Assembly: GCA_037903355.1 (NCBI GenBank)
Contig: JBAJFE010000005.1
Coordinates: 1,302,001 to 1,366,000 of the forward strand
Length of the DNA stretch: 64,000 nucleotides
Source of the DNA: Trichuris trichiura
Lineage: Eukaryota > Nematoda > Enoplea > Trichinellida > Trichuridae
Direction: 5' to 3'
Shown here: positions 1 through 64,000 of the stretch, piece after piece
Position numbering within the stretch: position 1 is the stretch's first letter
Layout of the letters: each line of letters starts with the position of its first letter
Made by a program: the position numbers and the translations under genes
The notes under the pieces: model-generated
What the model saw: only the letters and a program-made list of their open reading frames with translations
Databases searched by the model: none
What the model was told of the DNA's origin: nothing

Positions 1-1970
1 ATCGCTCGCGTGTGTACACAGTGAACAATAGCTTAGGTCACCCATTGTTCAGGTGACGTAGTAATGATCACGTGACCGCCTTTGAAGTTGCCGCCTCTAC
101 TTCCGGTGCCCGCGAAACATACAAGACCCTATTTTTCTTACTTTACTTGCCATTACTGTAGCATAGTTTCTTCTCTCGCCTCGCTACTTCGCCAAATCTT
201 TTCACAATATCTCTCCTTCAAGACAGGAAGCAAAATAAGAGTTTCATAGATTTCCTTTTGGCTGGAACAGTTTTTCAGTGATGTTTAGGCTGCCGTTTCT
301 TAGGTTAATGCCTTTGTCTTCGTTTCTGCTAGGCCTTTGTCCACTCGCTTTAGCTCTATGAGTATACATTGCCTTCCTATGCAACGTTCGTTAGGATTTC
401 GCGGGACATAGCGTTTTTGCCGCATGTCGGATGAGCGTAGATACCGTTATGGTTTTTCCAGAAGCGTTCGTTGAACCAGATATAAAGATTTCCCAGATAA
501 CTTTTATTTAGACTTTTGAGCCTATCTTTGATGTTCTTACATTGCCGAAAGTACTTTTCCTTCTGCTTAAAATTGTTGGGAAGGGTATTTCTCATCTCTC
601 CAATACAAGAGGCTGGAACGCCCACGCCTAACTTCGTAGACTATTGCAGTGCACTAATCCAAAGTATTCCCATCGCATTGTCCTTGCCGTAAGACTAAGG
701 CTTTTTTGAGCTCTGGAACAATTCATGAAGTTCATTTTCTTAGCTAGGTAACCTTAGATCTTCTCTTCCATCCAGGTGTATTATATGGAGAGAGGCCTAC
801 CGTGGATCTACTAGTGCCACGATCTTTTCTCTAAGCCACTTTTGTTAAATTGTCAGTACCCTTGTTTGCTCTATCAAAAAGTCCTTAACATTAATGTTAC
901 TTGTCCAGGATGCGATACTATGTGTAAGTTCCGTCAGCTTAAGGCAATGAGTACTTTATACACATAAAGGAATTCGTTAGGCGTCGATAGACTTTTATGT
1001 CTTGTGCATCTGTCCATTCCACAATTTCCAGTTTATGAAAGACAACTTCGCTATTCAGTTCGCTATGCACCGCGACTATTATTCTATCAGAAGATTTTGT
1101 AATTTAAACTTTCATGAAATAAGATTCCTTACAGTTCGCAGCGGTTCCAAAATGTCTATCACTTATACGCTTAGAATGGTACGATCTACCATACTCTGCT
1201 TGCGCAAATCTTTTCTTCAAGGCTTCATAGACATTCTCAATAGAAAAGGGAAATAGAAAGCTGCTGTTCTTTCGGTTTCAATCAACTGTGACTTTCCTTA
1301 AGGAAAGACAAGAAATAGTAGTTTTCAGAGGACTAAAGCAATAAAAGAGAATGATAATGGTCAACAAAGAAAAAGGCCATAATATTTCACAACATTTATT
1401 AATACGAGAATAAAAACAATGTTCAAAATCGTGGCACCATAAATCTTCTGAGCCGACATGGAAAGATGACCGATTGTTTATATGTCGCCTCTAAGGTGGT
1501 TTCCGTTCATCCTCCGGGAGTGCTTAACCGTATACTGTTGCTTCGCAATGGCTTTAATGAAAACGGTGAAGACGGTTAATAGCTTGTTCTCAATATTAAT
1601 TGCCTTATTAAACGTCTGATATTCAGCGCACTTCCGTAAAAAGAAATGAAAAGTATACAAATTTTGATAGGAAAGAAAAAGCTTCCTGTTTAGCGAGGAC
1701 GGTATAGGCTTCAGCTTGCATGATGCACATGTTCCTTCGGTGAATGTGAGTTCGCTCTTTTGATTCGTTGGCTTCACATTTTCGGCGAGGGTGCATGTAC
1801 TTTGCACGGCAAGTATGCTCTTGCATTTTTATGCATGTTAGCATATCTGTACGGGTGTTCTGCTTGTGCTTTTGGTTATTGAAGCAATTGGAAATGCACG
1901 CTCTACTTCTTTGTTGCATGAATAGCTGGGAAGTGGTTCCTTGCATGTGCATGCATTTTCGCGGTCGTCA
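1..1970. other. Intergenic sequence, no supported gene
   Basis: No open frame here resembles a known protein, and I see no paired splice signals that join short frames into a plausible coding sequence. Base composition is AT-rich and unremarkable. The stretch after about 1700 becomes more GC-rich and grades into the flank of the minisatellite that starts near 2070. Confidence 0.5.
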
Positions 1971-2069
1971 GAGCGGTTACTCGTCGCTCCGACACCTTCG
2001 GGAAGGCGCTGCGCGGCTAAACAGCCGCTGTTGCACCATCCGTAAGGAATGGAGCGATCAGTCACCGCT

Positions 2070-3480
2070 CTGACACACTGCGCGGGAGTGGGAGCGGTTC
2101 GTCGCCGCTCCTGCTCTTTCAGCGAGGGGAGGGGCGGTTCGTCGCCGCTCCTGCTCCTCGAACGAGGGGAGGGGCGGTTTGTCGCCGCTCCTGCTCCTCG
2201 AACGAGGGGAGGGGCGGTTACTTGCCGCTCCTGCTCCTCCAAGGAGGGGAGGGGCGGTTCGTCGCCGCTCCTGCTCCTCCAAGGAGGGGAGGGGCGGTTC
2301 GTCGCCGCTCCTGCTCCTCCAAAGAGGGGAGGGGCGGTTACTCGCCGCTCGTGCTCCTCGAACGAGGGGAGGGGCGGTTACTTGCCGCTCCTGCTCCTCC
2401 AAAGAGGGGAGGGGCGGTTACTTGCCGCTCCTGCTCCTCCAAGGAGGGGAGGGGCGGTTCGTCGCCGCTCCTGCTCCTCCAAGGAGGGGAGGGGCGGTTA
2501 CTCGCCGCTCCTGCTCCTCGAACGAGGGGAGGGGCGGTTACTTGCCGCTCCTGCTCCTCCAAAGAGGGGAGGGGCGGTTACTTGCCGCTCCTGCTCCTCC
2601 AAGGAGGGGAGGGGCGGTTCGTCGCCGCTCCTGCTCCTCCAAAGAGGGGAGGGGCGGTTACTCGCCGCTCCTGCTCCTCGAACGAGGGGAGGGGCGGTTA
2701 CTTGCCGCTCCTGCTCCTCCAAAGAGGGGAGGGGCGGTTCTTGCCGCTCCTGCTCCTCCAAGGAGGGGAGGGGCGGTTCGTCGCCGCTCCTGCTCCTCCA
2801 AAGAGGGGAGGGGCGGTTACTCGCCGCTCGTGCTCCTCGAACGAGGGGAGGGGCGGTTACTTGCCGCTCCTGCTCCTCCAAAGAGGGGAGGGGCGGTTAC
2901 TTGCCGCTCCTGCTCCTCCAAGGAGGGGAGGGGCGGTTACTCGCCGCTCCTGCTCCTCGAACGAGGGGAGGGGCGGTTACTTGCCGCTCCTGCTCCTCCA
3001 AGGAGGGGAGGGGCGGTTACTTGCCGCTCCTGCTCCTCCAAGGAGGGGAGGGGCGGTTCGTCGCCGCTCCTGCTCCTCCAAAGAGGGGAGGGGCGGTTTT
3101 TTGCCGCTCCTGCTCCTCCAAAGAGGGGAGGGGCGGTTACTTGCCGCTCCTGCTCCTCCAAAGAGGGGAGGGGCGGTTCGTCGCCGCTCCTGCTCCTCCA
3201 AAGAGGGGAGGGGCGGTTCGTCGCCGCTCCTGCTCCTCCAAAGAGGGGAGGGGCGGTTCGTCGCCGCTCCTGCTCCTCCAAAGAGGGGAGGGGCGGTTAC
3301 TCGCCGCTCGTGCTCCTCGAACGAGGGGAGGGGCGGTTACTTGCCGCTCCTGCTCCTCCAAAGAGGGGAGGGGCGGCTACTTGCCGCCCCTGCTCCTCCA
3401 AGAAGGGGAAGGGCGGCTTGTCACCGCTCCTGCCCCTCGAACGAGGGGAGGGGCCGTTTGTCGCTGCTCCTGCCCCTCCA
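2070..3480. repeat. 40-bp GC-rich tandem minisatellite, about 34 copies
   Basis: A 40-base unit repeats head to tail from about 2070 to 3480, with degenerate copies fraying on to about 3720. Each unit has the short inverted pair ctcctcc/ggagggg and the G-run string ggaggggaggggcgg, which fits a G-quadruplex pattern. Variants alternate at a few positions (ttcgtcgcc, ttacttgcc or ttactcgcc; tccaag, tccaaa or tcgaac). A distinctive variant block recurs near 2341, 2821 and 3301, so there is a higher-order period near 480. Because 40 is not divisible by three and the unit lacks forward stops, very long open frames appear in all three forward frames. These come from the repeat and are not evidence of protein. 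Confidence 0.95.
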
Positions 3481-3899
3481 ACGCTCCTCGAACGATTGGA
3501 GAGGCGGTTACGCGCGGAGCAGGGGCGCTTAGTGCCCTTTTGCAGCAGTCTTATCAGGGCAGGCAAGTTGCTGCCCCTCCCCCAGCAGCCTTATCAGTGG
3601 AGGGTTCATTGCAGCCGCTCGATCAATTTGTGAAGGGAGAGATACATGCTCTCCCTCCTCGTGTTCCACGAAATGGAGGAAGACATGTAAATTCCTCTTT
3701 ACTTTCATTCAGGGGAGGGGCGAGCACTGTCCCTTCCAACGACTTATGGCGGCAGAGAAAGTTTCTCGCCAGTGCAGCATTTTGCTCGCCTGCTCGCATG
3801 CAGCGGTTGACTACGTCGTTTTGTGCCGCACTGTGGACCGCCTTTTGTTCTTGCATTTTCAAGTTTTTCTCTAGCCAACGCTAATTACAGTTTCCGCTT

Positions 3900-5560
3900 G
3901 CACTTTTATAGCAGCGTGGAATGAAGTCGCATTCTTTTCTGTAGCTCAATAAAATTTGTTTTGCTGTATCTATTGTGTTACCTCGTTAAATGTTTATGCT
4001 TGCTGAATGCTGGATATATGCTAACGGTTCTTTTTATTTTGTTGTCTCCACGTCCCCAAGGACTTGAAGATTAGGAAAATAATTTCGTTTAGTGTCTGAG
4101 GCTTATACGGACTTCTGTTGTCCGATCTTCAGTGGAGTTGGAGGTGAACGTTAAATTATGCTCAAAGATTTTCTAATTGGTGTTCACTGAAAAGCTGCTA
4201 GTAGAGTTGAGTATTTAAACTGGTCTGACTGTTCCTAAGTTTACGAGCATTGTTTTGGCCGTTCCTTTTTGTAGCTTGCTAAATTTATACTTTGCAACGT
4301 GGACTATTTTTCCTGAAGTTATAAAGTTCTTTTTGTTAGTCTATCTATAATAAATCTGCTGATACGGATCAGTTCCTTCATTTCGCATCACCGCCATCAT
4401 TACTATTCGAAGTTAACACTAATTATTAAAAAAATGGCAGACAAAACAATCAGTATTTGTTGTGGTGCGTATCTCAGATTAAAACTACATTACGGCTGAG
4501 CAATTGTTTAAAAGAATAAGCATGCGACTAGGCTGATAATGAGAGAAGGTAAGGGCATGGTACCAGATTCTGCGCCTACGCCTTCCGGCTTTTTACTCGT
4601 TAATCTTTAGGACGATCGCCTTGGAGAAAAAGGCTTTCAAGATTTTCTTCGCAAGGTGTGGATAGGATGCATTATCAGGAAGGACAGAATGACCAGTGGA
4701 CGGACTGATAAGCCTATGCTGTGTTGGAAGTCAAAGGAAAATACTCTGATTCCTACAGTGGAACAACTGGTAACACACTACTTGAGAGATATAAAGAGAA
4801 TCTGTCAAAAGAGAAAGGAGGCATGACAATCTCAGCTGTACAAAACCATCAAAGAAGACTACAACTGCTTATTCCTAATCGAGCAATAGAGCAACCGCTG
4901 TAGTCCTCATCGGTCATCGAAAATGTAGAATAAAAATCAGAAACCCTTCATGTTCAAGTATTATGTTGAGAATCACGTTTTGCACTGGCGAAGTTGAATT
5001 AAGTTTTCTTCGCTACACGGTAACACAGTTTACCGCTAAACCCTACGAAATATGGTATGGATGAGTGAACTCCATGGGTTGTTATCATCTTATCATGTGG
5101 ATTAAACCGTAATAAAGGAACTGAAGTAAAGAAATAGAGACCATTTCACTTGTGAATATGCTTAAGTGAGATGTGTACTGCTAATGATGTAATGTACATT
5201 GGAGCTAAAGAAAAACCATCCACGTTGCAAACTATGAATTCAACAGCTTTTGAAGAAGAAAACGACGGTGTGAAAATTATCTTCAACACTTTAATCTTCC
5301 GTAACAGTTTATTGAGCAACAGCTATTCTGACGTCCGTAGTTGTCCTGCTTTAACGTTCACTTTCGTTTCCACTGAAGATGGGAAAAGAGGAGCGCCGTA
5401 AAACTCAGACAATAAAACTTTATTTTTAACGTGCTCAGACAGAAGAGAGACAACTTTACCTGTGGTAGTGTTATTACCATTACTAGTAATTTTCGTTCTT
5501 GTCGCTGTGTTTATCTTTTCATTTTATGGGATTACCAAAGATTTCAGTTGTGAATCTATT
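3900..5560. other. Intergenic sequence, no supported gene
   Basis: AT-rich sequence. Short frames (for example 4721-4903 and 5171-5401) have no recognisable domain or splice context. I see nothing supported in it. Confidence 0.4.
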
Positions 5561-5589
5561 TGCGTTCAGACATCTTCAATCTATAAAAT

Positions 5590-7200
5590 TCAAAACGCGC
5601 CCTACCAATGAATGGATGAGCTGAGACGTAATATTTAGTTACGATGTTAAAGATTTCTCAGCTAACGTCCCAATAAGTTACGTACTTAAAATCGTGCGCG
5701 ACCCGTTAAGCTTTGTAAGAGCAATCTTTTGTCAGATGAAAGTAACACCTTTCCACTGAGGAAAATTGGCAGCCTTTTGTGGGCGACAGGGCAACTATTT
5801 TAAGTTTGGAGACCGTTTCTTCCTTCAAAAAGACGAGAGGGAGTCCACCCGTGCCACCTCTCCCCGCCAATTTTCGTTGAAGTGCTAATGGAACACCTGG
5901 AACAAACAGCATTTGCTCTCGCGGACAGTGACATGAATCCTTCATTTTTCAAGAAACATGTAGATGACGTTTTTGGCTGAGTTAGCATCCGGATAGAGAA
6001 TTCTTTACTAAGCCATTTAAATAATCTCTTAGCTAGAAAAGTTAAGTTAATAATAGAGGAACAGTTCAACCGCAGGCTAGCATTCCTAGACACCTTGATG
6101 ATTAAGGAAGGAAGTAACCTTAAAAGTGCTGTATTCAGAAAACCCATCCATTCTGACAGGTATGTGCATTTTTCTCCTAACATCCCATTTCTATAAAAGA
6201 GGTATTGCCACCGGTATGGTTCATTGGCCCTCTGTAACTGCGAGCCGTCCCTTTAACCCTTTAACTTGAATCTCATCTCACCCACACTAACTGACGACGG
6301 TGACCCAAAACGTTTCCTTAAATCTATCATACTTTGCAAATTAAGCGATTTACCGCTACCCATTCCTGGAAGTACAACACAGCCTCATTCCGTCTTCTTT
6401 ATTCCCTATTATAACGAAGTGAACAGGTCAAACGCATAGGACAATCGTTTAACTCCGTAATACGCTTTAAAGGTTCCTGTCACCCTGTTTCGACTTTAAC
6501 AAGTGACAAGATCACGTTTCTTTTGACATGACAGCGGTGGCAGCTTAGCAGATCAAATGTGCTTGCAACGTCTCTTAGACATGCCAAACGGACTACGCTT
6601 TGTTTAAAAGGTTCCAAATCATATGAAAATGCTCAACCAGTACTTGCATATCGATGACAGGCTAAAGGGGTCGGAGAAAATACATTCAGGCCAACTGCAA
6701 AACCTATTCCCTGAGAAAATCATGGAAACTACGAAGAACGCCTCCATGGGTGTTCTGTTCAGTGTTCACTCGACCTATTGCCGATGATCATAACGCGAGA
6801 AAACAACTTCCATCTATGTGACATAAAATAGACCTTCTTCATTCCCATTGACGCAAATACCAATCGCGGCCAGGGGTACAGAGGTTAATGATATGTGCAG
6901 CAAACTCGTCAGTAAATACCGCTGCTTCACTACACTGAGATAGTCAGTCCTATGGTTCCCTCGAGAGGCCTATATAAATGTTTAACTGACTGAATCCCTT
7001 CTCCATGTGTTACGCTGACGACGGGAGTAGAGCGTCACAGAAGTTAACTGCGTGTATTCTCTGTGTATTTCCTAACAACTTGCTCATCCATTCGTTGGTA
7101 GGGCGTGTGTTGGTATTTTTATAGGTACAATCACATAGAACGGAAAGAAGCTATGGGAAGATCAAGAATGAGAACTCATAAACCTGTTATCAATCATTCT
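5590..7200 (+). mobile_element. Decayed Penelope-like retroelement (PLE)
   Basis: Approximate extent of a degenerate Penelope-like element. On the left, 5597-5622 carries the inverted form of a terminal motif (gccctaccaatgaatggatg). On the right, 7080-7105 carries it in forward orientation (tgctcatccattcgttggta). Between them is a broken reverse transcriptase. A CTGACGACGGG hairpin-type core lies at about 7015, just before the right terminal motif. The same terminal motif recurs near 16378 and in the palindrome at 52660-52966. Inverted terminal pieces and 5' truncation are typical of PLEs. I found no clear target duplication here. Confidence 0.7.
5820..6250 (+). pseudogene. Penelope-like reverse transcriptase fragment
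   Basis: Read on the plus strand from about 5888, the frame begins MEHLEQTAFALADSD and continues through FFKKHVDDVFG, which matches the YVDD catalytic region of Penelope-like reverse transcriptases with histidine replacing tyrosine. Further on come LAFLDTLMIK, FRKPIHSDRYVHFS and KRGIATGMV, all characteristic of the same family and in the right order. Two in-frame stops interrupt it (after DDVFG, and before KRGIATG). A frame change upstream separates it from a block recalling the GSPLSPLLANIF motif. No intact GIY-YIG endonuclease could be read downstream. The copy is clearly dead. Family assignment rests on remembered motifs, not a search. Confidence 0.85.
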
Positions 7201-7204
7201 GCCC

Positions 7205-8770
7205 GTGAGATCACGATTCGTGCCGTATCGGAAAGAATCTACCGCGCAGAAGAAGCTTACCGATCTGCCGTTGTGCTTGTTTAACCTTCGGACAAATGAA
7301 GAGACGAGTGACTACGAAAGCAACGAATATTTTAGCTTTATTTCATGCATAGCAGGGATTTTTGATTGTATCGCTGCACAAAAAAACGCTTCTGATAACT
7401 TAAGATTGCCAATGTGAATAATGTTTCCTTAAAGAAAAATTGGACAGCATTTCTCATGGCTACATTAAGCTTCCCGAAATGTTGCTAAAGAAACAGTCTA
7501 CATAATTTTGTAGTTACAATGCTATATGTTGCTTGTTCAAAAAGCAGGTCATTAATAAAATTTCACGGATATCACTTCGTTGATTTCTTATAAAAATCTG
7601 TATCTATGAAAGTATTGTGATTCATGTTAACCCCGTCTTGATGGCCAAAAGATAAAGCTGTGAAGGTATCACGGTCAGGATGTTGTGGTTTTACATACGT
7701 GAGCAGAAAAGGTATCCACTCTAAAAAGTAGCAGCGCTATCGTGAGTGTTTTACAAAAAATGGTGCTTTCCTTAAAGTTATAGGTTCACTAAGCCTTTCT
7801 GAGGTTATATCATAACAAATAGTAAAGACGTTTAACCGTTTCGGAAAATTTGCTCATCTAATCAAAAAGAACGACACCGAAGATGAATCTTCTGAAATTG
7901 TTCCCTACTCAAGTCTAATTATAGATGGGATTAATGGAGTCAGCCTATCCTAGAATGAACTGGATGTCATCAGAAAGGATAAACTGTCATTGCAACACTT
8001 ACAGTTGAAAGGTTGCTAATGAGCTCTCGTACAGTTGGAGACGGAATCGCTGGAAAGTTTCTCTCCTGCTTTAATTTTAGTGATTTGCACTCAGCTCTTC
8101 GTTTTGAGACTACTTGAAAAAGTGAAGTTGAATTGCGATCATCACGTGGAAATCGCAGAAGAGCAAATGAAGGAAAAAATTGTAATTTATACTTGCAGAA
8201 GGATCTCTTCATCTATGTTATGTAATATTAACTGTGTTAACGAAAGAAGATTGCTTTCTTGCACGTTCGTCTTCTGTCGGACTGGAGTTCTGCTTCTTAA
8301 TTGCTATTCAGATTCTGAGTAAAAACTAGTTGAGAGGAACGGAGAAGTGTACCTTTTCTAATGGTTAAAAATATGCTTCCTACTTAGAATGTTAGCGACA
8401 ATGAAGTAGGCGAATTATGAAACTACGTATGATAAAGGTCAGGAAAAATTGTTTATGAGTGTTGTCTGAAGAAACCAAAGAAATCGTTGTTTAATTCCAC
8501 TGATAGGCGAATGGCGTGATTCTAATTTCTAATGGCTAATACAGCTGGGTCAACTTTGGTGTTATGCAAACGAAAGGAGTAGTTCGCTGTCTTTCATCGC
8601 GTGCAGCTTCGCAAGAAATTATTTATCGCAACGTACAACTACATGAGAAAGTCCGTTAGCAAAGTATTTAAAACTACAGTGGAGTTAACCCTAAGCTGGA
8701 CTGCGATGCTAAACGCATAAGAGAACAGTTCGAAACCAAGCTTTGATCGTTTAAAAGTTTCGCATCGAAA
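7205..8770. other. Intergenic sequence, no supported gene
   Basis: AT-rich sequence between the PLE remnant and the hAT MITE. No supported coding frame, RNA gene or repeat was seen. Confidence 0.4.
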
Positions 8771-8785
8771 ATAAATTATCTAGAT

Positions 8786-9010
8786 CATAGTTTCTCAACC
8801 TTTTTTGCCCCAGGGCTCCCCTACGCCTTGCCAGGGCCCACCGGGGCCCCCCTAAGCCTTGTCAGGGCTCCAGTAATCCTTGTAAGGGCCCACCGTTTAT
8901 TGGGACAATCTCCTGCCGCATTATCCTCCAGGGCCCCCCGGCTTCCAGGGCTCCCCTAAAATCTCCCAGGCCCCCCCAGGGGGCCCCAGGGCCCACGTTG
9001 AGAAACACTG
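8786..9010. mobile_element. Non-autonomous hAT MITE, 225 bp
   Basis: The element begins catagtttctcaacc and ends gttgagaaacactg, forming imperfect terminal inverted repeats. It is flanked by a perfect 8-base duplication, atctagat, at 8778-8785 and 9011-9018. The eight-base duplication and the CAGTGTTTCTCAA-type end place it in the hAT superfamily. The same end sequence bounds the outer hAT at 22771-26507, so the MITE is probably a deletion derivative of that family. The inside is very rich in G and C runs (repeated cccagggctcccc-like blocks), unlike the surrounding AT-rich DNA. No coding capacity. Confidence 0.93.
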
Positions 9011-9019
9011 ATCTAGATC

Positions 9020-12000
9020 ATCTGAAGGCGTGAAGCTAAACTGATACCTTACGAAAACGTACGTGAACTACTATGTATGCATAAACTACTTCTACAGATA
9101 TAACAAAACTAAGATATTTTTATATGCTGTCTGTCGTACCATTTACATGAAGGAGAAGATCAAATTCAATCTGAATGAGTTAACCAAAATTATAAAACGA
9201 TTAACTATATTTCTCCCTTCAACATAAAAACGAAGATGCTGAGAGGGAACAGTTGAGCGCTTATGTGGCCTCTTAAGGGCGCGAAGTGAATCACCGAAAG
9301 AAAACACATCCATTTGTGTGTTTTTCGCTTCACAAATCAACGCTTAGACAGAAGACAGCTCTTTGAAAACAATGACTAATGCGGGTAGATGTATATCGAC
9401 GCGCTATCTCCTTATAAGCACTTCTGTGAAGCAGAATCCTATTGCAATTCTAATTTGGATGTAGAAGTTTCAAATTTTAATAAGAAGGCGTAGAGAAGAA
9501 CACTCTGCAAGTAAAAGGCTGTTTGCAGTAAGAGATGTTCAATAAGATGTCAACCTAAAGTGGATGTCACTCTGTCTAGTATTTGCTGTATCTGTGTATG
9601 TTTGCTACTGAAACATACTTTGAAAATTAGATAACCTGTAGGCATATTATTACGGTGGAATATATGAACTAATCATTGAAAGATTGGTCACGCTTGTTTC
9701 GTACGCTCAAACATAACCACTTGCTTGAAGTAAACATTCTCTGATTTTTACACAGAAGAGAGTAAACATCGTTTAACTGATATATGTAAAGTACATGGAA
9801 GCATCAGCGCTACACAGAATACCTAAACTTTAACCTACAAATGAACGCACGACAGACCAGGAAGAAGCAGATCAACAACACCTCAGCTATGGGTCACACA
9901 GCAAGCATGTTGGCGCGGTAAAAGACGCGCGTGCGTTTTGACAGATGTGTGTAAAGTCCAACTTTCGCAAACGTCCATATCGTCTCAGAAGAAAGGAAAA
10001 ATATTCGTTGCAGGAGACAATGAAATCCTCGTCAAGGAAAAACTGGGTAGCCAGTATATGCTTGACCGATTACATCTGATGTTGTTCACTTTAATGGAAA
10101 CAGTTTGTAAGCAATGGAAGATGTGTATTCATTGAACATGTCCTTCCTAGATGTTCTGAACACAGATGAGACTCTGTGTGCATGAAATATGGCTTTCCAG
10201 TCATCGTCTGTTCATTTATTGCCACGCTTATTTACACGGTATCAACGACGGATCGGAAAACATCTTCGTTACAGCACTTTTCGTAATCACTCAGAGAGTT
10301 TACAGAATCTTTATGCCAGTTGTCATCACGCCTATATCTGATGCCTATACATTTAATATTTGGCTATAGTGCTGTTGTCGTCAAGTCTCATAAATTAAAA
10401 GAACTGATCTGCCTAATATTTAAACATAACAACTTCCGCTTTGAAGTCTTAATTAAAGGTCGCTACTTAAGAGTCAATAAATAAAAGTTTATGGTGTCTA
10501 CGGTTAACTTACACATGTTCTATTAGCCGGTTGCTGCGTTATATTTTCTGTTTAGCCCTGTTTGAAAATTCATCTTTTTCTAATATCCACGTTTTATTAT
10601 CGTCGTCATTATCGTCATTATTTCTAGTCGTTATTTGTCCTACAGTGTTGAACTCTATTAGATCATCTGGACTATTTTTTGTAGTTCTATTAGATCTATG
10701 CATAAGTGCTACAGGTCACATTTCTGTGACAGTAAACGCGAGAATTCCGCGTTCACTTCCGCCATCGCTAAAGAAAAGAAGGAACGTATTCTTCATGCAG
10801 GTGAGAGGCTTCGGAACACTTTTTTCTACAGTTGTCGCTTCGCATTCACTTTGACAAAAAGTCCAGGAACGCATATCTCCGCTACTGTAATGCTTCGTAT
10901 TTCATCCAAATAATGTCGCAGTAAATAATTCATAAATGTTTCTAAGCATACGCCTACGCAGCTCTTTCGCTAGATTACTGATCAGCACCAAAACCATATA
11001 CCGAAAAATGATTTCGACATTTTCAATTTCTTGGCGACACGTTCAAGAAGACAAAATCTTTTATCAACTTATGCTCGCTGAGAATTAGATTTTGCGGCCA
11101 GCCAAGTCACAAAATCTTCCTTCTAATCCAGGCTACCATTAAGGCGAAGTTCATGCAGGTGGACAAGACGGAGAAGCGTTGGAGATGACTGCGGGAACAG
11201 TTGTGCAGGTTTCCTATCAAACAGCGTTTGGACGTTTGTCTCCGCCCATTAACGAAACGAAGGAGAAAGATTACTCTTTTGCAAAGAAAACAGTACAGAG
11301 TCAGTCCAGTCAAGTGAATACATGAAAACGAAAAAATACGAAGTACAATCACGACAAAAAATCATATTCGTCAAAACTTTACAAATGTTTCGCGTATCTG
11401 CATGGAAAAGGACTTCCTGCACATGCTTCAAACATTATGTGTATGGCCTAATTCGCGAAAGTTGCGAAATCAGTAGCAGTTCGGCCAGTCAAATAGGTAA
11501 GTGTATCTGTCTGTGCTTTCGGGAAAGTGTGAATGCATTAATGAAATTTCTGCCCAACTGTAGCTGCAAAATGCTACTAGTACCAATGTGCCGAAGCGGA
11601 AACCATGTCACAATTGCTTTGATGATTAATATTGTATATGTCAACGCATAATGAGCAATGCGCTGAACCAAATTGTCTTTGTTCTAAATTTTCAAAAACT
11701 GGCTGTTGGCTTTCCCGGCATCAATGCAAAGCCACGGTGGCGTCAACATGCTACACAATGATTGTGAGAACGACGAATACTCCACGAAAAATCCAGCAGC
11801 ATTGCAACTTCACTTTCTGCGCATTTAAGGTATAAAAATACTGTAGAGTTTATGCATAGACCTAATATACTACTGTTTCTCATTTTTACGACACGACTCT
11901 GTGCTAGTAAAATGGGACAACATATTAGTGTGGACCGTTAGCGAACATCCAGCATTACAGTGCTCCCACTTCTGTCAATAAACTTCTGTTGTTGCTATTG

Positions 12001-12530
12001 CAGGTGAAGAGCATTATTTTAGACTGCTTTCAAAACTTGGTAAATATGTTTTTTTTATTTTCGTTAATGCTTTTTAGCAACTCTGTAGCCAATAAAGTTT
12101 TAACTTTCCAGAGAAGGTAATGGATAAGGCGGTTGCAAAAAAAAGAAAGACAGAAAGCGGGCTGTGAGAGAGCTATAATTTTTTACTTACTAACCGGCAG
12201 AACGGATGATTACAAGACTATAACAGAATCAAGGAATAAGAAACCTTTGGAGATTTGAAGATTTGACAAGGCTGATTTGTGAAAGGTATGGTCAATACTG
12301 ATACTAAACAAAGTGATTTTCCTTTGCGAGCACTTGATGGGATAAAGGTTCGCAGCAAAGTTGCCCTCTATGAACGGTTCGTAATGAAAGTTTAACAGGT
12401 GTGGAAGGAATTGATGCACAGTTTTGAGAAAGAATGTTACGTACAATTCTGCGAATTTTCATTCCGTAAAATATTTTTGTAAATGTGGTTTCTTGGTACG
12501 GGACAGTGGATTTTCATGTTGTACTCTTTC
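9020..12530. other. Intergenic sequence, no supported gene
   Basis: About 3.5 kb of AT-rich sequence. Frames up to 109 codons occur (for example 11322-11651), but several overlap in opposite directions with no domain signature. Nothing here is supported as a gene. Confidence 0.4.
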
Positions 12531-12536
12531 TATAGG

Positions 12537-12610
12537 GAATGTGGGTCCCGTTTAAAAACTTTTTATTTACCCCGGAGTAAATAAAAAGCTTTTAAACGGG
12601 ACCCACATTC
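12537..12610. repeat. Near-perfect 34-bp inverted repeat (hairpin)
   Basis: Left arm 12537-12570 and right arm 12577-12610 are reverse complements over 34 bases with a single mismatch and a six-base loop. Each arm starts gaatgtgggtcccg from the outside. It may be the fused ends of a small DNA transposon or an assembly fold-back. No flanking duplication was found. Confidence 0.9.
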
Positions 12611-12619
12611 TGGTTAGAA

Positions 12620-15600
12620 ACACTTAAATGGAAAGATTCTTTTCCTTAGCAAAGGTATGTGTAAATGAGAGATATTACTTATGCCAAAACACGCTGGCGA
12701 GAAGCAGGAAACTAAAGCAAATTTCTCAAATTTCTTTCTACGTAGCAAAAAATGGCCATCTCAGAGAAAAAAGTGCTTTACAAGATCACATGAGAAACCA
12801 TAAAATATATGCCTGCAGTGCGTATTTTCCTTGTATACACAAAGAAATTGCACAACTAATGGACGTCTTTTTTGGCTACAGAATTGCTGTGTAGCATTAA
12901 TGAAGATAAAAACGTTTTGAAAAGTAATCACTACCATACCGTAACACTTAATAATATATTGCTGATTATGCTGTAGACGGTGTTTCTGTCCAACGCTTAT
13001 TACTTTGTCATACCATATGATATTTTTGTATTTTGCTAAAATGTATTATTCGTAATATCTTCCCGACGTCTCATTACTATTTTTGCAGCAGTTGTCTTTG
13101 TAAAACGTCTGTTGTTCTTTATTTCTTCTGTTCATTCGGTTGTTCTACGGAATAATAGTTTACAACTCAACTCGACATGTTTAAAACTAAACTCATAGTT
13201 CGTTGTGATTAATGATATTACAGAAATTGAATGCTTCCTTTGCACCATTGAACAGTTGAAAATTAGGCAGCTTTACGGGCTACTGAGCGTTTCATTGCTG
13301 CGCTATGCTGCTGTATGCTGTCTTCACCTTATTCTTCATTTTTGGTACTAATTGATATTTACATATATTTCTAATTTTGCATCAGTTTTGATCTGAATGA
13401 CTATGTCTTACGTTCGCTGGATTTTTCCATTACGTTTACAATCTTCGCGTAATTTTTGCCGCTGGCGTGCAGTTTATTCAATGTAGACCTTAAGGCGTTG
13501 AAACGAAACTATTGTCGCCGCTTGCTTTTTAGCCATTTTTTCTTTGCAACATTGCATTTCGCAAACTCAGCAGTGGACTGTTTGCAAGTCTGTTACGTGT
13601 TGGAGATGAAGCTAAATTTTTTCTGCTCGCATGATTACCGCTTGATATGCACTGATCGTTAGTTGGACGCGCTGCTGCATTGATGCTGGCTTTGCAGATA
13701 ATGCAATACATGGGTTACTGGAGAAAATGTGATTACTTACCGCATCTTCGACAGGTCGTATGGTTGTTGAGTCAGTTGGTATCTTCGACTGGTGCCACCT
13801 AACATCGCAATGTGACCAATGATGTTTTGTCAATGCATTTGGAGTGGATGCTAGCTTGCATTTCTTAATCTACAAATAAAACGAACAATTGTAAATTGGT
13901 TAGTTTTACTCAAACTGCCCGGAGGAAAACAGTATAAGAAGATGCTTTGAAAATGTCATCTTTAATAAGTTAGTTCTGAAACATCTCACATCCGTTTTAT
14001 TACGGTTTTAGACAGCTCATTAACCTTTTCTTCGATAAAATCAACTGTTTTGTGTCCCTGATAGATTCGTACTTCCTCTAACGTAAATAACCTATTTTTG
14101 CGTGTTGGTCGTGCTTACCCTAAAGAAATGGTCTTAAAGGCGGTTACTTCCTACACAACAGGCTTACTTTTAACAGTTGAAAAGGGAAAGCACTCTACGT
14201 ATTACTTGTAATGTGATGCCTTCGGCAAGCGTAGAGCTTATTTTAAGGAAGTGTGAACTAAGAAGTCAGAAAAACTGTAAACTTGCTAAACAAATCAGAA
14301 TTCGTCGTCAACAAAAGAGCACCTTATGCAGAATTTTGGAAATGGAATCCTATACAACACATAATTTACTCTTTGAGATCTGCCACTTCATCTCTTCAAA
14401 TTTAAGAATTGACATTGGTCGGATCATAACAAAGTTTACAACTTAAAGATTGTAATAGTATCTGCACGCTGAATTTCATTTAAAAAGTGCACATTCTCTA
14501 CCTTGATAAAATTATGACTTAATTGGCTTGGGACATACATTTCTTATAGCAATAATGTCGTTGTATCTTCCGCTGCTTTCAGGCAGGTTTAATCTTAGTG
14601 CTACCGAATCCAATATATTCTCTAAGGAAAGATTCGTCGCCTCGCTTAGACTTTTGCTTGTAAGCATAATGACTCTGCTTTTTAAACAGGTGCTACGTTG
14701 AACTTCTACTTAAAGGCTTACTCGGGGCCACTTAAGTTTCCTACATTTGTTATAAGTAAATGTCTAGCCTTCTAATTCTGCACTGCTATTATAGCCACAT
14801 ATTACGGAGTGGTGCCCTTACTGATACTAATAAATGGCATTTCCTGTTCGTCCATTCTTTCTTCTTTTCTGGCACCGTTGAACGGTTTAAGGTTCCTTCC
14901 TATTCTCATTAAATGGATAAAATGCAAACTTACCAAATTCTTCTTATCGTCGGCTGGAATGTCATGGCGGAGGCAACTGACTTTGGCCATACGAACAGAA
15001 GAATTAAACAAAAAGCCAACACAAATTTTGCGGATAACGAAGGCAACGCAATAATCACAAGTTCACATAAAACAAATGGTAATACGCAGAAATAAATTGT
15101 AGTTGCGGCTTTCAGTTGCTCATCGGTACTGTTGGCGTTGCATTGAAGCTAGCTTGTTGCTCTTGTGTGCGTTTTCGTATCAAATATTTGTTGCGCGGTT
15201 ACTGATGATCACCTTGTTAATGGCCAGTAGTCGCTGGTGCACACTTCTCTACAAAGAGCTGTCATACGCTGCGCTGAACGTGGCCAGGATTTTGGCATTA
15301 ACGCATACCAGTTTTTGAATCGAAAATTGATGCTTGCAGAAGAAGAAGAACGTCTCTATGAATTCCCTGCGCAGGCTGGGCTTGCAATTATATGCAATCT
15401 GAAGTTGTGAAGATGTTTCAAAAAAAACATAAGACCATTTGAGCGTATACGTCGTTACGGCGTCCTTTTGCGTTCGCTGATCTGCCAACGTATTAATGTC
15501 ACCTGAAAAAGAGTGGACATAAATAAGTATTCTTTTGTAGCATTTACTGAATTTTTGAAAAGTTGTGTAGCAATAGATTAATGAACATTTAAGGGACGAA

Positions 15601-16260
15601 CGTTATACTCTGTTGCTCTGGTACCATCCCTGTTGGCCAGGATGTTTTGATATCTCTGAGTAAACACAAAACAGGTAAAAAAAATGTATCACCTGAAATT
15701 TCCTTTCCAACAGGAAAGGTGGAATTGGAATGGGATGAAAGAAATGCAGCCACGCGAACCAGCCGTTTTTATCAATAAAAGGCAAACGCTCAACGTGACC
15801 TCACTTTGCTCCTGTTATCTTATCCAACGATTGGTTGCCTTAAGCAAACAGTGCACACGACCCAATTATCTGTCGACCGAATTGCAATAAGCGATGATAT
15901 TGCGCAGTACTGGACGTTATGCTTTAGGTGATTCGCCTAAGGCTGTTGGACACAAATTTTATCTCTCTCTCTCTTATCTAATGCAAGTCGATATGGCCAT
16001 GATATCGCATTTATCGCATGTCTCAGCTTATCTCTTCCGCTACTAACCGTTTTCTATCACAAATTATTGCAAATTTGTATCACATGCAAGAAAGCACTCA
16101 CCTACCTTATTTGACTATATTGAATTATAACTTGTCGCATATGATTTCATAGTGGTTTATGAAAGTGCGAGCCATCAAAGCTTATTTAAATTATTAGCGT
16201 AGCCTTCAGAAAACTGTTCTTTGCGTCTTCAGCGCGAAACTGTTTCATATAACATTTTGA
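12620..16260. other. Intergenic sequence, no supported gene
   Basis: AT-rich sequence with only short, mutually overlapping frames on both strands. No recognisable protein, RNA gene or long repeat was seen. Confidence 0.4.
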
Positions 16261-16297
16261 TTTTGAGTTACATAGAGATTTTGAGTTACATTACCAC

Positions 16298-16515
16298 CAT
16301 GGCTGACGACGGGACAAGGTTAGTCCCGACAGCTACGAAACTGTTAAGTGTTTGTTCTGTATTTTTCCTTAATAATTGCTCATCCATCCGTTGGTAGGAC
16401 ATTTGCTTCGGTTTAATTCCAGAATCCATCAACGGGCAAGAGAACATACCGTATAAAGAAGTTATGAAAATCCATCGCCCCGTTAAGAAGCACCCCGTCT
16501 TCAAGTTCATAATAA
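16298..16515 (+). mobile_element. PLE terminal fragment with degenerate hairpin core
   Basis: Starts with GCTGACGACGGGAC, loop, GTCCCGACAGC, a hairpin motif copy in which the usual GAAA is GACA. About 80 bases later comes tgctcatccatccgttggta, the terminal motif shared with the PLE at 5.6-7.2 kb and the palindrome at 52.7 kb. The end (cgttaagaagcaccccgtct) resembles the right edge of the 52.7 kb copy. Order and spacing are conserved between copies, so this looks like an isolated PLE end. Confidence 0.65.
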
Positions 16516-16787
16516 TTTATGACTATTCTTGGTCAGGGTTATCCGTGTTCTGGTTGTCGATGCTAAGAAAAAGATTTTAAATTGGCAGTTTTATGCAGCA
16601 CAAGCTAACGAATCAGTAAGACGATTCGGAAAGTTCCATTAGTGTTTTGCCTTTTATTATTGCCAATAAAATATTTTTTGAATGCATTTTGTCGGCCCAG
16701 GGATAAAGCCATACAGCAGTAGTCATGAACAGCGAGCGGTCAGGTTAATTCAACCAATCTTCAATCATTATAATTCTATACAATTGG

Positions 16788-16796
<9 letters not shown>

Positions 16797-16880
<84 letters not shown>
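16797..16880. repeat. (AAT)n microsatellite
   Basis: About 84 bases of uninterrupted ATA/AAT trinucleotide repeat. It produces a spurious poly-tyrosine frame on the minus strand. Confidence 0.98.
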
Positions 16881-16881
16881 T

Positions 16882-17200
16882 GTTAGTGCTGCCGCCGTCG
16901 TGGAAGGTCGGTTGGGTGCTCGCCGCAAAGTCTGACTGACTAGGTGGGACCAAAGCCTGACGGGTCAAGGACCGACCTGACGGCTGAGGTTCCCGCCACG
17001 GTCGGTCGGACGGAGCGGCTTGCTAACATAATGATCAACCCGACGGCGGCGCATTTTAGCGCTGATGACGGGCCCCGGTGTGGCCCGAAAGCTCCGCGGG
17101 TTATACGTTTGGAATAAACGTTTTTAACTAACGAACGGGTAGCAAAGCCGCAAAAATATTTTTACATTGAATAACGAACCCGTTAAAAAAAGAGAGAAGA
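16882..17200 (+). mobile_element. Dispersed element: GC-rich module plus hammerhead-like hairpin
   Basis: A GC-rich module of about 175 bases (gtgctgccgccgtcgtgg onward) is followed at 17071 by GCTGATGACGGGCC, loop, GGCCCGAAAGCTCCG, then an AT-rich tail containing aataaacg and aacgaacggg. The whole order recurs in opposite orientation inside the foldback at 22343-22768. This shows it is a mobile repeat and not single-copy sequence. It sits directly after the AAT microsatellite, which may have grown from the element's own end. Confidence 0.75.
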
Positions 17201-17990
17201 AAAGAAAAAAGAAGAATCAAATAAATAATCATAATAATAATCAGACTTGTTCTCTTCCAATCATATAGCAAGAAAAACATTGATTATTGAGTTTTCGCGC
17301 GTATTATCCGAAACCTGCGAGCCTCATTTTAACAAGCACGTGACTCTCCGCTATTCTGTCTGTCTGTCTCTCTCCTGACGAAGATGGCAGCTACTCTGTT
17401 CTGCCCTTATCTAAGCTGAAACAAAAATATATACCATTTGCCTAGATATAGGCTTACGTAAACGAACAACGGGAGTGATGGCAAAGCTACAAGATGACAG
17501 CGAAACGCAGAATCACAAGGTCAATGTCCCTACTTCGACTATCTAGAACAAACCTGACCATTTTCAGGAATAATGTATTGTTTGCAGACAAATGGAGGAA
17601 GAGACTACTTAAGCCAAAATCTGTATACTTTCGGCAGCTGCGCTTTCGACATCTCCGTATTCATGGTTTGTCTGTCTGCCATTTGAATAGAGTGAATTTG
17701 TCCCCACATGGGCAACATCTGACATAGAAAAGTATTGCCACTCTCTGCACCAAAGTTCCTGGCCTATTTTCGACCGCAACACTTTCCCAGAATGACGAAC
17801 ATTTCTTTCCCGCCTTATGAAAATGAATTGAAACGCCAACTGATTATTTCCAATTACAACTACTAGTTGGCCAGTTCATTATAGCGGAGCAACGCTCAGA
17901 CGTGGTCGAACATAAATATCACAAAAGGCATTCAGTATAGCGGGGGCACAAATGAATAAAGACACTAAAGGACTGACACACATCTTGACC

Positions 17991-18075
17991 GCTGACGACG
18001 GGTCGTGACAGACCCGAAAGCTCCGGAAGGAAATTTTCGTTTATTGTTTCTTATCAACGGGACAACAGATCCGTA
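17991..18075 (+). repeat. Hammerhead-like hairpin motif copy
   Basis: GCTGACGACGGGTC, six-base loop, GACCCGAAAGCTCCG, followed by an AT-rich tail with caacggga. Closely matches the copies at 17071 and 22670. Confidence 0.8.
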
Positions 18076-18079
18076 ATAA

Positions 18080-19900
18080 AGACAGTTCAACATGAAGACA
18101 CTAAAGCAGTCCTATTTTATTTAACTGCGATTTCTTCCTCCTACCGATGGCGACGTTCCTATTATTGATGTGTGATTCCTTTTGAACTTCACAGTTCATC
18201 CATAAAGTTGCACCAACCGCTGACACAATAGCACGACTGCATCAAAACCTTACACTTCTCTACTGCGCGACTAACTGGTCAAACTCGATTCAAATGTTGC
18301 AGTATCCGTTTGATTAATGAGGCGTCACCATCACGCATAAGCACCTGTCATGGTACTCAAACTGAACAGATGAGCAAACACTCACAAGTAAAAAAACGAA
18401 TAAGAGGTGACGTAATCATCACACTGTGAAAAGACTTAAGAATCTGCTGATGCTATCATAGAAATCAACAAAAACGTTCTGTAGAAAACGAATTTGATAA
18501 GAAATGAAACCGTCCCTGTAGAATTTCAACTGTCCGAAATCAACGACAAAAGCAACACATTTATGGATGTGTTCAACTAGCGAACAACTCACGCGCATTA
18601 CGAGCCTACTTTCCTTTCCTAATACGGCAAACTTAAACTGTTGTTGTCCTTTAAAGACTAAAAGCCATTATCAAAAGAGACCATCCAAATAATATGGCAT
18701 ACTTCGACAAGCAAAACATTCAATGGCTTTCACACACATTCCCTACTTGACCGTCCATAGATGGACAGCATACGTACGTTCCAAGAAGGCTGACATTTAT
18801 GGTTTCAAAAACATTTGATCGGATTGACGACCAGAAGAACATGAATTCAAATAAACTGTATCTCTTTCAACGAATGAATCACATTGATATTTAGAGTACG
18901 ATACGAACGATGTCCACGCTTAAAGAGAGTATAGGCAACGTTGAACCACTTAAAAAAAGGAAAAATCCTTTTCAAACAATTATTGACGATTGAGTTTGTA
19001 TTCAAAAAGCTCAGGATTTTATTTCATTCATATTGCTTAAATGGAAGTCAGTTGATGCGCATATGAGCTTCTATTGAATGAGAAAATCCTAAAGCAGTCT
19101 AAAGCAGAGGAAAGAATAAGCGAACAAATCATCAGCTATGCAAATTTTTCATTAGCCAGATGACATTACAATAATTAGCTAAGATAAGTAAAGTTCCATT
19201 GTATTAATCAAACTGGCGTCACATCCTTCATTTCAGTTCAAACGAAAATCAAAGAACTATTGAAGCTGTTTGCTATGCAGCATAAGGAATAAACAATAAA
19301 TCATAACGTTCTATCTGAGTTGGTAAAACATTTTAGAACGTGAGAGCGCACGTTGGAAATATTTCTAAGTTTATGAAAATGCTGAGCTCAACGCCAATAC
19401 TAAATACTCATACAGTCAACGATACCATTCTGGAATGATGAATATGAACTATGGAGAACACTAAATTACATATATCGATAGAAACTAATAAGCGCGGAAT
19501 TGCACAGATTCGTTTTCCGTTAACATCAACAAACTATTAGCATAGAAGCGTTGTTGTGTTTTCACTAATGGAAGAACAACAACCGCTTTGTATAGTAAAC
19601 GGATGAACGCATCAATGGGAAATTAAAACACATAATTGTCTTGCAATTGTGAGGAAGATTTTCCAAATTAAACTATAGCGAATGTATTTCATGTGAGGGC
19701 CAACACGAAGAAGAGCCAATATTACAAACTGAACCTAAGAACGTATTAACATTAGTGAACAGAACCAAACAGTTTAAACTCTTTTCTGTTCAATGTGAAC
19801 TTTAAAGTAAAAAGAAGACTGCTGACGTATGAACAGTGCAATTAATCAGTCGATTGCTGCAGTTGTCGCGAACACATCAACTGAAGAAGAGCTGTATGAA
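18080..19900. other. Intergenic region upstream of the EGF-repeat gene
   Basis: AT-rich sequence of 1.8 kb. No coding frame, repeat or clear promoter element was identified. Confidence 0.4.
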
Positions 19901-19914
19901 ACCATAACTGCACT

Positions 19915-22119
19915 ATGAACATTAAAGTCACTTCGCTTGTCTATTGCCTGTTTACTATTGGAATGCTATTCTGTGGTTTAGTGAAGACCGACAAAAACTT
20001 TATCGAACAAGTCAAAAAAGAATGCAAACGGATATTTGAAACGTTTCCACAATTAACTCCACAACATTATGAGAAACCGAGATTTACAGAAGGAAGATGT
20101 GCACATCCAGTGATTGTCAGACGTCTGGGAAGCCGGACTATGAGACTAGAACGTTCTGAACCGTTCACTACGGAAGATAATCAATACGTCTTAGGCGCCG
20201 TGCAGCTTGTTTACGCCCGTTTTGAGGGAGGTCCTCACGTCAACGTATGTGATACCAGTGAACCACTGTATATATACGATCAAGCCTTACCTATTGACTG
20301 TGGACCTTTTGACAACAATTGCATCTTCTATCGTTTGATCGAATTAGTTTGGCCAATACGAGTGGACTACATCGTTCTTGATGGAGCACGAATTGTGAAG
20401 AGAACAAACCGGGTCATAAAAGGCACAATTAATTACTATGTAACTCTCTTAATTTCGCTTGGGAATGGCACTTACATGAACTTGAACTATACAGTCAAAG
20501 CATTCTCAAGTGTGGAGATGAATCAATTTGATCCCTTCCATTTCAGTCACGGTGATCTGTTAAGACTTAACCGTGAGACGCAATTTCCCATGTGCATTTA
20601 TCGCTTTCGTTATTCAGTGCATTCGCAGTATTACCCTTGCAGTGATCGACTGCCGAAGAAGTACTTCTCACTTACTCCAGAAGGCTATTGGTACGAGCCA
20701 TTTGTATTTATAATGTTTAAAGAGTTGAAACCTCAGAAGAGATGGGTCCATGCCCCTTTCGGGATGAGAGAAACATACGCATTGGAAACAAATGCGAGAG
20801 ACTGTTATAAATTGATCTGCCCACAGTCGAATGTTTCTTTTTTCGCATATACTGGCCACTTCTGTGAAAAAAATATAGACGAGTGTGCCTTCGGTGTACA
20901 TCAATGCCCTGCAGGAACAGAATGTCGTGACACAAATACATCATATTACTGTGTATGCGCCGATGGAAGAACTGGAATTAATTGTACAGAAGACGTGGAT
21001 GAATGCGAAGAAGGAACTTATGAATGTTCCATTCATAGTACATGTAAAAATACAAATGGTTCATACAAGTGCGACTGCCATTCAGGGTATACCGGTAAAT
21101 ATTGTACTGAATTGATTGACTATTGCATCATTTATACACCGTGTCAGAATGGAGGTAAATGTCATCCATTGCAAAACGACTATCATTGTGAATGTCCTGC
21201 GGGATATGAAGGTAAAAACTGTACAACTAATATTGACGAATGTCGCAACAATCCATGCGGTGCACATGGAACTTGTGAAGATGGTATCAACAAATACACA
21301 TGCAAATGTGAGCAAGGTTATACTGGTTGGCATTGTGATATCGAAAAAAATAAATGCACAAATGAAAACTTACAATGCGTTCATGGTATGTGTATACGAG
21401 TTAAGGAAGCGGAATATAAATGTGGTTGTTATACTGGATACACAGGAAGATTATGCGATGAAGACATCAATGAATGCACTGATACGACTATTTGCGGATG
21501 GAATGGACATTGCCGTAATGTGAATGGCAGTTTTAAATGTGACTGTGAAAGTGGATTTTTTGGAGATCGATGCGAGGAAGAAACAGATGAATGTGAAAGT
21601 AATCCGTGTACAAAAGGAGGCTATTGTTTAGATGGTAGAGATGCTTATCTATGCATATGCTTCTTAGGTTATGAAGGCATCCATTGTGAACATAAAATAG
21701 ATCATTGTAAATCACATGAATGTGAAAATGAAGGCACATGCGTTAATCTCCCACACGGGTACGCATGCGAATGTCCCGAGTATGCAACTGGCAATTTTTG
21801 TGAAGATTTAATAGATAACTGTAAAAATGAAAACCAATGTGGACAAGGTTATTGCCGTAATAAAAAAGGAGGTTACGAGTGTATCTGTGATGAAGGATAC
21901 ACTGGTAAAAGTTGTAAGACAAAGATTGATCGATGTGCCGATATTGAATGTAGAAATGGCGGCAGTTGCACTTCTAATGATGAAGGCTACACTTGCAATT
22001 GTCCAAAAGGAACTGACGGTTTTTATTGTGAAATAACTGACAATGGAATAGTTGTGCAGATTGAGTGGAAAATACTTTTGTTCGCTTCGCTTTTCTTAGC
22101 CTGGCGACAATTGTATTGA
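19915..22119 (+). CDS. Secreted or surface protein with ten EGF-like repeats, intronless
   Basis: A single 734-codon open frame. Residues 1-25 are a signal-peptide-like hydrophobic start (SLVYCLFTIGMLFCGLV). Residues about 26-315 are a cysteine-containing region with several N-glycosylation sequons that I do not recognise. From about 319 to 705 there are ten consecutive EGF-like modules with the six-cysteine pattern; several carry calcium-binding starts (NIDEC, VDECEE, INECTD) and GYTG-type turns. The last 23 residues are hydrophobic (WKILLFASLFLAW), so the protein may be membrane-held or GPI-linked. A Notch ligand, fibulin or secreted parasite surface protein would all fit the repeat section; no DSL domain was seen. 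Unlike genes in the right half it has no introns and lies in repeat-rich DNA, so a retrocopy is possible, though the frame is intact. Confidence 0.9.
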   Translation: MNIKVTSLVYCLFTIGMLFCGLVKTDKNFIEQVKKECKRIFETFPQLTPQHYEKPRFTEGRCAHPVIVRRLGSRTMRLERSEPFTTEDNQYVLGAVQLVYARFEGGPHVNVCDTSEPLYIYDQALPIDCGPFDNNCIFYRLIELVWPIRVDYIVLDGARIVKRTNRVIKGTINYYVTLLISLGNGTYMNLNYTVKAFSSVEMNQFDPFHFSHGDLLRLNRETQFPMCIYRFRYSVHSQYYPCSDRLPKKYFSLTPEGYWYEPFVFIMFKELKPQKRWVHAPFGMRETYALETNARDCYKLICPQSNVSFFAYTGHFCEKNIDECAFGVHQCPAGTECRDTNTSYYCVCADGRTGINCTEDVDECEEGTYECSIHSTCKNTNGSYKCDCHSGYTGKYCTELIDYCIIYTPCQNGGKCHPLQNDYHCECPAGYEGKNCTTNIDECRNNPCGAHGTCEDGINKYTCKCEQGYTGWHCDIEKNKCTNENLQCVHGMCIRVKEAEYKCGCYTGYTGRLCDEDINECTDTTICGWNGHCRNVNGSFKCDCESGFFGDRCEEETDECESNPCTKGGYCLDGRDAYLCICFLGYEGIHCEHKIDHCKSHECENEGTCVNLPHGYACECPEYATGNFCEDLIDNCKNENQCGQGYCRNKKGGYECICDEGYTGKSCKTKIDRCADIECRNGGSCTSNDEGYTCNCPKGTDGFYCEITDNGIVVQIEWKILLFASLFLAWRQLY

Positions 22120-22342
22120 ATTAAAACGTTTTAACTACACACACAGAGTTATAATATTACGTATTAAATCGTAAACAAAAGCGTTTTATGAACAACTGCG
22201 TAATTTCAGTTTGTCGTTGTAAACGATTGTTTATTTGAGAAAACAATGTTTCCAAAAAGTTGTACAATTCTTTAGAAGAAAAATTCATTTTTCATATGAG
22301 TTTACGGCACGTTTGCCTGTTTTTATTGACAACCTTTTTATT

Positions 22343-22768
22343 CTAAAATTTTTCGCGGAATTTTGGAACCCGTTCTTCTAAAAGTTTATTTTATTTTAAA
22401 AAACTAACGGAGCTTTCGGGCCTCTCCGTGGCCCGTCATCAGCGTAATTGTACCGCCCGTCGGGTCGGTCTTTATGGTTGCAAGCCGCCTCATCCGACCA
22501 ACTTTGGCAGAGACCTACTGCCGTCAGCTCTATCTTGAACCGTCAGGTATCGGTCCCGTCTAGTCAGTCAGACGGCGCAGCGAGCTTCCAACCGACCTCC
22601 CACGACGGCGGCACACGAGCGACCATAAAGTGCAACCATAAAGAGCGACCCGATGGGCGGTACAATTTACGCTGATGACGGGTCAAGCGAAGACCCGAAA
22701 GCTCCGTAAAACGTTTTTTTGAATAAACGTTTAATGAACAACGAGTAAAAATTCCGCGAAAATTTTAG
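22343..22768. mobile_element. Foldback element with hammerhead-like hairpins in both arms
   Basis: Terminal inverted repeats: left 22343-22364 (ctaaaatttttcgcggaatt) and right 22748-22768 (reverse complement, one base shorter). Just inside each end lies the hairpin motif, reversed at 22410-22441 and forward at 22669-22703. Between them is the same GC-rich module as at 16882-17070, here in reverse. The pairing of two head-to-head motif copies around one module suggests two element ends joined as a foldback unit. The outer hAT inserted at its right edge, its duplication overlapping the foldback's last bases. No coding capacity. Confidence 0.8.
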
Positions 22769-22912
22769 ATCAGTGTTTCTCACGGTGGGGCAGGTGCCCC
22801 ACCAGGGGGGCCCATTTGAGCTGTGTGGGGCACATGCCCCACCTGGGCCATCGTGTTGTCGTGCATCGGAAGGTGAGGTCCGAGGGTGAGGTATTGTGCG
22901 TACTGGTTAAGA

Positions 22913-25450
22913 CAGGGGTGGGGAACGTTTTTCGTGCCGCGGGCCGGATAGACGTTTACAAGAGCGCTCGCGGGCCGGATAGCAAAAATGAAAAACAGCC
23001 TGTTTTATTTGCACGTATATTTATGAAGTCACCCCTAATGGGATGTTTGGAACTGCTTTTCCCTGGTGAGGCGTGCGACGTCAGGTCCTTCTGATGACGT
23101 TGCTACTCGCAGCTGGTTCACCAGATTTGTGTCCGTGAGTCTCGTGCGCAGACGGCTCTTTGCGATGGTAAGTTTTGAAAAGAACTGCTCGCAGCAGTAG
23201 GTTGTTCTGAACACGGACGCGTATTTCAAAGCATGTCTCCTCAAAACGAAAAATTCATCGTTGCTTATGTACCGCTTATAGAACTCAAGCAGCGGAAAGT
23301 TGTTGTATTTAGCTTTGAGCTCATCATCGCTTTGCAACTGAATGATCTCGTGCTGCAGTTAATCGGGTACATCAACTGGTTCTACATTGAATGGAATGGC
23401 GAAGACGTTCAGTTGCATCTGTCTACTTTTCACATCGTTGAATCTTTCGCCAAACGCCTCAAGTAGTTTGGCACATTCACCGGCATACTCTAATGTCGTA
23501 GAAGGCTGCTGTCCCTGGAGTGTAGGAAAATGTACCGTGTTGCCCTTTTCAAGTTGCTCTTTCCACAGCCTTAATTTAGCTTCAAATGCTTTCACGTTTG
23601 ATACGAGTGAGCTGAGAAGCTGGTTCGGACCCTGCAGCTTGATATTCAGTTCCGACAGGTACTTGACAATGTCTACCATGAAAGCCAGGTCACATAGCCA
23701 CTTTCTGTCACTTAGTTCTCTGACAGGTTTGCTTTTGGCCTCCATGAACTGCTTAACTTCATCGCGCAGTTGGTAAAACCTCGTTAGCATATTCCCGCAC
23801 CTCAGCCAGCGAACTTCACAATGATAAACGAGATCACCATATTCGGAGGAAAGTTCATTCAAAAAATCTTTAAACAGGCGGTTATTATGCCCTTTGCTCT
23901 TGATACAGTTTACGCACGACACGACTACTGACATCACATTGCTGAAACGCAGCGACCGTGCGCAGAGACTCTGTTTATGTATGATACAATGGCATACTAT
24001 CAAATCGTTCGGATCAAGACCGAGATTATTCATTTCCTTTTTAACAAATGCAACTAGGCCTTTTTGCAAGCCAACCATAGCTGGAGCGCCGTCCGTAGTC
24101 AGACCACTTAATTTTTCAAATTTTTAACCCGAGTCGTTCCATTGATAAAACGAGTTTCTCAAATATGTCCTCACCCCTTGTAGTGCTATGCATGGCTTCC
24201 AGTGATAACAGTTCTTCTCGAGTCTCAAACTCTGCAGTTATCCTGCGAAGGAAAATGGCCAGTTGAGCGGTATTTTTTATGTCCGTAGTCTCGTCACAAG
24301 CCAGGGAAAAAAAATTCAAAGTTACATGCAGTACGCGTCAACGTTTTTTCAATGTCGTCTGCTAAGTCAGTGATCCGGTCTGAAACAGTTCTTCGAGATA
24401 AGCTAACACTTTCGAAAAGTTTTTCACTGGCTGGTGCTAGTAACTTCGCAGCTGCCACCATGCACTCTTTCACAAATTCACCCTCTGCATGGGGTCTTCA
24501 ACTTCTTTGCGATCATTTCGCTCACTACGTAACTCGTTTGAAGAACGCTGTACGCGTCGCAGTGTGGCCTTGTGAAAGCGGCTTGTTGCGACTCCAAATT
24601 CCGTTGAAGCGCCCTGATTCTATCCAGACGCTCTTGGCCTTTTAATTCCATCAATTTTCCATGTTTTGTGCTACAATGCCGTTCCAGATTAGCTTTTTTC
24701 ATAACAGCTACTGAGTCGCCACAAACAAGGCAAACGGGCTTTCCCTTAGCTCCACGAAAAAATAGTCATTCGTCCATTTCTTTTGGAAAATTCGACACTC
24801 CGTATCAACTTTTCTTTTCTTTGAACTGGCCATTTGTAACGTTGGGTGAGCGCGAACACTAGCTTGCGATAAGCTGCACGAAACTTCAGGTTTCAGTATA
24901 ACTTTATGGGCAACTCAGAGCAAAAGGCAGACCTTTGGGACTATACCGCAACCCAGTTGTCAAGAACATAATCACAACTACAGAAAAGCAAACAACCTTT
25001 TTGTACTTCGAAGACGTAAAGGACAGGCGGCCGACAGAAACGGATGAGAACGATAGCAAGAGAAGGCGAGAACGGTGCCAGTGACTGCTGAGAGCAAAAC
25101 AAAGCAGAAGTGCTCTAGCAAGCTGGACAGTCGTCATCTCGAACAAAGCAATGCTCCTCGCTACTATACACGTGCACACACTATAGTGGCGCCTACTGCT
25201 TGTCACCTAGGACTAACAATGTCGGTTTGTTGACAGAGAGCTGTCAGCAACGCAGTCTTCCGAGCAAGCCTGATGCTCCCTGCTTGTTACGCAAGATTTA
25301 TGTTATTACTACGATTCACATACAATACGTCCATCGCATTATGAAAAATAACTTCCCACAATCACATTTCACTGAATCTCGCATCCATGCACGGTTGCCC
25401 CAACGCGTGGGCGGAAAATGGTCTCGCGGGCCGGACGTTCCCCACCCCTG
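22913..25450. mobile_element. Inner hAT transposon, 2538 bp
   Basis: Ends caggggtggggaacgt and acgttccccacccctg are inverted repeats, flanked by a perfect 8-base duplication ggttaaga at 22905-22912 and 25451-25458. GGGCCGGA blocks lie just inside both ends, a common trait of this hAT group. It carries a transposase relic on the minus strand and is inserted inside the outer hAT, so it moved later. Frameshifts in its transposase show that it too has since decayed. Confidence 0.95.
23035..24862 (-). pseudogene. hAT transposase, ZBED/GTF2IRD2-type, frameshifted
   Basis: Reads from a start at 24862 (MASSKKRKVD). A BED zinc finger follows (CLVCGDSVAV, then KKANLERHCSTKHGK), then the hAT catalytic-fold region with FFSLACDETTDI, LTTDGAPAMVGLQKGL, the VRWLRCGNML segment, and a C-terminal part with YISNDEFFVLRRHA and CCEQFFSKLTIAKSR up to the stop near 23035. 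At least five frame changes break it: between the start and the zinc finger, after LKTPCRG, in a T-run before FFSLACD, after ERLGLKI, and after PVDVPD. The family resemblance is to domesticated-looking hAT proteins such as ZBED5 and GTF2IRD2, but the breaks and its place inside inverted repeats show a dead transposon gene. Confidence 0.92.
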
Positions 25451-26154
25451 GGTTAAGATAACGTTGCATGCTATGCGTGATGCCGGCTATCCTCCAATCC
25501 AGCACATGAACCAATCACCGCTCGTGAAAATGACCATTCAGAACACGCGACAGAAGAGATGGCATGTTTGTCACCGTGACTTTCCCGGCGTAGAGTTGGG
25601 TAAGAAAAACTTTCTGCTGAGAAGCATTTAACGCAGAGCACATGGTTCACATCAGAGAATGGTTGTCCGCGTTATCAGAATGCGCCATAGTTTTTGCGAC
25701 GTATTTGCACCTGCTTTACGATTCATCCAGCGATTAGCACGTGTTCGCAGCTGCAGCTTGGTAGCAATGACTCTGCTTTAGAATTTTGTCAACGATTACC
25801 ATCACTTGCCCCGGCTCTGTGAAAAGTCGGCTCCCTTTTTCTTCCCTTTCTTTCCTCGCGTCTATTGTCCACGCAGCTACAATGCAAGCATACGCGTTAG
25901 CGACAGGGAATTGCGTGTGCTGCTCACATATTTTCTGGAAACACTTTGTCGGTGCGGTTGCTTCTCTCCTACGCTCGTTCCAGTTTTGCAAGATGTGACT
26001 GCAAGACGAGCTGCTGGAGTTGCAGTTGAACGTGGAGTTGAAGGGCAGGTTGTCACAGGGTTGTCAGCAGTTCTGGCTGCAGAGAAATCCTAGAGTTGTA
26101 CTGTGGCGTATGGGATGTGGTAAAAAAAGTTACTGGTTTATCTTCCCTCATCGA

Positions 26155-26330
26155 GTCTAGTGGAGCGCGCATTTAGTATCGTTACGGACCTAATGACCAA
26201 GAAACGCAGTCAGCTACAAATAGTCAGACGCGGCGATCTCTGTTTGCGAGTTACCTCGATCGAGCCCAACATCGACAGGCTAGTTCGATTGCATCTGGGC
26301 GAGCCAAGCAGCTCTTGTTGACTTCTCGAA
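26155..26330 (+). pseudogene. hAT transposase C-terminal remnant of the outer element
   Basis: Plus-strand reading gives ERAFSIVTDLMTKKRSQLQI, then RRGDLCLRVTSIEPNIDRLV, which aligns with the hAT family dimerisation region just before the transposon's right end. It lacks an upstream catalytic domain; most of that coding region is lost. Confidence 0.75.
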
Positions 26331-26515
26331 AAACAATTTGCACAAATAAATCTGTACAGCTGTAGTTGACCTTCTAGCGTTGCAACCATTTCAGCCAATC
26401 AGTGCGTTGAAATTGGCCAATCAATGCGCTCGAAGTTGGCCAATCAGAATAGGGGGCCCCGGACGCTCGGAAGCGTTCTCAGGGAGGCCCAAGCTTGAGA
26501 AACACTGTTTTAGAT

Positions 26516-28255
26516 GGTCCTACTATTTTTTTAAAAAAATTATCACCATCATTAGAGATGGGTGAATTGATAACAGGTGCACATGTTTTCATTTTGCCCG
26601 TAGCGAATTTCCCTGTTTTAACAACTTTTACTATGCAGAGCTTTCAGAGTCAACATGCTCCGTCGTCAGCGTTGGAATGATTGCGATTGACAGAAATGTG
26701 GGCTTTATAGGGAAAAAAGGTTAATCAATTGTTATGGTTGTTGTTGGTGCTCTTTTAAATTGGTGACCTGTTGTTTTCTTAACGGTTTCTTCGAATGAAA
26801 ACTTTTTTATCATGGAAATGTTCCCATTTTTTTGCGGGGCTGCAAAAAATTATGAAGCTTTCGGACCCGCCTTTGAACCGTTTTCAACGCAAAAAGCTTT
26901 TCTTTGTTGGTGTCGGGATCGGCTACACAGCAACGTTTCCGTGTCTCCAGTCGACGCGGATATCCGTCGAGTCGAATCTTGACTCATCGAGGTTGATCCC
27001 CACGTGACCGGTGTTATATCAGAGCAATCTCGATAGCGCCGCCCTCAGTGAAAGCCCAACAAAGAATGACAGGAAAACCATTAATGTTAGCCAATCTCAC
27101 AGAATATTGTACACGAAGAAACTCTGGTTATGAAAGCTAGTTGTCACTGATTTAAAGGAAAAACCAAGTGCGAACGGAAACCACGCCGGTTACAAGGTTA
27201 CCAAAAAAGGAAAAGAAGAAAAGGAAAAAAATGAGAGATAGAAAATGAAGGAACAAAAGAGGGGGATAAAAGAAAGAGAAGAAACGAAGGAATAGTGAAG
27301 TGGAGGGTTTAAAATTCTCCGTCTAAACCCCGAGTCAACATTTGCAAAACTATTTTATACTCTGAATTAAAGCCCTCGCCAGTTTACGCCTTAAAATCTG
27401 ACAAATTGTAAACGAATTCATAAAAACTCTTTCGGTGAAGTGCCAATTTTTCTACGTTTCGTGTTTATCATTTAGGACGATTGCATGTAACGCAATGTTT
27501 TGCAAGAGCTTACCCATCGTCGTTGTACAAAAACAAACTAAGAATTATTACAAGATTCAGTCCACATATTGAAATATCATTATTACGGATTCTGTGTCCC
27601 ATTGAGATGTAAAATAAAAAGTTTTTTCTCTCTCTCCGAAGCTTTCGGGTCTGCCGCGACCCGTCTTCAGCGGTCCAAGATTCAGTCCTTATTAAAGTCG
27701 ATCGAAAACTAACTGTATTCTCAAAAGAGATTTTCACTGCAATTTTCCTGCACATAATTTATACAAAGTTTGACAACTTTGCGCCTTCAAAGGAACTCAA
27801 ACACCAATTGGAACTGCTCAGCAAGTGTTTAATGACAAAAAGAGAAACCTTAACGAGTGAAAGTTGCTTAAAAGAAAAACTGATTCCAAAAGTATTAATG
27901 AATTTTTTTGTTCCATATAACTTGTTGAAAGTTCATTGAAAATAATTTAAAATGCTATTCGACGGCATTGTCTAGCTTCGGCGTCAGATTTCGGCCAAAC
28001 TTGTTAAAAACTGCCACAATAATTTCAATATTCTGAGAGACAAAACGACACATGGCAAAGTAAACATGAAGTGAAATACCTTAAGTAGGAAATGGTAGCT
28101 TCTGATTTTACGCAAATATAAAATAAAAACATTGCCCGTCTCACTTATAGTTATTAATAACTTGGCAAACAATGTAATGACCTGATAGAATTTGGCAGAA
28201 CAAGTCGCCCATATCATAATAGAACAAAATCATTTCTACATACCGTTGCAATGGT
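26516..28255. other. Intergenic sequence with motif relics, no gene
   Basis: AT-rich. It contains degenerate hairpin-motif relics in reverse orientation near 26640-26680 and 26862-26900 and an A/G-rich strand-biased stretch at about 27195-27300. No supported coding frame was seen. Confidence 0.45.
27637..27672 (-). repeat. Hammerhead-like hairpin motif copy (reverse)
   Basis: Read on the minus strand: GCTGAAGACGGGTC, loop, GACCCGAAAGCTTCG. Same spacing and paired stem as the other copies, with A in place of the pyrimidine in CTGAYGA. Confidence 0.8.
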
Positions 28256-28258
28256 GAT

Positions 28259-28330
28259 GTCCTTGCAGTGTAGTACTCATCACTTCTGTTTTACACGCAA
28301 AAGGTCCCCGGTTCTGTCCCAGGGAAGGAC
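28259..28330 (+). pseudogene. Degenerate tRNA-Val(UAC)-like sequence
   Basis: The order of parts matches a 72-base tRNA: acceptor gtccttg/gaaggac with one mismatch, a D-arm with gtgt...tcac, an anticodon arm whose loop tttacac holds UAC (valine), and a T-arm cccgg-ttctgtc-ccagg with one mismatch. Mismatches in the acceptor, anticodon and T stems, and the altered T-loop (usually ttcgatc), suggest a pseudogene or the tRNA-derived head of a SINE. The sequence after it is not T-rich, so there is no clear pol III terminator. Confidence 0.6.
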
Positions 28331-28334
28331 AACT

Positions 28335-29365
28335 TACGCGCCGGTGACTTCATAATAGGCAGCTGAACCTTAGGACGCATACATAAAGCCTTAAAGCTTC
28401 ACACGTGTAGTCAGTCTCTTTCAAGTCAATATCCTAATACTATTAAAGATAATTTTCACGGAAGCTAAAGCATTAAAATTCGTTTGCATTCAAAAGGACA
28501 ATTTACTAAAAATGGAAGCAATACAACGTATTTTAAGAAATCATGCTACAGATGATAGCAGTTTCGAGCTCGTCGTGACGACCACCTGATCACATTTAAA
28601 AAAAAAAAAACTTTATTCGAAACAGCCAACCAGTTGAGAGAACTTGTAAAGTTTCATAAAATGCTTTCAGTTTATAGTTCGCAAACTGCAAAACGTGGAT
28701 TAACCGTTGAAAACAATCCACAAACACGCTGCAGCGCTGTCCGATCTGTTGTATGACTTTTCAGTTTTGACTTTAAGCAGGGGAAAGGCGAAATGAGGCC
28801 ATTACAGTAAGATAAAAGAGTAAAAATTAAGCGTCTTTAGTTAACAGACATATAAGCAGTCGCTTTCTGAAAATTTTGTCAACTATTGAACGCAATGCTT
28901 CGCGATGCTGCAGAAAAAAAATATGATCTTCAAGATTGGACATCAAAACTGATCATTGCACAGCTTACGTGGTGCCATGATCAGAACGCAATGCAGCGCA
29001 GTCAAGAAAGGTTCGCTAAAGCAAAACGGCAGTTTTGCCAAACAGCTGGCGTAGTAAAGACAACTGAAGCAACATGTAAGCGGCGTGCGGTCACAACCTC
29101 TCATTTTTAGCAACTTAGTTTCAGCACCTATTTCATCAGTAATTTGGAGACAATGCTGATTCAGAACTAGCATTTTGGACGTAAACCGAAGAAGTAAACC
29201 AAAAAAAATAAACCGCTTACCCAGCCAATTTTGGACGACGAAGTTTGAAGCCTAAAAAGCCACGTCGAAAACAAAACCGAAGCGTAAATGTGCTCAGGTA
29301 TTGTGCCTACAGTACGAACGAAACGCCAACAAAATTGTTAATTTTGCGTGTTTGAGGTGGTTAAA
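28335..29365. other. Intergenic sequence upstream of MRPS34
   Basis: About 1 kb of AT-rich sequence. A 74-codon plus-strand frame at 28886-29110 has no recognisable domain. I see no supported gene. Confidence 0.4.
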
Positions 29366-29368
29366 GAT

Positions 29369-29989
29369 ATGCCGATCAAGTTTATTGGTAACTACGACAT
29401 ATTAGCCGAAGGCAAATACTTATTTGAAATTCTCGCTCAACTTCGTGACTTCGGCGTTGGGCGAATGGTAACAAAAGGTATTTGGCGACGTCGGTGGCCA
29501 AAGGAACCTAGCTACTGCGTGGTTAGGAAAGTGGAACCTGAAATGGATCGTTGGTTAATGCATGGGAAAATGTGGGCCGATTGGGTGCTTAGAGGGAAAC
29601 CTCTTGGAGTCTACTTGTTCAACAAAGAGCTGGATCGCTGCGATTGGCATTTGATACACAAGCATGAGGAGAACGATTTCAAGCGTCCCGTTGAGCCTCC
29701 GAAACTTCGGGTGCCTGCAAAGATTCCGCTTCCTCCGCTGGAAAGGTACTTACAACAGGTAAGAGGAGAGGACACCAATAAAGTACCCAAAGAAATCCGC
29801 AACTGTCCCGACTTAGATGAAGAATTCCAGAGGGCTGATCTATGCTTTCAAGAAAGAGAAGATAGTCTAGATAGCGATGACAGCTCGCCGTCCAAATCTG
29901 TCTACCAATACTTTGATCCCTCAGATTATCTTGACTTTTACGGCAAAGAATTGCCTTGTAAAATAGAAAAATGGGATGCGCCTTCTTGA
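29369..29989 (+). CDS. MRPS34: Mitochondrial small ribosomal subunit protein mS34 (MRPS34)
   Basis: Structural protein of the mitochondrial ribosome small subunit. The 206-codon frame starts MPIKFIGNYDI and contains FEILAQLRDFGVGRMVTKGIW near residues 20-45, where family members have a LPLFGLGRLVTRKSW-like block. It later has DWHLIHKHEENDF near residue 100, matching the family's DWRLVPKHEEEAF. The C-terminal third is acidic and divergent. The open frame continues a few codons upstream without an ATG, so the start at 29369 is the first methionine. It appears intronless. An aataaa polyadenylation signal lies about 60 bases after the stop. Identification rests on remembered family sequence. Confidence 0.85.
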   Translation: MPIKFIGNYDILAEGKYLFEILAQLRDFGVGRMVTKGIWRRRWPKEPSYCVVRKVEPEMDRWLMHGKMWADWVLRGKPLGVYLFNKELDRCDWHLIHKHEENDFKRPVEPPKLRVPAKIPLPPLERYLQQVRGEDTNKVPKEIRNCPDLDEEFQRADLCFQEREDSLDSDDSSPSKSVYQYFDPSDYLDFYGKELPCKIEKWDAPS

Positions 29990-29994
29990 TAATG

Positions 29995-31205
29995 CCTTTT
30001 ATACATTTTTGAGATCCGTTTGATAAAATTGCTGGTTATCTTTTTACATTCAATAAACAGTTCTTGTGCTTTCGTACTGACAATGTTCGGATAAAATAGC
30101 CAAAGTACAAAAGCAGTGTTTTCAGAAATTTTTACTACTTTAAGTTAAAACACTCAAAGGTACGTAATACGGGAAAGAAATCAGTCAAGTGACTATGGTA
30201 CCTGCGAATGCATTAGGAAACACGGTAGTAAAAGTACAGCATGAATTCCTTTCGTTTCTGGACAAGCAAAGGCTATTACCATCTAAATGAATTTTTAAAA
30301 AGTTCACCATTAGCATAGCGATATTTTTTTGCAAAAAGTTCTTTTAAATGCCATTGCTTTGAGGCAGGACTTCGCTAGCACAAAAATACACGGAAAACTA
30401 CTAACAGACAAAAGATGATGCTAAAAGACCTTTATTCTTAGTCAAAGAATAGTTCCTGCTTCCCGCAGCTTTAGACGCAACCTACCGTATCTCTCAGAAT
30501 GCAGGTTCGATTTTGAAAAAAATTCGCCCTTTCTGCTCACCCCTATTGTCAAGATGGAAGCTTACTCATTTTTACCTCCATTTAATTCTGAGCAGAAATA
30601 CAATATTTACTATCAGCTCGTGACTTAGGAAAGGCAGAAACCTACAGTAATATGGTGGCCACTCACCGTACAGTTTCAATGGCTACCATTTTGTTCTACC
30701 CTCAGCGAAGCCTAACCCGAAATGCAAGCCTAACGCTTGCGCTTAAACTTTTTTCTATTTTCTCTCTTCTTCGTAACGGTTTTTCAATTTTCTTATTGAA
30801 AAACTTTTTTTACGGTTTTAACCCGTTTGTTTCACATAACGTCCCTCACGAAGCTTTCGGGTCCTATTTTGACCCGTCCTCAGCGTGTGCTTAAACTTAG
30901 GCAAAATAAAAAAAAATGACCTTCGTGTTTGCCGGCAAAGGTAGAACAGCATGGTCGGCATTGTGGGTTACGATAGGTTCTGTTACGACTTTTGGAAAAC
31001 AAGACGCCAAAGAGCAACCAGTTTTGCATGCAACGAAGTGAGGACGTTAATGATGTTCAAGTTAAGCGTTTGAATTTCCTTAAAACCTGAGGATCATTTC
31101 GGTATTACGTGACGCGGACGAAAAACTGGAACCACAAGCAGAAAACAAAAATTAGCCGATGCTACAAGGATTTCCTTTTTTAAAATTCAGGTTACGCAAT
31201 TATTT
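29995..31205. other. Intergenic sequence between MRPS34 and the receptor-like gene
   Basis: AT-rich and without a supported gene. It contains one reversed hairpin motif copy at about 30850-30886. Confidence 0.5.
30850..30886 (-). repeat. Hammerhead-like hairpin motif copy (reverse)
   Basis: On the minus strand: GCTGAGGACGGGTC, loop, GACCCGAAAGCTTCG, followed about 30 bases later by aaacgggtt as in other copies. The CTGAYGA pyrimidine is G here, so this copy is degenerate in the core. Confidence 0.75.
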
Positions 31206-31213
31206 AAGCAATT

Positions 31214-34200
31214 TCATTTTGGCTTATTCATACGATCACTGCCACGACTTCCGGGAGCCGATAAACCCATTGAGGGCGACGACTCATCGCTCGGCGAAGC
31301 GTTTCTGCCACCGCGACTTGAAGCTTTATCTTCGGCCGAACGCTGCTCCAAAGCAGACTGAGGCGTTTCGCCGCTTTGACGTTTTAGCTCAGCTTCTTGC
31401 GATTCAGGCGCGCCAAGCTAAGTAAGCATTCAACATTATGGCAAAATTTCAAAACATACACCTTTTCGGCTACTTACCCTCAGGCTCACTGCCGTTTCTT
31501 CATCTTTGCCCAACTGACGATGACCATAATTTTTATCAGTGCTACCCGCATCGTCGGGATATTGCTGATCCTGCAAATATTTTGTCCGCCTTTAAAAGAC
31601 ACACTTAGTTTTCTAAGTCTTACTTTCAGAATAGGTGAGCGCACTTTTGACTTTTGAGAACTGTCCGTCCTGCTTGGTGACTCGCTGGCAGCTAATTCCG
31701 CAGGCTAAGATATGTAAATTAATTTAAAAAAAGAAATACAAAGTTGATAAATATCACCATATTCAAATTTGCTGAAACAGCCTCTGACTTCAGCGATTGG
31801 TTAGCGCTCAGATTTTTATTCGTGCTCACCGTCATACTTGTAGGCCCGCTTGCCTTATTGGTACTTCTTCTTGCAATCTAAGCCATATACATAAAATACC
31901 GATAGATAAAACGTCTTAATTATAGCCTTACTAAATCACTTTCCGGCGCGGTTGGTGACGAGATGGACAAGCTTAATGGATCTGCTTTGCTTGTTGCTTG
32001 GCCTGATTTAGTAACGGTCTTTTCCGATGAATATGGCGACTACAACTTGACTAGTTAATTTACGCTCATGCAAATGCCTCTTCTCCTATATAATAAAAGC
32101 AAGTATGTACCAGTAGTTCCTTATTTTTCCCTAAAGAGGGATCCAGCAACCAAGTTGGCTTTTTGATTGGAACGACAATACTTGAGTGCTAAAATAAGAA
32201 GCTGAAATGTATACAAGATATTGGATAGCATAAAGTACACGAGGCGGTGGCTGTCGGTTTTCCATAGGGTACGGGGAATTACGTTGCTCCTAAAACAAGA
32301 CTTGCTAACGTCATTAGAAGCACATCGCCTTCACGTGGCGTTACCGATTCGAGATTTCGCAAAAGGCGCGCAAGCTCACGTTTTCGGATAGCCCTTTGAC
32401 GCATCAGTTTCTTTATACGCCTTCTCTCGCTGCTTGTACCAAAGTCGCCAACTCTCGGCGACCTCTCTCTGCGATGTTTTAAGATGGCTGCACGAATTTC
32501 CTCCTCAGTGTATTTTTCCGCAGATCTACTTCGCCCCTACGAGCAAGGAAATTTTGCCGGAAACGCAACGAACAAAGTAACGCTACCTTAGAACTTGATG
32601 ACGTCACTTCCTGCTCATTCTTTTCCTTGTACGCAGCCAATCTGTTCGCATTCAGTGGCGCAATGGCTGATTGCCTTTCCAAGGAAATAGCGTTTACGGA
32701 AGCTTGACCGGTTCGTTGATTTTTGTTAACTTCCTGCCCTTCGTCCGAGCATGCGGAGACGAAAAAAAGCATGCTAAGGAACAGGCAAAAAATAATCGGC
32801 AGTAAAATACACACATAAATGACCCAGTTGCCTTGCTTTTCACCGTTTTTGGAAACTTCCTCCCCTAAAAAGATCAACAACGATTATTCCAACATTTGCG
32901 TTCGGTTTTAAGCTCAAAAAAATTAAGTTAAGGTAAGAGAAAAAGTCTGCGCTTTCAAAGTAACGGTGTACAGTAGGCACGCAGTTTTTAAATGATGCTA
33001 AAGTAAGTCTTACGCTTCAGTTCGCAATATTCGCCGTAGAATTCTCGCGTACAAATGCATTCGTAGCCATTGAGGTGGTCACGACAGGTAGCTCCGTTCA
33101 AGCAAGCATTATTCTCGCAGTCATTGTGATCTACGGAAAGTACAAGCTCAGCCCACCAGATGATAAGCGAAACAAAAGAATATTGTACCTATCTCGCAGA
33201 ACAAACCGCTTGCTCCTCTTGGACATTTGCATCTCGACATTGGGGTCACTTTGAATCCACCGTTAAGGCATTGAATCATGGCTATAGTCTCCTCGCTGCT
33301 CCTTTTGCCGGAAGTGACCGACGATAGAGCAGCTATTTGGGTGCAACATATAGCGGAATAAATAGTACAATCCCATCGTTTAACAACATCCATTGGTCTG
33401 TAACGAATGACGACAACGTTTCCAAGCGGATCTTGAAACATCGACCAGCTGGTCCACTGGGTGTACCTGCACTGCGTGCAAGTACATTCATCCTCAGGTT
33501 CACTTTTCGCAACAATTGGACAACTGCTGACATTTGTGTTACCTTCATACAGCTCTTTGGTGTAACGGTAACGCCAAACGCAGCTGCCTCGATTCTCCAT
33601 CCAAACACATTCCTTCTCTATCGCTTTGGGGCAGAACAAACGAGACGGATATTCGCAGAAAGCAACATCCCACAATTTGTCGCTGTCACAGTTGGAAAGA
33701 GACGCAACGACCTGAGTGATCGAAGACAACCGCGTCACCGTAAGCCCAATGCATAATTTGCCCAAACCGCGATTCATCAATGCGAGCGCTTTCAAAGTAT
33801 CCATCACTTCGAAACGAAGCGGGAAATGTGGGAAAGTGATCCAACCTTTCGACAATTCCGAATGGACGTGCAATGTCGCTCTACCGCCCAAAGTGCCATT
33901 CGAATAAACCATCGGTATTTTGTATTCGCTACGACGCTTGCTGTCAATTTTTTCGAACTTCAATTTGCTTTCATCCTTCAAAAGCAACTGAACGCCAAGC
34001 AGAAGCCGTACGCTCGAATTGACATTGTAGTTTAACGGTAGCATATTCAAATCTTGAACGGCAAAGTCGGACAGCAATTTTTTCGAATTGTAATTCTCGT
34101 GACAATAATTAACCGCGTCTTCGAAGGAAGCTACTCCGCTAGAAGGGTCACCCGTCTTGCTAGGAATTTCGGCAATGCAATAATCGTAAAAGAGCACGCC

Positions 34201-34317
34201 TTGCGTGCTATTATTAAAACCTAAGCTGCAAGACAATCCTGGGCGGCCTGACGAATCATACTCCACAAGCGTCCAACAACCAGGCAAAATTATTAGGGAA
34301 AACAAGCAGTATGCAAC
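31214..34317 (-). CDS. Type I membrane protein: C-type-lectin-like, TSP1-like, two EGF domains, serine-rich tail
   Basis: Eleven exons (34317-33189, 33130-33014, 32864-32587, 32536-32345, 32289-32239, 32188-32111, 32039-31932, 31877-31830, 31704-31624, 31570-31478, 31417-31214) join to 792 codons. The true first exon with the ATG was not found; the first assigned exon opens inside a hydrophobic signal-like segment (AYCLFSLIILPGCW). Outside the cell: a C-type-lectin-like fold ending CDSDKLWDVAFCEYPSRLFC, a TSP1-like stretch (CRYTQWTSWS), and EGF modules CLNGGFKVTPMSRCKCPRGA and CENNACLNGATCRDHLNGYE. A membrane span (VIYVCILLPIIFCLFLSMLF) follows. The cytoplasmic tail of about 330 residues is basic, then serine/proline-rich. 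Introns are 44-187 bases; those in the tail all fall in phase 0. A receptor or adhesion role is inferred from domains; no family was recognised. Confidence 0.8.
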
Positions 34318-34925
34318 CTGTATAAATTATAATCAACTATGATTAAGGCATAATCGATTTTTGAGCGAAGGATTCATAGAATCAACTTGTTAAGGACAAT
34401 TCAAATAGTAACAACTAACAGTTGAACCTAACGTATGTCCCAACAGACATATGACCTTTTAAAATAGTGGTTAACTAACGAAAGATATTGTAACTAATGT
34501 ATTCAACGTAAAAGATGCAATATGGGATTACAGAACGCGTACCCACCTTTGCATTAATTAAATCTTGCCAAGACATGTCGACAACTTTATTGCTTCATGC
34601 GATGCTTTAGGTATATTGTGAAGCATGCACGAGCAGATGAAACTGCTAGTGCAATTCCATCCCCTTAGGCTGACGCGGTTTGTGTTTAAAGCAACTTAAA
34701 ACAAGTATTTTACACGGCTCCACTTTTCATTACTACTAAGTTTAAAGCACACAATACAATTGATATTCATGTCCTGCAATAACTAAAAGGAAAGCAAAAT
34801 CGCGAGTGGACCAACTTCGATGACAAACAACGTACGCTAAAGTCAAGCAAAGGGGAGATCTATGCAAATGAGCAAAAAAGAAAAGTTTAACGCAAGTTCG
34901 GAAGTTTAAAAACGCTGCAGTTTTA

Positions 34926-37900
34926 TCATCGCAAACTTTTGGCTAGCAGGAATGTCAGAATGCAAATAATGTGACTGATAAAATAAACGTTCGACCAAAC
35001 TTTTATGGTATGGCGCGCGCTATAGCCCTGAAGGTAATGGCATGTACAGTTATGTACGGTCGTTTGTTACAGTATAGCAAACCTGTTCTTGAAGATCGCT
35101 AGAATCGTAGACCATACCCAAATAGGCCAGATGAAATAGGGAAAGCAGAAGAAAGGCTCCATTGCAGAACCAAGTTATTGGATGGGTCTAAAACAAGCCA
35201 TAGCTTTAGCTGGTTGAAAAAAAACAATGAATTCTTAAGTACCTCCTTACGATTGTGGGAACACGGGCCGGTGCAACGCCTAGCGCCAACGCAAGCATTC
35301 AATTTTTCGCTGAGCCTTTCGCGTAATACTAAAAAAAATAAAAGAAAAACAAACCAACTACTTCGACGGCGAGGAGCTGCTGCCTCTTACAATGCTCACT
35401 GTAGGTATACAAACCCAGCGACAAAAGCACAGCGGATAGTTGAAAATTGAAACCCTAGAAGAAGAGGAAAAATTAGAATATGCAAATGATCAACTTAACT
35501 AAGCATTGTACATGCAACAAAGAGCTGACGCAGTAAGTGAGGAAAAGTGCAACAAATCTGCCGTATCCGCTTAGCGGCTTGAAAACATCTACAATTGAGC
35601 ATGAGCGCGGGATGAGACGACGGCAGTTTGCAAATATTTTAAAATACATTTTTTAAGAAACAAATGCATCGAGCGGTTCCAACTGATCACAACGTCAACA
35701 AGCGATCTTGGAAGCTCGCAACGAAGCGGATCGACTATGGCAAAAAGCTTCCTAAAAATGGGGCTTTGAAATTAAGAATTACGGCAAAGCGTTGTTCGAA
35801 ATGCTTACGAATCTGATGGTCTTTCAAGACTGAACGAATAGCCGGCCAGCAGAGCGCACGTCTGCGATAGGAATGAAACAAAGTAATGACTAGATCGAAA
35901 CGCCTGAGCGTCGCGAAAAGCGACTAACATTCTAAAATATTAAAATGCTAAGAAAAAAATATTTGCCGGTAACGGCTGCTCACCTTCCGGTGGGCGTTGA
36001 AGAGGCGGGAAACAACCACCAGGATATGCAGGATGAATAAACAAGAAACGCCAAGGAAAGCAGCCCGGTGCACAAAGCCAGCGCAAGACAAGACATCGTC
36101 GACTGGAAAAAAGATGAAGCCAAAGCGGATTCCAAAAAGTTCTTATAGTTAGGAACATACTCTTACGCCCATTTTGTTGAATGAATTCCTGTAGCTACCG
36201 TACGTTATCCATGGACCATTCATGGCGGTTCCCACATCAAGCATGTAGCCAAAAAATGGAACAACGCGAAGCTGGTTTCTTTTCAGCGTAACAACGTCGT
36301 AGTCGAAGGTCAAACTAATGCATTTCATGGTCAAAATCATAAGGGAACCGCTTAGGCTGTTGAACTGACTGGCGCTGAGAAGCAACAACTGACTGAAAAG
36401 CAAAATTTTCCTATTCGCCGAAAGTGCCCGCTTGGACGTACCAAAACAGAACGAAGCATATAGAAAAGCACGCTACGGAGATGGTTACTTTCGTAGGCCA
36501 AAAGTGACAGCTCAACAATGTCCATACATACATTGCCAGCGCGTTGAAGACGCACCAAAAGACGCCTGCACTATGCCAACGGTAAAGCGCCAAAAGACCC
36601 AAACAAATGCCCAGTAGCTGTTTCCAAGACTCGGGAATAACCGCTGAAAACGGTGAACTACCGAGCATCCCGCGAAAGAAAAATATGTTAAAAAGATTGC
36701 CTTGTCTCAAAAGTTCCATTAAAAAAAGTTAGCAATTGCAATCGATTCGCATCGCCTTTAAGTTTTTTCGATCGAAAAAGAAGCGACAGCTCCATACATG
36801 GTGTCGCGACGGAAGAAACATTCGCGATTTGAAATATTTTTACATTCAGCTGTTTAAAATTTTGAAAACAAGATTACTGTAGGCATCAGCAAAGTATAAT
36901 CAAGGTCTTTGAAGTGTAAGCGGTCCAGATTAATAATAAAGCGGCAATCCCTTGATTGCTAATAGGAAAATGTTGACAGGAAAAAACGCGAGATGCCCTG
37001 TAATTATTTGCCTTGCCAACAGACTTGACAGAAAGGTTCATTGGAGTTTCGAAATTTAACATTTTTAATGGAATGTTAGCAATCGATTCACACTATCTTT
37101 ACGCTTTTCTCAGTCGGAAAAGAAAATACAATTCCGTATATAGCGTAGTAACGAAAAAAACGGTCGCAATTTAAGGTTTCTTACATTCAACTGTTTAAAT
37201 TTTTGAACACAACCCTTACTGTAGGTATCAGCAAAGTATAATCAAGGTCTTTAAAATATAAGCGGTCTATATTAATAATAAAAAGGCAATCCCCTAATTC
37301 TTAATAGCAAAATGCTGATAGGAAAAAACGCGAGATGCACCCTAATTATTTTCCTTGCCAACAGACATGACAGAGAGGTTCACTGCAGCTTTGAAATATA
37401 ACATCATTAACGAAACGTTAGCAATCGATTCACACTATCTTTAAGCCTTCTTCAGTCGGAAAAGAAGATAAAATTCCATATATAGCGTAGTAGCGAAAGA
37501 AACGGTACCAATTTAAGGTTTCTTAATTCAGCTGTTTAAATATTTGAAAACAACCGTTACTGTAGGCATCAGCAAAGTATAATCAAGGCCTTTGAAGTAT
37601 AAGCGGTCTACATTAATAATAAAGTGGCAATCACCTGATTGTTAATAAGAAAATGTTGATAGGAAAAAGCGCGAGATGTCCCGTAATCATTTGCCTTGCC
37701 ATCAGACTTGACAGAAAGGTTCATTGAAGTTTCGAAATTTAACATTGTTAATGGGATGTTAGCAATCGATTTACACTATTTTTATGCTTTTTTCAGTTGG
37801 AAAAGAAAATACAATTCCGTATATAGCGTAGTAACGAAAGAAACGGTCACAATTTAAAGTTTCTTCCATTTAACTATTTAAATTTTTGAAAACAACCGTT

Positions 37901-38851
37901 ACTGTAGGCATCAGCAAAGTATAATCAAGTCTTCGAAATATAAGTGGTCTATATTAATAATAAAATGGCAATCCCTTGATTGCTAATAGTAAAATGTTGA
38001 TAGGAAAAAAACGCGAGACATTCCCTGCCAATAAACGTAGCAGAAAAATTTACTGAAGTTTCGGAATTTAATATTTTTAATGGAATGTTAGCAATCGATT
38101 CACACTATCTTCAAGCTTTTTTCAGCCGGAAAAGAAAATACAATTCCGTATATAGCGTAGTAACGAAAGAAACGGTCGCAATTTAAGGCTTCTTGCATTC
38201 AACTATTTAAATTTTTGAAAACAATGGTTACTGTAGGCATCAGCGAAGTATGCTCAAGGTCTTTGAAGTATAAGCGCTCTATACTAATAATAAAATGGCA
38301 ATCCCTTGATTGCTAATAGTAAAATGCTGATAGGAAAAAACGCGAGACCTTCCCTGCCAATAAACTTGGCAGAAAAGTTTACTGAAGCTTCGGAATTTAA
38401 CATAATTAATGAAATGTTAGCAATTCAAATCAATTGACATTGACTTTAGGTTTTCTTTCACTCGGAAAAGAAAATACAGTCCCATATATAGCGCAGTAAC
38501 GGAAGAAACGGTCGCAATTTTGGGGTTTCCTGCATTTAACTGTTTAAATTTTTGAAAACAATGGTTACTGTAAGTATAATCAAGGTCGATTAAAAGTTTT
38601 AAAGAATATTTACCGATTGACGAAGCTATTCGCCGCACTAGGCAGAGGGCAAAGAGCTCGGCAATTTTTGCGCCGATGCCACCGACTAGCAATTCTTTAA
38701 TACATAGATGGTAAGTAGCGTGAAGGGTTGGATGAGATAAGTTGGCAGCAGCGTAATCGTCCGCGTCGTCCCATTGGTCGACATAGTCGATGTCGTATTG
38801 GTCAATGGGCAACCAGGAATGTTCTACATATTCTGGCTGTCCACCTTCCAT
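34926..38851 (-). CDS. PORCN: Porcupine, protein-serine O-palmitoleoyltransferase (MBOAT)
   Basis: ER membrane enzyme that attaches palmitoleate to a conserved serine of Wnt proteins, needed for their secretion. Eleven exons: 38851-38614, 36643-36442, 36392-36167, 36102-35984, 35931-35809, 35751-35648, 35588-35512, 35454-35391, 35328-35243, 35187-35083, 35027-34926. They give 481 residues, close to animal porcupines. Matching blocks in order: GSLMILTMKCISLTFDYD, FFGYMLDVGTAMNGPWITYG, SHYFVSFLSQTCALLAGYSF, CELPRSLVDVVISWNRSMH, FVALFLTYCVSSLLHGFNF with the catalytic MBOAT histidine, NACVGARRCTGPCSHNRKE, and SLFHLAYLGMVYDS. The N terminus is acidic as in fly porcupine. Intron 1 (1970 bases) is filled by a satellite; the others are about 40-160. 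It lies 167 bases after ESF1 on the same strand, with a long T-run ending in tttcag before its ATG, suggesting an operon. Confidence 0.95.
36728..38592. repeat. 341-bp tandem satellite inside porcupine intron 1
   Basis: About 5.5 head-to-tail copies. The marker actgtagg(c/t)atcagcaaag occurs at 36876, 37218, 37559, 37901 and 38230, with a decayed copy at 38567, giving spacings of 342, 341, 342, 329 and 337. Each unit also holds tagcaatcgattcacacta and tatatagcgtagtaacg-like strings. Copies differ by scattered substitutions and small indels, so the array is not freshly amplified. It runs from about 20 bases after the intron donor to about 85 bases before the acceptor, so it makes up nearly the whole intron. 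Confidence 0.95.
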
Positions 38852-39018
38852 AGGGTGCCCAAAGGCGATTAGTCGCTAAGCAGCTAACCTGAAAAAAAAT
38901 GCACATCGAACGTAGTTGTGCTTGAACGACTACGACCAGTCGTTGTCAGTGCTAAAAGTACAATAGGGTGTTCTTAAGAAACCATTGAAGAAAAGGGAAT
39001 AGAAGATATGCAAATATT

Positions 39019-40993
39019 TTAATTTCCATTTGAAGATTTTTTCCCCAAAGATGGAAGAACGTCTTCGTCGTCATTCCTACGCTTAGCTCGACGACGCTTT
39101 TCCTCCAGCAACGCTTCCGTTCCTTTAGTTTTTTTGAACGATGGATCCGAAGGATCAATGTTGAACAAATGGGAAGTGTAAATGGCGTCAAATCTTTTGT
39201 CGCAAACGTTCATCTTAAACTGGCTTTCTTCGGAACGTGCTTCGTTTCGATTTTTGCCCTTTTGACGAGCCTCCTTAATAAGGTTCTTCAGATGGTAATG
39301 CTCCTTTTGGTCTTCGTCGGCTAAGAGCAGTTCCAGTTCGTCCGTCGTTGGCCCATTATGGAGTTCACCCATTTTTGGAGAATATTCCCCGCTGCCGCCA
39401 TCCGTTTTTCTCTCATTGTCGCTTTCCGGGTTGGATTCGTACTTGCGCTCATTCGCTTCTTCGCGCAAACGTCTTCGTTCCATCCTTCTAAGACGTCTTA
39501 CTTCCTTTCTTTTCTGCAGATAACGCTGCCACGGGGTAAGAGTTTCCGATTCGCGTTTGCGCTTGCTCTTTATCTCTTCAGCTTTGCTTTCCAATGCCGG
39601 TTCAAAGGTCACTTCCAAATCATAATCCCCCTTTTCGTCATTGGAAAGATCGCCATTTTGTTCACTCGTTTTTTTCCGCCTGTTTTTCTTTGATTCAATG
39701 GACTCTAACAGTTGGCGATACATCTCGGCTTGATTCTGTTTTCTTGAGCTCATAACGGATACTGTTTCCGACTCAGCTACCGACAAAGCTTCCGCGTTCT
39801 CAGCCTCTTCACTGTCCGAACCACTGCTGCTGGCTAATAAATCACAATAGTCATCTTCATTTATTATTGCTTCCGCACTAAATGCTTGCTGGATCTTTTC
39901 TTTCCTATGAAAGTCATTGTCATCCCAACTTAACTTGACTTTCGTTTGTGATACAGCAGCCGTTTGAAAGTGAACAGGCTTATAGGTGTCGCTACAATCA
40001 ACTGGTTCAGCCGTATCTCTCGCTAAAGACTCGTCGAATACCATACTGTCAGGAATGAACCTGAAAAGCAAAAATTTATTTCCAAATTCGCCCGCGCAAC
40101 TTGAACAACTTACTAACCTGAGGTCAATTTTCATCAAGCTCGACTGATACTCGTTGCCGTCGCAATTGTTGTATATAGCTTCGGCTGTATCGGCGCTGTC
40201 GCAATCGATCACAGCGTAATAGTAGCGTAAACGACTTATTTCGTATTGTCTCATTTTGGCCATTTGATGAAGCCACCTCTGCGACCCTTTGACCAGTTCG
40301 AAATCGGCTTCAGGGTCGTCGACATCGTTTTTCAACTCGGGCGGACCGACGATCTCCTCCTCGGCCATTCGCTTTAGGCCAAACTCGGACGGGTATATGC
40401 GAACCGAATGAACAACACCGGTAACAGGTTTGAACGAATTGAAAAGAACGTACAAATCCCGCGCCTGCATGAAAAATCACTCGACTATGTTGTCGCATGG
40501 GAAAGGTAAAAGCGTTTACCGAAATGCGACTCCAATCCATATTGCAAAGGGCCAACCTTCTGGTGCTCACTTCGGCCTTGGGAGCGCCAGCATCCAACTC
40601 GGTCCAATTTGAGTCGATTCCTTCGTCGTCGGATTCAAGGCTCCACTCGCTATCATCGCTTTCCGATGTGGGGAGGTTACCCTGACCGCGGGCTAAATCA
40701 ATGCGTATTTCTTCTTCTTCGTCCGTATCCTTCTCTCCAGTAGCGTTCAGATTGCTTTGCTCTTCCTCGTCGTCCGAAGAAAGGTCGTAGAATTCACGCA
40801 AATTTTCTTCCGTTGTCCGATGGAATGGACGACCGCGCTTGTCGACGGTAAAATCGACTTGGAAACTCGGGTCCGTGAACATCGCTTTGAAGCGGTTGTC
40901 TATTTTCACCTTCCTATCTCTGGTTGGCATGCTTCGAAATTTTGGATCCCACGTAACGTGGGCGAAGCGTTCATCTTTTGTTACGTCCTCCAT
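39019..40993 (-). CDS. ESF1: ESF1-like nucleolar pre-rRNA processing protein
   Basis: Nucleolar factor of 18S rRNA maturation. Exons 40993-40520, 40464-40118 and 40060-39019 give 620 residues. The start MEDVTKDERFAHVTWDPKF, followed by KVKIDNRFKAMFTDPSF and FTVDKRGRPF, is the signature N terminus of the family. An acidic serine stretch follows, then a central region (LYVLFNSFKPVTGVVHSVRI, then RLRYYYAVIDCDSADTAEAI) that forms the conserved RNA-recognition-like core. The C terminus has the coiled KEARQKGKNRNEAR and a FNIDPSDPSFKKTKG motif typical of ESF1 ends, then a basic tail. Introns are 55 and 57 bases. A ttctttcag acceptor sits 15 bases before the ATG with no recognised upstream exon, consistent with trans-splicing. 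Porcupine follows 167 bases downstream on the same strand. Confidence 0.95.
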
Positions 40994-40999
40994 CGTGAC

Positions 41000-42915
41000 A
41001 GCCTTAAGCTGAAAGAACCGTTCTATTCAAGGCTGCATACAGCAAAGGGATTTCTAATACCAATGCAATCAGGGATCGTTAAGGATATCTTAACTGTTAG
41101 AAAAATGATTTGATAAAGGCTCCGTCTAAGAAGTGAACCTGACTACTAACAATTACGGTAGAAGATGGCATGAATGCATTTAACCGTACAGATTTTTTAC
41201 ACGCGAAAAACTTTTGTTGAAATATTCCAAAAATAGCGCATTCGGGATTATTGCACACATAGGTAACTTTAAATAGACGAGCACAACTAAACGAAAGCCA
41301 ACTGCGATTTTCTATGCTTTCGTACGATTGCAACCGCTCGTTAAACAAGCTGAACTCGCAACCCTGTAGACAAATATGAGTCCAAACCGTTTCTTAAGTA
41401 CTTATTGTTTCTTAAGTCATTTTAATGAAAGGGCATTGGTATTCAAAAGGGAAGAGTTCGTGCCGATACAAGGCAGAAAGATTTTCTTTTTCAAAAACCT
41501 TTTACCAAGCAGATTTAAGCACGTTTACTTTATGTGGGCAAACTTCAACAACTGAAGGCGGCTGACGAACCGTTTAAAAGCAAATTATGCCGTATCCTGA
41601 ATGTTAATTTATTTCTTTTAAACACAAATAGCCATTATATTCTAAGTCAGCGAGAAAGGAAACGTTGTCAATAAAGGACGAAGAACGGAAAGAAAGCATA
41701 GCTTTTCACTGATTAAAAAGTTCAAATATTAACAAAAGCGTTAGTGTTACACGACTTCTACGCGACAAGAAAGCTGACACATTCGCCGAAACAAACCAAA
41801 CAAATTACCTCGTCAAACGACGCTTTCCGGTAGTGCGGCAAATTTACAGACGGAAAATCTTACGCAAAACCTTCATTTGAAGAAAACAATAACGAAAACA
41901 TTATTCGGTCTACGGTAGGACAACAAAGCGTGCTCAAGTACAACTAAGGATGACTCCAGCTGAAATTTTTAAAAATTTATTCGTTTCTTTTTTTTTGAAG
42001 GAGTAATCGAAAGATTAATATATTTAAATAAAAATTTTGTTAAACCACCGAAAAGGTTTGCAAAAGTTCGCGCTTTGCAGTCGCATTCCAGATCGTAAGC
42101 AAGCGGGTTAGCCAACTTAGCCTCTAGAAATCTTTAAAACTATTTGCTGTACTTATACTAGGTTTTTCTGCTTTCAAAAAATGTACTTATTGCCATTCCT
42201 AAATGCAATTTGCTTACAAATGCTATGCGAAATTCGGTCGACTTACGATTAGCTATGCATGCTCAAATAATGTCGACCGAAACAAAATTTGTCAGTAAAA
42301 AATTTCTGCTTTACTTAAATGCACAATTTCTCCTTCATAGCAAGTTAGTTAAATTCCTAAATGCTTTGCGCTTAAAACGGGTTATAACATGTTTGAGCGC
42401 TTCATTTTTATTCAGGACTTTTTACATTACACGCTTTTATAATTTTTGCAGCTGCCATCGGTGACGAAATGACATTTTCTCAAAAATAACGATGCTTCCA
42501 TTTCTTGAGAATTGCGAGCCTGTGCCATAAAAAAGCATTAAACTTATGGGAATTATATTAGTTTGTTCTTTTTGTTTTATCTAACAAGCTAGCTAGATAG
42601 GAATTTAAATTTGAATTTTGCTTAACCTTCGTATCAGTTTACTGTACAAATGACGCGCCTCTATTGCCGAAACTTAACGCGTTTAATTGGGACGTACAGC
42701 TTTAGACCTCTTCTGCGTGGTAAAAATTGTTTATTTTATTGTATTGCCTAAGCGGCTGTTAGATTAAATATCCAAAACGGTTTATTGTTGCGTTTCGTAT
42801 GCGATGGTGAAAAGTCGAACTGTTACTCGTATTGTCGGTTTATGTTTCTTCTTATTTATCTCTAATGCAGCACGTGTTTAACATTAGCGCAGGTATAAAT
42901 TTAAGGAGTCTCTTC
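41000..42915. other. Intergenic sequence between divergent ESF1 and CysRS genes
   Basis: About 1.9 kb separating two genes transcribed away from each other, so it should hold both promoters. It is AT-rich. I see no gene, and no TATA box I would commit to. The last bases before CysRS contain a cttcctcag acceptor-like site two bases before the ATG. Confidence 0.5.
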
Positions 42916-42922
42916 CTCAGCT

Positions 42923-45500
42923 ATGGCGCAAGAAAGAGGCGAACCTCCAAAATGGACTTTACCGGTTAACGACCCAATGTGTCAGCTGAAGCTTTACAAT
43001 AGCTTAACCAGGCGTAAAGAACTTTTCATTCCAATCAACGGCAATCAGGTACGCATTGCTTGCTTGCATATTTTATACTGGGTTGCCAACGCGCTTTCAA
43101 GGTGACGTGGTACATTTGCGGACCAACTGTTTATGACGTAGCCCATATGGGGCATGCTAGGTTTCTTTTCTTTATTGATTGTCAGGTTAAAAGTTCATTT
43201 TTCTCTTTTCATCAGATCGTACATTTCATTCGATATTCTCAGACGCGTTTTGAAAGACTACTTTGGCTATGACGTTTTGTACGTCATGAATATAACCGAT
43301 ATTGACGACAAAATTATCAAAAGGGCTCGGCAAAAGCATCTCCTCGAAAAATACCTACAATCCGAACCCTCTACGCAGGCGGTTGGTTCTTTTTCTTGGC
43401 ATCATATTATTTATCCATCCTCATTTGTTACTTCAGTTTCTGAATGATGTGAAAAATGCTAGACAAGAATACGTAGCAAAAATGGAGAATGAGCCAAACG
43501 AAGACAAAAAGAATATGTATAGAATGCAGGTGAGCGAAAGAAAGCAGAATGATAAGATTGAATTCAGTTGGCTTTTTTAAAGTTAGAGAAACTTGATACT
43601 TCTCTAGCCGCGTTCGAAAACGTTTTTGCTCAACATGACGAAGCGACAATCAGTTTATCCAAACAACAAGTGGTTACCGCAGGCGCGGATATGTTATCCG
43701 AATGGTTGGATAGTGGCCAAAAAGGGACAGTTAGCGATCATTCAATTTTTGACGCCCTTTCCCGCTTCTACGAGGAAGACTTTAACAAAGACATGGCTGC
43801 TTTAAATGTCCTTCCCGCCGACGTGTTGACTCGAGTTAGCGAGTACGTTCCGGAAATTGTAGCTTTTGTAGAGAAGATTATTCAAAAAGGGTTCGCCTAC
43901 GAGGCAAATGGTTCGGTATACTTTGATACAGTAGCATTTGGTCGCGCCAATGGTCATCGATACGGCAAGTTGGTTCCTGGAGCGGTTGCTGATGCTGACC
44001 TCCTCCAAAGTGCCATGCGCGAAGGCGAAGGTGAACTAAGCATCGGCGTTGACCGACTGCAAGTAAGCAACACAGGGTACGCAACCTTATTTTGTTGGTA
44101 CAATTCCTTAATGAGCTCAGGAGAAGCGAAATACAAGCGATTTTGCACTTTGGAAAGCGTCAAAGCCTGGTGAACCATTTTGGGAATCCCCTTGGGGTTA
44201 CGGTAGACCCGGTTGGCATATTGAATGCTCCGTTATGGCCACTGCCATTTGTGGACAAAAGTTGGACATCCATTCCGGAGGTTTTGACCTTCGTTTCCCT
44301 CACCACGATAATGAGCTTGCTCAAACCGAAGCTTACTACGGTATCGATCAATGGGTCAACTATTTCCTTCACGCGGGAACGTTGAAAATTGCCGGTTTAA
44401 AAATGAGCAAATCTCTTAAGAACTTTATTACCATTAAGCAATGCCTGAAGGAATATACGGCGCGGCAATTGAGATTGCTCTTTTTGATGCATAATTGGTC
44501 GGATACGCTCGACTACAGCCGACAAAGTATGGAATTGGCAATTCAGTTCGAACGACTATGCTCCGAATTCTTTTTGACCGTATCCCACTATGTTCGAAAG
44601 CATTTCGATCGTTGCTTGTCGACCAGTTTTGTCAAACTTGGACGGAGAGAGCTGATTCTGCAACAACATTTCAAAGATGCCAAATTCAAAGTCCACAAAG
44701 CGCTATGCGACTCCGTTGATACGCGTACCGCCTTGGATACGGTAAGGGAATTGGTTGGTCAATGTAATATATACATAAATGAAGAATCCGAAGCGCGACG
44801 TGTACCTTGTTGCTTGCTGCTTCGCAACGTCGCCCTTTACATAACGAAATTGATGAGAATTTTTGGTGTCACCGAAATGGTAGAAGAAATAGGTAAGAGA
44901 GAGCGTTTTTTTAACTGTACAGATGCAACAAACAATATTTCAAATGCTTTAGGCTTTTTGGACGTTGGAAAAGGCAGTGCAAGTAAGGAGCAGCTCGTTA
45001 TGCCATATTTGAATGTATTGTCCGAATTTCGCGAGCGAGTTCGCGAAGAAGCGCGCGAACACAAGATAGGATCGTTGTTGGAAGAATGCGATCGTCTTCG
45101 CGACGAAATACTTGTAGATTTGGGAGTGCGTCTTGAAGATCGCAAAGGGGAGACTGTAGTAAAGTTGGTCGATCGCGACGAGTTGTTAAAAGAGCGAGAA
45201 CAAAAAATTCGTCTTGAAGAGGAGAAAAGACTTCGTAAGGAAAAGTTGGCCAGCGTAGCCGAGGCGAAAAGGAAGGAAAAAGAAAATCAACGACGTCTTC
45301 CACCCAACGAAATGTTTCTTCGAGAAAAGGACAAATATTCGGCCTTCGATCGACAAGGCATTCCAACGCACGATTTCAACGGAGAAGAAATAAGTAAAAA
45401 GCAGCGAAAAAAATTGGAAAAACTATTCGAAACCCAAATGAAAATTTATCAAGAATATTTGTCCGAAAATGGCCATCACGCCAAAGTGGAAAATTCGTAA
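42923..45500 (+). CDS. CARS1: Cysteinyl-tRNA synthetase, cytosolic type
   Basis: Charges tRNA-Cys with cysteine. Exons 42923-43048, 43102-43160, 43216-43381, 43437-43529, 43583-44062 and 44121-45500 give 767 residues. The class I HIGH motif appears as HMGH in [20 protein letters not shown], and the KMSKS motif as [13 protein letters not shown]. Zinc-ligand region [10 protein letters not shown] and [18 protein letters not shown] are present, as are [16 protein letters not shown] and [20 protein letters not shown]. The eukaryote-type insertion between the catalytic halves and a lysine/glutamate-rich C-terminal extension ([20 protein letters not shown]) fit cytosolic enzymes, not bacterial ones. 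The exon 3 donor is unclear: GT after 43381 or GC after 43378, both in phase. ZNF593 begins 139 bases downstream on the same strand. Confidence 0.97.
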
Positions 45501-45639
45501 AGTTTTTTAGGCCAAAAATAAACTCTTTTCTAACCTGATTTCCTTTTTTTCCAAATACGGCTACTGTTAGCGTCGGCGCGTATACTTACGCTACGTTTGG
45601 CGGTAATATTTACCCTAACGAATTGCAGTACTTTCAGCA

Positions 45640-46063
45640 ATGACGAAAAAACAAAAAACAAGAAAGCGTAAGTTCAAAGATATGGACCAAATCCACGAAG
45701 AGTTGAATAGAGATATTGAGGATATAAAAAGAGGTAACTTTGACGAGGATCTACCTGGCCAAGGCCAACATCCGTGCGTCGAATGCGAGTAGGTGAAAAA
45801 AAATTTTTTCCCCCTATTCTGGCTTCCCGAATCCGTCTTTCAGTCGTATGTTCGAAAATGACGACGTACTGGAGAAGCATAGGAAAAGTAAAGCCCACAA
45901 GAGAAGGTAAATTAATAAAATTTTGGGTTTTTGTTTTTTCGTGAAAAAACTTTTTTGTAGAGTGAAGAATTTAGCTCGAACTCCCAAATATACGCAACAA
46001 GAAGCCGACGCAGCCGCCGGACTTGGAACATACTGTACACCGACGAAAAATGACGTCATGTAA
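45640..46063 (+). CDS. ZNF593: ZNF593/Bud20-like zinc finger, 60S ribosome export factor
   Basis: Small C2H2 protein that, in the Bud20 family, travels with pre-60S particles to the cytoplasm. Exons 45640-45788, 45844-45906 and 45961-46063 give 104 residues. The basic N terminus (MTKKQKTRKRKFKDMDQIHE) matches the family start. A zinc finger of the U1-like type follows: CVEC, FENDDVLEKH, SKAHKRR. The end has YTQQEADAAAGLGTY, matching the family's PYSQEEAERAAGMGSY. Introns are 55 and 54 bases. A tactttcag acceptor ends two bases before the ATG, and CysRS stops 139 bases upstream with an aataaa between them. This is the expected layout of a downstream operon gene receiving a spliced leader. Confidence 0.93.
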
Positions 46064-46113
46064 ACATTGGTAGCGAGAGCACAGCCGAGTATGCGCGAGA
46101 AAGTAGCTTTGCT

Positions 46114-46598
46114 TTATCCGATCGCTTCGGGAGCATGCGACGGAGGTGAAACTAATATTACTCCATCACCACGTACGAACAATAACTCTACCGAACGTCT
46201 GCGCTCCTAAACAATTAAATTCTTGTACGAAATTGTTGGAAAAAAAATGAAATGAACAAACTGTGAACAATTCTTCGTACGTCTCTTCGTCAACTTCAAT
46301 AATTGTTACTTTTTCTTCGACGTTGCTGAGAATCATGTTCAAATGTTGATCATAAGCCTACGGGCAAAAAAAGGTTGACTGAAAAACGATTTCATAATCG
46401 AGGCGACTAACGCTTACGTGCAGAACTCCGTACAATTCACGATTATTGCGCAGCTTGACGTATATGCGTTCGTTCAAACTGAGACGAACGAGATCAAGCG
46501 GTTCTTCGACCACAGGTCCTTGGGGTACCTACATAAGCAATTTATATTTATTAACGCCAAGTTCAACCCGTGAAACTTACTATTTCTTCTTCAGCCAT
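46114..46598 (-). CDS. LSM3: LSM3, U6 snRNA-associated Sm-like protein
   Basis: Subunit of the Lsm2-8 ring on U6 snRNA and of the Lsm1-7 mRNA decay ring. Exons 46598-46581 (only six codons), 46528-46418, 46357-46262 and 46206-46114 give 105 residues, near the usual 102. Core sequence [20 protein letters not shown] carries the Sm1 motif, [12 protein letters not shown] follows, and Sm2 is [15 protein letters not shown]. The last intron uses a weak gtttgt donor. A ttttttgcag acceptor lies about 29 bases before the ATG. It is convergent with ZNF593, with 50 bases between the stops. Confidence 0.97.
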
Positions 46599-46604
46599 CA
46601 AAAA

Positions 46605-48050
46605 ATGTTCAATATAATAATGCTGCTGCAAAAAATAGCCTCGTTAGCGGTAACCACTTTTGAACAAAAAAAGCAAGCCGAACAGACTCCTCAACGCGTA
46701 CAATAAACAGTACAAAATTATTTTGCTAATTGGAAATCGTTACAAGTATTTTCGCAAAGAGCGCCGTAAAGTACACGCATCGAACGATCAGAAGAAAGTT
46801 TCAAACTTTTCCGTGAAAGGTAAAACAATTGGCGCGGAAAAAAACTAATTATTTCAACAAAGTACACAAAATACGTCTTTCCGTAGCGCGACGGCTCTCC
46901 ATTCTCGCTAATTTTTGCTGCTACTGTTCGTTTGAGCGACGTATTGATGAGCAAGTACTACTGGAAACGGTAGACACTTTTGCTCGTTAATTCCAAACTC
47001 GTCCGATTGCTTTAGTTTAAGCTAAAAATTGGTTGTATACGAGAGCTATGCGTGTTTGCGGTATGTTTTTTAAGGAAAAAAAGCGCAATTTCGGTCGGCA
47101 CTAAAAAACGAAACTCTTCCTCATTTAGTACAACAAACTTTATTGATTAGCAGGTGTGTTCCAGCCGTATACTGTAAATAGCAAAAATAACGCCATTTTT
47201 TGGCTTCTCGCTCGCCGTGTTTAAAAAACGGATGGTTTTTTTTATTTAAGCGTGTGGCCGTTATGTTCTGACCTTATTGGCGAGCATTCCGGCAATTTCG
47301 TTTGGCTCTTACCTAAGTCTCATTCAAAATATAAGCCTTCTGTTCAGCTTTATGCTTAGATATGGGCAGAAAAAAATTAACAAGCAAAGTTACAATGAAA
47401 ATGTAGGGGGCGGAACCGCACAATCGCTGGTATTTAGCCTGTAGAACAAACCTAATTTTCTGGCAGGATTACTGTACAGTTTAAGTGCATGTGGAAGAAG
47501 GGACACAAGAATTGGGTTTTTTTAACTTATAATATTTAAAAACAACGAACAGCGACTCCTTGACGATATACGAACGTGAACAAGCTGTTTTTGGTTGTAA
47601 GTCAGTCCGTCTTCAGCCTTATGAATAGAAACGCTAACTTTTGCTCGGAAAGCACTGTATTTGCATTAGGCATGTCCCACCGACAAGTGTTTTGCCATTT
47701 TTTTAAACGATAACCGCGTATTTTGCGAAACGGTTGGTGGTTACAATAATATAAAGAGAATGCAGGTAGCATTTTTCATATGGCCGTCAGTTAAACCCAC
47801 CGTCGGTCAACTGAGAAACGCAAATCGAAATCCCGGTTTAAAAATGGCCGCGCGAGGGTCCCAGTCGGAAGATATTTTTTGGAATTATAACCCAAGTACA
47901 ACTGCGCCTAACTTTTGTGAAGTTTATTTTGACAATGGAGTTTTAAAACGAACTAACACATTCTTGAGTGTGTTGGAGTTCTAAAATAATAAAATATACG
48001 ATCGGAAAAGCACCGTACGTATTGCAATAACGTTTTAAGGAGCACAAGCT
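46605..48050. other. Intergenic sequence, no supported gene
   Basis: AT-rich sequence between LSM3's 5' end and the 3' end of the DHHC gene. Small frames (46446-46706 antisense to LSM3, 47760-47984) have no recognisable domain. Confidence 0.4.
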
Positions 48051-48079
48051 ATGACCAACTGGAGACTGACTACAACGAA

Positions 48080-49066
48080 TCACAATACTTTAACGTAGTG
48101 ACTATAAAGGACACGTCTATAGTCCTTATCCAACCGGTTAAGGTAGGGCAAAGGAAGTAAAAAGTTGAGCCACCAATGGCGACCAAATACTAACGCCACA
48201 CGCTGACCGAGCGTGGGATTTTCTTTGCCCAAAAAGAGATCAGCCATTTGGAAATAACCAATCATCGATCGGCCTGTCAGCACAAAGAACCATTGGGCAA
48301 AGAAAAAAATGGCTGACACAACAGTGCTGGAAAACGCTAGCGACAAGAGAACAACAAAACCGAATTGAGCCATGTTCCAATCCCATAAAATGAGACGTTT
48401 TGTTAAGTAGACGGGCAGAAGACAGTCGAACCAACCGAACGGCAAAAGAGGCCATTGAAAAGCGTTGAAAAAGCTTTAAAAAAATCATTTATTCCAACGA
48501 CAAATTGGCAAATCGACTGCTTACCTAACTGTCATGTAGAGGGCGTAAGCGGCGCCAATTAAAGCCCAAAAAAGGAAAACTATGAAATGACGTTGGTTGC
48601 CAAAGCCAACGCAACCGCCCATGAAGAAGCAATGATGGTCGCGTTTGAAAACGCAGTAATTGCACAACGGGCAATGGTGGCATAGCTTCGGCACCGTTGC
48701 TTGGCAAGGTGAACAAAATTTCGTTGCAAAATGATTGCTGTCACCCGACAGCGATTGCGACAAAGTCGAATAGGACGAAAAAGGCAGCGTTAACGATTGG
48801 TCATAGCGAACCAATTTGTCAATGCGGTTGTAGCTTGCTCGAAGAATGAACAAAACCAAGTTGACGAACAGCTCGCTTAGTACTAACGTAGCAAAAATAA
48901 GAGTTTTGGGAAAATCGCTGCTGCCGTAAACCCGCGGACATACGAAGCACAAGCAAGTACCGGCGAGCAAACAAATTGCACCAACCGTATACGACAAGCC
49001 AAGTACGTATACAGCGCAATGAAAACGCTTTACAATTACTTTTCTCACATCTCGTAAGCGCTGCAT
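48080..49066 (-). CDS. DHHC-type palmitoyltransferase (ZDHHC22/24-like)
   Basis: Multi-pass membrane enzyme that palmitoylates protein cysteines. Exons 49066-48525 and 48473-48080 give 311 residues from the methionine at 49066 (MQRLRDVRK). The frame stays open upstream to 49357 with another methionine near 49133, so the start is uncertain. Two membrane spans (VLGLSYTVGAICLLAGTCLC, then FATLVLSELFVNLVLFIL) precede the cysteine-rich domain CSPCQATVPKLCHHCPLCNY, then FKRDHHCFFMGGCVGFGNQR with the DHHC catalytic motif intact. Two more spans follow in exon 2. HHCFF after the DH recalls ZDHHC22. The single intron is 51 bases. It lies 370 bases after the SUCO-like gene on the same strand. Confidence 0.9.
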
Positions 49067-49433
49067 AGCCTTAACGGCAGCGCTGCGAGCAAAAGTCGCG
49101 TGGGTGCCGCGAAAAATAACAAAAATGATTTTCATGTTCAATACACACACTGCCGAAGGGCCGCACAGTTCGTACGCAAAAGGCATTACAAAGATGCAGT
49201 GTGAAGCGCCGTCAGATTGGACATTTGCTTGTAGAAACACAGTTTTTACTGTCTCGGCACAGCAACGGTAAAAATCATCCCGCGTTGGGGCGCTCGCGGG
49301 ATTTTTGTACGAAACAGAGAAATGCGACGCCGCAAACTGGCACGAACGACTAGTCAAAAAGAAAAAAAAAGAAGTCGCGCCATCGGCAGTCGCTAAGGGC
49401 GGGTAAAAAGAGAAAAAGAGCTTAACGCCTTGT

Positions 49434-52258
49434 TCAACCGTGCGCCGACGGTGAAGGCCTATTGGTTGGTTTCGTATGGCAAAGGAAACCGGGCGATATT
49501 GGTATTTCCCTGTCGTGACCCTTCTTTAAGGGTGCGCGCATTGCCGGATGCTCAATCCATTTGCTTATTTCATTTTTTGGGGGTATGCGAGGGACGCTGG
49601 AAAACAGAACGCCCGGACAGGAACGACAGCAAACTTTGGAAGACGACGACGACGACGACGGCGAATCGTTGGGGTCCGCTAAGGAATTTGCATTTCGTCT
49701 TTGCCCGCTAAAGCATCGCAGCCTTTGCGGTTCCAAAGCTTTCCGCATTGAAGCTTCCGTCCTTCGCAACGTTCGGGACGACCTTGGCAAAAGAAAAACC
49801 TTCCCTTTGCCATTTACATTCGTTAAAGCACGAGAGCTTTTGTTGGACGCGACGGACGACGGTGAAGGGCGCACATCGACACGTCTAACTTCGTCCGAAT
49901 TTTGTAAGTACGAAGCTTGTGTCCTTACCGACATTTCGGACATCAATACGTCCATAACAACTTTCGCTACGTCGGAACGCCGGAGGCGAGATGTCGATCT
50001 TGAACTAAGCACCGTGAACAAAATTATACTGCTCGCCAAGCAAAATTCCATAACAAACAAACCTGAATGCCATTGCAACCACTGTAAAAAAAACAACGCG
50101 TATCAGTTTTGAAAATGATCCGACTCGGGCAAACCTTGTCTGGCAAAGGGACGGATATTTTTCCCGCTGTCGTAACCATGCTTGATACTTCGTCGACTCG
50201 AGACTTGAGCGAATAGATCAAATCATTATGCACTTCAATCATGGACAAAAGACGTCGTTCCGTTTCGGCCACTAAGCTCAACGTTCTATTCAAATTTTTC
50301 TGCATTTCTTCCATTTGGCGTTTGTACGTACGACTCAGTTCGCTTAGATATTGACTGCTAAGGCTGATGTTGATTTCCAACTGTTTGATACGATTATTCA
50401 AACGAATAAAGACCGACTCTTTGGCGCTTGTGCTCGAACCGGGCAAAAGAGGCAGAGTGGACGCCGACGCGACGGTAGCGCCACCATTGCTGCCTTGGGT
50501 GCTCTTTTTCGAGTTGAAACTTGCGTCATTGGACGAATTCAAACGCTGCGGATATCCAACGGTTGGAATAAGTCTTCTCCTTTTGAATTTGCTACGCGTT
50601 AGGTTGCCTTTCAGCGGACACCACTTTTGTTGTTCGTTATTCATGTTCAAATGCTTTAGCAGTTCGTTTTTGTCGCTTGAGCAATGACCATTCAAGGAAG
50701 TATTGCCATATTTGGTAAAGCGTCGCTTGCCGACGAAAGACGACGTATCCGCGGTGGATGAACGTCCGCTGTTAAAGCTGTCCAAAGCTATGGGCGAACC
50801 TGCCGGCGTTACGAACCTGTTTTGCATCAATTGCGTGAAATAGCAATGGCGGGAGGTGAACCGCTTTGACTGATTCTTTGGCGACAACAAGCAGGACCAA
50901 TAGGAAGACGATGACGACGAAACAACGTCGCCATTGGTGGAAGGATGAGCGAAAGTAGCGCCACCATTGGCTGAATCCCTTTGCTGCTGTTCGGTTGTTG
51001 TCTTAACAACTTTGAAAACGAAGCTGGCTTTGTTGAGCACAGATTCGGCGATACTTTTTACGGCGTATCGAGCCGTATTTAACAAATAACCTTTCGCGCT
51101 GGAATTCTGCTCGTCCGAGTCGTTTAACGCGGCGCCCGACTGTTCTCCTATTGGAGATGCAAAACTTTCGTGCTTCATTGCTTCAGCCTCGTATTCTTCC
51201 ACCATCGATATACCAAGTACGCGTACTAAGCTTAAGGGACAAAAATGTTCCGAGCCGTAATGGCTCAGCAGTTCAACCTGTAAACGAAGGGATATTTTCA
51301 AGCAAGCGTTTGCAAGACGACGTCGAAGCATTGATTACCTTTATATATCTTGCATAAAGCTTACTAGCAACAATGTAACGTTGTATCTGGCGAGAATCGG
51401 CGGCGGTCCATTCGCCAAGCAGATGCCATTCACTGGAAGGATATCTTTCGCTGGTCAACAAACGAAACTCTTTTGGGCTTGACGAGAAGAGCTCAAAGTT
51501 GGCCATTTCAACGCAGCTTATTTGAATCGTCTCGCAAAGCTCAATAATAAACCATTTTGGCCCGTCCGTCTCGCACGGATTCAACATATACTCGTCATTA
51601 TCTTTGTCTACAACAACCGACACGAAAACGGGCATAAGCAGAAAAATAGTGTGAGAAAGCCTTCTGTTTACCTTTTAACAATGCCGACGGATTCTGCGCT
51701 TCGGCATTCGCCATCACTACTTTGGCTCCGCAATCTTTGCTGGCGTAATTTCGCGCCGCAATGGGTGCCGCGCCAGCCGGCGCTCCGTTGCCATTGACAA
51801 CCGTATCGCCGACTGTAGCAACGGGTCTCTGCTCTTCCAGCTTTCTGCGAGTCCATTCGTCAAAGGATTGCAACGGCTCGTCGTCGGTCAATTCCAAAGT
51901 TTCATTTTGCGATTCAACAATCGGAAGTTCCGCTTCCTTTTGCCTAAAAAGTTGCGAAAATATCTTTTTCCGTTTTTTCAAGGAATTTGCGTAAATAAAA
52001 AACGTTTACTTGTCGGAAGGGCATTTGCCGACGTCGACTGTCGAATCGACTGGAAAAAAGAGGTGCAAAAAGTGTAAGCGTTCCTAAACGACAATTATCA
52101 GTTTATAGATGCAACGTAGCGGCTAGAAAAGCACATACTGCCAAGGAACAAACGCTTTGAGGCTCGGGCGCTGTTGCCAAGTCAGTGGACGCTGATGGAT
52201 TTGCTCTTAAAAGTACAACGATCGTGATGACATGAAGGCAACGGGAATATGGTGACAT
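49434..52258 (-). CDS. SUCO: SUN-domain ossification factor-like protein (SUCO/OPT family)
   Basis: ER/nuclear-envelope glycoprotein of the Slp1/SUCO type, thought to support folding of membrane and secreted proteins. Exons 52258-52139, 52083-52010, 51944-51672, 51607-51340, 51277-50135 and 50081-49434 give 841 residues. The N terminus (HVITIVVLLRANPSAS) looks like a cleaved signal. The SUN domain runs across exons 3-5: NYASKDCGAKVVMANAEAQN, YMLNPCETDGPKWFIIELCE, MANFELFSSSPKEFRLL, then VELLSHYGSEHFCPLSLVRV and ISMVEEYEAE, the family signature. A coiled coil (residues about 510-600) precedes a membrane span FVMEFCLASSIILFTVL, then a low-complexity tail. All introns are 53-66 bases. The exon 1-2 join rests only on phase. 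A 184-codon frame antisense to the last exons is a shadow. Confidence 0.93.
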
Positions 52259-52659
52259 GACGACGATGCGACCTGTGTCTCCAATGGAAATGACCGCCAA
52301 AGAAGGGCAAAGATGGTTAGCAAACAGGTTGCCGAGATACGGCTTTGAAAGCAAATTGGAACACCAAGATAAACAGGAACACACAATGAGCTGTTACTTT
52401 GGATTCGCGCGCTTGTTTACTTGGATTTTACACTATACGAATGTAAAAGCTAAGTAAATTTGCGTAACTACGAACTTAACTTTAAAATAATTGTTCGACG
52501 CAATTTAGCTCGATTCGCCTGTCACTTCTCGTCTGCGCATCTAGTTTGAGCATTTTGAATATTTTCCGTAATCGTCACCGGAACTTGGCATTAATTGGAT
52601 TTTAAAAAAAATTTTAAAAATAAACGGCGATGAAATTTATTAAATATATGGAATATTTT

Positions 52660-52966
52660 CATAGTAGATCTTCAGATTCACGGGTTTTGCCTGTTGGGTG
52701 TATCTGTAAGTAAACTTCAAAATGCCCTACCAACGGATGGATGAGCAAATTGTTAGAGAAATTACAGAACAAAACGAATACCGTACGTTTCGGAACTAAA
52801 CGTACGGTATTCGTTTTGTTCTGTAATTTCTCTAACAATTTGCTCATCCATCCGTTGGTAGGGCATTTTGAAGTTTACTTACAGATACACCCAACAGGCA
52901 AAACCCGTGAATCTGAAGATCTACTATGAAACTATTCAAGCCTGTTAAAAGACATCCTGTTTTTCG
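52660..52966. mobile_element. Near-perfect palindromic PLE terminal insertion with 18-bp target duplication
   Basis: Arms of about 130 bases (52661-52792 and 52797-52926) are almost exact inverse copies around a four-base centre, with one short asymmetric tail on the right. Both carry the PLE terminal motif (caacggatggatgagcaa and its complement). The insertion is flanked by an identical 18-base string, aaatatatggaatatttt, at 52642-52659 and 52967-52984, which reads as a target-site duplication. Its tail (cctgttaaaagacatcctgt) resembles the edge of the copy at 16.5 kb. The two arms encode mirror 62-codon frames, which are not genes. Confidence 0.85.
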
Positions 52967-52989
52967 AAATATATGGAATATTTTACTTT

Positions 52990-54405
52990 TCAAGTTTAAA
53001 GTCAAAAGTTCGCTACGCAACTATTTTTTACGGGAAATATTTCAAGTCCACGCTGGCTACAGTATACCATTCGTTAATCGAAAGAATTAAACTGTGCTTT
53101 GCGTGACGGGAAAGTAAAGTTGAGCATACAACGCTTATGTAAATATGTTACTCGTTATGCACACAACTGCGGCAGATTTTTAAAAGGAGAAATTCGGAAT
53201 TAACAGCATAAAAACTGTACGGACAAAATTGACTTCTAAGAATGCAACATTGCGTGGACAGATCATCCGCAATAGTTTCTAAACGCGTTGGACATTAAAC
53301 AGAAAATCAACGCGTAGAGCTATCGCCTTTCTTCGGCTCTCTATGTAAGCTTAGCGTAAAACAAAGTATTCGAACCGAAAATTATTAATAAATCGAAAAA
53401 TTTAATAAAGTGCTTAATCATGAACCTTCAATGAGTATAAAACTTTGAACTTTTGCAAATAGTTAACAGTATTTACAAGCTGCCTACGTTATGCCTTAAA
53501 TTCGGGCCCAAATTCGGACGGTAATGAACCAGACAATGGTAAACGTTAAGCAGACGCTCAGAGTATCTAAACATCAATTACCAAAAGACCATTGCATCAC
53601 TGGCTTTGGCAGCTCGTATATGTGGACGAATTCTTATCATTCCACAAATGAAGTCTGAACCAACTGCAGGTTCATTTTAGCAGTCGCTCATTATAAGTCG
53701 GCTCAGAAAAGTGCTCCGTAAGAACATTTCATGAATGGAAAAGCAAAAAAAACTTTGACAACTCGTTATCTTCGTACCAACGTTTCACCTGTTAGTTATC
53801 CGCGGGAAGAAAAAAGTTCGTAATGCTAATAGAAATAAAAACGATAAATCAAAAGTCCATTACAGCCGCCACATTGGTGGAAGCAAGCGAAGATGAGGTC
53901 AAGAACACGCTTGACCAACGAAATCGTTTTAGTGAAACAACAAGCGAACGAAGACGAAAATTGACAAAAGGAAATAGTTTGTTTAACACTTACAGCAGTA
54001 AGAAAAAAAAGAATCGGCATCCCTGCGTTAACAATAAACCAAAACGGATGCAACGCATTCTTTCGCCTTCATCAGCAACGTGAACAGCGTGCATACAGTA
54101 ACATAATGGCCTGCAAGTACACCAGTAAACTAATAACCAGCTTTTACGTCTGCGAGGCGGTTGCTCGCAAAGGCTGCTATCAATTCAAAGTTGAAAGCTT
54201 AATATGCACACTTGACTCCGTTGGAACGGTGTAACCAAATCGCGACCCATATTTTCAACGTATTAGTTGCGCGACAGCTTTTTTCCTAAATTGTCGTCGT
54301 GCCAAACAACTTCCGATATTCGTCAACGACCACTCCGCGTCGTTGCCACCATTTCTCGCCGTAGAAAGCGTACCACCTTAAAAAAACGCGTAATGGCGTA
54401 CAGAG
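52990..54405. other. Intergenic sequence, no supported gene
   Basis: AT-rich sequence between the palindromic insertion and PARL. An 86-codon basic frame at 53823-54083 overlaps an open frame on the other strand; neither has a recognisable domain. Confidence 0.4.
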
Positions 54406-54411
54406 AAGAAA

Positions 54412-55729
54412 TTATTGGATAATCAGGTACACTCCAAACAAGCTGCCTCCCAGATGAGCTGCATGATCGAATAGTTGCCATCGAAACAGCAATCCGGCAA
54501 TGTCTAGTCCAATGACAACATAAACTGCCTTTAAAAAAAGATATTCGCTTAAACGACGCGAAGATTATTTTTCAATGCTTACCGTATGCGCCGTGAACGT
54601 AATGTACGGCAAAAAGATGATCATCAGCTCGGCGTTAGGTATTTTGCAACACGTATACATCAGCAGCGCTAGGATAGCGCCTGACTGAAAAAGGAACGAC
54701 TGAAAAGGTCGACTAAGACCGTATAAGGAAGATATGCAAATAAATAAAAGAAATACTCGTTGCTTACCGCTCCAACGGAAGCTTTTGGACTTCCAATGAG
54801 CGCTTTGTAGGTTAAGCCTGCCAGGGAGGCAACAACACCTAAAACTTGAATTTAAAAAAAAATAGAGTTTAGTAAAAGCATACCCGACGTTAGATAGAAT
54901 GCATGAAATTGCTCCAAGCCTGTAAGCCTGTCCACTAGTAAAGGAGCAAATGACCATAACACGTACATATTCACGGCCAAATGAATTGGGCTTATGTGCG
55001 AAAATACGGAAAAAAGCATGGGAGAACACAACTTCTCTTAAAAAAAGGGCAAACGTCAAAATGGCCTTTTCAACATGCACAATGTACTCACCGCCATTAA
55101 AGGAACTCATAAAGTAACGCTTCATGCTGCCTTGCAATGCGGGGATTCGCCATGCCGCGCATATTGCCGTATTGAGCAACACAATGTACAGCACAGTTTT
55201 GGTACCGATCGAAATCTGCTGCCACAAATTATTAAGCTGAAAAGCGCTGCGTAAGAAAAGCGAAATTATTCCCGCGTTTACGCTGCACCTCTTGACGCAG
55301 TTCGCCGTACTTTTCTTCACGAAATTTGAACATCCAGTTACGACTGTCCAAGGTGATTTCGCGCGATTTGCAATAGCTTTCGTACTGCCAAATCGAGGCG
55401 CCCACAAAGCATGAACCTCCAAACTGCAAACCGTCAACATAAAGTCAAGCAACAAAAACGATCGTAGAGAGCATTCTCACCGCCAAAGTGAACAGCAACG
55501 GTTTGTACAATTCAATTGGCTTTCTATTGATTTGCCCAGCGGCGAATTCGTCAAACACCTCGCGAGGGCTTCTCTTAGTCCATTCATTGCGCTTCCAGTT
55601 GGTCTTGATGTCGCGTTTTTCGTACGCTCGCCGCCGAGCGAAGCGTGCTAATTTGGAAGCCCATCGAATGGGCAATAAAGAAGTGGAGGAGGCTACAGCA
55701 TTAAGGCAACACAAACGGTAAACGATCAT
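54412..55729 (-). CDS. PARL: PARL-type mitochondrial rhomboid protease
   Basis: Intramembrane serine protease of the inner mitochondrial membrane (substrates in mammals include PINK1 and PGAM5). Exons 55729-55481, 55423-55289, 55236-55092, 55036-54884, 54838-54768, 54684-54583 and 54528-54412 give 323 residues. The N terminus is basic and serine-rich, fitting a mitochondrial targeting signal. FGGSCFVGASIWQYESY matches the PARL-specific first helix. The core has WRIPALQGSMKRYF, KLCSPMLFSVFSHISPIHLA, the catalytic serine in GASGAI (joined across an intron), KIPNAELMIIFLPYITFTA, and the catalytic histidine in DHAAHLGGSLFG. It ends soon after that helix, shorter than human PARL. It is divergent from PSMB1, with 265 bases between the start codons as a shared promoter region. 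Confidence 0.95.
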
Positions 55730-55994
55730 TTAGAAATCAGCTTAAACGTCTGCTCAACAAGGAGGTAGTCAACACGCAGCGCAAAACATTCAGCCGGCTG
55801 CTAAGAAGCGCAAGAAATGACGCAGACTTTGCGATTTTATCAAACTTGTAACAGTAAGAAAATCTACAGGTAGCAACCCACGCTTGTTTTGCATTACTAT
55901 TCGCCCGCCAAAAACCATCTGACAGTAATCATATGTAACCTGCTGACACTTTTACTGTAGGTGTTGGAGCTTTGTCGTCTTTTTTGCCGGAAAA
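55730..55994. promoter_or_regulatory. Shared divergent promoter region, PARL and PSMB1
   Basis: These 265 bases separate the ATG of PARL (minus) from that of PSMB1 (plus). They should contain both transcription starts. A TTTACTGTAGG heptamer-type motif lies about 40 bases before the PSMB1 ATG. No TATA box was seen. The assignment rests on gene layout only. Confidence 0.5.
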
Positions 55995-57006
55995 ATGAGT
56001 TCTTTGCTGTTGGATCACGTTTCCGGAAAGACTGTAAGCCATTTTGGCGAAGCTTTTAAAAAAGCTTACGCGGAAGGCGAGCCCGCCCAGCTGTCGTCGT
56101 TCAATCCTTATACGCAGACCGGAGGGTGAGCTTCCGACTTTGCTCTAATGGTCGCTTCTTTAAAGCATTAAATTTACTTTAGCACGATTGCCGCAATTGC
56201 GGGCGATAATTTCGTTGTTATTGGCGGCGATACGCGCATATCGCTAAACGACTATTGCGTACTTACACGTTGCGGCCCGAAAGTTTTTGAACTGTAAGAC
56301 AATGGTCGTACGTCGCTTTCAGGTATGAATATTTGATGTTTAGAACGCGGTCAATCTATTTGGCGGCTACTGGCTTTCACGGCGACGTTTTGCAGTTGGT
56401 TCGAGTTTTGCGAACACGAGTGAAGGCAAGTTGCAGTTTTCCCCCATTTTGCTTTACAAGCTTACTTTTAAGCAATATCTGTTCACTTACGGTAAGCATA
56501 TGGACGTGCATGCCGCAGCGCAGCTGCTTTCGAGAACTCTTTACTACAAACGATTTTTCCCCTACTATACGGGAGTACTGTTAGGCGGTATCGATTGCGA
56601 AGGTTAGGTTTGCCATAATTTTGCCGCTTTAACTATTAGTTTTTTCAATAAACAGGCAAAGCTGCCGTATACTCGTACGATCCGGTGGGAACAATTGAAA
56701 TGCTACCGTACTCCGCTCAGGGAGAAGCATCGTATTTGGTAGAACCGTTTTTGGATAATCAGGTTCATTGAAAGTTTGAAAATTATCTATTGGCTAAAAA
56801 TTACTTTTTTTTTAAAGATCGACTGGAAGACAATGCCGAAAGCGTTGAAAGTGCCGCTTACGTTCGAAAGAGCTAAACAGTTATTCCACGACGCTTTTGT
56901 AGCCGCGACGGAACGCGAAAAATCGACCGGCGATTCTTTGCATGTTGTAGCGCTTTCGGCGGGTTCTCCGCCTGTTGAGTACGATGTTGTGCTGCGTCAC
57001 GATTAG
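55995..57006 (+). CDS. PSMB1: 20S proteasome subunit beta type-1
   Basis: Non-catalytic beta-6 position subunit of the 20S core. Exons 55995-56125, 56183-56293, 56323-56425, 56461-56602, 56656-56762 and 56818-57006 give 260 residues. FNPYTQTGGTIAAIAGDNFV matches the propeptide/mature junction region. GDTRISLNDYCVLTRC, LAATGFHGDVLQLVRVLRTR, TLYYKRFFPYYTGVLLGGID and VYSYDPVGTIEM follow in family order. The third intron is 35 bases and begins GCAAGT, a GC-AG intron; reading through or using another donor breaks the alignment. Stops of this gene and convergent MRTO4 are 52 bases apart. Confidence 0.96.
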
Positions 57007-57058
57007 CTTCAACAATTGACGATAAGGCGAATAGAAGCTGCGAAATCTTTAAATGAAT

Positions 57059-58337
57059 TTATTTGCTTTTCAATGCGGATTTCTTTCGCGCAAAAGTTTT
57101 TACTTGCCCGTCACTCTTGGACCACAAGAGCAACAGATGCAGCTTGAAGGTGGCCAATTTTTCGTCAAATATCTCCTTTAACGCGTAACGAATTACGTCA
57201 TCAAATTTACCGCAAAAATTATGCCTTACCAATATTTTTGCCTGTTCGGGAGTCAACTTGTCTCCCTTTTTGCAAACTGTATGGTCCCTCTCAAGGATAA
57301 CGATACCTAAAAACTTGAGCATCATTCTAAGACGCTGCGTACGATAAACCGCCCAAACCTTTGCGGAGAACAACGGGAAGACCTAACTTCCGCAGGTAGG
57401 GTTCCATGTTGAAAGGAATTTGCATAAGAGGACCTGCGTCAACGGACACTGTCCGCGTTGCCACATTTCCACTTCTTGCGTATTCTGGACGTGAATAATT
57501 TTTGAAGTAACTAAAACAAAGTATCTAAATTAACATAAAATGACGTCATACATTTATAATTTTCAGAGTCAAGTCTGTGTTCGGATGACCTGAAAATGCT
57601 TATTCTTTTTATACAGTACCTAACCTGATTTTAGTTTATCGACTGTATTACTGTGCGCTTTATTGTTGTAATGCTTGAGAAAATTAAAGTTTTTCCGGGC
57701 GCTTTTCAGTTTTCATATAATGGCCGAAACAGATTGCAATTTTGAGACGTAAAAATAATGCAATGAACGACAGTACATTGGTTGTGCTTATCGCTACAAT
57801 TTCTCCTATTCGTCACTTTTCAAAAGACTTATTTAAAGACTTCGATGTGGCTACGCCTGAAACTGTTTTTAAAAACGGGTAAACAGCGGTCCTACCTGAC
57901 AATATCATCGGCTGAGCGCTGTGTGAACATTAGACCGCATTGTCCGGATATGCTACGACTAAGCTTGTGCAAATTTTTGGAGTATTCCTCGCTGGGTTGA
58001 CGTCCCAGCGCTATTGCTATCACGCTGTTTCGTCCAAACAAGAACCTGTGCAATCGAAAAGTTCGAAAAAGAAATTCGAATGGAATTGTCACCTGCTGTC
58101 GTCGCGAAAATGAGCTCTGACTTCATTCATACAAGACGTACGCATGTTATCCGCCGTAAACAATATCACCTGCTCGTACTCGTCAATACACTTTCGTACC
58201 TTTTCCACAAGTTGCTCATTTGCGGCTCGGCCTTTTTTCTTTACTTGAGTCAACGATACTGTAATGAACAAAATGAAATTAATATGCATTAAGCATAAGG
58301 CAACTTTACTTTCTTTATCACGCTTTGAACGCGGCAT
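57059..58337 (-). CDS. MRTO4: MRTO4, pre-60S ribosome assembly factor (P0-like)
   Basis: Paralogue of ribosomal P0 that holds its place on nuclear pre-60S particles. Exons 58337-58310, 58258-58093, 58045-57896, 57510-57359, 57306-57230 and 57175-57059 give 229 residues, close to the usual 239. The start MPRSKRDKEISLTQVKKKG is the family signature. VRKCIDEYEQVILFTADNMR, FGRNSVIAIALGRQPSEEY, LHKLSRSISGQCGLMFT, NVATRTVSVDAGPLMQIPFN and CKKGDKLTPEQAKIL follow in order. The usual long acidic C-terminal tail is absent; the protein ends in a basic run (ARKKSALKSK). Intron 3 is 385 bases, long for this region; the others are 47-55. Confidence 0.95.
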
Positions 58338-58458
58338 TTTCCGAAAATGAGATCAAGTATATACTACTGTAGAATCGAACTAGTGAAAAGCAGGTCACTC
58401 TTTCCTAAGTACCGTAAGCAACCTGACCGTCAAAGGCTACTTTGCAGTTTTTTCTGGG

Positions 58459-58659
58459 TTGGACGAAACTGTAGTTTGTTGTTCTTGGCGAAAGATTCAC
58501 TTTCGTAGGCTTAAGGCGTTACATGGCTTGGCTAAAAATCCAGCACCTCGTCTTCGTACGCTTTTACGAGACGCTAAAAAGCTTTGGGAAACGTTGATTG
58601 AAACTCGAAACAACGTTAACACATTAACTCATGCAGACTGGGCGACACAAAACTTTTGA
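58459..58659 (+). CDS. Possible short exon or gene, unrecognised
   Basis: A 66-codon frame just upstream of MRTO4 on the opposite strand. A ttcactttcgtag acceptor-like site lies inside it, and a basic, possibly helical C-terminal section follows (LRTLLRDAKKLWETLIETRN) before the stop. No family recognised and no partner exon found. It may be chance. Confidence 0.2.
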   Translation: MDETVVCCSWRKIHFRRLKALHGLAKNPAPRLRTLLRDAKKLWETLIETRNNVNTLTHADWATQNF

Positions 58660-59056
58660 AGCTTTTTTTATCCCCGACTTTTGCAACTATTGTAAATGTA
58701 AATTCCACGAGTAGTACTGTAAATAGAACTAAAACCAAGTAATGTTATTCTAATTAACTGCAAGCAGCTTAATATTTAATTTAAATTCTGCAATTACCTT
58801 TACTTTAGCCTAACTGTGAAAACTTGGATTAGGAGAACTTGATTTCACATACAGTACTCAATTTGAATTTAAGATGTGCAAAAATAGCTATTCTATGACG
58901 AAATAATTGAAAATAGCAAAAATTAAGACCATTTTATAAGCATAATTAAGTTGCTAACAGACGTTGCAAAGAGCACAATGATTGTACGAAGAGAAAAAAG
59001 TAATCGATTCAGCTTTGAATACGTCATAAATTCGATACGCGCTTTCGATTTAGTTT

Positions 59057-60261
59057 TTATATACGGCCTTCAGCGCGCTGCGATACAAAATTTGAAAGCC
59101 CCATTTCCTTGACTTTAGCAAGCAGATCTTGTCGATTTTCACCCGCTTCGTGTACCTGAAAATAAAAATATACTGTAGCAGGAGATACTGTCATGGATGG
59201 AAGATAACCTCAACGGCTTCGAAATGCGGCTTTGGACGCGGGTGAAACTGCAATACAATTTTCAATGGTTCCAACGATGTTGTTCCGTCCGGCGGTTTCC
59301 ATTCGGTTTCTATCAGTCGTTCTCCGATAAATTTCAAATGCGACAAATGTAGCGTCTCCCGAATCACGCTTCTACGAAAGAAAAAAGTTGTTAAGGAAAT
59401 TTAAAGGAAAACTTTACAGTGGATCGAAATGGCCTTCCGGCGCAATGCATTCCGGGGAAATAGTTGGACAATCAATACTGCCATTGGAATCAACCAAAGT
59501 TGGTTCAACGTTCTTGCTTTTATCCTCTTCTGTAGTCAACACCTCTAAACGATTTTGCAAGTCGGTTAAGGCCTCATCCTATAGAAGGGAAATATTTAAA
59601 TTTAAATAGTTAAAAAAAAACAATCTTGCCAAGTTGCCCTTCATCAGTTCAATCGTGGCGGTTGGCAAATGCAGGCTATGCAACAGTTCGGATAGTTCGT
59701 TAAAGTAAGCCTGGCTTTTACGAAACTGCAAAATGTATAAACATCAAAATGAAAAAAGATCTCCGTAATTAGAACTCGCAATCTCCATTGCTTCATTGGC
59801 CTCCTCTTCGTTCGTTATACTGTCAGAAAGGGTGCAAGCAGAAAAAGCGTTGGAAAATTCGCGCAATCTTCTTTCCACCTTTTTAACTACTTCGTCAGCT
59901 TCCTTGGCCAAATTGTTAATCAAGCGTCCACGATAAATTGCTAAATGGACGCGCAACCGAAAAGTTTGTTAAAACAACGCCCGCAGCATCGCTTAGCACC
60001 CAAAGCATTGGAAACTTCGTCGTCGGCACTTTCCTCCGAACTGCATTGCTTTGCAAAATTGGCGATTGAGCGTTCCTTAATTAACGCAATCTGATCCAGC
60101 AAATCCGATTTCTAAACGAACGGACGCAAAAATGTAGACATTCCAACCTTTTTAAGGCAAATCAAAGTAACAGCTTACCATTTTACGCAGATATTGTACG
60201 TAACCGCTGCCCGCATCGACGCAATCCATACAGCTCGTTGCTTTACACTCAAAAAGGGAAA
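59057..60261 (-). CDS. Unrecognised seven-exon gene, partly coiled-coil protein
   Basis: Seven exons (60261-60179, 60111-60000, 59940-59780, 59725-59630, 59578-59418, 59371-59209, 59155-59057) join in consistent phase to about 291 codons. The first exon was not found; the first assigned one opens with two bases of a split codon. The N-terminal part has a cysteine cluster (ECKATSCMDCVDAGSGYV), then a charged helical region (LINNLAKEADEVVKKVERRL) and leucine-rich FNELSELLHSLHLPTATIEL. The C-terminal part, HLSHLKFIGERLIETEWKPP through LKIVLQFHPRPKPHFEAVEV, looks like a compact domain I cannot name. Two introns appear to use GC donors (GCGAGT and GCAAGA), chosen because they keep the frame. Function unknown. 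Confidence 0.65.
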
Positions 60262-60264
60262 CTG

Positions 60265-63200
60265 CAAGAGCTATAGTAAGCTATTTTGAATAACCGTAAG
60301 ACAAAAGTGTGATGCTCAAGTACATTGCGCTAGGGAAGTGGGTTTTAGGAAACTCAAAATCTAAAAACAAAAATATTCTTGCTTTTCTGGCATTTCACTG
60401 CCTTTCTAGCGTCATACCAAGTACGATGCGCGCGGGTAGTAGGTTTCCCGCGCGTAAATGGACCACCGACTTCAACAATCGAGATTCATCCTGCCTCCAA
60501 GCAGTACACTAATCCTGACAATAATCAGGTTTGTAAACATATGGTAAGACGAAAAATACGGAGTATTCATTTTTAGCTAGTATTGGCTACACGCTTAAGC
60601 GTGTAGCCGTCCTTTCCCTCCTTTAGCTAACCTTTAAGCAAAGTATACGCCTCATGCTTATTTTTAGGCTAATCTATCCAACTGACAGAATTACAAAACG
60701 ATGGTGAGGCGGACATCCGCATAACTGCCGCTGCTTGTCCGAATTCACATTTCCGAATAGAGCAAACCTGATCATTTTTAAGATTACTGTATTGCCTGCC
60801 GGCAATTAGGGGAAAAAACTCCAACGACTGTTTTTCGAAACGTTTACTCGCGCGGGAAGCTTTGTTTTTAAATTTTACGCACGCTATTTGCAATTCTGCC
60901 GCAATAATCAAAAATAAAAATGCGTACAACGTGTACCGTGCTTAACCTGAGCGTCATTACCATACAGTAGGCGGGTGTACGGCTTTGAAATTTGTTTTTC
61001 CTATTGTCATACTGTATTGCTGACGGGAAACAGAACAAGAAAAAATATTTTGCTTCCGCTGACGGTTAGTAATTCCTTAAAAAGTTTCGGTGTTCTATGT
61101 TTGCAAAGTTCGCCGTTAAAGCGTACTGTAAGTGACCGTGTCGATTAGTTCAGTTTTTATCAGTTCTTTTTTGCGTTTGCGTTGTCCTATGTAAACTAAC
61201 GTTAAACGAGTTGACAAGACAACTAGTAGCGTTGTAAATCAGCGTCGTTGCCTTGCGTCTAAGAGCTTATTGAGAAGGCTTTTGAAATTTCCTTTCTTAA
61301 CGACCCAACGACGACAATGAGTCTTAGTGTTGAACGGTCAGTGCCCAGTCGTTCGCTTTAAAAGATTAACAAAGGACAGCAACTGTTGAATGCGACTTTG
61401 CGACTTGTGTTTGTCAACTTTCAGATGGTGGCGGTCGTCCAAGCAAACAAAGCAATCGATTGACTCAACGCGTACGCCATAATAACCATTGGTCAATTTT
61501 CATTGCCTCATTCACGTTTGAATGAATACAGCCGAATAATGTTAACTGCTTATCATACAAGTGAAGACCATCCTTTTACTTAAAAGTTACTGACACTTAT
61601 TCATGTCTAATCGACTGCATTGAAAGATGAATGGAATGTGATAGAGCAGTGGTTGGCTTTTCCTAAAGCGCCATCTGTTTGTAGTTGTCCTTAAGCTCAC
61701 GTGAGCTGAGGTCGTTAGCCTTTAACGCGTACGTTGGACGATCGATCTTCAAAAGACACTTGTCGATGGAGCCGCCGAGATGTTATCGTCGAATCAGGAC
61801 TTTGGCCGCGGCTTTTCGCGTCAACAGCTAACACAAGCGCGGCCGCCAATGTTGGTCATTGCCAATTTCCTCTCTTCGCAAAGTTGCTTCAACTTTCTTC
61901 ATGTTCGTCCGTTCGATTTATGCTGCCCGTAAGGGGCGTTTCCTTTGGAATAAGTAACCATGACGACTTTGGCTAAATCACAGTCCGGCAAAGAGAGGAG
62001 AACAAATGGCTGAAGCGGATTGCGAAGCGACAAATCCAGCAGATGCCTTTAAATATTTCAATACCAACTTTCGAGAACCATCCTGGAGAGCGTCTTATCA
62101 TTACGACTTTGATTTTGATCTTCAACTTTTAAAGGTAAGAAAAACTTACGCCCATTCAAAGGCGATGCTACGTATACGGTTGGGGTTAAGCCTACGTTTT
62201 TAAAAGTTGTTTTTTCGGCAAACCCACCAAAGCGATACGGTAGAAAAAAGGTCGGTTGAGCTCTTGGCGCGACACGCGTGTTCGCTTGTTAGCGCTTAGC
62301 AACAATCGTCGTCTTAGGAAAATGGAATAAAATAGCTTTCCGACCTTTCCCGCCGACAATCCTATTGAGGTTGGCAACGCGGTTAGCCAATTGCACGGAT
62401 TGATTTTCGCCAAGACGGTCGAATGTGGCCGAAATGCGACTTGAGAATTGCGCGCGCGCGCGACCAGTTCGATTTTGCCTACAACTTTTTGCCAAAGCGC
62501 CGACAACGCATCTTTGAACATTCAAACTTCATTTCAAGGCGGTCTCTGCCTAAGTGCTGCTACGCGCCTCTTTTCCTTTCGTTCATCAATAGGAAAGAGG
62601 CTGCTGCTTCTGCTTTCGCGCAAAGGCTCGTCGTCATCGAAATGCTTATAGTCAGTTCGGGCTTTAACCAAATATGCAATAAAGGAAGCTAGTCTTTTAA
62701 GATGCAAGGGTGCTCTTATGCTCGTAGTTATACAGAGAATGAATTTCGCCAGACGAACCTGAGCTCGTTTAATCCTAAAAGTAAATAAATGAACTTGACG
62801 TAAGCTTAGCTGTTTTTTTTCGCTTTCCAATTTTATACTACCATTGGGAAAGGAAGACGAATCGCATTACTATTGATTGAACCTGCGTCATGCAGACGAT
62901 AAATTGCGCTCATAAAGAAGAGCTTAGCAGACTGGGCGGGAAACATATGCATATGTAAATGTAGGCAAATTTCCACTTTGTCGTTCAACTTTTCTTTTGA
63001 ATACGAAAAGAAGCGTAAGCGTCAAACTATGATCGAACTTGGTTGAAAAATTGGACGCGCCTTTCTTCATCCGGTAGTACGAATGGGCAAAAAGCCAACA
63101 TAGCACAAATGGCCAAGTTAACAACGCAACTAATACTTGGACGGACGCGTAAAATGCGTGCAGACGCTTTGACACATTTTCGTTGTTAATCTTCATTTCC

Positions 63201-64000
63201 GTAGGAGGTATTTTTTCGTATTTGAAAAACGTCAATACCGCGGGATATTGCGGGCGCCCGTTGAAAGTAGTCTATCCGCGTGCGCGGCTGTTGCGTAGGG
63301 AAAAATTGCCAGCCGACACTATGCGCGCTCTTTCAACGCCTACGCTACTGCAAAGTTGGCGAGCCAACTTTAGCATGGTAGTGTCGGTCCGCGCTGATCA
63401 CGATTGAGTCAAAACGCTAACAGATATTAAAAATACATTTAAGCTGTATAATAAGGTGGGCACTCCTAGTTTTACGGACGTTCCGCTTCGCCCCTATAGC
63501 TTTTCTACGTGCTGGTGGAAGAAGGGCTAAAAATTCACCATTGGCGCGCTGATAGTAGCGCCTGATGAGTGATGACAAAAGTTTGCGTCTAAGCACCGCT
63601 GCTGTCTCTCTCTCTCTACTCGAGAGAACATTGATGCACTGCTGCTTTTTGCACTCTCTCTCTCTCTCCTCAGGCGGCGCCGCCGTAGTTCGCTTGGCAT
63701 TAAGCCAAATGACACCCAGCTGAGCTTCCAGTTCGATTTGCCTTCTGCTTTGATAGTGTCCGTTTTTGGAAGCTACGTCTAATCCATTTAAAAACAATCA
63801 TTATGGGCTGACGCCTTAGCCAATTCGATCGGTTGAATCGATACGCAGAGTATACACAGGTTAAAAATATGGTATGGTCAAGCAGAGAGGCTATCTTCAA
63901 TAGTACACCTACGTCGCAGGTAGGTTATAGCCTAATGTGTATATGTGTGTGACGCATACGTTGTTCTGTCAGCAATGACTCCGGTTTTTCAAAACCTATC
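60265..64000. other. Right-end sequence without a recognised gene
   Basis: No frame here could be tied to a known family. Fragments with some coding character are 62006-62128 on plus (starts MAEADCEATNPADAFKYF and ends at a good gtaaga donor), a minus frame at 63193-63050 with one hydrophobic helix (VQVLVALLTWPFVLCWLF), and a minus frame near 62660-62540 rich in charged residues. They could be exons of one or more genes, but I found no consistent joins. TC/GA microsatellite stretches lie at about 63604-63670. Confidence 0.4.

Follow-up and report, generated by a model that had tools for sequence, protein, structure and literature searches.

Putative minimal type I hammerhead ribozymes with an extra core nucleotide in Penelope-like elements of Trichuris trichiura

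What is the short hairpin that recurs across a 64,000-nucleotide stretch of the Trichuris trichiura genome (contig JBAJFE010000005.1, positions 1,302,001 to 1,366,000; "the window" in what follows), and is it built like a self-cleaving RNA? A first-pass annotation had marked nine sites of a repeated hairpin and read CTGANGA, a paired stem and GAAA as the core of a hammerhead ribozyme. In our view the copies are probably minimal type I hammerhead ribozymes of Penelope-like retroelements (PLEs), their cleavage being putative, and we give this reading a probability of roughly three-quarters.

Six of the nine sites are full copies, which retain the core, stem II and GAAAGCTH, while the other three (16303, 26638 and 7015) have decayed (Table 1). 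The word GCTGAYGAC is found 7 times in the window, where 0.58 occurrences are expected, and 0 of 100 shuffles reached that number. Two of the stem II variants noted earlier, GGGCC and GGGTC, are present in full window copies, and the third, GGGAC, is found in the decayed copy at 16303 and in intact copies outside the window.

Table 1. Motif copies and neighboring features, in window coordinates.
Feature	Position	Strand	Details
Decayed PLE-like reverse transcriptase fragment	5625..6349	+	Upstream of 7015 remnant; ~30-38% aa identity; tblastn E down to 1.7e-20
5' remnant of copy	7015..7040 (end approximate)	+	Core CTGACGAC retained; 3' half gone
Decayed copy, GGGACAAGGTTAGTCCC family	16303..16335	+	GACA replaces GAAA; stem I broken; cf. 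L018, L027
Stem I of 17062 copy, 5' strand GCG	17059..17061	+	Pairs with CGC 17095-17097
Putative minimal hammerhead, C3 to H17 (H17 = C)	17062..17094	+	Stem II GGGCC/GGCCC; extra C after A9
Putative minimal hammerhead (H17 = C)	17992..18023	+	Stem II GGGTC/GACCC; stem I CCG/CGG
Conserved tail motif AACGGG..TCCGTA, then ATAAA	18056..18075	+	Downstream of 17992 copy
Putative minimal hammerhead (H17 = C)	22410..22442	-	Stem II GGGCC/GGCCC; stem I ACG/CGT; divergent to 22672 copy
Putative minimal hammerhead (H17 = C)	22672..22704	+	Stem II GGGTC/GACCC; stem I 6 bp TTTACG/CGTAAA
Decayed copy	26638..26669	-	Stem II weakened; third stem I pair broken
Putative minimal hammerhead (H17 = T)	27639..27670	-	Stem II GGGTC/GACCC; stem I CCG/CGG
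Putative minimal hammerhead (H17 = T)	30851..30883	-	Stem I 4 bp CACG/CGTG

Hammerhead-like motifs number in the thousands in the 72.7-Mb genome: the pattern CTGANGACGGN{8,24}CCGAAAGCTY has at least 2475 exact matches versus 0 for the reversed control pattern, and another core pattern has at least 1556 versus 0 in its control. The patterns imposed the core letters (C3 U4 G5 A6 G8 A9; G12 A13 A14; A15.1, U16.1), so the constancy of those letters is a selection effect; left free were N7, position 17, the extra nucleotide, stem I and the inner part of stem II. We analysed 108 flank-distinct copies, with no copy dropped for lacking stem I or for carrying G17, and 20 of the loci behind them were chosen for a non-G before CTGA. 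A similar pattern matched four stretches in a collection of viral contigs, none of the four having a stem I pair; one of these (L143) sits inside an open frame at 306-737, and another (L142) is the same sequence. COX1 shows 100% identity to a Trichuris record (code TRITR). ARAGORN, run on the mitochondrial contig with the bacterial code, an uninformative setting, gave no match.

Along the strand, the order is stem I, CUGANGA, an extra base (mostly C), stem II, GAAA, GC, U16.1, H17 and stem I again, and the full copies align as a type I hammerhead: CUGANGA and GAAA form the cores, stem II runs to about 5 bp and stem I usually to 3 bp. The stem I that a hammerhead needs is present, mostly as 3 bp and with compensatory changes. 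Its third pair is formed in 96 of the 108 flank-distinct copies versus 50.8 by reshuffling (CG 55, GC 15, AT 12, TA 10), and in 81 of 89 versus 42.3 once the 20 loci chosen for a non-G before CTGA are set aside. Mean stem I length exceeds all 10000 permutations, although such permutation values are not probabilities, because the copies are related. At stem I position 4, 30 copies are paired versus 31.3 by reshuffling, and position 1.6 has a small excess (50 versus 42.1). No core-adjacent stem I pair is formed in 20 of the 108 copies (9 A-C, 4 G-A, 3 C-C, 2 G-G and 2 T-C), 13 of them from the loci chosen for a non-G before CTGA.

The fourth pair of stem II is formed in 81 of 87 distinct hairpins versus 49 expected. 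Two alignments, A1 (30 sequences) and A2 (32 sequences), together hold 62 copies hand-picked for family variety and limited to hairpins of 16 or 17 nt. Their covariation scores are 0.348 versus 0.127 shuffled and 0.509 versus 0.157 shuffled, respectively; none of the 500 shuffles of either alignment came up to these values, and slid-register controls scored far lower in both. Two of five covariation measures are not outstanding in A1, where 127 and 32 of 500 shuffles were as high. RNAalifold recovers stems I and II unaided from the 32 sequences of A2. Compensatory changes in both stems, far above shuffled and slid controls, support the original reading of CUGANGA, stem II and GAAA as a hammerhead core. 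We first tried a type III reading, with stem III formed by GCTYCG and an upstream CGRAGC, but gave it up on reading the sequence, because inverted partner copies supply CGRAGC and because stem I covaries in the type I register. A shift of register that would make C10-G12 the 10.1-11.1 pair and leave AAA as the core was also rejected, since it would break the covarying register of stem I.

The cleavage site expected of a hammerhead, a U followed by H, is found as U16.1-H17 within GAAA-GC-U-H: position 17 in 2881 exact matches is C or T in 2475, A in 385 and G in 21 (H in 2860). G stands there in 16 of the 108 copies because such copies were fetched on purpose. N7 is variable (A 47, T 32, C 16 and G 13 in the 108 copies). 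Stem I, N7 and position 17, traits specific to hammerheads that the patterns left free, fit together. Stem III has collapsed to a self-complementary AGCU or ACGU between GAAA and H17, with no intramolecular stem III; the first-pass annotation, which had proposed testing stems I and III, missed this reduction of the latter. Among the 100 GAAANNT matches listed of 3454, 85 have AGCT, 11 ACGT and 4 another sequence. Hammerheads of PLEs have been described as minimal, without helix III and tertiary contacts (PMC6155905, in the portion available), and the absence of an intramolecular stem III is no bar to membership of this minimal PLE subgroup.

More puzzling is the extra nucleotide after A9, a departure from the canonical core that was flagged in the first copies and now found family-wide: it is C in 2881 of 3154 AGCT-type matches (91%) and faces the catalytic G12, which we take to be the general base. 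The form without an extra nucleotide has 16 matches versus 3 in the control. C10 pairs with G12 in 98 of 108 folds, with a mean probability of 0.85, and freeing G12 costs a median of 2.6 kcal/mol in the predicted folds; RNAalifold also draws this pair. Together these features speak for an alternative that we consider improbable yet worth weighing, that the motif is derived from a hammerhead and does not cleave, its 6-bp hairpin with C10-G12 and conserved flanks acting as a site of recognition by the PLE reverse transcriptase or endonuclease. Two published observations point the same way, as far as the accessible parts of the papers go: the CChMVd hammerhead was strongly impaired when its extra A10 was replaced with C or G and ran at a higher rate with U (PMC3705267), and a PLE hammerhead that cleaved only with its protein was dispensable, as to cleavage, for insertion in vitro (PMC11167929). 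For mere binding, however, there is no need for stem I to covary, for G17 to be scarce or for N7 to be free. Furthermore, several close divergent pairs of the same family have U10 in both copies, which suggests that C at position 10 is not required. U10 can still wobble with G12.

The link with Penelope noted for some window copies holds. GIY-YIG coding sequence is followed on the same strand, at a distance of 69-1204 bp, by 22 motif copies in all (18 without overlapping loci). Of 25 GIY-YIG 3'-end matches, some of them one copy in two overlapping loci, 17 have a same-strand motif as the first one downstream within 1 kb, 3 have one on the opposite strand, 3 have none and 2 leave no room; the rate is biased because the loci were fetched by motif. 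Six frames were scanned, and RVT_1 was found in two and GIY-YIG in three above the cut-off. The motif is absent from the 20 best RVT_1 loci (69.6 kb), where about 3 would be expected at the genome mean. The motif is mostly placed on the sense strand, 3' of the GIY-YIG endonuclease of diverse PLEs. The copies do form repeat families, many of them near-identical, as they would if they were ordinary transposon repeats alike by recent common descent, with a coincidental likeness to the hammerhead. We hold this to be very improbable: GIY-YIG lineages with a downstream motif are 29-100% identical in amino acids, and those of L003, L025 and L027, only 29-47% identical to the reference, share the same motif core, while stem letters and loops vary with compensation, and stem I, N7 and position 17 fit together.

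The Rfam search proposed along with the first reading did not bear it out: no hammerhead model matched in the whole window at the gathering score, nor, at E up to 10, in window positions 15801-31200 or in 20 loci. Rfam miRNA-precursor matches in L011 and L066 fall on perfect hairpins formed by divergent copy pairs, a CrcZ match sits on an AAT microsatellite, and the others, among them MicA, tRNA, SmY, GlsR13 and SNORD36, are weak and do not reach the cut-off. That the motif belongs to another self-cleaving class (twister-sister, pistol or similar) or is a C/D-box or SECIS-like k-turn RNA is scarcely credible, for while its paired elements flank an asymmetric loop on reading the sequence, TGATGA presumably resembles a C box and a GlsR13 C/D snoRNA match overlies the L101 copy (E 4.1, 17.7 bits versus a cut-off of 100), no Rfam ribozyme matched over the same region and loci at E up to 10, the SNORD36 match in L011 falls outside the motif, and both the order of the stems and the conserved letters match a type I hammerhead.

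If the copies are indeed minimal hammerheads, how would they work? The AGCU or ACGU remnant could pair only between two copies. Given that AGCU finds no partner inside a single copy, we infer that two of them, in one RNA or in two RNAs, pair through it, possibly helped by the PLE protein. Cleavage of the paired RNA 3' of H17 would then yield defined ends for retrotransposition, or else templates of unit length that are perhaps circular. Of the close same-family neighbors in the fetched loci, 10 cases are divergent and 2 are tandem, and this counts against the scheme, since divergent pairs do not place two sense copies in one RNA. The extra C would pair with G12 and lengthen stem II by one pair, and a lone copy may stay inactive or slow, cutting only upon dimer formation or protein binding. 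A bolder idea, which we think doubtful, is that this almost invariant extra C latches G12 and so holds each copy off until a second copy or the element's protein arrives; if true, the copies would be a genome-wide class of conditional ribozymes tying RNA cutting to retrotransposition.

These results place thousands of hammerhead motifs in a medically relevant worm. The fetched copies include 87 different stem II hairpins, decay variants among them. They form a natural series that bears on what the extra core nucleotide does and on the role of a stem III that would form only in dimers.

Searches of open-licence papers listed no report of whipworm hammerheads. Minimal type I hammerheads of PLEs were reportedly described by Cervera and De la Pena in 2014, and Lunse, Weinberg and Breaker in 2017 (in the reference list of PMC10085705) reportedly described small PLE-associated hammerhead variants that cleave as dimers, with a diminished stem III; the whipworm motif would be like the latter in its PLE association, proposed dimer mechanism and reduced stem III. 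The CChMVd hammerhead is presumably of the full three-stem form. Its plus-strand version likewise has one extra nucleotide between A9 and 10.1, which in this viroid is A, with C strongly harmful, whereas the whipworm extra is mostly C (PMC3705267, available portion). Minimal hammerheads without helix III are already known in PLEs, and the whipworm set adds to these: it shares the type I order, core, lack of helix III and PLE setting, and differs, as far as the excerpted descriptions go, in the extra C after A9, AGCU as the main stem III remnant and its whipworm host (PMC6155905, PMC7229834). The tandem array at L061, with a 475-bp unit in three direct copies, can be likened to metazoan retrozymes, in which short units, repeated in tandem, carry one type I hammerhead apiece; in the sections available those are canonical hammerheads with loop contacts (PMC7229834), whereas the L061 motif is the minimal form. 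Finally, the Poseidon hammerhead PAc of Anolis carolinensis belongs to the same kind of element as the whipworm PLEs, and overlaps the ORF start, whereas the whipworm copies examined lie mostly 3' of the endonuclease; its 26 bp from start codon to cut, as given in the part of the paper at hand (PMC11167929), equal the distance from A9 to H17 in whipworm copies with a 16-nt hairpin, a spacing that would fit an extra U10 in PAc (ATG = A9-U10-G10.1).

On a type I hammerhead reading, the motif runs in the order stem I 5′ strand, CUGANGA, an extra base, stem II, GAAA, GC/CG, U16.1, the cleavage-site base H17 and stem I 3′ strand. We collected 139 distinct copies, 108 once those with identical 8+8 flanking bases were merged, and expected values for stem I were obtained by reshuffling these 108; as the copies are related, permutation values are not probabilities. 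Stem I is clearly present: its length averages 2.44, compared with 1.84 over the permutations (0 of 10,000 as high), and the excess lies mostly at position 1.3, paired in 96/108 copies against 50.8 expected (CG 55, GC 15, AT 12, TA 10). The excess at 1.3 persists with a single copy per distinct hairpin (78/87, 38.9 expected) and on removal of loci picked for a non-G before CTGA (81/89, 42.3 expected). Positions 1.1 (88 paired, 81.3 expected) and 1.2 (94, 92.9) vary little; the counts further out are 1.4 (30, 31.3), 1.5 (40, 44.0), 1.6 (50, 42.1), 1.7 (44, 41.1) and 1.8 (34, 37.6).

In stem II the first two pairs are fixed by the search pattern and uninformative, while among 87 distinct hairpins the third (77 paired, 63.0 expected), fourth (81, 49.0) and fifth (68, 57.8) are in excess and the sixth and seventh positions are not. 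Two alignments chosen for family variety and hairpin length, A1 (30 copies, 16-nt hairpins) and A2 (32 copies, 17-nt hairpins), have 94.2% and 91.8% of cells paired against 83.1% and 73.8% when shuffled, and 23 and 52 cells changed on both sides against 4.7 and 14.9; slid control versions reach at most 57% paired. This bears out the stem covariation proposed in the first-pass annotation. In A1 neither the number of pairs with both-side change (127/500 shuffles as high) nor that of further pair types (32/500) is outstanding; in A2 the corresponding figures are 12/500 and 0/500. RNAalifold on A2 alone, with no structure supplied, recovers the same stems I and II, and also draws a pair between the extra nucleotide (C10) and the catalytic G12, and one lone G-C pair.

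The proposed dispersed family is real, with six complete copies in the window (by reading of sites and a regular expression scan), although three of the sites first listed are decayed. The window contains 7 instances of GCTGAYGAC, where 0.58 would be expected. Across 72.7 Mb of genome, CTGANGACGGN{8,24}CCGAAAGCTY has 2475 exact matches, with a further 385 when A replaces Y and 21 when G does, the reversed control giving 0 in each case; earlier, narrower patterns gave 165 and 1556.

Stem III is minimal. With the extra C fixed, GAAANNT has 3454 genome matches, 2881 of them AGCT; as the ACGT form has at most 379 (any extra base), at least 194 are neither. Among 100 such matches listed, AGCT accounts for 85 and ACGT for 11; the other 4 comprise two GTT and two ACT. 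Each of the two main forms is self-complementary and lacks the length to fold back on itself, which leaves pairing between two copies as the only way in which stem III could form.

The extra C noted earlier between CTGAYGA and the stem holds genome-wide (2881 AGCT-type matches, against 273 with another base) and is the real puzzle of the motif. A form that omits the base has 16 genome matches (3 in the control), and several of the 16 resemble main-family copies that have suffered a deletion. Among 100 non-C places listed, T occurs 82 times, A 12 and G 6. T is what CpG decay would be expected to give; in nine close divergent pairs among these places, by eye, both members carry it, which suggests that U10 lineages have probably moved. 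In single-strand folds C10 pairs with G12 in 98/108 copies, and freeing G12 costs a median of 2.6 kcal/mol; that this pair serves as a latch is an unlikely candidate explanation. Vertebrate copies in Penelope-like elements (PLEs) may carry an extra A at this place; if so, the extra base would be a group trait, and only the choice of C special. The CChMVd hammerhead has an additional A at this position, where C or G is strongly harmful and U raises the rate (PMC3705267).

The suggested Penelope link is upheld. Six frames scanned in three loci (L059, L060, L062) contain reverse transcriptase (RVT_1) in two, GIY-YIG endonuclease in three and nothing in one. A same-strand search places 22 copies 69–1204 bp downstream of GIY-YIG, 18 after removal of four duplicates in overlapping loci. 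Of 25 endonuclease 3′-end hits (overlapping loci counted twice), 17 have a same-strand motif as the first one within 1 kb downstream, 3 have an opposite-strand one, 3 have none and 2 leave no room. These association rates are biased because the loci were fetched by motif; orientation and lineage spread (29–100% amino-acid identity) are informative despite this. The 20 loci of the genome's best RVT_1 matches (69.6 kb) contain no motif, about 3 being expected at the genome mean. The PLE reverse transcriptase at L059:3518-4888 is at most 78% identical to Trichuris suis proteins and 52% to T. muris proteins (best 120 of 866 matches). COX1 on mitochondrial contig C59, translated with the invertebrate mitochondrial code, matches a Trichuris cluster coded TRITR at 100% identity (514 residues). 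The host is therefore probably the human whipworm, Trichuris trichiura, or else a close relative.

Neighbouring same-family copies in the fetched loci are divergent in ten cases, tandem in two (both in L061) and never convergent; the divergent copies probably represent inverted 5′ tails left by PLE insertion. Their palindromes account for the rejected miRNA-precursor matches and are an annotation trap. The L061 array, three direct hammerheads and one inverted, looks retrozyme-like, yet bears the minimal hammerhead. A second, conserved motif lies downstream of 55/118 copies against 27/1272 background windows; it may mark the 3′ end of a PLE or signal priming.

Locations of individual features (window positions unless a genome locus, L, or contig, C, is named)
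Feature	Location	Remarks
Decayed copies	16303; 26638 (reverse); 7015	
Long AAT microsatellite	16796-16881	upstream of the 17062 element
Window copy	17062	same family as the L061 array (by eye)
Downstream motif AACGGG..YCGTA, hairpin-like, often then ATAAA	e.g. 18056-18075	18-42 nt after H17
Open frame, 739 aa	19900-22119	3′ end EGF-like repeat by eye; adjoins divergent hammerhead pair; probably a host gene
Tandem unit, 475 bp	L061:1011-2080 (G000:C1:2084500-2087500)	2.3 copies, 99% identity
Close same-family neighbours, mostly divergent (minus then plus)	L004, L007, L011, L019, L028, L032, L036, L061, L064, L080	67-753 bp apart
Pair with U10 in both members (example)	C1:7205421 and 7205483	
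Rejected miRNA precursors	L011:1511-1607; L066:184-269	lowest Rfam E 1.4e-10; gathering score not reached

The open-licence titles listed for Trichuris with hammerhead ribozyme or Penelope include nothing relevant. The two key papers are Cervera 2014 and Lunse 2017, the latter stating dimer cleavage in its title. PLE hammerheads are described as mostly minimal, without helix III or tertiary interactions (PMC6155905, section 8); one coral carries over 6000 type I motifs, of which 1508 are canonical and the others resemble the minimal kind (PMC7229834); and the Anolis PAc hammerhead cleaved only with protein, insertion in vitro being possible without that cleavage (PMC11167929). The window family is a putative ribozyme, well supported by its structure, that joins these already described minimal PLE hammerheads.
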